DNA from: Lachnospiraceae bacterium
GTDB taxonomy: Bacteria > Bacillota > Clostridia > Lachnospirales > Lachnospiraceae
Reading direction: 5' to 3'
DNA: 54,662 bases
NCBI GenBank assembly: GCA_017482485.1
Contig: JAFUMV010000020.1
Span: forward strand, 1-54,662
Positions 1 to 54,662 of the stretch are shown in pieces. The notes beneath the pieces were generated by a model. It did no database searches, was not told the origin of the DNA, and worked only from the letters and a program-made list of their open reading frames with translations. The position numbers and the translations under genes were made by a program. Within the stretch, counting starts at the first letter, position 1. Every line of letters begins with the position of its first letter.

Positions 1-110
1 ATAAATGCTCTCGCATTATTACGAATATTCATTATTACAATCCCCCTAAGGCTTATTTATATATCATTATAAGTATACTAAATTCTCTCATTTACTTCAA
101 CTTTCGCTCT
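1..110. other. AT-rich segment of unknown origin before the pfl fragment
   Basis: This stretch is clearly more AT-rich than the pfl sequence that follows. Its translation in the pfl frame stays open but does not look like pyruvate formate-lyase. Recognisable PFL sequence starts at about 111 (YLNTLYNLG, compare HTLYTMG in E. coli PflB). The join may be a natural rearrangement or insertion boundary, or an assembly or contig-end artefact. I see no gene in it. Confidence 0.5.
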
Positions 111-1124
111 TACTTAAATACTTTATACAACCTGGGTGCTTCACCGGAACCGAACCTGACTGTTCTCTGGTCTCCTAGACTGCCTGAGACTTTCAAGAAG
201 TTCTGTGCTAAGACCTCTATCAATACCTCTTCTATCCAGTACGAGAACGACGAGATCATGAGAGTTGACCACGGCGATGACTACGGTATCGCTTGCTGCG
301 TATCTTCCATGGTTATCGGTAAGGAAATGCAGTTCTTCGGAGCACGTGCTAACCTTGCTAAATGTTTACTGTACTCTTTAAACGGTGGTGTTGACGAAGT
401 TACCAAGAAACAGGTTGGTCCTAAGTATCGCCCTGTTGTAGGTGATGTACTTGACTTTGATGATGTTTACAGCAAGTTCATCGATATGATCGAGTGGATG
501 GCTGGTGTTTATGTAAATACACTGAACATTATCCACTACATGCATGACAAGTACTGCTATGAAAGAGCAGAAATGGCTCTTCATGACAGAGACGTTAAGA
601 GATATTTCGCAACAGGTGTTGCTGGTCTGTCCATCGTTGCTGACTCCCTTTCCGCTATCAAGTATGCAAAGGTTGAAGTTGTTCGTGACGAAGACGGCAT
701 CATCGTTGACTTCAAGACAACCGGTGAATTCCCTAAATATGGTAATGACGATGACCGCGTAGACGAAATCGCTCAGGACGTTGTTCATAAGTTCATGACC
801 GCTGTAAGAAGACACCACACCTACAGAAATGGTATTCCTACAACATCCATCCTGACCATTACTTCCAACGTAACATATGGTAAGGCTACAGGTAACACAC
901 CTGATGGACGTAAGAAAGGACAGCCTTTCGCACCTGGTGCTAACCCGATGCACGGCCGCGATACTCATGGTGCAGTAGCATCTCTGTCTTCCGTAGCTAA
1001 GCTGCCTTTCAAGGATGCACAGGATGGTATCTCCAATACCTTCACAATCATCCCTGGCGCTCTGGGCAAAGAAGATCAGATCTTTGCTGGCGATCTGGAT
1101 ATCGATCTTGATCTGAACAAATAA
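111..1124 (+). CDS. pflB: Pyruvate formate-lyase catalytic core, 3' part (5' end missing)
   Basis: This is the C-terminal portion of the PFL core, which converts pyruvate and CoA to formate and acetyl-CoA in the anaerobic cytoplasm. The adjacent active-site cysteines (GIACCVS, codons at 294-299) are present, as are family blocks such as [47 protein letters not shown]-type STLTITSN and [10 protein letters not shown]. The protein ends with LDIDLDLNK and tandem stops just before the place where a normal PFL continues into the glycyl-radical domain. That domain is encoded separately at 1474. Homology begins abruptly near 111; everything upstream, including the usual N-terminal half and start, is absent from the window. 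An internal ATG at 258 is not a credible start because homology extends upstream of it. The core identity is secure; why the left end is broken is unknown. Confidence 0.9.
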
Positions 1125-1173
1125 TAGAAAGCGGTAACCGCAGTTCTGTTATTAAGAAATATAGGAGTCTGTT

Positions 1174-1395
1174 ATGGACGAAAAAAAAGTGATCATGAGC
1201 GAAAGTGAAATGGTCGATGATCTCATCAAAATGCTGGATGCCGGAATGGCAAACGGTACAGGACACGTAAATGTGGACTGTGGTGATGGGAAATCATCAA
1301 AAGAGGTGCAGACACTCGGGTGTACGGATTGCTCCAGAACCCCTCTTGCCTGCAGCGTTCCTACCCTGCATCAGGGACTGGACGACTATCAGTAA
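1174..1395 (+). CDS. 73-aa cysteine-bearing relative of the PFL glycyl-radical domain
   Basis: This small protein lies between the PFL core and the glycyl-radical subunit, with its own ribosome binding site (ATAGGAG, 8 nt before ATG). Residues 14-34 (VDDLIKMLD...GTGHVNV) line up with residues 10-30 of the 80-aa subunit encoded at 1474 (ENLVSLLD...GGHHLNVNV), so the two appear related. After that point it diverges. The glycyl-radical loop RVSGYAV is absent and is replaced by a tail with Cys36, Cys50, Cys53 and Cys60 (GCTDCSRTPLACSVP). It therefore cannot carry the PFL radical. It could be a regulatory, protective or metal-binding partner of the split enzyme; that is inference from position and partial similarity only. 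I do not recognise an established family name. Confidence 0.8.
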   Translation: MDEKKVIMSESEMVDDLIKMLDAGMANGTGHVNVDCGDGKSSKEVQTLGCTDCSRTPLACSVPTLHQGLDDYQ

Positions 1396-1412
1396 ACCAC
1401 GACATGGCGTAA

Positions 1413-1438
1413 CTCAAAATCGGTATTCCGGTTTTGAG
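1413..1438 (+). other. Intercistronic hairpin between the two small pfl genes
   Basis: Ten-base arms (CTCAAAATCG and CGGTTTTGAG, one G-U pair) enclose a 6-nt loop. There is no T-run, so this is not a typical terminator. It may influence mRNA stability or the ratio of the 73-aa protein to the glycyl-radical subunit. Confidence 0.5.
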
Positions 1439-1473
1439 CTGCCCAGGCCTGAATAAAATAGGAGGAATTTATC

Positions 1474-1716
1474 ATGGCAGAAAATCATGCACAGGTTGAA
1501 AACCTGGTATCCTTACTTGATGGATATGCAACAAAAGGCGGCCATCATCTGAACGTTAACGTATTAAACAGAGAGACTCTTCTGGATGCTCAGAAACATC
1601 CGGAGAACTATCCTCAGCTGACAATTCGTGTATCCGGTTACGCTGTTAACTTCATCAAGCTGACACCCGAACAGCAGGCAGACGTTATCTCCAGAACATT
1701 CCACGAATCCATCTGA
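1474..1716 (+). CDS. Stand-alone glycyl-radical subunit of split pyruvate formate-lyase
   Basis: This 80-aa protein corresponds to the last domain of PFL and to the GrcA/YfiD spare-part protein. It contains [16 protein letters not shown], then [15 protein letters not shown] with the radical glycine at Gly55, then [17 protein letters not shown]. In a usual PFL this is fused to the core; here the core at 111-1124 ends just before it, so the two must associate to form an active enzyme. A strong AGGAGG precedes the ATG. Unlike E. coli GrcA, which backs up an intact PFL, this copy sits downstream of a core that lacks the domain, so it is more likely an obligatory subunit. A PFL-activating enzyme would be required and is not in the window. 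The alternative of a sequencing frameshift is unlikely because each part has its own start, stop and ribosome binding site. Confidence 0.9.
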
Positions 1717-1881
1717 GTTGTGCGAACAGAATGATAAAAAAGCCCGGCGGAAGTTTACTTCCGATCGGGCTTTCTTTATCATTCTGATTCATAGAATCCA
1801 AAGGATTCTATGAACGAAATAAAAACGGCCGCGAATGCGGTCGAGTGCGCAAAGCGCACGATTTTTATGAGTTCGCACAAC
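1717..1881. repeat. Palindrome cluster flanked by 11-bp inverted repeats
   Basis: The outer arms GTTGTGCGAAC (1717-1727) and GTTCGCACAAC (1871-1881) are exact reverse complements. Between them lie the first terminator, a perfect 10-bp palindrome with loop AAA (CATAGAATCC, 1790-1799, with 1803-1812), a CGGCCGC/GCGGTCG stem (1826-1843) and GTGCGC-AAA-GCGCAC (1845-1859) followed by a T-run. The same stem order and TTTTTATG ending occur at 39862-39905. Confidence 0.7.
1737..1776 (+). terminator. Rho-independent terminator after the pfl genes (copy 1)
   Basis: A GC-rich stem (AGCCCG...CGGGCT with an inner GGAA/TTCC stem) at 1741-1772 is followed by TTTCTTT and preceded by an A-run. An almost identical copy lies at 1917-1956. 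Confidence 0.85.
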
Positions 1882-1916
1882 GGGGCCGGCCCAAAAGTTA
1901 ACTAAGGAGTAATATA

Positions 1917-1956
1917 AAAGCCCGGCGGAAGTTTACTTCCGATCGGGCTTTCTTTT
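1917..1956. terminator. Duplicate terminator (copy 2), bidirectional, end of mecA
   Basis: The same hairpin as copy 1 at 1737 recurs here with A-rich and T-rich flanks, so it can terminate in both directions. It lies just past the mecA stop codon. Near-identity of the two hairpins points to a recent duplication or gene conversion. Confidence 0.8.
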
Positions 1957-1978
1957 GCGCTATGAAATTTGTACAGCA

Positions 1979-2746
1979 TCAAATCTGTGCCAGAGTCTGC
2001 AGAGCCTTGTCGCCGCAGATCAGATCATAATGCTCCTTTAAATAGGCCTCGCTGCCGGCTGAGGAACGCTCCAGACGTCCATATTCAGAAACTACATTGC
2101 AGATGCGGTTAAAATTCTCGGCGGAAATGGCTTCTTCGCTGATTACGAGAGCGTATTTCCCGGTGGCCGTATTTTTGTAGAGCGAATTATTGCCGTCATA
2201 AAAACTCTTCGTCACATTCGCCAGGCGGATCAGATGGTGCATGGTGGTGAAGGAAAATACCCTTGCGCTGCCAACGGAAACCTTGTCGGTGCTGTCTGCC
2301 TTCTTTTCAGAAGATTTGACGGGGGCGCTGCTGTCGGAGGAAAGTTCTGCGCGGCGGCTTTCCTGGATCTGACGGAATAAATCAAAAATGCTGTCGGTGC
2401 TTTCCTGGCTGCCGGAGGTATATTCATCAGGGTCCATGTCACTCTCTTCATCATCCATGGAAGGTGCAAACTTGGAAAAACGGGTATCCAGCTCCTCCGG
2501 ATCTTCCACCTTGGTAATGATCAGAACGATGCAGTCTGAATTCAAAGGAATTGCTTCTATCATGAGCGGAATATCTTCCGCTTCGAAACCAAATTTGATG
2601 GCAGCCTGCTGCATCATGTCGCGGAATAAATTCTTCGCCTTTTCAGTGCCGTATGCAAGTTCACTGATCTTCAGCTCGCGGTCAGCCAGATCAGCCTTGG
2701 TGAGAGTACAGCGAATTTGATGGTCATTTACTTTTTCGATTTTCAT
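1979..2746 (-). CDS. mecA: Adaptor protein MecA
   Basis: MecA is a cytoplasmic adaptor that delivers substrate proteins to the ClpC/ClpP protease; in Bacillus it controls ComK. The 255-aa protein has the expected two-domain plan. The N-terminal substrate-binding part begins MKIEKVNDHQIRCTLTKADL and includes KAKNLFRDMMQQAAIKFGF. An acidic, low-complexity linker spans about residues 95-155. The C-terminal Clp-binding domain (VFSFTTMHHLIRLANV onward) ends with DKALQTL. It is longer than the roughly 220-aa Bacillus protein mainly because of the linker. It is monocistronic, transcribed toward the pfl genes, with an AAGGATG ribosome binding site and a leader of about 160 nt from the promoter at 2912-2940. 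Confidence 0.92.
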   Translation of the reverse strand: MKIEKVNDHQIRCTLTKADLADRELKISELAYGTEKAKNLFRDMMQQAAIKFGFEAEDIPLMIEAIPLNSDCIVLIITKVEDPEELDTRFSKFAPSMDDEESDMDPDEYTSGSQESTDSIFDLFRQIQESRRAELSSDSSAPVKSSEKKADSTDKVSVGSARVFSFTTMHHLIRLANVTKSFYDGNNSLYKNTATGKYALVISEEAISAENFNRICNVVSEYGRLERSSAGSEAYLKEHYDLICGDKALQTLAQI

Positions 2747-2911
2747 ATAATCACATCCTTACTATAGAATATTTCCAAAAAAACTGAGTGTGACGAATAA
2801 CCGGGTGATCGATTTCCGGATATTGTGGCGTCGGTGTACAAATGGAAGAATGCTCCAAACAGTACAGCAATGCTAACGAAATACAAGTAAAATGATCTGC
2901 CTGTGTAGGTT

Positions 2912-2940
2912 ATCATATACATAAAACACAACAAAGTCAA
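2912..2940 (-). promoter_or_regulatory. Sigma-A-type promoter for mecA
   Basis: On the minus strand TTGACT (2935-2940) and TATGAT (2912-2917) are separated by exactly 17 bp. The start site would lie near 2905, giving a long mecA leader. Confidence 0.65.
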
Positions 2941-2979
2941 GCAGGCAGGCAGTCTGTTTCATATTTTTTTAAGAAATGC

Positions 2980-3008
2980 TTGAAAATATTCCAGTCATTG
3001 GATATAAT
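2980..3008 (+). promoter_or_regulatory. Strong sigma-A-type promoter, divergent from mecA
   Basis: TTGAAA (2980-2985), a 17-bp spacer and TATAAT (3003-3008) form a near-consensus promoter. The first credible gene downstream starts 420 bp away at 3429, so the promoter may drive a small RNA or a long leader. Confidence 0.7.
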
Positions 3009-3014
3009 CAGAAA

Positions 3015-3120
3015 AGAGATGATTCTGAACAATCCGTGCCGGAGAGGAGGGTTGTCGGAATGACAGTATTTTGAAATCTTTCACGGGCGGGCAACAGACG
3101 GTTGCTGCTTTTATTTAACA
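3015..3120 (+). ncRNA. Possible small RNA or structured leader
   Basis: Downstream of the promoter at 2980 the sequence can form ACAATCC/GGGTTGT (about 3030-3056). It ends in a weak terminator-like stem (GCAAC/GTTGC near 3090-3105) followed by a T-rich stretch. An 8-bp hairpin (CAGAACAG/CTGTTCTG, 3130-3149) follows. The rest of the gap, to 3428, shows no convincing gene. No known RNA family was recognised. Confidence 0.3.
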
Positions 3121-3428
3121 CTTTTATATCAGAACAGACAGCTGTTCTGTCTTCTTCAATGAATCGGTTTCGTTTAGCGAAATCGTGTTGGTTCTCAACA
3201 TTATTATAGTATGAGAATGTCTTGCAGGGATATGTAACCTGTCGGAAAATCGGTTTAATCAATTTTTCCCAGAATCATAATTCACTATTTTATATTATTC
3301 ATTATGCTGAAAGGGGCATTGTTCATTCATCTCGTTATTTCTCCGTTTTTCAACCTGATCTGACAATTGAATATATATCACGTAGTTTTTCTTTTGGGAT
3401 GAAAGGCGGATCAGAAAAGGAGAACAAC

Positions 3429-3641
3429 ATGAGAAGCTTACAGAACGAGGCATGGGAAATACTGCTTGCGCAGATGGAGAATGAAGGAATCAGTTTCTAT
3501 ATTAACGGAAAGCGGTCCAATGCAAAAGACGTTGTCATGGAATGCTGTGTCTGCGAAGAGGCAGTATATATGCCGGATTTCGTGACGGACGAAAAGGGTA
3601 AGCTTAGGGAAGTCCGTTACGATGAAGTAAAAGGATGGTAA
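3429..3641 (+). CDS. Small protein of unknown function (70 aa)
   Basis: I do not recognise this protein. The start is set by AAAGGAG 6 nt before the ATG; the reading frame is open upstream, but only this start has a good ribosome binding site. The protein is soluble, mixed charged, with a cluster MECCVCEEAVYMPDFV near the middle and a charged C-terminus (EKGKLREVRYDEVKGW). It has no signal peptide or membrane segment. It stands alone between the unexplained 2980 promoter and the GH18 gene, and is followed by an inverted repeat at 3679-3730. The three closely spaced cysteines may be structural or metal-binding, but there are too few for a clear motif. Confidence 0.7.
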   Translation: MRSLQNEAWEILLAQMENEGISFYINGKRSNAKDVVMECCVCEEAVYMPDFVTDEKGKLREVRYDEVKGW

Positions 3642-3678
3642 AATGCTATAGAAGTATAGTCAATCCTGTCTGAATGCT

Positions 3679-3730
3679 TGCCGGACCGGCAGAAAAAACA
3701 GGGTGCCCCAACACCGTTGCCGGTCCGGCA
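3679..3730. repeat. 13-bp perfect inverted repeat
   Basis: TGCCGGACCGGCA (3679-3691) and its exact complement TGCCGGTCCGGCA (3718-3730) are separated by 26 bp that contain a small GGTG/CACC stem. Each arm is itself nearly palindromic. It lies after the 70-aa gene. It is terminator-like, but without a clean T-run on the plus strand. Confidence 0.6.
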
Positions 3731-3744
3731 TAAAATGTCGAATT

Positions 3745-3773
3745 TTGTAATGACCAAAACCTCAGGTTATGTT
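3745..3773 (+). promoter_or_regulatory. Weak promoter candidate for the GH18 gene
   Basis: TTGTAA (3745-3750) and TATGTT (3768-3773) are spaced by 17 bp, 27 bp before the start codon at 3800. The match to consensus is modest. Confidence 0.35.
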
Positions 3774-3799
3774 AAAATAACCTTCGGAGGGATCATACA

Positions 3800-5524
3800 A
3801 TGAAAAAAAATAAAAAAAGAAGCAAAAAGAATAAATTAATGAAGAAAATAATACCCGTGCTGATTGCTGTCGGGATGATTTTTATCATCGCAGCAGGTGC
3901 GGCGGGTTCATTTTTATATCAAAGGTATTCTTATTCCAAGGAGAAAGCGGACCTCAATGCGTATTATGGACTTTTGGAGACCGCTGATACGGCGATTATT
4001 CTGAACGATGTGATTCTGGAAGAAAAGGGAATTTTAAGAGATGGTCACTGTTATCTGGATTTGGAATCGGTACATTCCTATCTGAATGACAGATTTTATG
4101 TAGACTATAACGAAAAGCTGCTTTTATATGTGCTGCCGGAGGAAGTGGTGAGCGTTCCTCTTGGTGAGACTTCAGAGGATGGTTATGTGGCGGCCTTTGA
4201 GGCAGGAGAAACTGCATATCTTGCGCTGGATTTTGTGAAGAAGTATTCCGATTTTAATTTCACTTTGTATACAGAACCGAACAGAGTGCTTTTGGAAACC
4301 CTATGGGAGGAGCTTTCCACTGCCGAAATCAGCAAGGATACCGCTGTGCGTTTAAAGGGCGGCGTGAAGAGCGAGATCCTGACAGAAGTGGCAAAGGGAG
4401 ACCGGGTGAAGGTTCTGGAAGAGATGGAGACCTGGGATCGGGTTGCTACCCAGGACGGCTATATCGGCTATGTGGAGAAAAAGCGGCTGACCGATTTCAA
4501 GACAGAGACAGCCATAAAAGATACAGGATATGTGGAGCCTGATTATGGAAGTAATACGAGGGATTATAAGATCAATCTTTCCTGGCATCAGATAAGTGCA
4601 GAGGCAGGCAACAGCACATTCCCGGGAGTTATGGATGGCGTTACCTGTGTGAATGTGATTTCGCCTACCTGGTTTTTCCTTTACGATAATGAAGGAACTG
4701 TAAGAAGCATTGCGAGCAAAGAATATGTGGATACCGCACACGCGAGAGGACTGGAAGTGTGGGCGCTGGTGGATGACTTTACGCATAAGTCTGATAACGG
4801 TGTGGAGACGCAGGAAGTGCTGTCTTATACGAGTAAGAGAAAGCTTGTGATTGATACGCTGATGTCCGAAGCGGAACGCTGTGGCTTTGACGGCATTAAT
4901 GTTGACTTCGAGAGAGTTACGGAAGAAGCCGGAGAAGATTATATCCAGTTTATCAGGGAACTGGCAATGGAATGCCGCAGCCGTGGTCTGGTGCTTTCTG
5001 TTGATAATTATGTTCCCCGCAATTTCAACGCTCACTATGAATGGAAAGAACAGGGAATCATGGCCGATTACGTGATTATTATGGGCTATGATGAGCACTG
5101 GGCGGGCTGTGAAGAAGCAGGTTCGGTGGCTTCTCTTGGATATGTGGAAGAAGGCATTCAGAAGATGGTTGAGGTGGTCCCTTCCCGGAAGGTGATCAAT
5201 GCGCTGCCTTTGTATACAAGAATCTGGAATACCGATTCTGAGGGAAAAGTGACGAGTCAGGCCGTTGGAATCAAGACCGCATCCGATTATCTCATCAATA
5301 ATCGTGTGGCTTATGAATGGGATGAGGCGACAGGACAGAACTATGCCGAGTTTACATCAGACGGTGATCTGGTTCAGGTGTGGCTGGAGGACGAACAGTC
5401 CATTGCAGCCAAGATCAGTGTGATGAAACATTATAATCTGGGCGGTGTTGCTACCTGGAAACTGGGATTTGATGATGGAAGAGAGAATATATGGAGCGTG
5501 ATTGCTGCATTTTTGGCGGATTGA
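3800..5524 (+). CDS. Membrane-anchored GH18 glycoside hydrolase with SH3 domain
   Basis: The protein has a lysine-rich N-terminus and one membrane anchor (about residues 14-37, IIPVLIAVGMIFIIAAGAAG). A copper-amine-oxidase-N-like region (about 50-165) follows, then a bacterial SH3 domain (about 178-236, AVRLKGGVKSEILTEVAKGD). The catalytic domain is GH18 (about 250-574). The GH18 signature appears as FDGINVDFE at 363-371, with Glu371 as the expected acid. The architecture is like that of YaaH/YdhD-type peptidoglycan or spore-cortex hydrolases, so it likely cleaves N-acetylglucosamine-containing wall polymer outside the membrane. A GGAGGG site precedes the ATG. A cell-wall amidase lies just downstream, and the two probably act on the same wall. 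The exact substrate cannot be told from sequence. Confidence 0.88.
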   Translation: MKKNKKRSKKNKLMKKIIPVLIAVGMIFIIAAGAAGSFLYQRYSYSKEKADLNAYYGLLETADTAIILNDVILEEKGILRDGHCYLDLESVHSYLNDRFYVDYNEKLLLYVLPEEVVSVPLGETSEDGYVAAFEAGETAYLALDFVKKYSDFNFTLYTEPNRVLLETLWEELSTAEISKDTAVRLKGGVKSEILTEVAKGDRVKVLEEMETWDRVATQDGYIGYVEKKRLTDFKTETAIKDTGYVEPDYGSNTRDYKINLSWHQISAEAGNSTFPGVMDGVTCVNVISPTWFFLYDNEGTVRSIASKEYVDTAHARGLEVWALVDDFTHKSDNGVETQEVLSYTSKRKLVIDTLMSEAERCGFDGINVDFERVTEEAGEDYIQFIRELAMECRSRGLVLSVDNYVPRNFNAHYEWKEQGIMADYVIIMGYDEHWAGCEEAGSVASLGYVEEGIQKMVEVVPSRKVINALPLYTRIWNTDSEGKVTSQAVGIKTASDYLINNRVAYEWDEATGQNYAEFTSDGDLVQVWLEDEQSIAAKISVMKHYNLGGVATWKLGFDDGRENIWSVIAAFLAD

Positions 5525-5606
5525 TTTTGTAATAAAGAAAAAATACTGTCATACAATGAAAAAAAGAACTTTCCGGGACGAAAATCGTTTTGGAGGGAGG
5601 GCTTTG

Positions 5607-6380
5607 ATGAGACAAAACTGGCAGTATGAGATCATAAAGCTTTTGGGGACGGCGGTCTTTCTGACTGCCGTCTTTTTTGCGGGCAGACAGGCAGCGGTAC
5701 TGGTTAACGGTGTGGTTCAGACAAAAGAAGAAAATCAGACACAGGAACAGAAGATAGATGACTATTCCAAAATGCAGAAATATTGTGTTGTTGTTGATGC
5801 GGGACATGGCGGTGATGATCCGGGAAAGGTGGGCGTAAACGGAGCGTTGGAAAAAGATATCAATCTGACAATTGCCAAACGCCTGGCCATTCTTCTGGAA
5901 CAGTCCGATGTGAAAGTGATTTTGACGCGGGAGAACGACGAAGGGCTGAATGATGCCGGGGCGTCTCAGAAAAAGGTGCAGGATATGAAACGACGAATTG
6001 CCAAAATGGAAGAGGCAAAACCGGATCTGGTGGTGAGCATCCATCAAAACAGCTATGATGGCCCATCTATCAGGGGGGCTCAGGTCTTCTACTATACAAC
6101 AAGCACAGAAGGAAAGGCGTTGGCCGATATCATTCAGAATCGGATGGTACAGGGGCTGGACCCGACAAATCACCGGGTGGCGAAAGCCAATGACAGTTAT
6201 TATCTTTTAAAAAAGACATCCAGCCCCATTGTGATTGTGGAATGCGGCTTTTTATCAAATCCTGAGGAGGCAGAGCTTCTTTGTGATACCGTCTATCAGG
6301 AACGGGTGGCCTGGCAGGTACATATGGGCATATTGCAATATTTGCACGCCAATGTCAAAGCGCATCCAGAAACGCTCTGA
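5607..6380 (+). CDS. N-acetylmuramoyl-L-alanine amidase (CwlD-like)
   Basis: Amidase_3-family zinc enzyme that cuts the bond between muramic acid and the first L-alanine of peptidoglycan. One N-terminal membrane segment (about residues 10-28) is followed by the catalytic domain starting VVVDAGHGGDDPG. It contains the zinc ligands His in AGHGG, Glu in ALEKDINL and His in VSIHQNS, and the catalytic Glu in IVECGFLSN. At 257 aa it is close to the size of CwlD, which forms muramic lactam in spore cortex; a vegetative role is also possible. The ATG at 5607 is chosen because TGGAGGGAGGG lies just upstream; an in-frame ATG at 5502 would overlap the GH18 gene. The 3' end overlaps the convergent LysR gene by 26 bp. 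Confidence 0.88.
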   Translation: MRQNWQYEIIKLLGTAVFLTAVFFAGRQAAVLVNGVVQTKEENQTQEQKIDDYSKMQKYCVVVDAGHGGDDPGKVGVNGALEKDINLTIAKRLAILLEQSDVKVILTRENDEGLNDAGASQKKVQDMKRRIAKMEEAKPDLVVSIHQNSYDGPSIRGAQVFYYTTSTEGKALADIIQNRMVQGLDPTNHRVAKANDSYYLLKKTSSPIVIVECGFLSNPEEAELLCDTVYQERVAWQVHMGILQYLHANVKAHPETL

Positions 6381-7224
6381 GAGGAAGAGAAACACGTCGC
6401 TTGTTACTGTAAATAACCTGAATACTCATCCGAATCTGGTAGTTGTCCACAGAAATCAGAGAAATCTGTCCATCTTTCAACGGCTTGTTCAGCGTGATGG
6501 AAGGCAGCAGGCCGATGGCGTGCTGGGTGGAGACTGCCTGGATGATATACGGACTATATCCGATTTCGGTGACACACTGCAGATACTGGCCGCGGGCAGC
6601 CAGCTCACTTTCAAACACCTGTCTGTAATTGCAGCCGCTTTCGGTGAGGATGAAGCGTTCCTGCAAAAGACGTTCCAGGGACACTTTTTTTTCGGAAGCG
6701 AGTGGATGATCCGAAGCGCAGAAAAAGGAAATATCTACCGGATATTCCCGGGCAGTGACCATGTCGGGGCGGGTCAGCTTATTATCCAGCAGGAAAATAA
6801 GATCGAATTTTCCTTTGTCGAGAAATTCCAGAGCCTGGTGGGTGGTAACAATCTGCAGCTTTAAGGATACATTAGGGTAGTTATTTTGGAAGTTTTGAAA
6901 AATGTAGGAGTAGTCGGAAGCGCAGATTGTCTCCATAATACCGATATTCAGTTCTCCCTCGGGTTCGCCTGACAAAGAAAAATGTTCGAGTGCCATGGAC
7001 TCATATTTAATAATTTGATAAGCGTATTGGAGAAATTCTCTGCCGGTGGCGGACAAAACGACCTTTTTTCCGTTTCTGTCGAACAAACTGCACTGCAGAT
7101 CGGATTCCAGCTGCTGAATTTGCATGGTCACGGTTGATTGGGCATATCCCAGTTCCTGAGCAGCCTTGGTGAAATTTCCCAGTTCCGCAACGCGGACGAA
7201 CGTGCGAATATTCTTGATTTCCAT
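6355..7224 (-). CDS. LysR-family transcriptional regulator
   Basis: Classic LysR plan. The winged helix-turn-helix occupies about residues 1-60 (MEIKNIRTFVRVAELGNFTKAAQELGYAQSTVTMQIQQLE). The periplasmic-binding-protein-like effector domain covers about 90-289. The gene is divergent from cyuA across a 254-bp gap that holds a dyad operator candidate overlapping its own promoter. It is therefore likely autoregulated and likely controls cyuA, perhaps with the opp genes behind it, in response to a cysteine- or sulfur-related signal. The ligand is inferred only from the neighbourhood. The ATG has AAAGGA upstream. Confidence 0.88.
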   Translation of the reverse strand: MEIKNIRTFVRVAELGNFTKAAQELGYAQSTVTMQIQQLESDLQCSLFDRNGKKVVLSATGREFLQYAYQIIKYESMALEHFSLSGEPEGELNIGIMETICASDYSYIFQNFQNNYPNVSLKLQIVTTHQALEFLDKGKFDLIFLLDNKLTRPDMVTAREYPVDISFFCASDHPLASEKKVSLERLLQERFILTESGCNYRQVFESELAARGQYLQCVTEIGYSPYIIQAVSTQHAIGLLPSITLNKPLKDGQISLISVDNYQIRMSIQVIYSNKRRVSLPLRAFLDAL

Positions 7225-7263
7225 ATATGAGTTCCTTTCTACACGAAATTGTGAATGATGTGT

Positions 7264-7284
7264 CTTATCAAAAAAAGTGATAAG
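7264..7284. promoter_or_regulatory. LysR operator candidate
   Basis: CTTATCA (7264-7270) and TGATAAG (7278-7284) form a perfect 7-bp dyad with a 7-bp centre, containing an ATC-N9-GAT core of the T-N11-A type. It lies just downstream of the lysR -10 box, which fits autorepression and divergent control of cyuA. Confidence 0.6.
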
Positions 7285-7288
7285 TATT

Positions 7289-7317
7289 ATTATACATTCC
7301 TATTTTTCATATCGCAA
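7289..7317 (-). promoter_or_regulatory. Promoter of the lysR gene
   Basis: On the minus strand TTGCGA (7312-7317) and TATAAT (7289-7294) are 17 bp apart. On the plus strand a TATACT -10 element at 7327-7332 is a candidate for cyuA, but without a good -35 box, as is common for activated promoters. Confidence 0.6.
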
Positions 7318-7363
7318 GTATTGTGCTATACTAAAACACATATTTTAATCATTTAAAGTAGTA

Positions 7364-7440
7364 GTTCAGCCATGTGCCCGTAAATGAGCAAAGATAGCGG
7401 CGAAGCCACAGGGGCGCTTTGCGGATGGCGCGGCCTGAAC
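7364..7440 (+). promoter_or_regulatory. Structured 5' leader of cyuA
   Basis: GTTCAG (7364-7369) pairs with CTGAAC (7435-7440). Inside, GCAAAG (7388-7393) pairs with CTTTGC (7417-7422) around a GGC-GAA-GCC hairpin. GTGCCC (7374-7379) could pair with the GGGGCGC segment as a pseudoknot. No known riboswitch class was recognised. Confidence 0.35.
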
Positions 7441-7478
7441 GATTAAAAAATTACTGTACGAAAGAGGTATGGCGAAGC

Positions 7479-8762
7479 ATGTCACTCACAAAAGAAGTTT
7501 ACAACACATATGTGGAGATTCTGAAAGAAGAATTGACGCCGGCTTTTGGATGTACGGAGCCGATCGCCATTGCCTATTGCGGAGCACTGGTGAGAAAGAC
7601 GCTGGGCGCACTGCCTCAGAAGGTAATGATTGAGGCCAGCGGAAACATCATCAAGAATGTAAAGAGTGTTATTGTTCCGAATACGGATGGACTTAAGGGG
7701 ATTCCGGCAGCTGCAGCAGCAGGAATCGTTGCAGGTCAGGCTGACAGGATTCTGGAAGTGATCGCAGGCGTTACGAATTCCCAGAAGGCTGAAATCAGAA
7801 GTTTTCTGAGAGATGCAGCTTTTGATGTGAAGTCCATGGATGAAGGGGAGAAGCTGGATATTCGTATTACTGCCACCGCAGGTGAGGACACTGCAGTGGT
7901 TCGGATCGCAAAAAGCCATGCCAATGTTGTTTATATCGAAAAAAATGGAGAAGTACTTCATCAGTCCGGGGAAGATACCTGTGAGGAAGTCGGCCACAGG
8001 GCGGACCGCAGCCAGCTTTCCATTGAGCAAATCGTGGAATTTGCAGACCAGGTGGACCTGCAGGATGTGGAAGAGGTCCTGGAACGCCAGATTTCTTATA
8101 ATTATGCGATTGCAGAAGAAGGAATCCGCAATAGCTGGGGAGCGAACGTGGGAAGCGTACTTTTAAAGGTTTACGGCAATGACGTTCGTAACCGTGCAAA
8201 GGCCATGGCAGCTGCCGGATCCGATGCCAGAATGAGCGGCTGTGAGCTTCCGGTAGTGATTAATTCCGGCAGCGGCAACCAGGGAATTACGGTTTCTGTT
8301 CCGGTGATCGAGTATGCGAAGGAACTTCAGACTGATAAAGAGACTTTATACAGAGCGCTGGTGGTGTCCAATCTGATTGCGGTGCACATCAAGACCGGCA
8401 TCGGTCCCCTTTCCGCTTTCTGCGGAGCGGTCAGCGCCGGGTGTGCTGCCGGATGTGCGATTGCGTATCTGAAGGGCGGCCGCGTAAAAGAAGTATCCCA
8501 TACACTTGTCAATTCCATTGCAATTGTTTCCGGTATTGTCTGCGATGGCGCAAAGCCCTCCTGTGCCGGTAAGATTGCTTCTTCGGTGGATGCAGGAATT
8601 CTGGGATATGATATGTACATGGAAGGTCAGCAGTTTTATGCGGAAGACGGCATTGTTTCCAAAGGTGTGGAAGCTACCATTCATAATATCTGCCGTCTGG
8701 GAGCAAAGGGAATGTGTGAAACGGATGAGGAAATCATTCGCATCATGACTCATTGTGACTGA
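7479..8762 (+). CDS. cyuA: L-cysteine desulfidase / UPF0597 serine dehydratase-like
   Basis: This 427-aa protein matches the CyuA (YhaM) family, an iron-sulfur enzyme that degrades L-cysteine to pyruvate, sulfide and ammonia under anaerobic conditions. Family features are the N-terminal FGCTEPIAIAY (Cys25) and the ASGNIIKN and NSGSGNQG loops. The cysteine-rich C-terminal segments AGCAAGCA and DGAKPSCAGKI are also present and likely hold the cluster. Full length compares well with the 436-aa E. coli protein. The ATG at 7479 is chosen because AAAGAGG precedes it and family homology starts at once; an in-frame ATG at 7419 falls in the structured leader. A GAGAGG/CCTCTC hairpin at 8776-8792 follows the gene. 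The divergent LysR and the downstream peptide importer suggest amino-acid catabolism. Confidence 0.88.
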   Translation: MSLTKEVYNTYVEILKEELTPAFGCTEPIAIAYCGALVRKTLGALPQKVMIEASGNIIKNVKSVIVPNTDGLKGIPAAAAAGIVAGQADRILEVIAGVTNSQKAEIRSFLRDAAFDVKSMDEGEKLDIRITATAGEDTAVVRIAKSHANVVYIEKNGEVLHQSGEDTCEEVGHRADRSQLSIEQIVEFADQVDLQDVEEVLERQISYNYAIAEEGIRNSWGANVGSVLLKVYGNDVRNRAKAMAAAGSDARMSGCELPVVINSGSGNQGITVSVPVIEYAKELQTDKETLYRALVVSNLIAVHIKTGIGPLSAFCGAVSAGCAAGCAIAYLKGGRVKEVSHTLVNSIAIVSGIVCDGAKPSCAGKIASSVDAGILGYDMYMEGQQFYAEDGIVSKGVEATIHNICRLGAKGMCETDEEIIRIMTHCD

Positions 8763-8874
8763 ATGCTGTATTTGTGAGAGGAAAGGCCTCTCATGAGAGC
8801 GGCGTACAGGCATGAAATGCTATCTTTATAGAAAAGCCGTTTGTGTACTACGGCGAAAACGAGGAGGAAAAGAA

Positions 8875-10635
8875 ATGCACAACATGAAAAAAGCTTTGGC
8901 GCTTCTTCTTGCAGGTGTGATGACAATCGGTACTCTTACCGCTTGTGGTGATGGCACAACAGAAGTAGCAACAGCAGGCGATGCAGGTACTGTTTCAACT
9001 GCTACCGGGTCCGGAGATGCTGCAGCAGCGGAATCCACCGGAGCAGACACTCAGGTGATGAATGTAAGAACAACAGCTTTCGGCAACAACTATGACGTAC
9101 AGGATATGGGCTGGCGCTGGATGATGGCTGACTGCTATGAAGGTCTGTATCGTAACGTGGCAGATTCCGAGGGTGAACACTTCGTTCTGGCAGGTGCTGA
9201 GAGCGTTGATGTATCTGAGGACGGCACTGTTTATACTTTCCATTTGAGACAGAATGCGAAATGGTCTGACGGACAGCCTGTTACCGCTCATGACTATGAG
9301 TACGGCTGGAAGCGTCTGGCTAACCCTGAATATGGTTATTCCTATGCATCCTTCATTTACAATGTAGTAGGTGCTGAGGAATATAATCTGGGCACAGGCT
9401 CTGCAGATGATATGATGGCAGTGGCTCTGGATGATTATACTTTCCAGGTAACTCTGGAAGTTGCAGATCCTACTTTTGAAGTAAAGCTGGTAGCAACTCC
9501 CCTGTATCCTACCCGTCAGGATATCGCAGAGGCAGCAGGCGATCAGTGGGGTAAGGACTGGACACTCTGTGTTTACAACGGACCTTTCTGCATGAGCGAG
9601 CTGGTAGAAGACAACAAGATGGTTTGGACAAAGAACCCTTACTACTGGGATGCTGAAAACACTCATCTGGAAGCAATCAACTGGTACATCGTATCTGAGG
9701 ATTCCACAGCTGCAACCATGTTTGACAATGGCGAGCTGGATCAGCTGCAGACTTCCGGTGACTATTCCATCAAGTACCAGGGTGAGGCTGAAGCAGGAAA
9801 CGTTCAGAGACTGGTTTCCGACTATCCCGGAACAATCGGCCTTCGTTTTAACTTCTTTGGCAATGATCCTTCCGGTCTGATGAGTAACGTAAAGATCAGA
9901 AAAGCAATTTCTTATGCAATTGACAGAGAAGAGATGATCGAAGCTGTTTACGGCAGATATAAAGCAGCATACAGCTATATTCCTCCGGCAATCTCCTTTG
10001 ACGGAAGCTCTTACCGCAGCCAGACAGAAGAAGTGATCAGCACTGAACAGGCAGAATACAACAATAATCCTGAAAAGCTGCAGGCTCTGTTCCAGGAAGG
10101 TCTGGATGAACTGGGTGTAACCACTCCTATTTCCGAAGTGACCCTTACTTTCCTTTCTTCCGGTTCCACAACAGAGAGCCAGGCAGAACGTGAATATCTG
10201 CAGCAGACAATTCAGCAGAAGCTGGGATGTAAGGTAGAACTGAACACCGTTGGTGATTCTTCTCTGCTGAAAGCAGAAAGAGATGCCGGCAACTTCGATA
10301 TGATGTATGGCGGCTGGTATGCAGACTATAATGATCCGTTAGATTTCATGTATACCTATTATACAGATGCTTATGGCACCTCTTTTGCAGGTTACAGCAA
10401 TCCTGAGTATGATGCATTAATCGACTCTCTTACAGGTGAGACTGACATTGCAAAACGTAAGGAGATTTATCAGGAGCTGGAAAACATTCTGCTGATAGAA
10501 GATTGTGCATTTGCTCCCCTTTACTACAGCACAAAAGAGGTATTCCTTCAGAACTGGGTTAAGGATTACAGAACTTCTTCCTTCGGCGCAAGCGCTGAAT
10601 TCTACATCACATACATTGAAGGCAGAAACAAATAA
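8875..10635 (+). CDS. oppA: Oligopeptide ABC transporter substrate-binding lipoprotein
   Basis: Extracellular solute-binding protein family 5. The N-terminus is a lipoprotein signal with lipobox LTAC (MKKALALLLAGVMTIGTLTACGDG). A low-complexity linker rich in A, T, S and G comes next, then the SBP_bac_5 fold, with family blocks VYTFHLRQNAKWSDGQPVTAHDYEYGW and VKIRKAISYAIDREEMI. At 586 aa it is in the usual OppA range. It captures peptides at the membrane surface for OppBCDF encoded next. The start at 8875 follows GAGGAGG; an upstream in-frame ATG at 8812 lacks such a site. A stable hairpin at 10668-10703 separates it from oppB, which fits higher expression of the binding protein than of the membrane components. 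Confidence 0.93.
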   Translation: MHNMKKALALLLAGVMTIGTLTACGDGTTEVATAGDAGTVSTATGSGDAAAAESTGADTQVMNVRTTAFGNNYDVQDMGWRWMMADCYEGLYRNVADSEGEHFVLAGAESVDVSEDGTVYTFHLRQNAKWSDGQPVTAHDYEYGWKRLANPEYGYSYASFIYNVVGAEEYNLGTGSADDMMAVALDDYTFQVTLEVADPTFEVKLVATPLYPTRQDIAEAAGDQWGKDWTLCVYNGPFCMSELVEDNKMVWTKNPYYWDAENTHLEAINWYIVSEDSTAATMFDNGELDQLQTSGDYSIKYQGEAEAGNVQRLVSDYPGTIGLRFNFFGNDPSGLMSNVKIRKAISYAIDREEMIEAVYGRYKAAYSYIPPAISFDGSSYRSQTEEVISTEQAEYNNNPEKLQALFQEGLDELGVTTPISEVTLTFLSSGSTTESQAEREYLQQTIQQKLGCKVELNTVGDSSLLKAERDAGNFDMMYGGWYADYNDPLDFMYTYYTDAYGTSFAGYSNPEYDALIDSLTGETDIAKRKEIYQELENILLIEDCAFAPLYYSTKEVFLQNWVKDYRTSSFGASAEFYITYIEGRNK

Positions 10636-10667
10636 TTTATTGAAGCAGATGTAATATACTTATGAAT

Positions 10668-10703
10668 CCAAAGGAGGGCTTATCAAAATAGGCCCTTCTT
10701 TGG
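10668..10703 (+). other. oppA-oppB intercistronic hairpin
   Basis: A 12-bp stem (CCAAAGGAGGGC with GCCCTTCTTTGG, one G-U pair) has a 12-nt loop and no T-run. It probably stabilises the oppA 3' end or partly reduces read-through into oppBCDF. Confidence 0.6.
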
Positions 10704-10722
10704 TATAAAGGCAGGGCGTGCT

Positions 10723-11679
10723 ATGGCTAAATATTTAATACGGCGGTTTTGCGAACTTGTACTGACAATTTTTCTGATCGCGTCGGCAACCTTCTTCCTT
10801 CTGGAAGCGGTTCCGGGAGATCCGTTGAGTGAAAGAGCGGACAAGTTACCGGTGCAAAGCAGAGAAATTTTATACAAGAGATATGGGCTGGACAAGCCTA
10901 TGATGGAACGTTATGTGCTTACCATGACAAGAATGTGTAAGGGCGATTTTGGTGAATCCTTTGTTTATGCAGGACAGACAGTAGGAGGACTGATCCATGA
11001 CAGACTTCCGGTTTCTGCCAGACTTGGTTTGCAGCAGATGATTCTCGGTGTAACGGTGGGATTGCTGCTGGGCATTGTTGCGGCGACGAAACGGGGGACG
11101 GCGATCGACTATATGGTAGTGGGTCTGTCGGTTCTTCTCATATCCATACCACATCTGATATTCGGTCTTATGCTGCAGAAAATTTTTGCAGGAACCCTGC
11201 GGTGGTTCCCGACCATCGGCTGGCCTGCCGGTAAAGATCTGTGGCTGGGAGGCTGGGAATATACTGTGCTGCCTACTTTGACAGGCTGCTTTTCTTATAT
11301 CGCTTCCTATGCGAGACTGTTAAAGACTTCCATGCTGGATGTGGTGAATCAGGATTATGTGCTGACCGCAGAATCCAAAGGCTTGAGCAAAGGCGCTATT
11401 ATACGAAAGCATATTTTACGTAACTCCTTTATTCCGGTTATGACACAGCTGCCCATGTCTGTCGGTATGTGTATCACGGGTTCTTTCTTCATTGAAAGCA
11501 TCTATTCCATTCCCGGTATTGGTCAGTATTATGTGACTGCAGTAAACAACCAGGATCTTTCCATCGTATTGGGAGAGACTGTGCTGCTGTCTTTATTGTA
11601 TATCATAATCCTTTTCATCACAGACATCCTTTATGTGGTGGTTGACCCCCGTATCGCGATGCCCGGTCAGGAACATTAG
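10723..11679 (+). CDS. oppB: Oligopeptide ABC transporter permease OppB
   Basis: A 318-aa inner-membrane permease of the DppB/OppB family. The typical N-terminus (MAKYLIRRFCELVLTIFLIASATFFLLEAVPGDP) has the first membrane span. About five more spans follow. The cytoplasmic EAA-type loop near residues 215-235 (YVLTAESKGLSKGAIIRKHILRN) docks with the ATPases. The C-terminus ends in DPRI, as is usual for this family. It is the second gene of the oppABCDF operon, 16 bp upstream of oppC, and pairs with OppC to form the channel. Confidence 0.93.
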   Translation: MAKYLIRRFCELVLTIFLIASATFFLLEAVPGDPLSERADKLPVQSREILYKRYGLDKPMMERYVLTMTRMCKGDFGESFVYAGQTVGGLIHDRLPVSARLGLQQMILGVTVGLLLGIVAATKRGTAIDYMVVGLSVLLISIPHLIFGLMLQKIFAGTLRWFPTIGWPAGKDLWLGGWEYTVLPTLTGCFSYIASYARLLKTSMLDVVNQDYVLTAESKGLSKGAIIRKHILRNSFIPVMTQLPMSVGMCITGSFFIESIYSIPGIGQYYVTAVNNQDLSIVLGETVLLSLLYIIILFITDILYVVVDPRIAMPGQEH

Positions 11680-11694
11680 GAAGGAGGATGCGAT

Positions 11695-12606
11695 ATGTTA
11701 ACACCTGATAAATTTAAGATTGTTGGCTATACGCAGGAAGAAGCCAACAAAATTGACCGTCCGACCATTTCCTACTGGCAGGACGCCTGGAGAAGATTGA
11801 AAAAGAACCCTGTGGCGATGGTGTCGCTTGTGGTATTGTGTTTTCTGGTGATCATGGTTATCATCGGACCTCATATCAGAGGTTATGACTATATTACCAT
11901 GAATGTGGCGGAAAAAAATCAGGGATCCAGTGCAAAATACTGGTTCGGTACCGATTATCTGGGACGTGACCTGTTTTCCCGCATTTGGGTAGGGGCGAGA
12001 GCGTCTATTCTGATTGCGCTGGTTGCAACTGCTCTGAAATTGATTGTAGGAACGCTGTATGGCGCTGCAATGGCACATTTCGGGGGCTGGGTTGATGATA
12101 TTCTGATGCGTATTATCGAGGTGCTCAATTCTCTGCCTAACCTTCTGATTACCATTCTGATCATGATGGTGCTGGGCAATAATATGTTCGCGCTTTTGGT
12201 GGCATTGAGCATTACGGCATGGTGTTCCACTGCCCGTCAGGTCAGAGGTATGATCAAACAGTTAAAAGAAACCGAGTACGTTTATGCGGCAGAGGTTCTT
12301 GGTGCAAAGCCGTTACATATTATTATCAAGCATTATGTGCCCAACATGCTCAGCATTCTGATTCTGAATGCGTCCACGGCAATTCCGCAGTTTATTTTTA
12401 CAGAAGCGGGTCTGAGCTTTTTGGGAATCGGGCTGACAGCACCGGAAATCAGTCTTGGCGTACTGATTTCACAGGGACAAAAGACGCTGGATTTTTATCC
12501 CAGCCAGTTAGTATATCCCTGCGTGGTTTTATGTGTCATCGTTATGGCCTTCAATCTTCTGGGGGATGGTCTGCGCGATGCGCTGGATCCCAGACTGAGA
12601 CAGTAA
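11695..12606 (+). CDS. oppC: Oligopeptide ABC transporter permease OppC
   Basis: A 303-aa permease of the DppC/OppC family. It has the N-terminal cytoplasmic OppC_N segment (SYWQDAWRRLKKNPVAMVSLVVL) leading into the first span, then HFGTDYLGRDLFSR-type text (WFGTDYLGRDLFSRIWVGAR). The EAA loop is YVYAAEVLGAKPLHIIIKHYVPN, and the C-terminus LLGDGLRDALDPRLRQ is typical. AAGGAGG precedes the ATG. It forms the membrane channel with OppB. Confidence 0.93.
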   Translation: MLTPDKFKIVGYTQEEANKIDRPTISYWQDAWRRLKKNPVAMVSLVVLCFLVIMVIIGPHIRGYDYITMNVAEKNQGSSAKYWFGTDYLGRDLFSRIWVGARASILIALVATALKLIVGTLYGAAMAHFGGWVDDILMRIIEVLNSLPNLLITILIMMVLGNNMFALLVALSITAWCSTARQVRGMIKQLKETEYVYAAEVLGAKPLHIIIKHYVPNMLSILILNASTAIPQFIFTEAGLSFLGIGLTAPEISLGVLISQGQKTLDFYPSQLVYPCVVLCVIVMAFNLLGDGLRDALDPRLRQ

Positions 12607-12619
12607 GGAGGGAACCGAA

Positions 12620-13648
12620 GTGAGTGAAAAAAATCATATTCTTGAAGTGAAAAATCTGCAGGTTTCCTACCATACTTATGCGGGAGAAGTAAAGGCTGTC
12701 AGAGGCGTGAACTTTGAGCTTAACACCGGAGAGGCTCTTGCAATTGTGGGAGAATCCGGCTGCGGCAAATCCGTGACAGCAAAAACCATTATGGGGCTGA
12801 TCAAGGGACCTGCCGGCGAAGTGAAAAAAGGCAGTGAAATTCTTTATAAAGGTGAAAATGTTTTAAATTATGATAAAAAGCAGTGGCAGGCATATAAGGG
12901 CGGCGAGTGCGCAATCATTTTCCAGGATGCGCTGGCATCCTTAAATCCTACCATGCGTGTGGGCAAGCAGATTATGGAAAATCTGATGGTACACAAGCAC
13001 ATGTCCAAAAAGGAAGCGCAGAAAGAGGCGGTTGAAATGCTGCGTCTGGTGGGCATTCCGGAGCCTGAAAAGCGTGTGAAGCAGTATCCTCACCAGTTTT
13101 CCGGCGGTATGCGGCAGCGTGTGATGATCGCCATCGCATTTGCCTGCGATCCGAAGCTTTTGATCTGTGATGAGCCCACCACTGCGCTGGACGTGACGAT
13201 ACAGGGACAGATTCTGGATATTATCAAGGATCTGCAGAAGAGAAATAATACTTCCGTTATCATGATTACCCATGACCTGGGTGTTGTGGCCAATGTGGCG
13301 CAGGAAATTGCGGTTATGTATTCCGGCGTAATTGTGGAAAGAGGAAAGTGCGAGGACATTTTCTATCGCCCCAGACATCCTTACACGTGGGCACTGATTC
13401 AGTCCGTGCCCAGGCTGGATTTAAAGAATAAGCAGGAGCTTGCATCCATTCCCGGAACCCCTCCGGATCTTTTGAATCCTCCGGCAGGCTGTCCTTTCTC
13501 CACCCGCTGCAAATATTGCATGGGAATCTGTAAGGAACAGATGCCTGAAATCACTGATTTTGGCGATGGACATACCGCTGCCTGCTGGCTGCATCATCCG
13601 ATGGCACCGAAGGTGGAGATGCCCGAACGGAAAGGAGGAGCAGAATGA
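12620..13648 (+). CDS. oppD: Oligopeptide ABC transporter ATP-binding protein OppD
   Basis: A 342-aa ABC ATPase with Walker A GESGCGKS, signature FSGGMRQR, Walker B LLICDEPTTALD and the switch histidine in MITHDLG. The C-terminal oligopeptide/dipeptide transporter extension includes CPFSTRCKYCMGIC, whose cysteines resemble the cluster seen in many OppD/OppF proteins. Translation starts at GTG after AAGGAGGG. The 3' end overlaps oppF by 4 bp (ATGA), indicating coupled translation of the two halves of the ATPase pair. Confidence 0.93.
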   Translation: MSEKNHILEVKNLQVSYHTYAGEVKAVRGVNFELNTGEALAIVGESGCGKSVTAKTIMGLIKGPAGEVKKGSEILYKGENVLNYDKKQWQAYKGGECAIIFQDALASLNPTMRVGKQIMENLMVHKHMSKKEAQKEAVEMLRLVGIPEPEKRVKQYPHQFSGGMRQRVMIAIAFACDPKLLICDEPTTALDVTIQGQILDIIKDLQKRNNTSVIMITHDLGVVANVAQEIAVMYSGVIVERGKCEDIFYRPRHPYTWALIQSVPRLDLKNKQELASIPGTPPDLLNPPAGCPFSTRCKYCMGICKEQMPEITDFGDGHTAACWLHHPMAPKVEMPERKGGAE

Positions 13649-14640
13649 GTCAGGAAAAAGAAGTGCTCCTTTCTGTGAGCCATTTAAAAAAATATTTTAA
13701 AGTTGGAAAAAATGCAACCCTGAAAGCGGTTGATGATGTTTCTTTTAACATTTATAAAGGCGAAACCCTCGGTATGGTGGGAGAATCCGGCTGCGGAAAG
13801 ACCACCTGCGGACGTACCTGTATCGGTCTGTATGACAGAACAGACGGGGAAGTGCTTTATAAAGGAATGGATGTCCATAAGATCTCCGGAAAAGAAAAAC
13901 AGGCCTATAAAAAGGAAGTGCAGATGGTCTTTCAGGATCCTTACGGTTCTCTGGATCCACGTATGACTGTTGCGGAAATCATCGCAGAAGGCATTGATAT
14001 CCATCATCTGGCAAAGAACAAGCAGGAACGTCAGGAGATGGTTTACAAATATCTGGAACTGGTTGGATTAAACAGGGAGCATGCGAACCGTTTCGTACAT
14101 GAGTTTTCCGGCGGTCAGAGACAGCGTATCGGCATTGCGAGAGCGCTGGCGGTGCAGCCTGAATTCATTGTGCTGGACGAGCCTATTTCCGCGCTGGACG
14201 TTTCCATTCAGGCACAGATTGTAAACCTGTTAATTGATCTGCAGAAAAAGATGGGACTGACCTATCTGTTTGTGGCGCATGATCTTTCCATGGTTAAGCA
14301 TATTTCCGATCGTGTGGCCGTTTTATATCTTGGCACACTGGTGGAACTGACAACTTCGGAAGAGCTTTATTCTCATCCGATGCACCCTTATACACAGGCG
14401 CTTCTGTCCGCCATTCCGATCCCGGATCCCGAAGTGGAGAAGGAGAGAGATGAAAAGAAGATTCGTCTGGAAGGTGAAGTCCCCAGCCCCATCAATACCC
14501 CTCCCGGCTGTAAGTTCAAGGGAAGATGCAAATATGCCACTGCGATCTGCAGCGAGCAGATGCCGCCGCTTACGGATATGGGAAATGGCCATTTTGTAGC
14601 GTGTCATCGGTGTCTGGAAGAGGCAAAGAAGAATGGTTGA
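13645..14640 (+). CDS. oppF: Oligopeptide ABC transporter ATP-binding protein OppF
   Basis: A 331-aa partner ATPase of OppD. It has Walker A GESGCGKT, signature FSGGQRQR, Walker B FIVLDEPISALD and switch histidine FVAHDLS. The C-terminal extension GCKFKGRCKYATAIC is typical of OppF. Its start overlaps the end of oppD, with GGAGGAGC upstream. It completes the importer; there is no clear terminator directly after it. Confidence 0.93.
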   Translation: MSQEKEVLLSVSHLKKYFKVGKNATLKAVDDVSFNIYKGETLGMVGESGCGKTTCGRTCIGLYDRTDGEVLYKGMDVHKISGKEKQAYKKEVQMVFQDPYGSLDPRMTVAEIIAEGIDIHHLAKNKQERQEMVYKYLELVGLNREHANRFVHEFSGGQRQRIGIARALAVQPEFIVLDEPISALDVSIQAQIVNLLIDLQKKMGLTYLFVAHDLSMVKHISDRVAVLYLGTLVELTTSEELYSHPMHPYTQALLSAIPIPDPEVEKERDEKKIRLEGEVPSPINTPPGCKFKGRCKYATAICSEQMPPLTDMGNGHFVACHRCLEEAKKNG

Positions 14641-14688
14641 GGTGACCGGTAGAGCGTGAACGTTCACTGGCGGAAAGGCAAAGTATTC

Positions 14689-15039
14689 ATGTTAAGAAAG
14701 ATTTTACATGATCTGGTGAAAGTTTTCATCATCGGTATACTGGCAGCCTTGGCAGTATCCGTGCTGCTGTTTGGCTGCGGCTTTCTCTTTGGCGGATTTG
14801 AAGCGGTAAATGCGCTGGAAGTGGCCAAAAACGGCCTTCTGATCATTGCATCACTGGGGCTGTTCATCGTTGCCGGAATGCTTTTGACCAAGGGGAAAAA
14901 GGCGGAGAAATTTTCAGCGGATAATGGCTGGCGCGATCATTTTTCAGTCATAGGTCCCAAGACTGCGATCGGAGTTTTGTGCGCAGCGTTTCTGGCGGCA
15001 GCATCTGCAGCGGATTATCTGTGGATGATTTTGAAATAA
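14689..15039 (+). CDS. Small membrane protein of unknown function
   Basis: I do not recognise a named family. The 116-aa product has about three predicted membrane segments: residues 11-33 (VFIIGILAALAVSVLLFGCGFLF), about 48-64 (LLIIASLGLFIVAGMLL) and a C-terminal one near 92-112. A short hydrophilic stretch, KGKKAEKFSADNGWRDHFSVIG, separates the last two. GGAAAGG upstream of the ATG at 14689 supports that start; an in-frame ATG at 14656 is possible. It lies between oppF and a strong terminator, so it could be the last gene of the opp transcript, but nothing in the protein ties it to peptide uptake. Confidence 0.65.
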   Translation: MLRKILHDLVKVFIIGILAALAVSVLLFGCGFLFGGFEAVNALEVAKNGLLIIASLGLFIVAGMLLTKGKKAEKFSADNGWRDHFSVIGPKTAIGVLCAAFLAAASAADYLWMILK

Positions 15040-15053
15040 TTTTATAAAGCAGG

Positions 15054-15092
15054 AGCGGTCGTTTATCATTACCTGAAAACGGCCGCTTTTTG
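15054..15092 (+). terminator. Rho-independent terminator
   Basis: GCGGTCGTTT pairs with AAACGGCCGC (one G-U pair) and is followed by a T-run. It ends the transcript containing the small membrane protein and probably the opp operon. Confidence 0.85.
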
Positions 15093-15288
15093 GTTACTTG
15101 AGAACGACAGAGTCTGCCGGATTGAGGCGGTCGATGTATGCGGTGAATATGTGTAAGAACGCCGCCGCAGGAAAAGGCATTTCATTCAGACAGTTGGTGT
15201 TTTGTCTTGAGAAACAGAACGATTTATAGTAGACTGAGTGAGCGGATACTATATAAATGTTGCTTTGGAAAAAGGAGAGATTTGCGCC

Positions 15289-15921
15289 ATGAAAGATATG
15301 ACGCTTTTTATCTGGGATTTTGACGGGACACTGCTGGATACTTACCCCAATATTACCGGATATCTTCGCATGGCACTGCTGGACTGTGGATACGATGTTT
15401 CTCAGACAGAAATTCTGGAAAAAATGTTGGAAACAATTCCTTTTGCCATTCGGTATTACAGCGATTTATATCAGATTCCGGATCTTAAAGCGCGTTATGA
15501 TGCCTATTATGTGAGAGAGGCAACCGATCCGGTTTCTGCATTTCCAAAAGTGAAGGAAGTGCTTTTGCGTGTACAGAAAATGGGGGCGGCAAATTATATT
15601 TTCACAAATCGTGGTGTTTCCATCTATCCGCTGCTGGAAAGAGCGGGAATTCTCAATGAATTTCAGGAAATTGTGACCTCTGCCGATCCGAATTTTGTGG
15701 TGAAGCCTGCACCGGACAGTATTTTTTATCTGATGGAAAAATACGGCGGAACGCCTGAAAATACAGTGATGATCGGAGATCGCTGCTGCGATCTGGAATC
15801 CGGATATAAAGCGGGATGTCGAACCTGTCATCTTTTGACGGAGGCGGTGCCCCAATATCCGCCCTGTGACTGGAGAATTCGGAATTTTGAGGAGATGCTG
15901 AAGCTTTTGGAATCAAAATGA
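15289..15921 (+). CDS. HAD-family hydrolase (phosphoglycolate phosphatase-like)
   Basis: A 210-aa haloacid-dehalogenase phosphatase. Motif I is WDFDGTLLDTYP with the nucleophile and acid aspartates. A helical cap follows at about 20-80, then motif II around FTNRG, motif III lysine in VVKPAPD and motif IV MIGDRCCDLESG. The cap type and size fit PGP/beta-phosphoglucomutase-like phosphatases. The substrate cannot be assigned. AAAGGAGAG precedes the ATG at 15289. It is separate from the opp transcript because of the terminator at 15054. Confidence 0.85.
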   Translation: MKDMTLFIWDFDGTLLDTYPNITGYLRMALLDCGYDVSQTEILEKMLETIPFAIRYYSDLYQIPDLKARYDAYYVREATDPVSAFPKVKEVLLRVQKMGAANYIFTNRGVSIYPLLERAGILNEFQEIVTSADPNFVVKPAPDSIFYLMEKYGGTPENTVMIGDRCCDLESGYKAGCRTCHLLTEAVPQYPPCDWRIRNFEEMLKLLESK

Positions 15922-16094
15922 CCTGGAGGCAGAAGGTTATTTGCCCATCCGCCGGGAGGGCCAAAAAGGAGGATTTACACATTTGAGGTGGGGAATTTCG
16001 TGAATTATTTACCGAAAGAACTTTTCAGAACCGGGGTGCGTCATATGGCGGCAACGGGCAGGTATATTATGGATAAAATAGTGTGACAGATAAG

Positions 16095-16121
16095 AGGACT
16101 GCGATAATGCGGTCCTTTTTT
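16095..16121 (+). terminator. Rho-independent terminator after the HAD gene
   Basis: AGGACTGC pairs with GCGGTCCT (one G-U) around a 6-nt loop, followed by TTTTTT. The rest of the gap at 15922-16246 holds only a doubtful 28-codon reading frame and a TATACT-like -10 box near 16170 upstream of the next gene. Confidence 0.8.
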
Positions 16122-16246
16122 GCCTGATTCCCTTTATTTGTAGGATTTGCAAGGAAAGAGTGGATGTGCTATACTATATTAGATATGGAAATGATTTTGC
16201 AATATCGGCCGCGAAGGAGCGCAGGCGTAGCATAGCTGAGGCATGA

Positions 16247-17311
16247 ATGATGGAAACAATACTGGTAAAAATTGATGAAGAGAGCCCTGATCTTGACGCC
16301 ATAGCCAGAGCAGGGGAAATTATAAAAAAAGGAGGTCTGGTGGCATTCCCGACAGAAACCGTTTACGGTCTGGGAGGAGATGCTCTAAACCCGGATTCCT
16401 CCAGAAAAATTTATGCGGCCAAGGGACGGCCGTCGGATAACCCGCTGATCGTGCATATCTGCAGATGGGAAGATATTTATAAAATCGCAGATCCGGTGCC
16501 GGAGGCGGCCAAAAAGCTGGCGGATGCATTCTGGCCGGGACCGCTGACGATCATTTTAAATAAGACGGATCTGGTGCCGAAGGAGACTACCGGCGGACTG
16601 GATACGGTAGCAATCCGCTTCCCGGTGGATAAGACCGCACAGCTTTTTATTGAGGCAGCGGGCGGTTTTGTGGCGGCGCCAAGCGCCAATGTTTCGGGAA
16701 AACCAAGCCCCACACTGGCCCAGTATGTGGCGGAGGATATGGATGGCCGCATTGAGATGATTCTGGACGGCGGCGAGGTTGGCATCGGTCTGGAGTCCAC
16801 CATCGTGAGCCTGACAGGGGACGAGCCTATCATTTTGCGTCCCGGTTATGTGACGAAGGAAATGCTGGAAAAAGTGCTTCACAAAGTGGATGTGGACAAA
16901 ACCATTCTGGATATGAACTGTCATGAGCGACCGTTGGCGCCCGGAATGCGTTATAAACATTATGCCCCGAAAGGGGATCTGACCATTGTGGAAGGCTCTT
17001 TGGATGCGGTGACAGAAGCGATTTGTCAAAAGAGCTGCGCCGCCAAAGCGACCGGCGAGAAGGTGGGCATTATCGCCACCGATGAGACCGTGAGCCGCTA
17101 TGAGAAGAACAGCCGGGCAGACAGCATCAAGAGCGTCGGCAGCAGAACGGACGAGGATGCGGTGGGACACAGTCTTTACCGGATTTTAAGAGAATTTGAT
17201 GATGAAGAAGTGACTGTGATTTATTCCGAGTCATTTTCAGACAGCGGTTTTGGACAGGCTATTATGAACCGGCTGTTAAAGGCAGCAGGTCATCATGTGG
17301 AAACAGTATAA
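16247..17311 (+). CDS. ywlC: L-threonylcarbamoyladenylate synthase (Sua5/YwlC type)
   Basis: This enzyme makes threonylcarbamoyl-AMP from threonine, bicarbonate and ATP, the first step of the t6A modification of ANN-decoding tRNAs. The 354-aa protein has the YrdC domain (about residues 15-205) with GGLVAFPTETVYGLGG, the KxR element in YAAKGRPSDNPL and the SxN element in APSANVSGKPSPT. A C-terminal Sua5 domain (about 225-354) distinguishes it from short TsaC. Its position upstream of rpiB, upp and the atp operon mirrors the Bacillus ywlC neighbourhood. The start could be either of two adjacent ATGs. Confidence 0.92.
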   Translation: MMETILVKIDEESPDLDAIARAGEIIKKGGLVAFPTETVYGLGGDALNPDSSRKIYAAKGRPSDNPLIVHICRWEDIYKIADPVPEAAKKLADAFWPGPLTIILNKTDLVPKETTGGLDTVAIRFPVDKTAQLFIEAAGGFVAAPSANVSGKPSPTLAQYVAEDMDGRIEMILDGGEVGIGLESTIVSLTGDEPIILRPGYVTKEMLEKVLHKVDVDKTILDMNCHERPLAPGMRYKHYAPKGDLTIVEGSLDAVTEAICQKSCAAKATGEKVGIIATDETVSRYEKNSRADSIKSVGSRTDEDAVGHSLYRILREFDDEEVTVIYSESFSDSGFGQAIMNRLLKAAGHHVETV

Positions 17312-17371
17312 ATTGCGCATTCGGATTTGAATGTGGTGCGCCGATAAAAAATAATTTGCCCGGAGGAGGAA

Positions 17372-17803
17372 ATGAAAATGATTGCACTCGCATGTGATCA
17401 CGGCGGATACGACTTAAAATGTCAGGTAATCCGTCATCTGGAAGAGAGAGGACTGGAATATAAGGATTTCGGCTGCTACAGCAAGGAATCCTGTGATTAT
17501 CCGGATTTTGGACGTCCGGCGGCAGAGGCTGTGGCAAAGGGAGAATGTGACAGAGGTGTTGTGATCTGTACCACCGGCATCGGCATATCCATTGTTGCGA
17601 ACAAGGTAAAGGGTGTGCGCTGTGCACTGTGCGCGGATACGCTGTCCGCAAGGCTGACCAGAGAGCATAACAATGCCAACATGCTGGCTATGGGAGCTGG
17701 AATTGTAGGACCGAATCTGGCGATCAGTATTCTGGATACATTTTTGGATACTGCTTTTTCGGAAGAAGAAAAGCACGCAAGAAGAGTCGGTAAAATCGAG
17801 TAA
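17372..17803 (+). CDS. rpiB: Ribose-5-phosphate isomerase B
   Basis: A 143-aa RpiB/LacAB-family sugar-phosphate isomerase that interconverts ribose 5-phosphate and ribulose 5-phosphate. It starts MIALACDHGGYDLK, with the conserved DHGG. It contains the active-site cysteine and anion-hole loop VVICTTGIGISI and the ARLTREHNNANML block. The E. coli and Bacillus proteins are of similar length. The start follows GGAGGAGG. It is part of the ywlC-rpiB-upp series and probably feeds phosphoribosyl pyrophosphate for Upp. Confidence 0.92.
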   Translation: MKMIALACDHGGYDLKCQVIRHLEERGLEYKDFGCYSKESCDYPDFGRPAAEAVAKGECDRGVVICTTGIGISIVANKVKGVRCALCADTLSARLTREHNNANMLAMGAGIVGPNLAISILDTFLDTAFSEEEKHARRVGKIE

Positions 17804-17834
17804 TCCGCAGAAACGGCGGTAGAAGGAGAAAAAT

Positions 17835-18464
17835 ATGGCAAAAGTAGTTGTTATGGATCATCCGTTAATTCAGCATAAAATCGGACTTATCAGGAAAAAA
17901 GAAACCGGAACCAAGGATTTTCGTCAGACAATCAGTGAAATTGCCATGCTGATCTGTTTTGAAGCGACCAGAGAGCTGCCTCTTGCGGAGGTGGAAATTG
18001 AAACGCCGATCTGCAAAACCACGGTAAAAGAGCTCAAAGGCCGCAAGATGGCGATTGTGCCGATTCTGCGCGCAGGACTGGGCATGGTGGACGGTGTGCT
18101 TGAGCTGATTCCGGCGGCCAAAGTCGGTCATATCGGTTTATATCGTGATCCCGAAACCTTAAAGCCTGTGGAATATTACTGCAAGCTTCCGGCTGACTGT
18201 GCGGAAAGAGAAGTTTTTGTGGTGGACCCCATGCTGGCCACAGGCGGATCGAGCGTGGCTGCCATTCAGATGCTGAAGGAAAAAGGCTGCAAGAAAATTC
18301 ATTTCATGTGTATTATTGCAGCACCGGAAGGGGTAAAGGCCATGCAGGAAGCGCATCCGGATGTGGATATTTTTATCGGTGCGCTGGATGATCATTTAAA
18401 TGACCACGGTTATATTGTTCCTGGCCTGGGAGATGCCGGAGATCGTATTTTCGGAACGAAATAA
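17835..18464 (+). CDS. upp: Uracil phosphoribosyltransferase
   Basis: Salvages uracil with PRPP to UMP. It has the full 209 aa expected. Family blocks are [20 protein letters not shown] at the start, [37 protein letters not shown], the PRPP loop [12 protein letters not shown] and the C-terminal [18 protein letters not shown] precedes the ATG. It sits between rpiB and the dCMP deaminase gene in a nucleotide-metabolism run. Confidence 0.95.
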
Positions 18465-18530
18465 GCGTGTTTATTGTCAGAAAAGCCGACAGTATTGTCT
18501 GACGGAAAATTCCAATTGCGGGGAGGCGGC

Positions 18531-19010
18531 ATGAAAAGAGAAGATTATATTTCATGGGACGAGTATTTCATGGGAGTCGCAATGCTGGCCGGGCTGCGCT
18601 CCAAGGATCCCAACACGCAGGTGGGAGCCTGCATTGTCAGCCGGGACAACAAGATTCTTTCCATTGGTTATAACGGACTTCCTATCGGTTGCTCTGATGA
18701 TGAGTTTCCCTGGGAGAGAGAGGGAGATCCAATGGATACCAAGTATCTCTATGTGGCTCACAGTGAACTGAATGCGATTTTGAACTACAGGGGCGGAAGT
18801 CTGGCAGACGCCAAGCTGTATGTTACCCTGTTTCCCTGCAACGAATGTGCAAAGGCGATTATTCAGAGCGGGATAAAAGAAGTGATTTATGATTGCGACA
18901 AATATGCGGATGCGCCGTCATTTCGCGCTTCCAAGCGGATGTTTCGGGCTGCCGGAGTAACATATCGCCCTTATTCCAGGAGCGGCCGTGTTGTAAAAAT
19001 GGAATTGTAG
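18531..19010 (+). CDS. comEB: Deoxycytidylate (dCMP) deaminase, ComEB-like
   Basis: A 159-aa zinc deaminase converting dCMP to dUMP for dTTP synthesis. It contains the substrate motif SKDPNTQVGACIV, the zinc His and catalytic Glu in HSELNAIL, and the zinc cysteines in PCNEC. The start at 18531 is chosen because GGGGAGG lies just upstream and homology begins there; a frame-open TTG at 18474 has no such support. It ends 15 bp before the next gene's start, so the two may be cotranscribed. Confidence 0.92.
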   Translation: MKREDYISWDEYFMGVAMLAGLRSKDPNTQVGACIVSRDNKILSIGYNGLPIGCSDDEFPWEREGDPMDTKYLYVAHSELNAILNYRGGSLADAKLYVTLFPCNECAKAIIQSGIKEVIYDCDKYADAPSFRASKRMFRAAGVTYRPYSRSGRVVKMEL

Positions 19011-19024
19011 GAAGGAATGACATC

Positions 19025-20203
19025 GTGACAGGACGAAGGATGAAAATGAGGCGAAGACTTGCCCTTTGTATTCTGGCGTGTATATTGTTTGCCGGGATGC
19101 AGGAAATGACCGTCAGGGCCAGCAAAATTGACTCGATCAGGGAACAACTGAATCAGGCCAAAGAGGACAAGAAAGCCACCGAGGACGCCAAAAAGGCGAC
19201 AGAGGAAAACATCAGCGGCCTGAACAATGCCAAAGATTCTCTGCAGGGACAGCTCAACAGTCTGACGCAAGACCTGACGGAAATCAGTGAGAATCTGGAA
19301 GAAATCGAAAGCAATATTATCGATAAAAATGAAGAAATCCGTCAGACACAGGAAAAACTGGAACTGGCAAAGGAAACGGAAAAAGAGCAGTATGCAGCGA
19401 TGAAACAGCGGCTGCGCTATTTGTACGCGGAACGCAATGAGACCTGGTTTGATTTGCTGGAGGATACGGGAGGCTTTGCCGAGCTTCTCAATCAGAGCGT
19501 TTATATCGAAAAACTGCATGACTATGATCGAAAAATGTTTCTGAAATACAAGGCCCAGCGCGAAGCCATTGAAGAACTGGAAGCAAAGCTGACGGAAGAG
19601 AAAGCTGCGCTGGATGAATTACAGGCGCAGGTGCAGGAAGAAAAAAATAAAATCAGCACCAGTGTTGCCAATACCCAGAGCGGCATTGCCGGATACTCCA
19701 GCCAGATTGCGGCAGCGGAGGCACAGGCGGACCAGCTGAGCGCACAGATTTCAGCACAGGAAGAAAATATTACCGCCCTGCAAAAACAGCTGGAAGAAGA
19801 AATCGCAAAATCCAGGCTGGCCAAGAACTCCAAATGGCGCAATATTTCGGAAGTGACTTTTTCGGAAGAAGACCGTTATCTGCTCGCAAACCTGATCTAC
19901 TGTGAAGCCGGAAACCAGCCCTATGAAGGCCAGGTGGCGGTGGGGGCAGTGGTAATCAACCGTGTGCTGAGCTCCGTCTACCCCAACACCGTTTCCGGTG
20001 TTATTTATCAGTACAAACAGTTCGCACCGGTGCTGGACGGACATCTGGCGCTTGCGCTTGCGGAAAACCGCGCAACTGCCGCCTGCTATAAAGCCGCCGA
20101 TGAAGCAATGTCAGGCTACACTAACGTAGGCCAGTGCGTATACTTCCGCACCCCTATCCCCGGCCTGACCGGAATCCAGATCGGCGGGCATATCTTTTAT
20201 TAG
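19025..20203 (+). CDS. Secreted cell-wall hydrolase: coiled coil plus SleB-like domain
   Basis: A 392-aa exported protein. A signal peptide (RRRLALCILACILFAGMQEMTVRA) precedes a long coiled coil (about residues 30-265, rich in E, K, Q and A). This resembles the PcsB/CwlO-type N-terminal regulatory region. The C-terminal Hydrolase_2 domain (SleB family, about 275-392) contains the YCEAGNQPYEGQVAVGAVVINRVLS block with the conserved glutamate. SleB enzymes are lytic transglycosylases of cortex or vegetative peptidoglycan. In PcsB-type proteins the coiled coil restrains the enzyme and responds to FtsEX; that link is only an analogy here. The GTG at 19025 follows AGGAAGG; an ATG at 19040 is the alternative. 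Confidence 0.88.
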   Translation: MTGRRMKMRRRLALCILACILFAGMQEMTVRASKIDSIREQLNQAKEDKKATEDAKKATEENISGLNNAKDSLQGQLNSLTQDLTEISENLEEIESNIIDKNEEIRQTQEKLELAKETEKEQYAAMKQRLRYLYAERNETWFDLLEDTGGFAELLNQSVYIEKLHDYDRKMFLKYKAQREAIEELEAKLTEEKAALDELQAQVQEEKNKISTSVANTQSGIAGYSSQIAAAEAQADQLSAQISAQEENITALQKQLEEEIAKSRLAKNSKWRNISEVTFSEEDRYLLANLIYCEAGNQPYEGQVAVGAVVINRVLSSVYPNTVSGVIYQYKQFAPVLDGHLALALAENRATAACYKAADEAMSGYTNVGQCVYFRTPIPGLTGIQIGGHIFY

Positions 20204-20228
20204 CGACAAGCCGGGCAAATATAAAAAC

Positions 20229-20270
20229 AAAAGCATTGAATGGGAAGCTTGCTCACCAGACAGTGCTTTT
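20229..20270. terminator. Terminator between two convergent genes
   Basis: AAAAGCATTG (20229-20238) pairs with CAGTGCTTTT (20261-20270) with one G-U pair; A- and T-runs on the two sides allow termination of both the hydrolase gene and the DUF402 gene. Confidence 0.7.
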
Positions 20271-20296
20271 ATTTTTATGCGGCGCCGGGCAGTGCT

Positions 20297-20803
20297 TTAT
20301 ACTGTTTTCTCAAATTCCTCAATCGGTGCAAGAAGTTCCGGCAGTTTGCCCAAATAGATCTTATTCAGCAGGTTGTCCAGCGTCATCAGCGCCTGCTTCA
20401 ATTCCGGCAGCGAAAGCTTCCCATCGTCCTGTGCAGTCACCAGCTCGTCCACATCCACAACCTTCACAAATCCGTCCGGATAAATGATCACATCCACAAG
20501 AAGATCCGTCACAATCAGTTCGTTGGTATTTTTTTCAAAATACGGGGAAATAATATCACAGTAATAATAAAGAAGCGTACCGTCAGCCTGATAAAACTTG
20601 CTGATTTTATACCCTTCCTTTAAGTAAAAACAGGAGAAACCATGATCCATGTTCTTCTTTGGGCGGATTGTTTTCCAGGACGTGACAAGCACATCCTCAT
20701 CGCAGCGCAGAATGCGGTCATCGGGAAGCGCAATACATTCTTCCGGGATCAGTCGTTTGCGGTAAAGCTTCAGTTCCGAAAGGTTCTTTGTCAGATTTTC
20801 CAT
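20297..20803 (-). CDS. DUF402 domain protein
   Basis: A 168-aa protein with the DUF402 fold (FomD/Ntdp type, some of which are nucleoside di- or triphosphate phosphatases). Visible family features are a WKTIRPKKNMD region, YYYCDIISPYFE, and the acidic block VDVIIYPDGFVKVVDVDEL, followed by helices AKLSLPEL-like. The start is set by AAAGGAGCC 3 nt before the ATG; the frame is open further upstream without support. It is on the strand opposite to the surrounding operons. Phosphatase activity is possible from family knowledge but unproven for this branch. Confidence 0.75.
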   Translation of the reverse strand: MENLTKNLSELKLYRKRLIPEECIALPDDRILRCDEDVLVTSWKTIRPKKNMDHGFSCFYLKEGYKISKFYQADGTLLYYYCDIISPYFEKNTNELIVTDLLVDVIIYPDGFVKVVDVDELVTAQDDGKLSLPELKQALMTLDNLLNKIYLGKLPELLAPIEEFEKTV

Positions 20804-20954
20804 GGCGGCTCCTTTGTATGTATTTGTGATTTTGATTACAACATATATAGGAATATTGCTGTTGTATGCAATCACATACATGTTGTTTACACAGATTTTA
20901 CTATGCACAGTAAGCTTGTGTCAATGCCGACAGAAAGTTTTGCAAAGACAGTTT

Positions 20955-21050
20955 TTGAAGCATGTTATAGGTCGTTTGCGGGCAGCGCGGGCATGTTATA
21001 GGTTGTCGGCGGGCAGTTTATTGGTCATTTGCGGGCTGTGCGGGCGTATA
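20955..21050. repeat. Degenerate tandem repeats
   Basis: About three diverged copies of a 25-31-bp unit lie in tandem, recognisable by GCATGTTATAGGT followed by TGCGGGC. No coding function is apparent. They start the repeat-rich gap between the DUF402 gene and the atp promoter. Confidence 0.6.
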
Positions 21051-21057
21051 TGTAATA

Positions 21058-21200
21058 AGCTGCTCTCCACGCCCAAAACTGGCGAGAAATTTGGCGGAAA
21101 TCACCCTAAAATGGGTGCAGGTAAAAAACGAATGGCTTACGCCCAGAAAGTCCCCGGATATTGGGCATGGAGCTGCACTTTGTTCTTCTGCGCCCATTGT
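21058..21200 (+). repeat. Dispersed intergenic repeat, copy A
   Basis: This stretch aligns by eye, with substitutions and small gaps, to the reverse complement of 46014-46165. Shared landmarks in order are CTCCACGCCCAAAA, AATGGG, ACGCCCA about 70 bp later, and CGCCCATT at the end. ACGCCC and GGGCGT-like words alternate, so the copies can fold into hairpins. No reading frame is conserved between the two. Confidence 0.65.
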
Positions 21201-21249
21201 GGAAAAATTTTATGGGCATGGCGAACAAATTTTTTCAGATTTGCCCACC

Positions 21250-21389
21250 GCGCTGCCTATGGAAGAATCAGTGCTGCCCGTGGAAGAATCAGCGCTGCCC
21301 GTGGAAGAACTGGAGCTGTCCATGGAGGAACTGGAGCTGCCCGTGGAGGAACTGGAGCTGCCCGTGGAGGAACTGGAGCCTGCCCGTGG
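21250..21389. repeat. 21-bp tandem repeat array
   Basis: Six consecutive 21-bp units plus a 14-bp partial unit; units 5 and 6 are identical and units 1 to 4 differ at a few bases. The period is a multiple of three, so reading frames stay open (one gives repeated LPVEELE), but no start signal supports translation. There are no spacers, so it is not CRISPR. Confidence 0.85.
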
Positions 21390-21539
21390 CTGAGAAAGCA
21401 CCAAAATGCAAATTTTGCACATTTTTGGCTGTTTTCTGTGGGTTTTACGCGCCGAAGGCATGAAAATACCTTGTGTTCGCATCAGCGGTACAGGGCAGCG
21501 CGGGTTTTCTGAAAGTCAGAATCTTGCAAAGAAAACCAG

Positions 21540-21612
21540 TGGACAGCCATGCAAAAAATCGGTATAATCAGTAATAGGTATTTTGGGAAGATTGCTCTTC
21601 TTTTGAGCGATC
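21540..21612 (+). promoter_or_regulatory. Promoter and leader hairpin of the atp operon
   Basis: TGGACA (21540-21545), a 17-bp spacer and TATAAT (21563-21568) form a good sigma-A promoter. Transcription would start near 21575. A leader hairpin GATTGCTC/GAGCGATC (21590-21612) with a T-rich loop lies before the ribosome binding site of the first gene. Confidence 0.7.
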
Positions 21613-21630
21613 GGAAAAGAAGAGGTCCAA

Positions 21631-21867
21631 ATGGCAAAACATCCTTATAACAGAACTGTTTTTCAGAGTCTTGCCCTCGTATCCCAGTTCGGTATCACGA
21701 TGCTGGTGCCGATTGCAATGATGTTTGTGGTTGGATACTGGCTGGATTTAAAGCTTAAGACTTCCTTTTTTGCGGTGGTATTGTTTTTTATCGGGGCCCT
21801 GGCAGGTTTCAGCAATGTTTACCGGCTGGCCAGGAAGATTTACGGCAGGAAGGAAAGAAAAGACTGA
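21631..21867 (+). CDS. atpZ: AtpZ-like small membrane protein
   Basis: A 78-aa protein with two membrane spans (about residues 17-34 and 44-61) and a basic C-terminus, of the AtpZ/AtpI family found at the head of many atp operons. In Bacillus such proteins are linked to magnesium or calcium transport and to c-ring assembly. The hairpin loop VGYWLDLKLKTSFFAVV resembles AtpZ. AAGAGGT precedes the ATG; its TGA overlaps the next start. It is the first gene of the operon. Confidence 0.75.
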   Translation: MAKHPYNRTVFQSLALVSQFGITMLVPIAMMFVVGYWLDLKLKTSFFAVVLFFIGALAGFSNVYRLARKIYGRKERKD

Positions 21868-22262
21868 TGATGAAGCATTTTTTCAAAGAATTGGATTCTA
21901 CGGTGAAAGAGATGTGGATCGGTATCGTCATCTGGGGGATCTTAAGCGAACTGGTGACGGTATGGTTTGTGGAGGATAAGGCCAATTGTGCGCTCGGCGT
22001 TCTGATCGGCTGTATTCTGGCGATGGCCGGGGTCTGGCACATGTGGAAGGTGCTGGATACCGCGCTTGATCTGGGAGACGGTGCTCAAAAATACCTGACG
22101 GGAAGAAGCTGGATGAGATATGGAGTTTTCATACTTGTATTCGGCGTCCTTATGATAAGCGGTTGGGCTGATCCGCTCACAGCTTTTTTAGGCCTTATGG
22201 GAATGAAAGCGGCAGCCTTCATGCAGCCGACCATTCATAAATTAATAATGAAGAGGAGGTGA
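21867..22262 (+). CDS. atpI: ATP synthase subunit I-like membrane protein
   Basis: A 131-aa protein with four predicted hydrophobic segments in two pairs, fitting the ATP synthase I family. It is translationally coupled to the gene before it and ends 4 bp before atpB. AtpI acts as a chaperone for c-ring assembly in sodium- and proton-dependent ATP synthases. Sequence conservation in this family is low, so the call rests on size, topology and position. Confidence 0.7.
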   Translation: MMKHFFKELDSTVKEMWIGIVIWGILSELVTVWFVEDKANCALGVLIGCILAMAGVWHMWKVLDTALDLGDGAQKYLTGRSWMRYGVFILVFGVLMISGWADPLTAFLGLMGMKAAAFMQPTIHKLIMKRR

Positions 22263-22266
22263 AGCT

Positions 22267-22986
22267 ATGACAAGGGGAATCCTTCTGAGTAGTTCCGTAG
22301 ACATCGACTTCATGGTTCATGGTGTGTTTCCTTATCAGTTTTTTGGACATACCGTGTGGATTACGACGACGCATATCTGTCTTCTCATTGTCCTGATGGT
22401 TATCATCGGTTTTGCCATTGCGGCAAACATCGCAATGAAAAAAGCGACAGAAGTGCCCGGAGCATTCCAGAATGTAGTGGAACTGGTTGTGGAAATGCTG
22501 GACAACATGATCAAGACTGTTATGGGCAAGAATGCAGCGAAATTTGCAAACTATATCGGAACTGTCTTTATTTTCATTCTGATATGTAATTTTTCCGGTT
22601 TGCTGGGACTGCGTCCGCCGACAGCGGATTATGGTGTAACATTGCCGCTTGGATTGATGACATTTACATTGATCCATTTTAATAAGTTCAAACACAAGAA
22701 AGTAAAAGGGGTATTGCAGGAACTGTGTGATCCATGGCCGATCTGGGCACCGATTAACATGATCGGAAATATTGCTGTACCGATTTCACTTTCCCTGCGT
22801 TTGTTCGCAAACGTTCTTTCCGGTGTTGTTATGATGGCGCTGGTATATGGATTGCTTCGGTTTATCGCAATCGGATGGCCGGCAGTTCTGCACATTTATT
22901 TCGATCTGTTTTCGGGAGCGATTCAGACCTACGTGTTCTGTATGCTGACGATGACATATATATCCGACGCGATCGGAGACGAGTAA
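22267..22986 (+). CDS. atpB: ATP synthase F0 subunit a
   Basis: A 239-aa membrane stator subunit that carries the ion half-channels. The essential arginine lies in SLRLFANVLSG, and the last helices (QTYVFCMLTMTYISDAIGDE) are typical. Five or six membrane spans are visible. The ribosome binding site is GAGGAGGTG. It forms the ion path together with the c ring encoded next. Confidence 0.93.
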   Translation: MTRGILLSSSVDIDFMVHGVFPYQFFGHTVWITTTHICLLIVLMVIIGFAIAANIAMKKATEVPGAFQNVVELVVEMLDNMIKTVMGKNAAKFANYIGTVFIFILICNFSGLLGLRPPTADYGVTLPLGLMTFTLIHFNKFKHKKVKGVLQELCDPWPIWAPINMIGNIAVPISLSLRLFANVLSGVVMMALVYGLLRFIAIGWPAVLHIYFDLFSGAIQTYVFCMLTMTYISDAIGDE

Positions 22987-22998
22987 CCAAATCAATAA

Positions 22999-23292
<294 letters not shown>

Positions 23293-23365
23293 GAGAAGCC
23301 TCACAGGATGAGGCGGCACAACACCGCACATCCCCACTATTAAAGAAAGGAAGGGGGCATAAATC

Positions 23366-23907
23366 TTGCGTACACCTGGCATAGTGTTGCTGACAGAGCA
23401 GATGGCACCCAGACTGTTTGATCTGGACTTCCAGCTGCTGGCAGACACCACGCTTACGATTATAGCTGTTTTCGTGCTGTTTTTAGCGCTGTCCTATTTC
23501 CTGTTCAATCCTGCGAGAAAATTTTTGCAGAACAGACAGGAAAAGATTGCGGGCGAGCTGGAAAACGCGAAGACCAAGGAAGAGGAAGCTTCCAAGTTAA
23601 AGGAAGAATATGAAGCAAAGCTTTCCAATGTGGAAAAAGAGGCAGATGAAATTTTAAATGCTGCAAGAAGGAAAGCGCTCGCCAACGAGAACCGCATTAT
23701 TGCGGAAGCCAAGGAAGAGGCGGCGAGAATTATCGCGAGAGCGAATGTGGAAGCAGAGCTTGAAAAGAAGAAAGTTGCTGACGAAGTGAAGCAGGAAATG
23801 GTTGCTATCGCTGCTGCCATGGCCGGCAAAATCGTTACAGCTTCCATTGATGAAAAGAAGCAGAATGCGCTCATTGATGAGACATTAAAAGAAATAGGAG
23901 AAAGCAC

Positions 23908-23920
<13 letters not shown>
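23366..23920 (+). CDS. atpF: ATP synthase F0 subunit b
   Basis: The peripheral stalk subunit: a short N-terminal segment, one membrane span (about residues 29-50), then a long charged helix rich in E, K and A (about 55-165) that dimerises. Length 184 aa. The TTG start at 23366 is chosen because AAAGGAAGGGGG lies about 10 nt upstream; the first ATG (23402) lacks a ribosome binding site. It overlaps atpH by 13 bp. Confidence 0.9.
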
Positions 23921-26011
<2,091 letters not shown>

Positions 26012-26095
26012 TTTCGTTTTATGCCGGCAGTATGGTCCGCGGGGACAAATGCGCGGCAGAGAGAAGTTTTCCAACAGAAAGGGTGGTAATACAGC

Positions 26096-26944
26096 ATGGC
26101 TTCTATGAGAGATATCAAGAGGCGCAAAAGCAGTATTCAGAGCACCGGTCAGATCACCAAGGCGATGAAGCTGGTTTCTACCGTTAAGCTTCAGAAAGCG
26201 AAAGTGAAGGCTGAGCAGACCCGTCCTTATTCCAACTGTATGTATGATACGGTTCAGTCCATTCTGGAACGCTGTGATACCGTTCAGCATCCCTACCTGC
26301 AGGGAGGAGACAGCCCCAAAAAGGCAGTCATCGTCCTGACCTCTAACAGAGGCCTTGCAGGCGGCTATAACTCCAATGTGGTGAAACTCATTACCAGAGG
26401 AGAGCTGGCAAACGAGGATCTGGATATTTATGCGGTGGGCAAAAAGGGAAAAGACGCGCTGGCAAGAGCAGGATACAACATCAAAATGGACAGCTCACAG
26501 ATCGTGGAGGAACCTACCTACGCGGATGCGGCGGCCCTTGGACGTGTGGTGTTAAGCTCTTTTGCAAAAGGCGAAATCGGTGAAATCTGGATCGCTTACA
26601 CAAGCTTTAAGAATACGGTTATGCATGAACCGCGCCTCATGAAATTGCTTCCCGTTGAGCGGGAAGAGGGAGAAAGACAGCTGGAAGCTCCCATGAATTT
26701 TGAAGCAGAGGAAGAAAGCATTCTGGATATGCTGATTCCAAACTATATAACAAGCCTGATCTACGGCGGCCTGCTGGAAGCATCGGCCAGTGAAAACGGT
26801 GCCAGAATGCAGGCGATGGATTCCGCAACCAGCAATGCGGAAGAGATGATCGAAGACCTGACCCTGTTGTATAACAGAGCTCGTCAGGGATCCATCACAC
26901 AGGAATTGACAGAGATCATTGCCGGAGCATCCGCGATCTCTTAA
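26096..26944 (+). CDS. atpG: ATP synthase F1 subunit gamma
   Basis: A 282-aa central rotor shaft. The N-terminal helix MRDIKRRKSSIQSTGQITKAMKLVSTVKLQ and the C-terminal helix (MQAMDSATSNAEEMIEDLTLLYNRARQGSITQELTEI, given here only to mark the family block) form the coiled coil inside the alpha-beta ring. The middle part has SNRGLAGGYNSNV, a family marker. AGAAAGGGTGG precedes the ATG. Confidence 0.95.
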   Translation: MASMRDIKRRKSSIQSTGQITKAMKLVSTVKLQKAKVKAEQTRPYSNCMYDTVQSILERCDTVQHPYLQGGDSPKKAVIVLTSNRGLAGGYNSNVVKLITRGELANEDLDIYAVGKKGKDALARAGYNIKMDSSQIVEEPTYADAAALGRVVLSSFAKGEIGEIWIAYTSFKNTVMHEPRLMKLLPVEREEGERQLEAPMNFEAEEESILDMLIPNYITSLIYGGLLEASASENGARMQAMDSATSNAEEMIEDLTLLYNRARQGSITQELTEIIAGASAIS

Positions 26945-26985
26945 TAACACAGTTACTGTTTGCGGCTGCTCGCAGCAGTGATTAA

Positions 26986-28392
<1,407 letters not shown>

Positions 28393-28404
28393 GGAGAGAA
28401 GCAT

Positions 28405-28806
28405 ATGGCAGAAAAAAGCTTTTCTATCAAGATTATGACACCGGAACGGGACTTCTATGAAGGAGAAGCGCTGATGGCAGAGTTTAACACATCTGAAGGT
28501 GAGATCGGTGTTTATCCCGCTCATATCCCGATGACGGTTATCTTAAAACCCGGCGTGCTGACCCTGACACAGGAAGACGGCAAAAAGACCGCTGCGCTGC
28601 ATACCGGTTTTGCCCAGATCATGCCTGACGGCATCACATTTCTGGCAGAGGCGGCAGAGTGGCCCGGCGAAATCGATATTGCGAGAGCGGAGGCTGCAAG
28701 AGAAAGAGCAGAGGAACGCATTCGTGAGCATAAGGAAGATACGGATATCGCAAGAGCAGAAATCGCTCTGCAAAGAGCAATTGCGCGAATTGAGACATTG
28801 AAATAA
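28405..28806 (+). CDS. atpC: ATP synthase F1 subunit epsilon
   Basis: A 133-aa subunit with the N-terminal beta-sandwich (FSIKIMTPERDFYEGEA, SEGEIGVYPAHIPM) and the C-terminal two-helix domain (RAEAARERAEERI...ALQRAIARIETLK) that can inhibit hydrolysis. AAGGAGAG precedes the ATG. Last gene of the operon, followed by a strong terminator. Confidence 0.94.
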   Translation: MAEKSFSIKIMTPERDFYEGEALMAEFNTSEGEIGVYPAHIPMTVILKPGVLTLTQEDGKKTAALHTGFAQIMPDGITFLAEAAEWPGEIDIARAEAARERAEERIREHKEDTDIARAEIALQRAIARIETLK

Positions 28807-28820
28807 GAAGAATAAAAAGG

Positions 28821-28862
28821 CCGCCGCGGAATTCGGGAAATCCGGTTCCGCGGCGGTTTTTG
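28821..28862 (+). terminator. Rho-independent terminator of the atp operon
   Basis: An 11-bp perfect stem CCGCCGCGGAA/TTCCGCGGCGG with a 14-nt loop is followed by a T-run. Confidence 0.92.
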
Positions 28863-28908
28863 TCTGGGGTTACTGGGTACTGTTCACATTCTATACATAA
28901 AAATCGGC

Positions 28909-28937
28909 TTGTGTATACACAGATAAAGTTTTAGAAT
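28909..28937 (+). promoter_or_regulatory. Promoter candidate for the MATE gene
   Basis: TTGTGT (28909-28914), a 17-bp spacer and TAGAAT (28932-28937) lie just after the atp terminator and before the MATE start. Confidence 0.55.
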
Positions 28938-28972
28938 AGAGTAGAAAGATTAGTTGGGGAGAGATGACACAA

Positions 28973-30316
28973 ATGAAAAGTAACAAAGAGATACTAAAAG
29001 ACAGCCTTTCCATGGCCTGGCCGGCCATGCTGGAATCTTTTTTCTCGGCCTTTGCAGGCCTGGTGGACTCCTACATGGTGAGTGGGCTGGGCGCATATGC
29101 GGTGGCAGCTGTGGGTTTGACGACACAGCCAAAGTTCATCGGATTGTCTTTATTTTTTGCGACAAATGTGGCGATTTCCGCGCTGGTTGCCAGAAGAAGA
29201 GGGCAGAATAAGCGGGAAGAGGCCAATACCCTGGCGGTCACCAGCATTGCATTTGTTGTGGTGATGGCGGTGATCATCAGTATACTGATGGTGGTGCTGG
29301 CAGGCCCGATCATCAGCTTGTGCGGTTCCACGGCGGAGACCCATGACGGGGCGGTAGCGTATTTTCAGATCATTATGGGCGGCATGATTTTTAACTGTAT
29401 TCAGATGGTGATCAATGCGGCGCAGCGCGGTGCGGGAAATACCAAGATTACCATGCGCACCAATATGACATCCAATATCATCAATATCGTGTTTAACTAT
29501 CTGCTGATCGGCGGCAATTTCGGATTTCCGGCTCTGGGCATTCACGGCGCGGCGCTGGCAACAGTGCTGGGCACGGTGGTGGGCTGTGTGATGAGCATTG
29601 TCTCCATCTGTAAAAAGGATAATTTCATCAGCCTTCCCCTGATCTGGCAGAATAAGATCCTCCCGAAGGCGTTGGCAATGAAGCAGCTTTTGAAGATCGG
29701 ATACAGCATTTTCTTTGAGCAGATTCTGATGCGAATCGGTTTCATGGCAACGGCCGTAATGGCGGCGAATCAGGGCAATGATGCGATGGCAGCCCATCAG
29801 GTGGCCATGAACATCATGGGACTTTCCTTTTCCTTTGGGGATGGCCTGCAGGCGGCTGCGGTGGCGCTGCTGGGCAGAAGTATGGGACAGAACGATCCGG
29901 AGCTTGCAAAAAAATATGGGGCGACCTGTCAGAAAGTCGGCGTGTGTATTTCCGCGGTTCTGGCAGTGTTATATTTCTTCGGCGCACGACCGCTGTACAG
30001 CGTGTTCTTTGAGGAACCGCAGATTGTTGACATCGGTGTGGGGATCATGCGCGTGATCATTTTCGTCGTGGTACTGCAGATTTCCCAGGTGATTTTTATG
30101 GGCTGTCTGCGGGGCGCAGGAGATACGCTGTACACGGCGATGGCTTCCACTGTCAGCGTGACTGTGATCCGTACCGGCGTTTCCTGGATCTGCGGATATG
30201 TTTTCCAGTGGGGCATCATCGGTATCTGGATGGGTGTTGTGGCGGACCAGCTTTCCAGATTCATCTTCGGTTCTATCCGGTTTAAGTTGGGAAAATGGGT
30301 TCAGATTAAGATTTAA
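28973..30316 (+). CDS. MATE-family multidrug/Na+ efflux transporter
   Basis: A 447-aa membrane protein with about 12 spans in two MatE halves, starting SLSMAWPAMLESFFSAFAGLVDSYMV, which is typical of the NorM/DinF superfamily. Internal symmetry is visible in the repeated FGDGLQAAAVALLGRSMGQNDP-type block at the second half. MATE proteins export cationic drugs or metabolites in exchange for Na+ or H+; the substrate is not predictable. Two in-frame ATGs (28964, 28973) are possible; the second is better spaced from GGGGAGAG. It ends 14 bp before the MoxR gene, so read-through into that set is likely. Confidence 0.9.
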   Translation: MKSNKEILKDSLSMAWPAMLESFFSAFAGLVDSYMVSGLGAYAVAAVGLTTQPKFIGLSLFFATNVAISALVARRRGQNKREEANTLAVTSIAFVVVMAVIISILMVVLAGPIISLCGSTAETHDGAVAYFQIIMGGMIFNCIQMVINAAQRGAGNTKITMRTNMTSNIINIVFNYLLIGGNFGFPALGIHGAALATVLGTVVGCVMSIVSICKKDNFISLPLIWQNKILPKALAMKQLLKIGYSIFFEQILMRIGFMATAVMAANQGNDAMAAHQVAMNIMGLSFSFGDGLQAAAVALLGRSMGQNDPELAKKYGATCQKVGVCISAVLAVLYFFGARPLYSVFFEEPQIVDIGVGIMRVIIFVVVLQISQVIFMGCLRGAGDTLYTAMASTVSVTVIRTGVSWICGYVFQWGIIGIWMGVVADQLSRFIFGSIRFKLGKWVQIKI

Positions 30317-30330
30317 GGAGTTAACGACTT

Positions 30331-31269
30331 ATGGGTGAAAAAATTGCGGCAATTCTTGACAATACCAAAAAGGTAATCATCGGCAAGGAGCATGTGACAA
30401 AGCTGATGCTGACAGCCCTTTTGGCGGATGGGCATGTGCTTTTGGAGGACGTGCCCGGCACCGGTAAGACCAGGCTGGCGAAGGCGCTTTCTGCCAGCAT
30501 GGGGCTGGAATTTGGGCGAATTCAGTTCACGCCGGACATGCTGCCGGCAGATATTACGGGGTTACATATTTATAATCGGCAGACCAATGAGTTTGAACTG
30601 AAGAAGGGGCCGGTGTTCACCAACATTCTGCTGGCGGATGAAATTAACCGTGCGACGCCCAGAACCCAGGCAGGACTGCTGGAATGTATGGAAGAACGCC
30701 AGGTGACCATCGATGGCGATACGCTTTCTCTGGAGCTTCCTTTTTTCGTTGTGGCAACGGAGAACCCGGTGGAGACAGCCGGAACCTTTCCATTGCCGGA
30801 GGCGCAGCTGGACCGTTTCCTGATGAAGCTGTCCATGGGTCTGCCCACGAAGGAAGAAGAAGTGCAGATTCTGGAGACTTACAGAAGCGGCGATCCCATG
30901 ACAAAGCTTGAGGCCGTGGTGAGCGGGGAAGAAATTCTGGAAATGAAAAACCAGGCGGCGCAGGTGTATGTGCATCCTGCGCTGGAAGAATATATGGTGG
31001 ATCTTGTGGCGGCGACCAGAAGCAGCGCAAAGACCGTGATGGGAGTCAGCCCCAGAGGAACGCTTGCACTGATGCGGGCAGCGAGAGCCTGGGCTTATCT
31101 CGAAGGAAGAAATTATGTGGTGCCGGATGACGTGAAGGCGGTGGCAGCTCCTGTGCTGGCTCACAGACTGGTGCTTTCTTACGGGCAGAACCGTTACAGG
31201 GATGCGGTGAAGCTGATAGAAGAAATTTTAAACAGCGTTGCCGTGCCCACAGAGGATTTCTCATTATGA
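30331..31269 (+). CDS. MoxR-family AAA+ ATPase
   Basis: A 312-aa AAA_3 ATPase with Walker A VPGTGKTR, Walker B ILLADEINRATPRTQAGLLECMEERQVT, sensor 1 FVVATENPVE and sensor 2 region SPRGTLALMRAARAWA. MoxR ATPases act as chaperones that assemble or activate complexes, usually with a von Willebrand-like DUF58 partner, which is encoded next. AAGGAG precedes the ATG, and its stop overlaps the start of the DUF58 gene (ATGA). Confidence 0.92.
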   Translation: MGEKIAAILDNTKKVIIGKEHVTKLMLTALLADGHVLLEDVPGTGKTRLAKALSASMGLEFGRIQFTPDMLPADITGLHIYNRQTNEFELKKGPVFTNILLADEINRATPRTQAGLLECMEERQVTIDGDTLSLELPFFVVATENPVETAGTFPLPEAQLDRFLMKLSMGLPTKEEEVQILETYRSGDPMTKLEAVVSGEEILEMKNQAAQVYVHPALEEYMVDLVAATRSSAKTVMGVSPRGTLALMRAARAWAYLEGRNYVVPDDVKAVAAPVLAHRLVLSYGQNRYRDAVKLIEEILNSVAVPTEDFSL

Positions 31270-32399
31270 TACTGGTATGGATCATTCTAGGGGCACTGAT
31301 TTTATATAAGGTGCAGGAAGAATTATACCGGCGGTACTGGGATAAGGATCTGTTCGTATCGCTGGAATTTTCGGAAGAGAGCGCGGTGGAGGGGGACATG
31401 TGTGCCCTTCTGGAACGGGTGGAAAATGAAAAATTTCTGCCGCTTCCCGCTTTAAAGGTAAAATTTCAGGTTTCCCGACAGCTGCAGTTTGAAAATATGG
31501 ACAAGGGCAGCAGCATAACGGATCAATATTATCGCAATGATGTGCTTTCGATCAAGCCTTATATGCGGCATGTGAGAACCCTTCCCTTTTTATGCAAAAA
31601 AAGAGGATATTACGAAATCAATGGGCTGGATCTGGTGGCGGGAAATCTTTTTTTGTCTAATGAAATGCCCAAAAGCATGGAAAGTGATGCCAGGCTTTAT
31701 GTGTATCCCAAACCATATGACGGGCAGGAATTTCTGCAGGCTCTGCAGCGCATGACCGGTGAGGTGTTATGCCGCAGACATCTGCAGGAAGATCCTTTTG
31801 AATACCGGGGAATTCGGGAATATTCCTATCGGGACAGCATGCGGGATATCAACTGGAAGGCAACGGCCCGGACCGATGAGCTGAAAGTCAATCAGAAAAG
31901 TTATACAGCCCTGCAGGCGGTTCGTCTGTTTATAAATCTGGAGGACGGTGCACTGATGCGCCAGGTGGAACTTTTGGAAATTTCCATCCAAATGGCGGTT
32001 GGTGCCGCCCAGCAGTTTCTGGGACAGGGAATTCGGACCGCTCTGTACACCAACGGCCCGGATATTTTAAGCGGTGACCTGGTATGCCTGGAGGCAGCCA
32101 GCGGTGTGGGGCATATGGAAAGCATCAACCGGGGACTTGCCCGAATCGATCTGGATGGAAAGATTCCGGCTTTCGTACAGGCGCTGCGGGATGTGGTGAA
32201 CGGAAAGGAAGGAAACAGCGAGGTGTATACCGTGTTCTTTTCTGCAGACGGTCAGGAGGACTTTCAGCGCATGCTCTGTGAATGCCTGGAAAAGAAGATG
32301 GATTTTCTCTGGATCTGCCCGGTGATTCCGAGACTGGAGCCGAAAATTATGGCGCAGCTGGAACCTTACACGGTGCTGATTGCAGGAAAAGAAACTTAA
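31266..32399 (+). CDS. DUF58 domain protein (MoxR partner)
   Basis: A 377-aa protein with an N-terminal hydrophobic segment (MILVWIILGALILYKV), a beta-rich middle part, and the DUF58 signature EYRGIREYSYRDSMRDINWKATAR near residues 178-201. The C-terminal region is von Willebrand A-like. The gene overlaps the MoxR gene. The MoxR-DUF58 pair is widespread and thought to act at the cell surface; the target here is unknown. Confidence 0.88.
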   Translation: MILVWIILGALILYKVQEELYRRYWDKDLFVSLEFSEESAVEGDMCALLERVENEKFLPLPALKVKFQVSRQLQFENMDKGSSITDQYYRNDVLSIKPYMRHVRTLPFLCKKRGYYEINGLDLVAGNLFLSNEMPKSMESDARLYVYPKPYDGQEFLQALQRMTGEVLCRRHLQEDPFEYRGIREYSYRDSMRDINWKATARTDELKVNQKSYTALQAVRLFINLEDGALMRQVELLEISIQMAVGAAQQFLGQGIRTALYTNGPDILSGDLVCLEAASGVGHMESINRGLARIDLDGKIPAFVQALRDVVNGKEGNSEVYTVFFSADGQEDFQRMLCECLEKKMDFLWICPVIPRLEPKIMAQLEPYTVLIAGKET

Positions 32400-32425
32400 G
32401 AATCGTTTGAGAAGGAGAGTCGGAT

Positions 32426-33814
32426 ATGGAACAACGCCTGAACACGCTTGTGGATTTGATCAAAATAGTGCTGAATTTTCTGGTGGTGATCTGTCTGGAA
32501 TCGGCAATGCTGGCCGGTGTGGACGAAATATCTGACGGATATGTGCGGCGGGAATATGAGGCGCTTATGATGCGGGGAAATGTGCAGTATGAACTGATTC
32601 TGGGGATTCAGCTGTGTATGCTTGCTGTTTTGCCGTTTCTTTACTATTTCAGCAGAAAATATGCCAGACAGCTCATCCTGTTTCTGGCGGTGCATCCGCT
32701 GGGAATTGTACTGATCGTCTGGTTGGCTGACTTTTTTCCGGCAGCGTTTATCTGGAAAGCAATTTATATCATCGGCGGTATTTTTTACGCTGTCATTTCC
32801 ATAAAAATAAGACTCAGCAGCAGTGAAGACGGGGAAGGACAATTGCCCATGTCTTTTGCAGGTGTGATCGCTGTGGTGATGGTTCTGATCTGCAGCTATG
32901 TGGGAGACAATGCAGGCGTTTCCAGGATTGTGTGGATTTCCTTTGTATGGATGCTGGGGCATCTGGTGCTTTCCTATCTGGAAAATTATTTACATTACGT
33001 GGAAATGAGCCGGAAAACCGCAGGCAGTCTGCCGGAAAAGAATATTTTTCATTCAGGGATGCTGGTGGTGGGACTTTTCAGCGCAGGGACAGTGCTGCTT
33101 CTCATTGCCTGTTCTCAAACCAGCCTGATTGGAATGCTGACTGCAATTGCGCGGAAAGTCGGCAGAGCAATTTTGTATGTGATAGCATGGATTCTGGTCA
33201 GACTTCCGAAAGACAGTGATGAGCAGGTCACGGCGCAGCAGCAGGGGGCCGGCGGTGAGATGGATTTAAGCGGCCTGGCAGAAGGGACGGAAACCTTCTG
33301 GCTGTGGGAGGTTTTGGAAAAAGTTCTGATCGTGGTAATGCTGGCGGCCCTTGTGGCGGGAACTATCTTTCTGATTTACTGGGTGACGAAATTTTTAATC
33401 CGGGAGTTTTACGGAAGAGAACGAAAGCGTAAGGAAATCCGGGAAGAGGGATTTCTGGAAGAAGAGGAACCTCTGAGGCGGGAAAAGAAAAACCGGAATG
33501 TGAAGCTGCCTGTGCTGGGCGGAACGCCGGCCCAGAAGATCCGCAGATTTTTCAAAAAGACAGTGCAGGAAAGCCTGCGGCAGCGTGCGGGTTTAAGCTA
33601 CCAGGGTCTGATGCGCCTGAACACTGCTGCGCAGGAGGATGCAGGGAACAGGACCACCGGAAAGACGGCCAGAGAGCTGTCCGGGGATGCGGCGGAATGG
33701 AAGAAGCTTACGCAGTTATATGAAAAAGCGCGCTATTCCAATGCAGAAGCAGATGCGGAAGATGCGAAAGAAGCGGGTAAACTTTCCAGAGAGATTCTGC
33801 ATAATATAAAGTAA
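32426..33814 (+). CDS. Membrane protein with C-terminal DUF4129-like region
   Basis: A 462-aa protein with about seven membrane spans in the first 260 residues, then one more (VLIVVMLAALVAGTIFLIYWVT) and a basic cytoplasmic tail. The end (TGKTARELSGDAAEWKKLTQLYEKARYSN) matches the pattern of DUF4129 domains that accompany MoxR-DUF58 loci. In many genomes the fourth member is a transglutaminase-like protein; none is present here. AAGGAGAG precedes the ATG. Function unknown. Confidence 0.75.
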   Translation: MEQRLNTLVDLIKIVLNFLVVICLESAMLAGVDEISDGYVRREYEALMMRGNVQYELILGIQLCMLAVLPFLYYFSRKYARQLILFLAVHPLGIVLIVWLADFFPAAFIWKAIYIIGGIFYAVISIKIRLSSSEDGEGQLPMSFAGVIAVVMVLICSYVGDNAGVSRIVWISFVWMLGHLVLSYLENYLHYVEMSRKTAGSLPEKNIFHSGMLVVGLFSAGTVLLLIACSQTSLIGMLTAIARKVGRAILYVIAWILVRLPKDSDEQVTAQQQGAGGEMDLSGLAEGTETFWLWEVLEKVLIVVMLAALVAGTIFLIYWVTKFLIREFYGRERKRKEIREEGFLEEEEPLRREKKNRNVKLPVLGGTPAQKIRRFFKKTVQESLRQRAGLSYQGLMRLNTAAQEDAGNRTTGKTARELSGDAAEWKKLTQLYEKARYSNAEADAEDAKEAGKLSREILHNIK

Positions 33815-33867
33815 AAATGCAGCAGCTGTTTGGTGTTTAAACAGTGATTCATGCAAAAGGACAGCAT

Positions 33868-34254
33868 ATGAATCATTATCCCAAAATACTTCCGTTTTAC
33901 ATGACCTATCCGATGCCGCTTTTTTATGAGGAAGAGGATACGGTGATGCGGGATCTGGAATATCTGCAGGAAATGTATCCGAAGGAAGCGCGCAGATATC
34001 AGCAGAAGGTCGGCCGGATTCTGGATCGTTTTGATTATGACGGGAGCGTCATTTATGACGAATACCCGGACCGGATGACCCTTTATAAAATGGCTCAGGA
34101 TATGATGGCGGTCATCACCAGAGAAGAAGAGCAGGAGAAAAGACCGATTTCAAAGGAACTTCTTCCTCATATTACGGAGCTGATACAGATTCTTCTGTAT
34201 AATGAGATTTACAAGCGCAGACAGGCAAAGGGAAGCGGTTTGCGAAAATTTTAG
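33868..34254 (+). CDS. Conserved-looking hypothetical protein (128 aa)
   Basis: I do not recognise a domain. The protein starts MNHYPKILPFYMTYPMPLFYEEEDTVMRD and is helical and acidic-basic mixed, with a pair of YDEYPDR-type turns (VIYDEYPDRMTLYKMAQDMM) and a C-terminal helix with a basic tail. No signal peptide or membrane span. The ATG at 33868 has AAAGGAC upstream; an earlier in-frame codon lacks support. It follows the MoxR set by 53 bp with no terminator between, so cotranscription is likely, and a terminator hairpin lies 33 bp past its stop. Confidence 0.72.
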   Translation: MNHYPKILPFYMTYPMPLFYEEEDTVMRDLEYLQEMYPKEARRYQQKVGRILDRFDYDGSVIYDEYPDRMTLYKMAQDMMAVITREEEQEKRPISKELLPHITELIQILLYNEIYKRRQAKGSGLRKF

Positions 34255-34283
34255 TTGTACAACGAATACAAAAGCTATAGAAT
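34255..34283 (+). promoter_or_regulatory. Promoter candidate immediately before a terminator hairpin
   Basis: TTGTAC (34255-34260), a 17-bp spacer and TAGAAT (34278-34283) would start transcription near 34290, inside the hairpin at 34287-34317, so the new transcript would begin within or just before the stem. Confidence 0.5.
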
Positions 34284-34286
34284 AGA

Positions 34287-34317
34287 ACCGGAAGAAGGAC
34301 GCCTTCTTCCGGTTTTT
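34287..34317 (+). terminator. Rho-independent terminator
   Basis: ACCGGAAGAAGG and CCTTCTTCCGGT form a perfect 12-bp stem with a 3-nt loop followed by TTTTT. It ends the upstream transcript, 20 bp before the methyltransferase start. Confidence 0.88.
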
Positions 34318-34336
34318 GAAAGCGTGAGGAAAATAA

Positions 34337-35539
34337 ATGGACGAGATCAGACAGCTGCTGGCAGAAAGTCTGAACAGAGATCTCTATCAGATCATGATCA
34401 GCGGTGCGAAGAAAAAAGAGGAATCAGAAGATAATCAGGGCAGGCTTAAGCGCGCGCAGAAGCGGAAAGTCCGTCCGGTTTTGATGAAGGATGAGCTGGT
34501 ATTTCAGATCAGCAGCTATGTGGGAAAACAGATTTTTCATGAAAATATGGCGGCCCAGGAAGCTATAGAGGTGCTGGCAGAAGATGTACTGGAAAACTTC
34601 GGGCAGATGCAGGTGGAGACAAAAAGCTTTCATGCCACCGTGCTGGTGAGCAAAAAGGGAAAGGTTACCGTGAAGAAGAAGAAAAATGCGGCCGGTCAGG
34701 ACAAAAAAATGGATTTATCTCATAACCGGGCGAAAAAATATATTCTGGAAGAAGGCAGGGCAGTGCCTTTTCTGGTGGATCTGGGTGTGCAGACTGCGGA
34801 AGGGAAAATTGTGAACAGCCGCTATGACAAGTTTAAACAGATCAACCGTTTTCTGGAATTTATTGCCGACATTCTGCCCATACTTCCTAAGGACAGGACG
34901 GTGCATATCATTGACTTCGGGTGTGGAAAGTCTTATCTGACGTTTGCCATGTATTATTATTTACATGAACTGAAAGGTCTGGACCTTCGGGTGACAGGTC
35001 TGGATCTGAAAAAAGATGTGATTGAGAACTGTAATGGTCTTGCAGAAAAATACGGCTACGAAGGGCTGGAATTTTTACATGGAGACATTGCGGATTATAC
35101 CGGTACGGATCAGGCCGATATGGTGGTGACCCTCCATGCCTGTGATACGGCCACGGATTATGCTTTGTACAAAGCGGTGAAATGGAATGCAAAGGTGATA
35201 CTGTCTGTGCCCTGCTGTCAGCACGAAGTGAACGGGCAGATTTTTTGTGAACCTCTGGAAGGAGCGCTCCGCTATGGGCTGATCAAAGAACGCCTGTCCG
35301 CCCTTTTTACGGATGCGCTGCGGGCCAATCTGCTGGAAGAGCACGGCTATGATACCCAGGTACTGGAATTTATTGATATGGAACATACTCCGAAAAACAT
35401 TTTACTGCGGGCGGTCAGGCGCGGCAGTGAAAAATCAAAAGACACAGGGGAGCGGTCCAGCGAGACGCTTTCCGAAGCTCTGCATGTGCATACCACGCTG
35501 CAAAAGCTGTTTGAAAAGGATAGAGGAGAACAGGATTGA
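34337..35539 (+). CDS. SAM-dependent methyltransferase (Methyltransf_32, METTL25-like)
   Basis: A 400-aa protein. The N-terminal 150 residues are charged and unassigned. The Rossmann methyltransferase domain begins around FKQINRFLEFIADILP. It contains motif I HIIDFGCGKSYLTFAMYYYL, an acidic motif II region TGLDLKKDVIENC, LHACDTATDYAL and the family marker SVPCCQHEVN. This CCQHE-containing group (PF13679) includes METTL25-like enzymes and several rRNA or protein methyltransferases; the substrate is unknown here. Its TGA overlaps the TTG start of the next gene, so the two are translated together. Confidence 0.85.
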   Translation: MDEIRQLLAESLNRDLYQIMISGAKKKEESEDNQGRLKRAQKRKVRPVLMKDELVFQISSYVGKQIFHENMAAQEAIEVLAEDVLENFGQMQVETKSFHATVLVSKKGKVTVKKKKNAAGQDKKMDLSHNRAKKYILEEGRAVPFLVDLGVQTAEGKIVNSRYDKFKQINRFLEFIADILPILPKDRTVHIIDFGCGKSYLTFAMYYYLHELKGLDLRVTGLDLKKDVIENCNGLAEKYGYEGLEFLHGDIADYTGTDQADMVVTLHACDTATDYALYKAVKWNAKVILSVPCCQHEVNGQIFCEPLEGALRYGLIKERLSALFTDALRANLLEEHGYDTQVLEFIDMEHTPKNILLRAVRRGSEKSKDTGERSSETLSEALHVHTTLQKLFEKDRGEQD

Positions 35540-38058
35540 GAAGAGCAATTGCAAAACTCATCACTTTCGTGAGCATTTTTATTATTTCCGTGATTGTGAT
35601 CAGTTTTTTTATGAATAAAGGGAATACGGATATGACAGCGCCCATGGCTCCCGCCAGTCTGCCGACCATTTCGATTGCCGGCCCGGATGTGCAGATCAAT
35701 CTGATGCGGGGCTACACGGATGTCATGGAGTGCAGCAGCCTGCGGGACAATATCACCATGTTGGGAGAAAACCGGCAGGTGGATGCGATAATTCACACAT
35801 ATGGACAGAATGTGAAAAGTGCTGCTTATGAGGTGCGCAGCGTTGACGGCACCCGGCTGATTGAAAACACAGACCTGACCTTTGACGGAAAGGAAAGCGA
35901 TGAAATTTCGCTGACCCTTCGCTTAAAAGACCTGATTGAAGAAGGAAAGGAATATAGCCTGATTTTTGTGCTGACGCTGGATGACGGCAGAGAGGTGCGC
36001 TATTATACGCGGGTTATTCAGGCGGATTATAATCTGGAAGAAAAGCTGGCATTCATTCTGGAATTTTCGGAATCTACTTTTGATTATGATTTGTTTGTGG
36101 AAAACGAATTTCATAAGAAGCTGGAGCCAAACGAAGACGGGATTAACAATACGCTGGCGCAGGTGAACATTCACAGCAGCGCGAAGCAGGTAGCATGGGG
36201 CGGGCTGGAAGTGAAGCGCGAAACTCAGCCGGAGATTCAGATTAAGGAAATTGCCCCTCAGACGGCATCCGTGGTGCTGCGTTACCTTGTGAGTTATCCG
36301 GCAAATGAAAAGACGGCTGAGGCAATCGTTGAGGAATATTACCGTGTGCGTTACACGGGGGATAAAATGTATCTGCTGGACTATGAGCGCAGTTCAGAGC
36401 AGTTTTTTGAGGAGTCCTCCGACAGTTTCAACAATGATAAAATCAGTCTGGGAATTGCTGATAAAGATGTGGAGATTGTGGAGAGTGACGGCGGAACGGT
36501 TTTTGCTTTTTCACACAGCGGTTCCCTTTACAGCTATAACAGCGCAGATACCAGACTTGCCAGACTGTTTTCCTTTTATGATGGGGAACAGGGCGATGAT
36601 GAACGGACCTGGTACGGCAATCATGATTTCAAGATTCTGCAGGTGGATGAAACCGGAAATGTGACATTTCTGGTTTATGGATATATGAACAGGGGCAGAC
36701 ATGAGGGCAGCTGCGGCGTGCAGGTGTGCTATTACAGCAGTTCCTTAAACGTGGTGGAAGAGCTGGCGTTTATTCCCTATTTGAAATCGGCGGAAATTCT
36801 GAAGGCTGATATGGAAAATCTGTCTTATGTAAACGGTAAAAACGATTTGTATCTGATGCTGGATGGAAGTATTTTTCATGTCGGTCTGGAGGATAAGAGC
36901 AGCTATGTCGTCGCTTTGGGACTGAGCGAGAACAGTTATAAAGTGGCGGATGACGGCAGCATGCTGGCATGGCAGAACGGCGAGAGTGATGCGCGCAGCA
37001 AAAGCCTGATGTTTATGGACCTCAACAGCGCTACAGCCTATGAAATCGAAGCGGGGGAAAACTGTTATATCAAAGCGCTGGGATTTATGGGGGAGGATCT
37101 CATTTACGGCATTGCTTACAGCAGCGATGTTACAGAGGACATTCTGGGCGAAACGGTATTTCCGATGAAGACGGTTGTTATCCGCAATTTTGAAGGCGAA
37201 GTGTTAAAAACCTACAATCTGGAAAATATTTACGTGACAGAATGCTTCATTGAAGAAAATCAGATCAGTCTGAATCGTCTGAAAAAAGCGGATGGCAGGT
37301 TTGAAGAAATTTCCTCCGATCAGATTATGTACAGTGACGAAGCTGTAGCAAGCAAAAATTATGTAAATACTGCTGTGACGGAGAATTTGCAGACGGTGGT
37401 GCAGATTGTGATGAAAAGTCAGGCTGACAGTAAAAAGGTCAAGGTGCTGACGCCCAAGGAAGTACTTTTTGAGGGCAGCAGGGAAATTTCGCTTCAGTAT
37501 GAAGCAGCGCCCGAACGATATTATGTTTACGGCAAGACAGGTGTGCTCGATATTTTCTCGGATCCTGCGGCAGCAGTGATGCTTGCCTGGGAGAATGCTG
37601 GAACGGTTACGACAGGCGATGGAAGCTATGTGATGAAACGTGATCGATTATATACTTCCAATCAGATCATGGCGATCAAGGGAAGTGCTTCCGAAAACGG
37701 AGAAAGTTCGCTGGCAGTGTGCCTGAATGCAATTCTCAATTTTGAAGGCCTGATGCGGGATACCGGTTATCAGCTGGAGGCCGGAAAGGATGTGGTGAGC
37801 ATCCTTACGCAGAATCTGGAGGGCAGAAAGATTTTGAATCTGACCGGCTGCAGTCTGGATATGGTGCTTTACTATCCCGACAGGGAGGTTCCGGTACTTG
37901 CGGTTTTGGAGGATGGAAGTGCGGTGCTGATTACGGGATTTAATGAGCAGAATGTGGTGCTTATGGACCCTGCGACGGGGACGGTTTATAAAAAAGGAAT
38001 GAATGATGCCAGAAGCTGGTTTGCCGAAAACGGCAACCGGTTCATCGCGTACTGGTGA
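35536..38058 (+). CDS. 840-aa membrane-anchored protein with degenerate C39-like domain
   Basis: A single N-terminal membrane anchor (about residues 6-25, AKLITFVSIFIISVIVISFF) precedes a large extracellular region. Much of it (about 300-640) looks like repeated beta strands such as those of a propeller. The C-terminal part (about 715-840) resembles peptidase C39-like domains, with SLAVCLNAIL (Cys729), DGSAVLITGFN and VVLMDPATG (Asp811). The histidine expected in the GH[FY]VV position is replaced by Ser-Ala (795-796), so cysteine-protease activity is doubtful. The start is TTG, with AGGAG 8 nt upstream, overlapping the methyltransferase stop. It may be a wall-binding or sensing protein. Not a recognised named family. 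Confidence 0.75.
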   Translation: MRRAIAKLITFVSIFIISVIVISFFMNKGNTDMTAPMAPASLPTISIAGPDVQINLMRGYTDVMECSSLRDNITMLGENRQVDAIIHTYGQNVKSAAYEVRSVDGTRLIENTDLTFDGKESDEISLTLRLKDLIEEGKEYSLIFVLTLDDGREVRYYTRVIQADYNLEEKLAFILEFSESTFDYDLFVENEFHKKLEPNEDGINNTLAQVNIHSSAKQVAWGGLEVKRETQPEIQIKEIAPQTASVVLRYLVSYPANEKTAEAIVEEYYRVRYTGDKMYLLDYERSSEQFFEESSDSFNNDKISLGIADKDVEIVESDGGTVFAFSHSGSLYSYNSADTRLARLFSFYDGEQGDDERTWYGNHDFKILQVDETGNVTFLVYGYMNRGRHEGSCGVQVCYYSSSLNVVEELAFIPYLKSAEILKADMENLSYVNGKNDLYLMLDGSIFHVGLEDKSSYVVALGLSENSYKVADDGSMLAWQNGESDARSKSLMFMDLNSATAYEIEAGENCYIKALGFMGEDLIYGIAYSSDVTEDILGETVFPMKTVVIRNFEGEVLKTYNLENIYVTECFIEENQISLNRLKKADGRFEEISSDQIMYSDEAVASKNYVNTAVTENLQTVVQIVMKSQADSKKVKVLTPKEVLFEGSREISLQYEAAPERYYVYGKTGVLDIFSDPAAAVMLAWENAGTVTTGDGSYVMKRDRLYTSNQIMAIKGSASENGESSLAVCLNAILNFEGLMRDTGYQLEAGKDVVSILTQNLEGRKILNLTGCSLDMVLYYPDREVPVLAVLEDGSAVLITGFNEQNVVLMDPATGTVYKKGMNDARSWFAENGNRFIAYW

Positions 38059-38063
38059 GTGAG

Positions 38064-38090
38064 CGGCGGCCCCCTGTGGGCCGCCGTTTG
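38064..38090 (+). terminator. Terminator of the 840-aa protein gene
   Basis: CGGCGGCCC and GGGCCGCCG form a perfect 9-bp stem with a 5-nt loop, followed by TTTG only, so the T-run is short. Confidence 0.65.
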
Positions 38091-38111
38091 GCGTATTGTG
38101 CGCCTTACAAA

Positions 38112-38139
38112 TAAAAAACCGGTCGGCTCTGCCGACCGG
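38112..38139 (-). terminator. Terminator of queT
   Basis: Read on the minus strand, CCGGTCGGC and GCCGACCGG form a perfect 9-bp stem with a 3-nt loop, followed by a TTTTTT run, 16 bp past the queT stop. Confidence 0.88.
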
Positions 38140-38154
38140 GGAACGGGCATATAT

Positions 38155-38727
38155 TTAATTGCGGCCAAAAAGCTGTGCTTTGTATTTGTCCAGAGAAAAG
38201 AGGAGAATGAGTCCAAAGACGCCGCAGGAAATGATCTCGCCGATGGTTACAGTTGCGATAGAGAACCAGATGGGAGTGATGCCGTAAGCGTATTTGAGCA
38301 CTGGCGGGATAATGACAGCGTTTGCCAGAATCGGGGGCAGGGGGCTTAAAACAGTGAAAAGCTTCGCAGACCTGCTGTGTCCGACATCTGCCTTTCCTTT
38401 TACAGAGCCGGAAGTCGCAGAAACAGCTGCCTTCCGTGCGGCTTTTCCCAGAGCCCAGGTTCCCAGTGCGCCAAGCAGAGTGGCGAGGGGGCCAAAAATA
38501 ATATCAGGCAGAGCACATCCGGCTACAACGTTGGACAGCAGACAGCCGATATAAAGGCCGGGAATTGCGGCAGGGGTAAAAAAGGGGAGGATGGTGAGTG
38601 CTTCCGAAAAGCGGATCTGGATATTGCCGCTTGCCAGGCCAAACATATTGGCGATGAGCGTGAGCACAACATAAAGAGCGGCAATCATTGCCGCCTGGAC
38701 GAGGGACAGAATTTTCCTGTTTTTCAT
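38155..38727 (-). CDS. queT: QueT family queuosine precursor transporter
   Basis: A 190-aa membrane protein with five or six spans. It has the family blocks KILSLVQAAMIAALYVVLTLIAN, IQIRFSEALTILPFFTPAAIPGLYIGC and CALPDIIFGPLATLLGA. It is the substrate-binding S component of an ECF-type importer for a queuosine precursor (preQ1 or related). An insert of about 15 polar residues (SGSVKGKADVGHSRS) follows residue 120. The start is set by AAAGGAG before the ATG; the frame runs further upstream without support. The leader holds a preQ1 riboswitch candidate, which strengthens the call. It is monocistronic with its own terminator. Confidence 0.88.
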   Translation of the reverse strand: MKNRKILSLVQAAMIAALYVVLTLIANMFGLASGNIQIRFSEALTILPFFTPAAIPGLYIGCLLSNVVAGCALPDIIFGPLATLLGALGTWALGKAARKAAVSATSGSVKGKADVGHSRSAKLFTVLSPLPPILANAVIIPPVLKYAYGITPIWFSIATVTIGEIISCGVFGLILLFSLDKYKAQLFGRN

Positions 38728-38735
38728 TTTGTTTT

Positions 38736-38800
38736 CTCCTTTAGTTTTGTTTTTTCTTCCGCCGATGGCGGGTGGGTCAGGAAGGTCTCGAACTGACCGG
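38736..38800 (-). promoter_or_regulatory. preQ1 class-I-like riboswitch candidate
   Basis: On the minus strand P1 is GGTCAG/CTGACC (38793-38798 with 38775-38780). Loop 1 is TTCGAG, followed by ACCTTC whose CCTT can pair with AAGG of the Shine-Dalgarno (38738-38741). This makes an H-type pseudoknot that hides the ribosome binding site. An A-rich L3 tail (AAAAAACAAAACTAAAGGAG) matches the preQ1-I pattern. A small extra hairpin CCGCC/GGCGG (38759-38771) sits inside L3, which is unusual. Confidence 0.6.
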
Positions 38801-38993
38801 TTAATTGTTACAGACATTGCCGAAAAAGTATTTCTGCAATGAAGGCTGTTGATCAACGTTTCAAAGTATAACACGATAAAAGTGAAAGCGCAAGGCACGG
38901 CTTTTACTTATGAAAAAATTTACAGAAATCTGGTTTTTCTTGCCCTTCTTCAGCAAAATGCTTGTTTGACCCGCAAAAAATATTCTTCATCTG

Positions 38994-39720
38994 ATGAAAG
39001 GCTTTCTTTCGGAAAAAGGAAAGAAAATGATCCTTGACCGCCTGCTGGATTCCTATATGGAAAAACCGAAAGGGCAGTGGCGCTGGGAATCCTTTTACAA
39101 TAACTGGGTGGCAGTATGTGCAGGCTGTCTGGGAAGCATGGCACTGTTTTTGCTGGATGATGACAAAGAAAAACAACAGGCCATTGTGAACCGCGTCTGC
39201 GAAACACTTCCTGATTACCTTGCAGGAATGTATGAGGACGGAACCTGCCCGGAGGGGATGAGCTATTTCACTTATGGCATGACTTTTTATACGGGCTTTG
39301 CCCGGCAGCTGTATGAACATACAAATGGAAAAATTGCTCTGATGGATTCCAAAAAAGTTCGCGCGATCGCGAGATTTCAGCAAAAATGCTATCTGCCGGG
39401 GAAAAATACGGTGAGCTTTTCTGATGGGGCGCGCTCAGACCGCTTTCGGCTGGGATTGACCTGTTATCTTGCAAAGTGCATAGACGGCGTAGAAATTCCG
39501 GATATCAGCGCTGCCATGGATTTTGAGTCAGATCACTGTTATCGTTTCATGGGAAACTGGCAGGATGATGCCTGGGTGCAGGAGTATTTGCAGGAAACAA
39601 AAGAAAAGTCCATGAAAAAGAAGATAAGGTATGCAGACAATGGAACAATATGCCTCTGCTGTTCTGGGCAATTGGAATCCTTACTGGTAGTAAGCGGTTA
39701 TCCGTTTATATTGCCCAAAT
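38994..39720 (+). pseudogene. Heparinase II/III-like gene remnant
   Basis: The reading frame encodes about 240 residues resembling the helical toroid part of heparinase II/III-like proteins. Visible blocks are WRWESFYNNWVAVCAGCLGS, PEGMSYFTYGMTFYTGFARQL, a YLPGKNTVSFSDGARSDRF stretch, and DHCYRFMGNWQDDAWVQEY. Full-length relatives are usually 600 aa or more. The N-terminal domain is missing, with an in-frame stop 27 bp upstream of the ATG. The C-terminal beta domain is replaced by a palindrome cluster through which the frame stays open to 39986 without any recognisable protein sequence. No ribosome binding site precedes the ATG. It is most likely a decayed gene; a transposed fragment is also possible. 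Confidence 0.65.
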
Positions 39721-39723
39721 ATT

Positions 39724-39911
39724 TGAGCGCACGTAAAGTGCGCTCATTTTGCTCTACAGGAATTTTCACCGAAAATTCCTGTAGAGCAAAAATGTTCGCG
39801 CAACAATGCGTACTCGCAGCGCCCAGGCAATCTACGATTGCCGGAAATTGTCGCTTCGCGACCGCGCTCAACGCGGAGTGTGCGCTATTGCGCACACTTT
39901 TTATGGCAATT
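39724..39911. repeat. Cluster of at least six back-to-back palindromes
   Basis: In order: TGAGCGCAC/GTGCGCTCA (39724-39746); a perfect 21-bp-arm hairpin with a 3-nt loop (39747-39791); GGCAATC/GATTGCC (39826-39842); GTCGC/GCGAC (39850-39862); CCGCG/CGCGG (39862-39876); and AGTGTGCGC/GCGCACACT (39877-39898) followed by a T-run. The last two stems and the TTTTTATG tail repeat the plan at 1826-1869, and GTTCGCGCAAC near 39794 matches GTTCGCACAAC at 1871. It separates the heparinase remnant from the cyclophilin gene. Confidence 0.8.
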
Positions 39912-39918
39912 GTAAAAT

Positions 39919-40449
39919 TTAGCGTTCTGCAAGCTTTTCCGGTTCCGGATAGTCAACGCCGAAAGTTTCTACGGTCATGGATTTGATCTTCTGTTCTTCT
40001 CTGGGTCTGTCGGACCAGTCGGTTTTGGTCTCTGCGATTGCATTGACAGTATCCATGCCTTCGATTACTTTACCGAAAGCAGCATACTGGCCGTCCAGAT
40101 GGGGAGAGTCCTTGTGCATGATGAAGAACTGGCTTCCTGCGGAATCGGGAATCATGGTCCGTGCCATGGAAAGAACACCTGCAGTGTGCTTTAAGTCATT
40201 CTTAAAACCGTTGGATGCAAATTCGCCCTTGATGGAGTAGCCGGGGCCGCCGCAGCCTGTGCCTTCCGGATCGCCGCCCTGGATCATGAAGCCTTTGATG
40301 ACGCGGTGGAAAATGATACCATCATAAAACTTCTTATTGATCAGACTGATGAAATTGTTAACGGACTGAGGGGCGATTTCGGGATACAGCTCAGCCTTGA
40401 TGATGCCGCCATTTTCCATGGTGATTGTTACAATCGGATTCTGTGCCAT
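39919..40449 (-). CDS. Cyclophilin-type peptidyl-prolyl cis-trans isomerase
   Basis: A 176-aa cytoplasmic cyclophilin, with the FYDGIIFHRVIKGFMIQGGDP, GTGCGGPGYSIKGEF, AGVLSMARTMIPDSAGSQFFIM and YAAFGKVIEGMD blocks holding the active-site Arg, Phe and Gln residues. It assists folding of proline-containing chains. The start at 40449 follows AAAGGAAG at a slightly long spacing; the frame is open upstream into the neighbouring leader but without homology. It is monocistronic and ends just past the palindrome cluster, which probably acts as its terminator. Confidence 0.92.
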   Translation of the reverse strand: MAQNPIVTITMENGGIIKAELYPEIAPQSVNNFISLINKKFYDGIIFHRVIKGFMIQGGDPEGTGCGGPGYSIKGEFASNGFKNDLKHTAGVLSMARTMIPDSAGSQFFIMHKDSPHLDGQYAAFGKVIEGMDTVNAIAETKTDWSDRPREEQKIKSMTVETFGVDYPEPEKLAER

Positions 40450-40600
40450 AAAAAATAACTTCCTTTCTTTTTCAAAATAGATTATGATAGGGAGGAAAAC
40501 TCCCGCTGAAAGGCTTTCCCGCAAACTTATGCCTGAGGGGAAGCGTCTGGTATTTATTTTAGCCGAAAATTGGGAGCACGTAAAGATGGGATGGTAAGAT

Positions 40601-41569
40601 TTGAAAATAAAAGTGGAAATTCTCATGACCGATGATGCCGGTCTGGAAAAAAAAGAGGCTGTGCCGCCGCATGTCTGGCTGACAGATGAGGCTGGAGAGG
40701 CAAAGCGGTTGGCGGAAGAAGGAGAATGTGTTGTTTTTCTTTTAACGGAAAAAAATCGGCAGGATCGCCTGGAAAAGGTATCCCGGTGCGTGGAACTGCC
40801 GGAGGCGGAACTGGAAAACTGGCAGGACTGGATTTCACAGGACTATCTGGAAAAGGCGTGGCAGCGGCATGCAGGGCTTCCGTGGCGTATTCTGAAAACA
40901 CAACGGATTTATCTCAGGGAAATGACGCTGGATGATGCAGATGCGCTTCTTGAAATGTATGGGGATGAAGAGCTGATAAAATATATGGAACCGCTGGAAA
41001 CAGATCGTGCGCTTTTGCGGGAATGGATGGAAGCCTATATAAAGCATATGTACGGATTTTATGAGTTCGGCATCTGGATGATCGTGCTGCAGGAAGACGC
41101 GGCAGACGGTAGCCAAAAAGCCGCAGCAGACGATAGCCAAAAAGCCGCAGCAGACGGTAGCCGGAAAGCCGCAGAAGACGGCGGTCAGAAAGACGCGGCA
41201 GACGGTGGTCAGAAAATTGCGGATGTGCCGGATGCTTCCATGGAAGGCGTACAGGAAAAACAGGCGGGATCCAGGCGGGAGACAATCATTGGCCGGGCCG
41301 GACTGCAGATGCGTGACAAGGAAGAATTTCCGGAGTTGGGGTTTTGCATTGCAAAGCCATGGCGAGAAAGTGGTTATGCGCTGGAGGCCTGTCGGGCAGT
41401 GCTTCAATATGGCTTTGAAGAGCTGGAACTGCCGGCAATTCGTGTGGTGGTGCATAAGGAGAATGAAAAATCTCTGGGATTGTGCGAAAAACTTGGTTTT
41501 TGTGTGGAAAAAGGGAGAGTCTCTCCCAACGGATTGTGGATAACGATGACTTTGCAGCGGATGGAATGA
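40601..41569 (+). CDS. GNAT acetyltransferase with an internal tandem-repeat insert
   Basis: A 322-aa protein. Residues 100-320 form a GNAT domain of the RimJ/RimL type: RIYLREMTLDDADALLEMYGDEEL at the start, and the acetyl-CoA loop GFCIAKPWRESGYALEACRAVLQYGF with IRVVVHKENEKSLGLCEKLGF at the end. The first 95 residues are unassigned. Between the second and third strands (residues 167-206) lies a five-unit, 8-aa repeat insert (AADGSQKA-like) not expected in the fold. The TTG at 40601 is used because homology to any start is lacking and the ATG at 40625 is the only other option; no strong ribosome binding site is seen. Acceptor substrate unknown. Confidence 0.8.
   Translation: MKIKVEILMTDDAGLEKKEAVPPHVWLTDEAGEAKRLAEEGECVVFLLTEKNRQDRLEKVSRCVELPEAELENWQDWISQDYLEKAWQRHAGLPWRILKTQRIYLREMTLDDADALLEMYGDEELIKYMEPLETDRALLREWMEAYIKHMYGFYEFGIWMIVLQEDAADGSQKAAADDSQKAAADGSRKAAEDGGQKDAADGGQKIADVPDASMEGVQEKQAGSRRETIIGRAGLQMRDKEEFPELGFCIAKPWRESGYALEACRAVLQYGFEELELPAIRVVVHKENEKSLGLCEKLGFCVEKGRVSPNGLWITMTLQRME
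41099..41218 (+). repeat. In-frame 24-bp tandem repeat inside the GNAT gene
   Basis: Five units of 24 bp encode AADGSQKA, AADDSQKA, AADGSRKA, AEDGGQKD and AADGGQKI. Units 1 to 3 are nearly identical. Being a multiple of 3 bp, changes in copy number keep the frame. Confidence 0.9.
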
Positions 41570-41643
41570 GAAAAATTTAGTTTTTGTTCTATCTCATGTG
41601 TTGATTCGATGATATAGTATCATTGAACAAGGAGGAAAACAAG

Positions 41644-42822
41644 ATGTTTCATTTATTGTTGGCTATTATTTATCTGTCCTTTATCAGCCTGGGACTGCCT
41701 GATTCCATACTTGGCTCCGCATGGCCGGTCATGTATGAGGAATTTGGAGTTCCGGTTTCTTATGCGGGAATTATTTCCGTGATCATTTCTTTCGGAACCA
41801 TTGTATCCAGTTTGATGAGCGACAGAGTTACACGAAAGCTCGGGACGGGAAAAGTGACGGCTATCAGCGTCGGTATGACAGCCGCGGCACTTTTGGGATT
41901 TTCTTTCAGTCATTCCTTCTGGACGCTGTGTTTGTGGGCCATTCCCTATGGGCTGGGTGCCGGGAGCGTGGATGCGTCCCTGAATAACTATGTTGCCCTG
42001 CATTATACCAGCCGTCATATGAGCTGGCTGCATTGCATGTGGGGGCTGGGAGCCACTGTGGGGCCCTATATTATGGCTTATGCGCTGACCGGCGGGCAGG
42101 GCTGGAACATGGGATATCGTTACATAGGACTTCTGCAGCTTGTACTGACAGTGATTCTGATTTTCAGCATCCCGATCTGGAAAAAGCGGGCTTTGGGAAA
42201 CGGCGGGCAGGCGGACACAGAGAATGAAGCTACAGGGGGCCAAAAACCGCTTTCTTTACGGGAAATTGTGGCAATTTCGGGCGCAAAGGAAATTCTGATC
42301 ACTTTCTTTTGCTACTGCGCGCTGGAACAGACAGCCGGACTGTGGGCCAGCAGCTATCTGGTGCTGCATCGTGGCGTTGACACAAAGACGGCGGCGAGCT
42401 TTGCCAGTATGTTCTATATCGGCATTACGGCGGGACGTGCACTGAACGGATTTTTAACCATAAAATTCAGCGATACTGCGCTGATCCGTATGGGGCAGGG
42501 AATCATTGCTCTTGGTACCGCGGTGATGTTTTTGCCCTTTGGAAGCACAGGTTCGCTGATCGGACTGGTTTTGGTGGGGCTGGGATGTGCACCTGTGTAT
42601 CCCTGCATCATTCATTCCACTCCGGATCATTTCGGCGCGGATAATTCGCAGGCGATCATTGGTGTTCAGATGGCATTCGCATACGTGGGAATCCTGCTGA
42701 TGCCGCCGCTGTTTGGTCTGATTGCAAATCATATCAGCGCGGCGCTGTATCCGGTCTATCTGCTGGCGATTCTGGTGCTGATGGTCGTGATGCATGAAAA
42801 ATTGTGCAGAAAAGAAAAGTAA
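41644..42822 (+). CDS. Major facilitator superfamily transporter
   Basis: A 392-aa protein with 12 predicted spans and the family loop motif SLMSDRVTRKLGTGKVTAI between spans 2 and 3 (GxxxDRxGRR-like). The N-terminus (FISLGLPDSILGSAWPVMYEEFGVP) resembles the FucP/YbcL-like sugar porter branch of Firmicutes. The central cytoplasmic loop is at about 190-215. AAGGAGG precedes the ATG at 41644. Substrate unknown. Confidence 0.87.
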   Translation: MFHLLLAIIYLSFISLGLPDSILGSAWPVMYEEFGVPVSYAGIISVIISFGTIVSSLMSDRVTRKLGTGKVTAISVGMTAAALLGFSFSHSFWTLCLWAIPYGLGAGSVDASLNNYVALHYTSRHMSWLHCMWGLGATVGPYIMAYALTGGQGWNMGYRYIGLLQLVLTVILIFSIPIWKKRALGNGGQADTENEATGGQKPLSLREIVAISGAKEILITFFCYCALEQTAGLWASSYLVLHRGVDTKTAASFASMFYIGITAGRALNGFLTIKFSDTALIRMGQGIIALGTAVMFLPFGSTGSLIGLVLVGLGCAPVYPCIIHSTPDHFGADNSQAIIGVQMAFAYVGILLMPPLFGLIANHISAALYPVYLLAILVLMVVMHEKLCRKEK

Positions 42823-42953
42823 GAACGGCTGGCGCAATCAGGGAGCGCCGCTGTTGCACCTGTGGGGCACAGGGAGATTTTTCGGGCTTTCGATACCCCA
42901 TTTTTAAAAAACGGTTAACATAAAATGTATAAAGGGATATCTACAAAAATATA

Positions 42954-43009
42954 GGACTTCCATACCCTACATGACAGTGTTTGGCGGGGTATGGAAGCCC
43001 TGTTTTTTT
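42954..43009. terminator. Terminator between the convergent MFS and epimerase genes
   Basis: CTTCCATACCC and GGGTATGGAAG form an 11-bp core stem with an 18-nt loop, then a T-run. Upstream, CCTGTG-GGG-CACAGG (42857-42871) and GGCGC/GCGCC form additional small palindromes. The rest of the 237-bp gap holds no gene. Confidence 0.75.
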
Positions 43010-43059
43010 GCATATGCCCTATTAGGAAAATGGCGTCTTCAGTTTGGGGGCTGTGGATG

Positions 43060-44082
43060 TCACAACGCCTCTTTCATTTTGCGAAGGGCTTCTTCCTGAA
43101 CAGCAATCACCTTATCACACCATGCATCGAATTCCGGATCTTCCTTCCGGCATTCCGGATGGGAGAAAATATAGTCGATACAGCGTCTGACACCCTGATC
43201 GAAACGCACTGTTGCCACGAAATCGGGCACCAGCCGTTTTAATTTGCTGTTGTCAAATACCACGGAATGGGCCTTGTCTCCCAGCAGTCCGTCACCGGCA
43301 TTGAAATCATTGGCAGCGGCCAGAAAATCGGAGCTAACATGATATGCTTTCAGTGGAACACCAAGAGCATCGGCGGTGATCTGATAAATCTGATTCCAGG
43401 TCAGGGTTTCATCGCTGGTGATCTGAACCGCTTCACCAATGGCATGGGCATTGCCCATCAGTCCCACAAAGCCTTTGGCAAAGTCTGTATTAAAGGTGGC
43501 GGTCCAGAGGGAAGTGCCGTCGCCGTGGATGAGGACAGGTTTTCCTTCCAGCATGCGCTTGATTGTCTGGAAGCTTCCGTTTTTGCCGTGGATGCCCAGC
43601 GGAATGCTGCGCTCAGAATAAGTGTGGCTGGGGCGCACGATGGTAATGGGGAAGCCTTCCTTGCGATAAAGGTTCATCAGATAGTCTTCGCCGGCAATCT
43701 TGTTGCGGGAATATTCCCAATAGGGATTTGCAAGCGGGGTGCTTTCCGTGATTTCATAATGGGACAGCGGCTTCTGATAGGCAGAAGCGGAGCTGATGTA
43801 AATAAACTGTTTTGTTTTTCCCTGAAAAAGCCGATAGTCCCTTTCAAGCTGTGCAGGACCGAAGGCAATGAAATCCGCCACCACGTCAAAGGTTTGTCCC
43901 TCAAGCTGCGATGCCACATAAGCTTCATCATTGATATCCGCAGTGATGATGCGGGCGCCTTCAGGAAGTTCGCTGTTGCGGTTTCCACGGTTGATGAGCC
44001 AGAGCTCATGCCCTTCCTTTAACAGTTTCTGAGAAATGGCGGTGCTGATTGTGCCGGTTCCGCCGATAAAAAGAGCTTTCAT
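43060..44082 (-). CDS. NAD-dependent epimerase/reductase family protein (extended SDR)
   Basis: A 340-aa extended short-chain dehydrogenase. The Rossmann nucleotide loop is GGTGTIS at residues 7-13, followed by an NADP- or NAD-contacting NRGNRNSELP stretch. The ISSASAYQK strand and the YxxxK-type dyad in YWEYSRNKIAGE follow. Such proteins often act on nucleotide sugars or other carbonyls; the substrate cannot be told. The start follows CAGGAGG; the ATG is at 44082. It is alone on its strand, convergent with the MFS gene and divergent from the GH4 gene. Confidence 0.83.
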   Translation of the reverse strand: MKALFIGGTGTISTAISQKLLKEGHELWLINRGNRNSELPEGARIITADINDEAYVASQLEGQTFDVVADFIAFGPAQLERDYRLFQGKTKQFIYISSASAYQKPLSHYEITESTPLANPYWEYSRNKIAGEDYLMNLYRKEGFPITIVRPSHTYSERSIPLGIHGKNGSFQTIKRMLEGKPVLIHGDGTSLWTATFNTDFAKGFVGLMGNAHAIGEAVQITSDETLTWNQIYQITADALGVPLKAYHVSSDFLAAANDFNAGDGLLGDKAHSVVFDNSKLKRLVPDFVATVRFDQGVRRCIDYIFSHPECRKEDPEFDAWCDKVIAVQEEALRKMKEAL

Positions 44083-44244
44083 ATAATCTGCCTCCTGTGC
44101 TGCCGATAAAGCGGCAAAGATCTGTTCTGGGGAAAATGAGTCAATAGATGTTTTTATTATACGGGAATCAGCGGATGGTTTCAACTGTTATGTGACTGCT
44201 GTGCGACAGATCAAGAATTTACCCTTCCGGTCTTTTTTTTCTTC

Positions 44245-44274
44245 TTGTTTCCCTCTGCCAGAGCATCTTATAAT
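44245..44274 (+). promoter_or_regulatory. Promoter of the GH4 gene
   Basis: TTGTTT (44245-44250), an 18-bp spacer and TATAAT (44269-44274). The leader of about 125 nt can form either CCCCT/AGGGG (44313-44330) or CCCTCAG/CTGAGGG (44314-44356), which exclude each other. Confidence 0.6.
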
Positions 44275-44404
44275 TTTCTTATCAAAAAGTGCTGATTTGC
44301 TGTGCCAAAGATCCCCTCAGCGTATAAGGGGCGTGTGTCTCCTTGTTCACTGAGGGAAGAAAGTAGGCAGAAAAAGGGTGCAGGCAGCAGAATGGAGGGT
44401 GTCT

Positions 44405-45874
44405 ATGTCTTTTAAAATTGCGATTATCGGAGCGGGAAGTCTTGTTTTTGCAAGAACATTGTTTACGGATATCATGTCTGTGCCGGAGTTTCATGATATC
44501 GAAGTGGCGTTTACCGATATCAATCCGGACAATCTGGAGAAGGTGACAATGCTTTGTCAGAGGGATCTGGATGCGAATAATATTCCGATCAGAATTCATG
44601 CCACGCTGAACCGCAGAGAGGCTTTTGAGGGTGCCAGATATATCATTAACTGCGTGCGCATCGGCGGCCTGCCGGCTTTCGAAATGGACGTGGACATTCC
44701 GTTAAAATACGGTGTAGATCAGTGCGTGGGCGATACTTTGTGCACCGGCGGCATTATGTATGGCCAGCGCGTGATCGCGGAAATGCTGAATTTCTGTAAG
44801 GATATCCGGGAGGTGGCAGAACCCGGCGCCATCATGTTAAATTACTCCAATCCCAACGCCATGGCGACCTGGGCCTGCAACAAGTACGGCAAAGTGAAAA
44901 CCATCGGTTTGTGTCACGGTGAGATTCACGGCGAAACCCAGATCGGTGAAGTGCTGGGGATCCCGCGTGAAGAACTGGACATCACCTGTGCCGGCATCAA
45001 TCATCAGACCTGGTATGTGAGCGTGAAGCACAACGGTGTGGAACTAAAGGACAAGCTGCTGGCAGGCTTTGAGGCTCACAAGAGATTTTCGGAAGAGGAA
45101 AAAGTCAGAATTGATATTTTAAAACGATTCGGCTATTACTCCACTGAATCCAACGGTCACCTTTCCGAATATGTGGCGTGGTACCGAAAGCGGCCCGATG
45201 AGATCAAAGACTGGATCAATACCGACAGCTGGATCAACGGCGAGACCGGCGGCTATTTGAGAGTAACCAGAGAGGAAAGAAACTGGTTCGAGACCGAATA
45301 TCCCAAAATTCTGGCTCAGCCTCCGAAAAAATATGACGGTTCTCAGCGCGGCAAGGAGCATTGCTCTTATATCATGGAAGGTCTGGAAACCGGCCGATGC
45401 TACAGAGGACATTTCAACGTCATGAACGAGGGCTGCATCACAAACCTGCCCTACGAGAGCGTGGTGGAAGTGCCCTGCTATGTGGACGGAAACGGCATCA
45501 GCGTGCCAAAGCTGGGTGACCTGCCTTTAGGCTGCGCGGCGGTCTGCTCCCAGTCCATCTGGGTACAGAAGCTGGCGGTGGAGGCTGCGGTGGCCGGCGA
45601 TGTAAACCTGCTTAAACAGGCGGCGCTGATGGATCCGCTCACCGGCGCAGTCTGCAATCCGCCCGAAGTGTGGCAGATGATCGACGAAATGCTGATCGCC
45701 CAGGAGGAGTGGCTGCCCCAGTACAAGGAGGCCATCGCGGAAGCGAAAGAGCGCTTTGCCAAAGGCGATCTGATTCCTACCAAAGAGGGATATACCGGTG
45801 CTGTGAGACTGCGGGACAAGACCGTGGAAGAAATTTCTGCGGAGAGGGACCAGCGGACGATCACGGCGGAATGA
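44405..45874 (+). CDS. Glycoside hydrolase family 4, CHGx subgroup (uronidase-like)
   Basis: A 489-aa NAD- and metal-dependent GH4 enzyme. It has the N-terminal Rossmann segment KIAIIGAGSLVFARTL, the conserved NYSNPNAMATWA and the metal-binding GLCHGEIHG, then CAGINHQTWY. In GH4 the residues around the cysteine track the substrate: CHSV in alpha-galactosidases, CHEV in alpha-glucosidases, CHGx in alpha-glucuronidases or alpha-galacturonidases (LplD, Agu4). CHGE here favours a uronidase. GH4 enzymes work through oxidation and elimination and are cytoplasmic. The ATG at 44405 follows GGAGGG. The gene stands alone; a sugar importer and its two-component regulator lie 6-9 kb downstream. Confidence 0.87.
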   Translation: MSFKIAIIGAGSLVFARTLFTDIMSVPEFHDIEVAFTDINPDNLEKVTMLCQRDLDANNIPIRIHATLNRREAFEGARYIINCVRIGGLPAFEMDVDIPLKYGVDQCVGDTLCTGGIMYGQRVIAEMLNFCKDIREVAEPGAIMLNYSNPNAMATWACNKYGKVKTIGLCHGEIHGETQIGEVLGIPREELDITCAGINHQTWYVSVKHNGVELKDKLLAGFEAHKRFSEEEKVRIDILKRFGYYSTESNGHLSEYVAWYRKRPDEIKDWINTDSWINGETGGYLRVTREERNWFETEYPKILAQPPKKYDGSQRGKEHCSYIMEGLETGRCYRGHFNVMNEGCITNLPYESVVEVPCYVDGNGISVPKLGDLPLGCAAVCSQSIWVQKLAVEAAVAGDVNLLKQAALMDPLTGAVCNPPEVWQMIDEMLIAQEEWLPQYKEAIAEAKERFAKGDLIPTKEGYTGAVRLRDKTVEEISAERDQRTITAE

Positions 45875-46013
45875 GAAACACCTTGCGCCTTCGGCCCGTA
45901 AAGCCTGAGGAAAGGCTGAGGAAAAGCAGCCTCTAAAACATCTCTGTGGGTGTATACAGAAAAATTTGTCTCCCACATCCATAGGAAAGATGCAAAAAGG
46001 TCGGTAATTCCCT

Positions 46014-46165
46014 GTAATGGGCGTAGGTAAAAAAAATACTGGTTCACGCCCGGGATTTGAGGATTTTGTGGGCGTTGGCCATCACTTTTTCAGCCCACGC
46101 CCATTCCAGATGATTTAAACCGGGATTTTTCGCTGATTTTGGGCGTGGAGAACAACTTTTTTTCT
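46014..46165 (-). repeat. Dispersed intergenic repeat, copy B (inverted to copy A)
   Basis: The reverse complement of this segment aligns by eye with 21058-21200. Five ACGCCC/GGGCGT words alternate, and CCACGCCCA can pair with TGGGCGTGG. The whole gap at 45875-46467 otherwise has a weak AGGCTG/CAGCCT hairpin (45913-45932) and a very AT-rich stretch (46180-46335) with a TTGACA at 46308 lacking a good -10 box. Confidence 0.65.
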
Positions 46166-46467
46166 CTGCACCCACACTCTTGGATAATGAAATAGTTTAC
46201 AATACAATAAAACTGATAAATTCCAGAAAAACTTTATAATTTTCAGAAAACTTTCATTTACAGGCATAAATTTTGTAGTGATAGAATACTAATAGTCAAA
46301 AAGAGTTTTGACACACATTAGTAATTTACATGAATCTGTGAGGGGATCGTTTCATTCAAATTCACTGAATGTAGCGGTCTCCTTTTGCTTTGCAGGATAC
46401 GCTTGCGGGCAGGGTGCGCGCAATACGTGCAAAGTTTGTTATACAGGGAAAAATTCCCGGGTGTAAA

Positions 46468-46809
46468 ATGGAAGTTTATGAAAAGGTGCTTCGTGCACTG
46501 GAATGTTACTTTGGGAGAAAGGACTGGAAGAAGCTGTTTTTATGCGGGGGCTGTTTTTGGCTTGCTGAATTTCTGCATGAGAGGATACCGGGATCGTATC
46601 TGATAATCAACCGGGCTCAGGAGCACTGTGCCCTCTGCTTCGACGGCGGGCTCTATGATGTGAGCGGAAAGATTTCCATGAAAGGCTTTGAGAAAGCGAC
46701 TGAACGCCAAATCAGTTTTATGCGGAAAAATTATGTTCCGAAGTTCGACACAGGAAAATTAAAGGAATATTTAAACGCAGTGCCGGCCATAGGCATCATC
46801 AGCGAGTAA
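46468..46809 (+). CDS. Hypothetical protein with a CGGCFW motif (113 aa)
   Basis: No named domain is recognised. The protein contains FLCGGCFWLAEFLHERIPGS, INRAQEHCALCFDGGLYDVSG and ERQISFMRKNYVPKF. I recall this general layout from small uncharacterised proteins of Firmicutes mobile elements, but cannot confirm it. The invariant-looking Cys pair plus His-Cys (EHC) could form a thiol active site of the NlpC-like or deamidase kind; this is speculation. The ATG at 46468 is the most natural start, although no strong ribosome binding site precedes it; the frame is open to a TTG at 46390. The AT-rich upstream DNA, and the repeat next to it, hint at acquisition by transfer. Confidence 0.65.
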   Translation: MEVYEKVLRALECYFGRKDWKKLFLCGGCFWLAEFLHERIPGSYLIINRAQEHCALCFDGGLYDVSGKISMKGFEKATERQISFMRKNYVPKFDTGKLKEYLNAVPAIGIISE

Positions 46810-46926
46810 TCTGACGAGGCTGACCTGCAGGAAAAGCAGAGAGGAAATCGCCAAGGCGTGCCCATTCAGACGAAGAGTGCTGCCTGCCGACAATAAGAAT
46901 TTCGCAGCCCGCCCGCGGGCAAATTG

Positions 46927-46976
46927 AAAATCCCCGCAAAATTGCCGTTTGAAAAGCAATTCTGCAGGGATTTTTG
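46927..46976. terminator. Bidirectional terminator
   Basis: AAAATCCC...GCAAAATTGC pairs with GCAATTCTGC...GGGATTTT, with A- and T-runs on both sides. It serves the 46468 gene and the convergent degV gene. Confidence 0.8.
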
Positions 46977-47018
46977 TAAAGGAAGAGACGGCATGCGCAC
47001 ATTTATGACGGTGTGCGT

Positions 47019-47900
47019 TTAGTTCGCCGCTGCCTTTGTCTGTCCGTGATAAATAACGCCCAATGCGCCTGGGCCCGCATGGGTGCCGATGCTGGGGCTG
47101 ATGTCATTGATGATGATATTGGTAAATCCCGTGTCTGCCTTCACTTTTTCTGCCAGGGTCTGTGCATCTTCCGGACAGTTGCCGTGCACAATGCCCACGG
47201 GGAAGGAATAATCGGGATTTTCACCGAGGGTTTCTTTCATGCGGTCCACCAGCGTCTGGATGGATTTCTTTCTGCCCCGGGCAGTGCCGGAAGTAGAAAG
47301 GCCGCCTTCCTTATTTACATACAAAAAGGGCTTTAAGTTCAGAACGCTTCCCACAACGGCAACAGTCTTGCTGACACGGCCGCCGCGCTGTAAGTGGAAC
47401 AGATCATTCACGGTGAACTGAACATTGATCTGATTTTTTGTATCTTCTATCTTTTTAACGATTTCTTCATAAGAAATGCCTTTTGCCTTCAACTCATTTG
47501 CATAGATGACCAGAATGGATTCGCCGAGAGAAACATTCAGGGTATCGATAACGGTGATTTTTGCATCTGTGTACTCTTCGGATAATTCCCTTGCAACCAT
47601 GCAGACATTGTTATAGCTTCCGCTCAGAGCAGAAGAAAAGGCGATATGGATGATGTCCTTTCCCTGTTCCAGATGTGCGCGAAATCTGGTTTCGATCACG
47701 GCAGGATTGTTTGCCTGAGACTGGGGGAGTTCGCCATTTTTCATGCGTTCATAAAATTCTGCCGGAGGCATTTGAAGCTCGTCACCGTAAACAGTATCCC
47801 CGAAAGAGTAATACTGGGGAATGATTGTAGTATTAAATTTTTCGATATATTCTTTGGGCAGATCGGAGTTGGAGTCAGTGGTAATGACAAAATCTCTCAA
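47019..47900 (-). CDS. DegV family (fatty-acid-binding) protein
   Basis: A 293-aa DegV/FakB protein, which binds a fatty acid and presents it to a kinase for phosphorylation in phospholipid synthesis from external fatty acids. Family blocks are TTDSNSDLPKEY at the start, the SQANNPAVIETRF loop, the lipid-head contact FSSALSGSYNN, LQRGGRVSKTVAVVGS and the C-terminal GTHAGPGALGV. The start is TTG with AAGGAACC upstream; the gene's leader is very AT-rich, including TTAATTA palindromes. No kinase gene is near. Confidence 0.92.
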   Translation of the reverse strand: MRDFVITTDSNSDLPKEYIEKFNTTIIPQYYSFGDTVYGDELQMPPAEFYERMKNGELPQSQANNPAVIETRFRAHLEQGKDIIHIAFSSALSGSYNNVCMVARELSEEYTDAKITVIDTLNVSLGESILVIYANELKAKGISYEEIVKKIEDTKNQINVQFTVNDLFHLQRGGRVSKTVAVVGSVLNLKPFLYVNKEGGLSTSGTARGRKKSIQTLVDRMKETLGENPDYSFPVGIVHGNCPEDAQTLAEKVKADTGFTNIIINDISPSIGTHAGPGALGVIYHGQTKAAAN

Positions 47901-48029
47901 AATAGGTTCCTTCTTTCAAACTTATATTTATTTAATTAAAAATATTTAATTAACATATTTTAAACAATAACACAAATCAAATAAAGATGCAATTACTGTT
48001 TTTGAAAGAAGTGAACGCAAGGGTAGGGC

Positions 48030-48059
48030 TTGCAACATAAAAATGACCTGGGGTATAAT
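48030..48059 (+). promoter_or_regulatory. Promoter of the GT-C-like gene
   Basis: TTGCAA (48030-48035), an 18-bp spacer and TATAAT (48054-48059), about 75 bp before the start codon. Confidence 0.6.
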
Positions 48060-48134
48060 GGCAGCAGAGCTGTACATGATTGCAGCGGTCTGACCATGCC
48101 GTTCATAAGCCGCGGCATGAGGAGGGGAGTTTAT

Positions 48135-50363
48135 ATGAATGCAAAGAAAAAATGTGCGGTTATCGTATTGCAGATTTTCATACTGTTTGGGCTGGCAGCC
48201 TTTATTTTTGCGGAAAAGTCCAATTGTGATACAATTGACACGGCAATCGAGGACTGGCGCTCAAGATATACAGATTACAGCGGCAGCTGGTATATCGACT
48301 CCACATACTACAATGGAAGCGGCACAACGGATTTCATTTACGGTCCGTATGTGGAACTGCCGAAAGGCTCCTATACGGTAACGCTTTGGTATGAGTGTGA
48401 CTCCGATCAGTCCTTTCTTCCCTTTGCGAGCCAGGGAAATTCGGCCTTTTTAAAGGCCGGTACGGCAAAGCTGAGCAGAAATAAGAATGTTTTTTCCTAT
48501 AAATTCATTGCCGGGCAGGATGTGGACAATTTTGAAGTGGTGGTGAAATATAACGGAATCGGCGCGCTGGAAATTTTTGATATCGCAATAGAGTCCAATC
48601 TCGTGAATCTGACAAAGCTGTTTGTGATATTGCTTGCCGTTTTTGCGGCAGCGGACTGCTGGCTTTTCTATCTGAAAAATGCACAGGAAAGCCGCAGGAC
48701 CTTCGGCATGGCGCTGTTAATTGGGCTGTTTGTGTCTTTGCCGCTGTTTATCAGCGGAATAAACATTGGACATGATCTGCGGTTTCATCTGATGCGCATA
48801 GAGGGTATCGCACAGGAAATCCGGTCCGGAAATATCCCGGTGCGCCTGTCATCTTTGTGGATGGACGGCTATGGATATCCGGTATCCGTCTATTATGGGG
48901 ACTTGCTGCTGTATATTCCGGCGCTGCTTCGAATTGCCGGTTTTTCGATTGAGGAGTCCTATAAGTTCTACGTGCTTTTCATTAATTTTGGAACGAGCCT
49001 TGTTTCGCTGCTCAGTTTTCGAAGGATTTTTAAGGATGAAAAAATTGCTTTATTCACTACGTTTGCATATGTGACGGCATCTTATCGGTTGGTGGATATC
49101 TACATCAGAGCGGCGGTGGGGGAATACAGCGCATTGATGTTTCTGCCGATGATCGCACTTGCTGTCTGTGAAATCTATCGGTCAGATGCCAAGGATCATG
49201 CTTTTTGTAAAAAGAATGCGCTCCTTTTGGCGCTGGGAATGACCGGTGTGATCGGAACGCATATTCTGACCGCAGAAATGGCGGTTATTCTGCTGGTCCT
49301 GATCTGCGTTGTTCTTTGGAAAAAGACGTTTTGCAGAAAGACGATTCTGACCTATCTGCTGGCGGCTGTCCAGACGCTTTGCCTGAATTTATATTTTCTT
49401 GTGCCCTTTCTGGATTATTATAAAAATGTGACGGTTAAAATCAATGACACGGTAAGCGGCGACACCGTAAAGAAAATACAGTCCGGCGGGGCGTACATTG
49501 CGCAGTATTTCGCTTTTTTTCAGGATGCGTTTGGACATAACAGCGCTGAGGTGAATGACAGAATGCTGCTGACGCCGGGCATTGTCCTGATGGCAGCGCT
49601 GATTTTCGGTATGATTCTGTGGTTTTTGAAAAAAGGCAATAGGGAAACCCGGTTTTTGACCGCTTTTTCTGCGCTGGTGCTTTTTATTGCGTCAGATCTG
49701 TTTCCCTGGGATTATCTGGCGTACAATTCTAAACTGGGAAATATGCTGGCGCAGGTTCAGTTCCCCTGGAGATATATCGGAATTGCCCTGATTCTTCTGG
49801 CGCTTTTGGCAGGAAATCTGTTAAAACAGGACATGACCTTTTTGTTTCATAAAAAGGTAAATCTGATGGGTTGGGGAGCAGCGGTCTGCGTGGGGATGAC
49901 GTGTGTTTTTCTGAGCAGCTATGTGGAAAGTGCCTATGTGGGAAAGTTCACGGAAACAGCGGAACTGGATGACTACAGGGTCATCAATGGAGAATACCTG
50001 AGGCTGGAAACGGATATGGATCAGCTGTCGCAGCTTGGCAGTGATGTAATTGCGGACAATATGGTAACGGCAGAGATTCTTGAGCGAAACGGCACGGAAA
50101 TGGAACTTTATTGTGAGGCGGGAGAAAACGGCGGTTCTGTGGAATTGCCCCTGTTCCATTACAGGGGATATTATGCGGCAGATGAGCGGGGCAGGGAATT
50201 TGAGCTGACTGATGGAACCAATGCGGTGATAAAGCTCAGCCTGCCCGCCGGTTATGAAGGAAATATTCATGTGGGATTTCGCAGTCCCTGGTACTGGAGA
50301 GCCGCGGAAGTGATTTCATTTATCAGTGTGCTGTGGGCAGCGTTTTGGGCGCTGCGGCGGTGA
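48135..50363 (+). CDS. Large membrane protein, GT-C/YfhO-like (PTPS-related domain)
   Basis: A 742-aa polytopic protein. An N-terminal span (about 7-25) is followed by an extracellular beta-sandwich (about 35-155) and then about 12 spans. The segment INIGHDLRFHLMRIEGIAQEI after span 3, with GNIPVRLSSLWMDGYGYPVSVYYGDLLLYIP, is the hallmark of the so-called 6-pyruvoyl-tetrahydropterin synthase-related domain of GT-C-like membrane proteins. The loop aspartate-histidine may bind the lipid sugar donor. A C-terminal extracellular part (about 600-720) and final span close the protein. Such proteins are thought to modify wall polymers or lipids; no activity is proven. AGGAGGGGAG precedes the ATG at 48135. 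Confidence 0.75.
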   Translation: MNAKKKCAVIVLQIFILFGLAAFIFAEKSNCDTIDTAIEDWRSRYTDYSGSWYIDSTYYNGSGTTDFIYGPYVELPKGSYTVTLWYECDSDQSFLPFASQGNSAFLKAGTAKLSRNKNVFSYKFIAGQDVDNFEVVVKYNGIGALEIFDIAIESNLVNLTKLFVILLAVFAAADCWLFYLKNAQESRRTFGMALLIGLFVSLPLFISGINIGHDLRFHLMRIEGIAQEIRSGNIPVRLSSLWMDGYGYPVSVYYGDLLLYIPALLRIAGFSIEESYKFYVLFINFGTSLVSLLSFRRIFKDEKIALFTTFAYVTASYRLVDIYIRAAVGEYSALMFLPMIALAVCEIYRSDAKDHAFCKKNALLLALGMTGVIGTHILTAEMAVILLVLICVVLWKKTFCRKTILTYLLAAVQTLCLNLYFLVPFLDYYKNVTVKINDTVSGDTVKKIQSGGAYIAQYFAFFQDAFGHNSAEVNDRMLLTPGIVLMAALIFGMILWFLKKGNRETRFLTAFSALVLFIASDLFPWDYLAYNSKLGNMLAQVQFPWRYIGIALILLALLAGNLLKQDMTFLFHKKVNLMGWGAAVCVGMTCVFLSSYVESAYVGKFTETAELDDYRVINGEYLRLETDMDQLSQLGSDVIADNMVTAEILERNGTEMELYCEAGENGGSVELPLFHYRGYYAADERGREFELTDGTNAVIKLSLPAGYEGNIHVGFRSPWYWRAAEVISFISVLWAAFWALRR

Positions 50364-50373
50364 CTTTCGTCTT

Positions 50374-52167
50374 TTAATCCTCACATACCGGTATATGAAC
50401 CGTCACAACCGTGCCGGCTCCGGGCGTGCTTTCGCAGGAAAGGCCATACTCCGGCCCGTAGGCGATGCGCAGCCGGTCACAGATATTCCGAATGCCGTAA
50501 CCGCCCGGAACATCTGCAATTTCAGAGGAGGAGGGCGAAAAATTGGCCGCAATCACATCTGCTGTCATGCCGATTCCGTCATCGGCGACAGTAATATAAA
50601 CGTCTCCATCCTGGCGCCAGCCCTTTACGGAGATGGTTCCCGTGCCGTCCGGACGTTCATAGATGCCGTGGATGGCGGCGTTTTCGATGATGGGCTGCAG
50701 GATGATTTTGATGATCTGTAAATCCTCGATATCCGGGGAAATGTCCCATACGGTCTGAATCTGATTGTGAAACCGGGCATCCTGTATCTGCAGGTACATC
50801 TGCGCATGAGTGATTTCTTCCCGAATCCGAATTCGCTCCCGGCCTTTGCTTAAGGAAATTTTGTAAAAAATCGCCAGGCTGGATACCACATCTGAGATTT
50901 CCGGCACATCCCTCTGGATGGCGAGACAATTGATGGTGTCCAGCGTGTTGTAAAGAAAATGAGGATTAATCTGTGCCTGGAGTGCCTTCAGCTCCAGATT
51001 TTTAATGGCCAGTCCGTACTGCACTTTTTCCTCCATGAGCTGTCGGATCCGGAGCATCATGTGGTTGAAATGCGTGATGAGCTGTCCGATCTCATCTTTG
51101 CTCGTGCCGGGAAATTGTGCATCTGTATCTCCATTTTGTACCTTCTGCATGGTATCAGCTAAGAGCCAGATGCGGCGCAGCGTGAAATCCGCCAGGAAAA
51201 GCGCCAGCGCGTAGGCAATGCCAGCCAATACGAGCATCACAAGGATCATTTCCACGGAAAGATCCCGGCTGACATAGTTGATGTCCGCATGGGGAATCAC
51301 TGTGGCGAGCTTCCAGCCGGTGGATCCCAGCGAGGTACAGAAAACGTAGTTATCTTCTCCGCCAAGTGTCAGGGAAACCCACTCGTTTTCGGAGGCCTCA
51401 AACAGAGCGGCCGCAATGCCGCCAGGGAGGGCGTCTGTATCGGCGTCGGAAGAAGAAAGAATTACCTGATTATCCGTAATCAGAAGCATCCTCCCGTTTT
51501 CGGTGACAGCAGTCCGGTTTATGGCCTGCTCGAAGGGCTCCTGCGACACATCCACCCGAAGCACCGCCGCAGACTCAGTGAAATCCGTGGCGTTGTAGAG
51601 AAGTCTCATGAAAGAGAAAAAGGGCTGTTCCGTCTCCCTCTGATCTGCAAAATCCAAAGGGCAAAACCAGTGCCTGGCAGGTGCGGCGGACAGTTTTTTA
51701 TGCCAGTCGGAATTCTTTGCGCCTTCAAAGGAAAAAAAATTCAGCCCGTTATTGGAAAAATAGTAATCGTCCCCAAGATATAAACGGATATGATCTACGC
51801 CGGATAAGCTCTGGAGCTGGGAAAAAGTGGTGGACATGGTGTAAAAATCTCCCATCTGCTGTGTGACGGAATAGCCATCGGGATCTGTGGAAAACATGCG
51901 GTAAAGCAGCTCGTCGTAAGAAAGAATGTCTGCAACCGTATTCATTTTTTCCAGCCAGGTCTGCAGGGAAATGGAAGCTTCATCAAAGGTTTTGCGCGCG
52001 GAAGCGAAGGTCTGTTCCTTCATGATGCTTTTGATGCGGTTTGTGCTGTAAAAAGTGAACAGACAAAAAGGCAGGATCAGCAGCACAAAAAAGATGATGA
52101 TCATTTTTGTGCGCAGTCCGGTATCCTGTAATAGTCGGGAGAAAAAGTTTTGTTTATTTTGATTCAT
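50374..52167 (-). CDS. YesM-type sensor histidine kinase
   Basis: A 597-aa sensor. First membrane span at about 22-42 (MIIIFFVLLILPFCLFTFY), extracellular dCache-like sensor domain (about 45-290), second span (about 300-322, MILVMLVLAGIAYALALFL), HAMP linker, then a His_kinase domain with the phospho-acceptor in INPHFLYNTLDTI and the C-terminal ATPase domain (ADDGIGM, PGGYGIRNI). This is the LytS/YesM class, used for carbohydrate signals in Firmicutes. It overlaps its partner response regulator by 14 bp; the start at 52167 has GAGGG upstream. It probably controls the divergent LplB/YtcP permease genes. Confidence 0.9.
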   Translation of the reverse strand: MNQNKQNFFSRLLQDTGLRTKMIIIFFVLLILPFCLFTFYSTNRIKSIMKEQTFASARKTFDEASISLQTWLEKMNTVADILSYDELLYRMFSTDPDGYSVTQQMGDFYTMSTTFSQLQSLSGVDHIRLYLGDDYYFSNNGLNFFSFEGAKNSDWHKKLSAAPARHWFCPLDFADQRETEQPFFSFMRLLYNATDFTESAAVLRVDVSQEPFEQAINRTAVTENGRMLLITDNQVILSSSDADTDALPGGIAAALFEASENEWVSLTLGGEDNYVFCTSLGSTGWKLATVIPHADINYVSRDLSVEMILVMLVLAGIAYALALFLADFTLRRIWLLADTMQKVQNGDTDAQFPGTSKDEIGQLITHFNHMMLRIRQLMEEKVQYGLAIKNLELKALQAQINPHFLYNTLDTINCLAIQRDVPEISDVVSSLAIFYKISLSKGRERIRIREEITHAQMYLQIQDARFHNQIQTVWDISPDIEDLQIIKIILQPIIENAAIHGIYERPDGTGTISVKGWRQDGDVYITVADDGIGMTADVIAANFSPSSSEIADVPGGYGIRNICDRLRIAYGPEYGLSCESTPGAGTVVTVHIPVCED

Positions 52168-53254
52168 GATGAAGCCCTCTGTAGTTGCGGGGAGAAACTC
52201 CGGTTTCTTTTGCAAAGACTTTCGTAAAATATTTGCCGTTTGGATAACCTACCCGGGTGCCGACTTCATACAATTTCAAGTCAGACTCAACCAGCAGGCG
52301 GCGGGCCGCTTCAATTCGCACGGAGGTCAGGGTGGTATTGATGGTATTGCCGGTACGCTGCTTGTAAATGGTGCACAGGTAGCTGGTGTTGAAATTTAAA
52401 TCCCGGGCAATCTGTTCGATCGTGAGTGTGCTGTCCATGTAATTTTTCCGAATATAATCATTGACCAGCTTGACGGGATTTAAGTCCTGAGAAGAAATTT
52501 CTTCAAATAAAAGTGTGGTGATGCGCTGCAGCTCATTTTCCAGAACGGTTAATGTAGGCGCATTTGCCGCTTCATAAACAAAACGGCTGCTTTCAGCCTG
52601 CGTGTTATGGGCACAGCGAAGCTCTGCTGCATTTTCCACCTGCAGAGCCAGCTGAGAATACATATTGCGCACATATTCCGGAGGGGTACCTTCACATTTG
52701 CGGATCTGGGAACAGATGGAACGCATTTGCTTTAAGGTGTCGTGACGTGTGCCTGTTTTTAAACAGTGCCCGAATTCCTGTAAGGTGTCTCTGGAAAGCT
52801 TATAGGTATCCTGATTCAGAGCAGCAATATCTCCGTTTTCATGGTAAAAATAAACATTGGGATGTTTTTTCTTCTGCTCTTTTTGGCATTCTTCTGTCAT
52901 TTCACGAAGCATTTCGGTGATTTCTTTCAGATTTAGGGGCTTTTCAATATAGCCGTCTGCCTTAAGATGAATGGCTGCCTTTAAAAATTCTTTGTCGGTG
53001 TGGCCGCTCAGAAAAACAAGCCGCATGGAGGGAAAATCCTTACGGATGATCTGGGCCAGCTTTATGCCGTCCATATGAGGCATCTTGATATCTGTAATTA
53101 TAATGTCAGGCTTTTTTTCCTGGATGAGGGTCATTGCCTCCACACCATCCGCCGCTTCATATACCGTATCAATGCCGATTTCCTGCCACTTAATATAGTG
53201 AACCAGCGTCTCGCGAATCAGTTTTTCATCGTCGGCAATCAAAACAGAAATCAT
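52154..53254 (-). CDS. AraC-type response regulator (YesN-like)
   Basis: A 366-aa regulator. The receiver domain (1-120) has the acidic pocket ADDE at residues 7-10, the phosphorylation site Asp55 (DIIITDIKMPHMDG) and the switch Thr/Ser and Lys in FLSGHTD and IEKPL. A helical linker follows, then two AraC helix-turn-helix motifs at the C-terminus (STLTIEQIARDLNFNTSYLC and LYEVGTRVGYPNGKYFTKVF). GGAGGGAAG precedes the ATG at 53254. It pairs with the kinase encoded next. Direct repeats at 53342-53385 in the divergent gap could be its binding site. Confidence 0.9.
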   Translation of the reverse strand: MISVLIADDEKLIRETLVHYIKWQEIGIDTVYEAADGVEAMTLIQEKKPDIIITDIKMPHMDGIKLAQIIRKDFPSMRLVFLSGHTDKEFLKAAIHLKADGYIEKPLNLKEITEMLREMTEECQKEQKKKHPNVYFYHENGDIAALNQDTYKLSRDTLQEFGHCLKTGTRHDTLKQMRSICSQIRKCEGTPPEYVRNMYSQLALQVENAAELRCAHNTQAESSRFVYEAANAPTLTVLENELQRITTLLFEEISSQDLNPVKLVNDYIRKNYMDSTLTIEQIARDLNFNTSYLCTIYKQRTGNTINTTLTSVRIEAARRLLVESDLKLYEVGTRVGYPNGKYFTKVFAKETGVSPRNYRGLHHESK

Positions 53255-53341
53255 ATACTTCCCTCCAAAAAACGCAGAATTTATATACATTTTACATAAA
53301 ATTTACATACTAGAATTGTACAAAGTGTAAAACATTTATAT

Positions 53342-53400
53342 TGCACTATCTACATATTAATGCATTTTTAAACATAATGCACTATTTTTTGAAAAGTGCA
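53342..53400. promoter_or_regulatory. Repeated TGCACTAT boxes: operator candidate
   Basis: TGCACTAT occurs at 53342-53349 and 53378-53385, 36 bp apart, with an inverted AGTGCA at 53395-53400. AraC-type regulators commonly bind direct repeats. The site lies in the divergent gap between the response regulator and the permease genes, which is otherwise very AT-rich. Confidence 0.5.
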
Positions 53401-53495
53401 AAATTTTGTGCTCCTTTCCAAATTTTGTTCCGTTGAAACAACTCTGCAGAATTGTTATCGTTAAGAAAAATTCGTTCGAAGAAAGGAAAGGGCAT

Positions 53496-54446
53496 ATGAA
53501 AAACCTACACAGAGATGTAAAAGCGCAGTCGCGGCATCCCTTTTTAAAGGATTTGAAAAAACACTGGCCCCTGTGGCTGATGCTGGTTCCGGTAATTACT
53601 TTTTATATTATTAACAGCTATTTACCCATGGCCGGCATTTATCTGGCGTTTGTAAAGTACGATTTCAAGGGAGGAATCTTCGGCAGTCCCTTCGTGGGTC
53701 TGAAAAACTTTGAGTATTTGTGGAAGTCCAACGTTTTGGTACAGCTCACACGAAATACCATTCTGTATAATGTCGCTTTTATCCTGCTGGGCAACATCTG
53801 TCAGGTATTCATGGCGATTCTGGTCAGCCAGCTGACCCGGAAAAAATTTAAAAAAGTGACTCAGACCATGATGCTGATGCCTCACTTTGTTTCTTACGTT
53901 ATTTTAAGCGTTCTGGTTTACAACCTGTTCAACTATGAATACGGACTGATCAACAATGTTTTAAATGCATTTGGAATGGAGTCCATCAACTTTTATGCGG
54001 AAACAAAGTACTGGCCGTTTCTGATCACCTTTTTTTACATCTGGAAAGGTCTGGGCTATGGCATGGTCGTATACCTGGCAACCATTCTGGGTATCAGCAA
54101 GGAGCTGTATGAAGCTGCAATGGTGGATGGCGCAAATATCTTCCAGCAGATTCGCTATATCGTGATTCCTCATATCAAGCCGACTTTTATCGTCCTGCTT
54201 TTATACTCTCTGGGAAGTATTATAAAGGGTCAGTTTGAATTATTCTATCAGATGGTGGGAAAAAACGGACTGCTGTATTCCGTGACAGATATTCTGGATA
54301 CTTATGTATACCGTGTGACGACCTCCAACTTTGAACTGGGTCTTGGTACCGCAGCGGGTCTGTATCAGTCGCTGTTTGGTCTGATTCTGGTGGTGGTTGT
54401 CAACTGGCTCATCAAGAGAAAAAATCCGGAATACGCACTGTTTTAA
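53496..54446 (+). CDS. Sugar ABC transporter permease, LplB type
   Basis: A 316-aa permease of the MalF-like LplB group, which imports oligosaccharides, often uronic-acid-containing ones. Six membrane spans, starting after the basic N-terminus (WPLWLMLVPVITFYIINSYLPMAG). The EAA loop ELYEAAMVDGANIFQQIRYIVIPHIKP is complete. AAGGAAAGG precedes the ATG at 53496. Sited next to a YesM/YesN pair and followed by a second permease, it is the first gene of a typical sugar-importer operon whose binding protein lies beyond the window. Confidence 0.9.
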   Translation: MKNLHRDVKAQSRHPFLKDLKKHWPLWLMLVPVITFYIINSYLPMAGIYLAFVKYDFKGGIFGSPFVGLKNFEYLWKSNVLVQLTRNTILYNVAFILLGNICQVFMAILVSQLTRKKFKKVTQTMMLMPHFVSYVILSVLVYNLFNYEYGLINNVLNAFGMESINFYAETKYWPFLITFFYIWKGLGYGMVVYLATILGISKELYEAAMVDGANIFQQIRYIVIPHIKPTFIVLLLYSLGSIIKGQFELFYQMVGKNGLLYSVTDILDTYVYRVTTSNFELGLGTAAGLYQSLFGLILVVVVNWLIKRKNPEYALF

Positions 54447-54459
54447 CAGGAGGAACAGC

Positions 54460-54662
54460 ATGAAAATCAAGCAATCAAAGTATACACGTATTTTTAATAT
54501 TTTGTCCTATACCATCATAACAATCACTGCCATTATATGTGTATTGCCGTTTCTGATCATCATTTCAGGATCTTTATCGGATAATGGGATCGTTGTGCAG
54601 GAAGGATACAGCCTGTTCCCCAAGCAGTTTACACTGGATGCGTACAAATACATTTTTGAAAG
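54460..54662 (+). CDS. Sugar ABC transporter permease, YtcP/LplC type (cut by window end)
   Basis: The first 67 codons of a MalG-like permease. The basic start and first membrane span (IFNILSYTIITITAIICVLPFLIIISGSLSD) are followed by the extracellular GYSLFPKQFTLDAYKYIFE block typical of the YtcP/LplC group. CAGGAGGA precedes the ATG, 14 bp after lplB-type gene end. The rest is outside the window, so the usual EAA loop cannot be checked. Confidence 0.9.
   Translation, partial: MKIKQSKYTRIFNILSYTIITITAIICVLPFLIIISGSLSDNGIVVQEGYSLFPKQFTLDAYKYIFE

Follow-up and report, generated by a model that had tools for sequence, protein, structure and literature searches.

A cysteine module placed on the core or on a small third protein appears to accompany the splitting of pyruvate formate-lyase in Clostridia

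Pyruvate formate-lyase (PFL) is a producer of acetyl-CoA and formate in many gut anaerobes, and it is activated by PflA. Compared with PFL-1 (formate C-acetyltransferase, TIGR01255), the enzyme considered here is alike in core sequence, in the ACCV cysteine pair and in the sequence of the radical domain. It differs in a chain that, judging from the alignment of its radical subunit, would end near E. coli residue 678, in the FxGDL-like end of that chain and, in most relatives lacking the small protein described below, in a cysteine tail. Autonomous glycyl radical cofactors have been described as YfiD/GrcA in E. coli, Y06I in phage T4 and GrcA3 (NF038360); the locus under study encodes a GrcA3 passing the NF038360 cut-off together with a 73-aa protein, hereafter mid, whose N-terminus is homologous. 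According to Andorfer and colleagues (PMC8683613), E. coli YfiD rescues a one-chain PFL after oxygen damage, whereas the core analysed here has no radical domain from the outset and mid has no radical loop. In the same study, YfiD binding was not measurable for an E. coli PFL whose chain stops at residue 695; this protein is activated 32-fold less (glycyl radical) than a PFL cut at 734 and, once activated, matches normal activity. The missing segment thus matters for loading and not for catalysis, and residues 696-733 are named the recognition element. The split core ends even earlier than residue 695. Mid carries a counterpart of the first part of this element, without the radical glycine, but forms a protein of its own that is extended by a cysteine tail, and any functional parallel would be one of analogy.

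The beta and gamma subunits of benzylsuccinate synthase (BSS) are also small cysteine-containing partners of a glycyl radical enzyme. These, however, are [4Fe-4S], HiPIP-like proteins of another enzyme, whereas mid combines two conserved cysteines with a GrcA3-like dock, and the four cluster cysteines of a [4Fe-4S] BSS-type subunit are not matched by the two conserved among 110 mid homologues. In the titles and abstract openings of open-licence papers, no split PFL with a third protein was recognised. As set out below, PFL in these Clostridia is often made of two or three proteins and is then associated with a cysteine module absent from the one-chain PFLs examined. This makes two questions experimental: how the open active site of a glycyl radical enzyme is protected, and what leads a spare radical domain to its core. 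The core tails and the mids are natural variants of one module.

The window, the whole stretch of 54,662 nucleotides analysed, is contig C135 of 153 in a Lachnospiraceae genome of 3.48 Mb (90% complete). Core, mid and GrcA3 genes are all present as three open reading frames (table 1), the core stop codon occupying 1122-1124. The sequence-only reading had the PFL core halting before a radical domain that forms its own 80-aa gene, and open reading frames and models together bear this out. One amendment concerns the contig start, which truncates the core. The first 110 bases are AT-rich, do not continue the PFL homology and have no match to L094-L173 at E 0.01; they are probably assembly edge sequence. 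We also considered, and set aside, a conserved RNA element in the stretch separating the mid and GrcA3 genes, only 12 of 47 intergenic stretches of at least 35 bases having z below -2; the hairpin of the window possibly affects the mRNA.

Table 1. Features of the split PFL locus, in window coordinates.
Feature	Position	Strand	Basis
PFL core, catalytic subunit without radical domain, ACCV cysteine pair, 5' part missing at contig start	111..1124	+	TIGR01255 441 bits, PF02901 272.9 bits (residues from base 258); PF02901 match starts at base 111
Split-specific C-terminal core segment, Cys-free; Cys tail on the 73-aa protein instead	1068..1121	+	FxGDL-like pattern
AGGAG, ribosome-binding-like box of the mid gene	1163..1167	+	read from sequence
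mid, 73 aa: GrcA3-like N-terminal dock and cysteine tail	1174..1395	+	ORF, homologues, dN/dS about 0.09
mid residues 14-35, dock homologous with the start of GrcA3 (about 683-710 in E. coli PFL)	1213..1278	+	hhalign 96.5% probability; 14/23 diverse mids match the GrcA3 model; numbering via GrcA3-PFL alignment
mid residues 49-71, cysteine tail GCTDCSRTPLACSVPTLHQGLDD	1318..1386	+	homologous to C-terminal tails of mid-less split cores, 95.8%, E 6.9e-9
Hairpin, 11-bp stem, between mid and GrcA3 genes	1413..1438	+	z -2.9 (single-base shuffles)
AGGAGG, ribosome-binding-like box of GrcA3	1460..1465	+	read from sequence
GrcA3, separate glycyl radical subunit, 80 aa; Gly55 codon 1636-1638	1474..1716	+	NF038360 159.7 bits; Gly55 placed by alignment to PFL G734

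The core is a PFL-1 by TIGR01255, its 441 bits on the part given lying below the full-length cut-off of 994.2, a shortfall expected of a fragment, and its translation contains the active-site pair ACCV. The radical domain is absent from the core chain, the Gly_radical model being matched only at the first 50 of 106 positions. The 80-aa protein exceeds the NCBIfam cut-off for GrcA3 (158 bits), aligns with E. coli PFL 681-758, with its Gly55 (RVSGYAV) on G734, and has no conserved cysteine of its own. A segment of the form FxGDLxVxL follows ALGK in 108/108 cores of loci with mid, 36/41 cores with a cysteine tail and 5/6 cores with neither, and in 0/32 one-chain PFLs, the pattern having been composed after the data were seen; its alternating residues suggest a beta strand.

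No second PFL-1 was found in the window genome at its 90% completeness. An intact full-length PFL elsewhere would have spoken against the sequence-only reading; as the sole PFL-1 found, the locus gives no sign of being a broken side copy. The other PFL-like or radical-domain matches in the genome are two NrdD (C26, C7) and two enzymes (C95, C143) that are fragments with a PFL2-type model as best match, at scores under that model's cut-off. The usual glycyl loop has the form RV[ST]G[YF]; the PFL2-type enzyme on C143 (L430:1405-3762, genome G000) has RIHGTFV instead and is absent from the Gly_radical search matches of the window genome. A search of the same genome for a close PflA found none (best 32% identity).

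Mid combines two homologies in one protein. Its profile matches the N-terminus of GrcA3 over 33 columns (hhalign profile-profile, probability 96.5%, E 9.8e-10), whereas a reversed profile reaches 0.06% and 29 shuffled profiles at most 4.1%, which rules out a chance likeness. A resemblance of residues 14-34 to the start of the radical domain had been noticed from the sequence; it is real, but its extent is wider, about 33 columns. Individually, 14 of 23 diverse mids match the GrcA3 model with E values no higher than 0.01, and the window mid reaches only 0.032. On E. coli PFL this dock maps to roughly residues 683-710, and so includes the counterpart of the barrel strand and excludes the radical glycine. 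The second homology, which spans 24 columns, joins the tail of mid to those at the C-termini of split cores without mid; its probability and E value (table 1) come without a shuffled control. A model of its own for mid was found in neither Pfam nor NCBIfam: 23 members gave no Pfam family at E 0.01, the window mid stays far below the curated GrcA cut-off (14.3 vs 158 bits, NF038360), and its profile has no PDB sequence match (best E 3.2).

The 73-aa protein is conserved and accompanies split PFL. Purifying selection on mid is indicated by a median dN/dS of 0.087 (20 sequences; 77/190 pairs usable, the remainder saturated). Among 110 aligned homologues, from which three more failing the start pattern are omitted, an Asp is found in 110, the Gly and His of GxGH-x-N in 109 each, an Asn in 107 and a Pro-Thr pair in 108 and 106. 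C53 is kept in 109/110 and C60 in 108/110; a cysteine stands at the C50 position in 64/110 and at the C36 position in 3/110. The proposal that a four-cysteine tail replaces the radical loop therefore holds in part: no aligned mid has the loop RVSGY, but only C53 and C60 are conserved. Two mids (L250, L264) end before the second conserved cysteine beside Cys-free core ends, and may represent decay of the module.

In a search of relatives, matches to mid have an E value of at most 10 in 26 of 61 genomes and of at most 2.4e-6 in 20. The mid profile is matched at E 0.01 in 151 of the 299 family genomes, 78 of which, among the matches listed, are counted with a mid homologue; the remaining matches compared, among those listed, map to the start of GrcA3 or of the radical domain in a one-chain PFL. 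Of the 114 family genomes listed as having a stand-alone GrcA3, 77 have mid, against one of the 185 for which none is listed (Fisher 1.3e-41, relatedness ignored, from hand-typed lists of the matches listed); that one, G018, is 67% complete. Among named genomes, at least 527 loci were matched; mid is found at every one of the best 80, and the core end, visible in 77 of these, carries cysteines in 0/77. The nearest named relatives of the window mid, within the same best 80 loci out of at least 527, are mostly metagenome-assembled genomes labelled Eisenbergiella. Confinement of mid to the PFL operon was also considered and rejected: five homologues lie elsewhere (L278:4146-4346, L279:5629-5901, L280:5249-5467, L281:3916-4125, L372:1489-1731). 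These keep the same tail and adjoin unrelated genes, which by eye resemble cheX, moxR, ribH/proB and proB, or lie at another locus, and they count against the reading favoured below.

Cores too can carry the cysteine tail, which the sequence-only reading had not noticed. Among the matches listed for the order, 108 of 156 split loci have mid and a Cys-free core end, while 41 lack mid and have at least two cysteines on the core end; mid and a cysteine core tail were seen together in none, six loci have neither, with mid at another place in four of these genomes, and in one (L331) mid is present and the core end is not visible. By set, and again among the matches listed, the family set holds 73 loci with mid, 36 with the tail and five with neither, and the order set 36 (one core end unseen), five and one, respectively. 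The family set gave rise to the hypothesis, which was afterwards tested on the order set (42 loci, two of which were already known) and on the class set, the latter adding, from other orders, 11 split loci with three mid, six tail, none with both and two with neither. Eight duplicate loci had been removed before the count of 156, some of those remaining being near-copies from one genus, and 153 core tail/mid pairs are distinct. The family reading comprised, among the matches listed, 135 stand-alone GrcA3 loci, 114 with a core and 21 without; a few second copies and weaker stand-alone GrcA3 matches were left out of the order and class sets. A Cys-tail motif is found in 33/41 core tails against 0/32 unsplit PFLs. 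The core tails fall into sub-types, AC-x-VPTL on one side and CACCEPN and similar forms (14/41 core tails) on the other, which may have differing jobs, and the spacing of the cysteines varies from 0 to 9 residues across mids and core tails.

The expectation that the 73-aa gene would always lie between core and radical subunit does not hold. Among the matches listed, it is missing at 47 of 156 split loci, that is, from relatives with the same split core, whose existence had been put forward as evidence against the earlier proposal, and mid as obligatory neighbour of each split core is rejected on the same count. Furthermore, mid follows GrcA3 in L384, and four genomes without it at the PFL locus have the gene in another place. 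Of the 47 mid-less loci, 41 have the cysteine tail on the core, which points to a needed module and not to an optional competitor. From these comparisons, the splitting of PFL appears to go together with a cysteine module, which mid would supply in trans.

The exceptions set a bound on this need. Four of the eight genomes whose PFL locus has neither form (G014, G333, G318, G166) are those encoding mid elsewhere. In the other four (G324, G487, G827 and G731, the last 82% complete) the best match in a search for mid, beyond GrcA3 itself, has E 0.19, and the core carries no cysteine tail. With four split genomes lacking a detectable mid or tail, the module is thus not absolutely required. On the one-chain side, the linkers of 29 of 32 PFLs are Cys-free, two have a single cysteine and one (L289) is Cys-rich without the motif; no cysteine occurs in the printed linkers of the 13 class-set one-chain PFLs, and in seven one-chain PFL genomes the mid search gave, apart from the radical domain of the PFL itself, no match with E below 0.05. 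The linker of L289, TCGCEEVTC, lies between core and radical domain, making this protein a possible link between the one-chain and split forms.

A quick-search tree of 185 cores (569 columns) requires 20 changes of the mid label, with at least nine forced by supported branches, and by this branching pattern the placement of the tail switched repeatedly. Of nine independent pairs (569 columns), an average of 6.5 show core cysteines changing against mid and none show them changing with it (median p 0.016); a shorter tree (290 columns) yields five pairs and p 0.125, which is not significant. Six one-chain PFLs (L285-288, 290, 291) nest inside the split clade in quick trees, carry the signature residues of that clade and have no cysteine tail, which could have been lost on re-fusion. 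Nevertheless, a single clade of all one-chain PFLs is not rejected by the AU test (p 0.45; p 0.69, with the constrained tree even scoring above the free tree), and re-fusion is therefore not claimed.

What role might such a module have? We lean, tentatively, towards mid being a third subunit of split PFL, a carrier that would bring the two-cysteine tail to the core and guard or prime it until GrcA3 binds. Both homologies of mid, the mutual exclusion of the two placements, their repeated switching and the tie to split PFL come from sequence comparison, and mid would, we infer, bind the core. The first 35 or so residues of mid copy the segment by which GrcA3 fits the core (in a one-chain PFL, the tenth barrel strand), and the last 24 or so are the tail found on the C-terminus of other split cores. 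The tail would act at the mouth of the core active site, left open by splitting, and mid, or the tail in cis, would occupy or guard this site when GrcA3 is missing, i.e., before activation, during PflA action and after oxygen has cut GrcA3. Mid may also help a fresh GrcA3 to dock, much as YfiD needs residues 696-733 in order to bind oxygen-cut E. coli PFL. It would thus be a placeholder keeping the open core sound, and would supply in trans, with a thiol pair, a copy of the opening stretch of the recognition element that lacks the radical. Core-borne tails have no GrcA3-like dock, so that occupancy of the strand site can be at most part of the function and what the two forms share must lie in the tail. 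A fixed metal site would hardly tolerate so variable a cysteine spacing, and the cysteines would most likely serve as thiols, whether as reductant, radical quencher or reversible disulfide. A bolder extension, which we hold to be unlikely, makes the swappable tail a dedicated safeguard against radicals in those glycyl radical enzymes whose radical subunit can be exchanged: the thiol pair would enter the empty core, quench or park stray radicals and bond reversibly with the catalytic cysteines until displaced by GrcA3, mid being the trans version.

Alternatively, the tail, in cis or on mid, might be a structural clamp that binds zinc or iron or folds onto GrcA3 and holds it permanently on the core, making up for the missing peptide bond. 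The tie of the tail to the loss of the covalent link, the conservation of cysteines and a neighbouring Asp, and the closeness of the mid and GrcA3 genes (median gap 29 nt, 109 loci) would suit such a clamp; however, mid has only two conserved cysteines, their spacing is loose, GrcA3 offers no conserved cysteine in return, and a dock copying GrcA3's own segment suggests replacement over joint binding, so that we consider a clamp improbable.

Quite unlikely, in our view, is an activase adaptor, in which the tail would draw PflA, or some other partner, to the split enzyme and the dock would only tether it. A pflA homologue does follow GrcA3 in 100 of 114 family split loci among the matches listed (it lies between core and GrcA3 in three), and PMC8683613 describes the disordered YfiD N-terminus as important for radical installation in E. 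coli. Yet one-chain PFLs, also activated by PflA, have the tail motif in none of 32 cases, and at 6 of 10 named loci, the window's nearest relatives included, the stretch examined contains no pflA.

The sequence-only reading had offered competition, shielding and metal binding as possibilities. Competition between mid and GrcA3 for the core, with mid as an inhibitor or decoy throttling PFL, would draw on their common N-terminal dock and on the missing radical loop of mid; it is very doubtful, given that relatives swap mid for a dock-less core tail, which leaves competition outside the conserved function, and that the mid gene adjoins its supposed victim. That mid is functionless debris of a decayed GrcA3 duplicate, for which its partly GrcA3-like build and the homologues L250 and L264 without a tail end could be cited, is hardly credible in view of its low dN/dS, its invariant residues across 110 homologues and the strict complementarity with core tails. 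A half-site plug, with mid on one protomer and GrcA3 on the other, is conceivable but disfavoured: PMC12338860 casts doubt on half-site reactivity in vivo, and core tails do not fit.

Two further groups of small genes were observed. Among the matches listed, 21 GrcA3 genes have no PFL core upstream in the stretch read (L041, L174, L176-L182, L185, L187, L189, L192, L196, L199, L203, L207, L212, L231, L254, L277), the last standing at a contig start with pflA following. A search for a neighbour common to the 21 found none; 20 of them are in genomes with a listed mid, and these genes may be true spare parts. A second small-protein family (L032:1435-1722, L034:1447-1728, L301:3279-3572, and L033 and L035 on the - strand) has an N-terminus like that of mid (MIxDILxHLDxET..GASRMSV) and a different end, KEVSxxCCxxYGRxAxETVxLLDMYTD; in four of its five loci the preceding gene resembles, by eye, endonuclease III.
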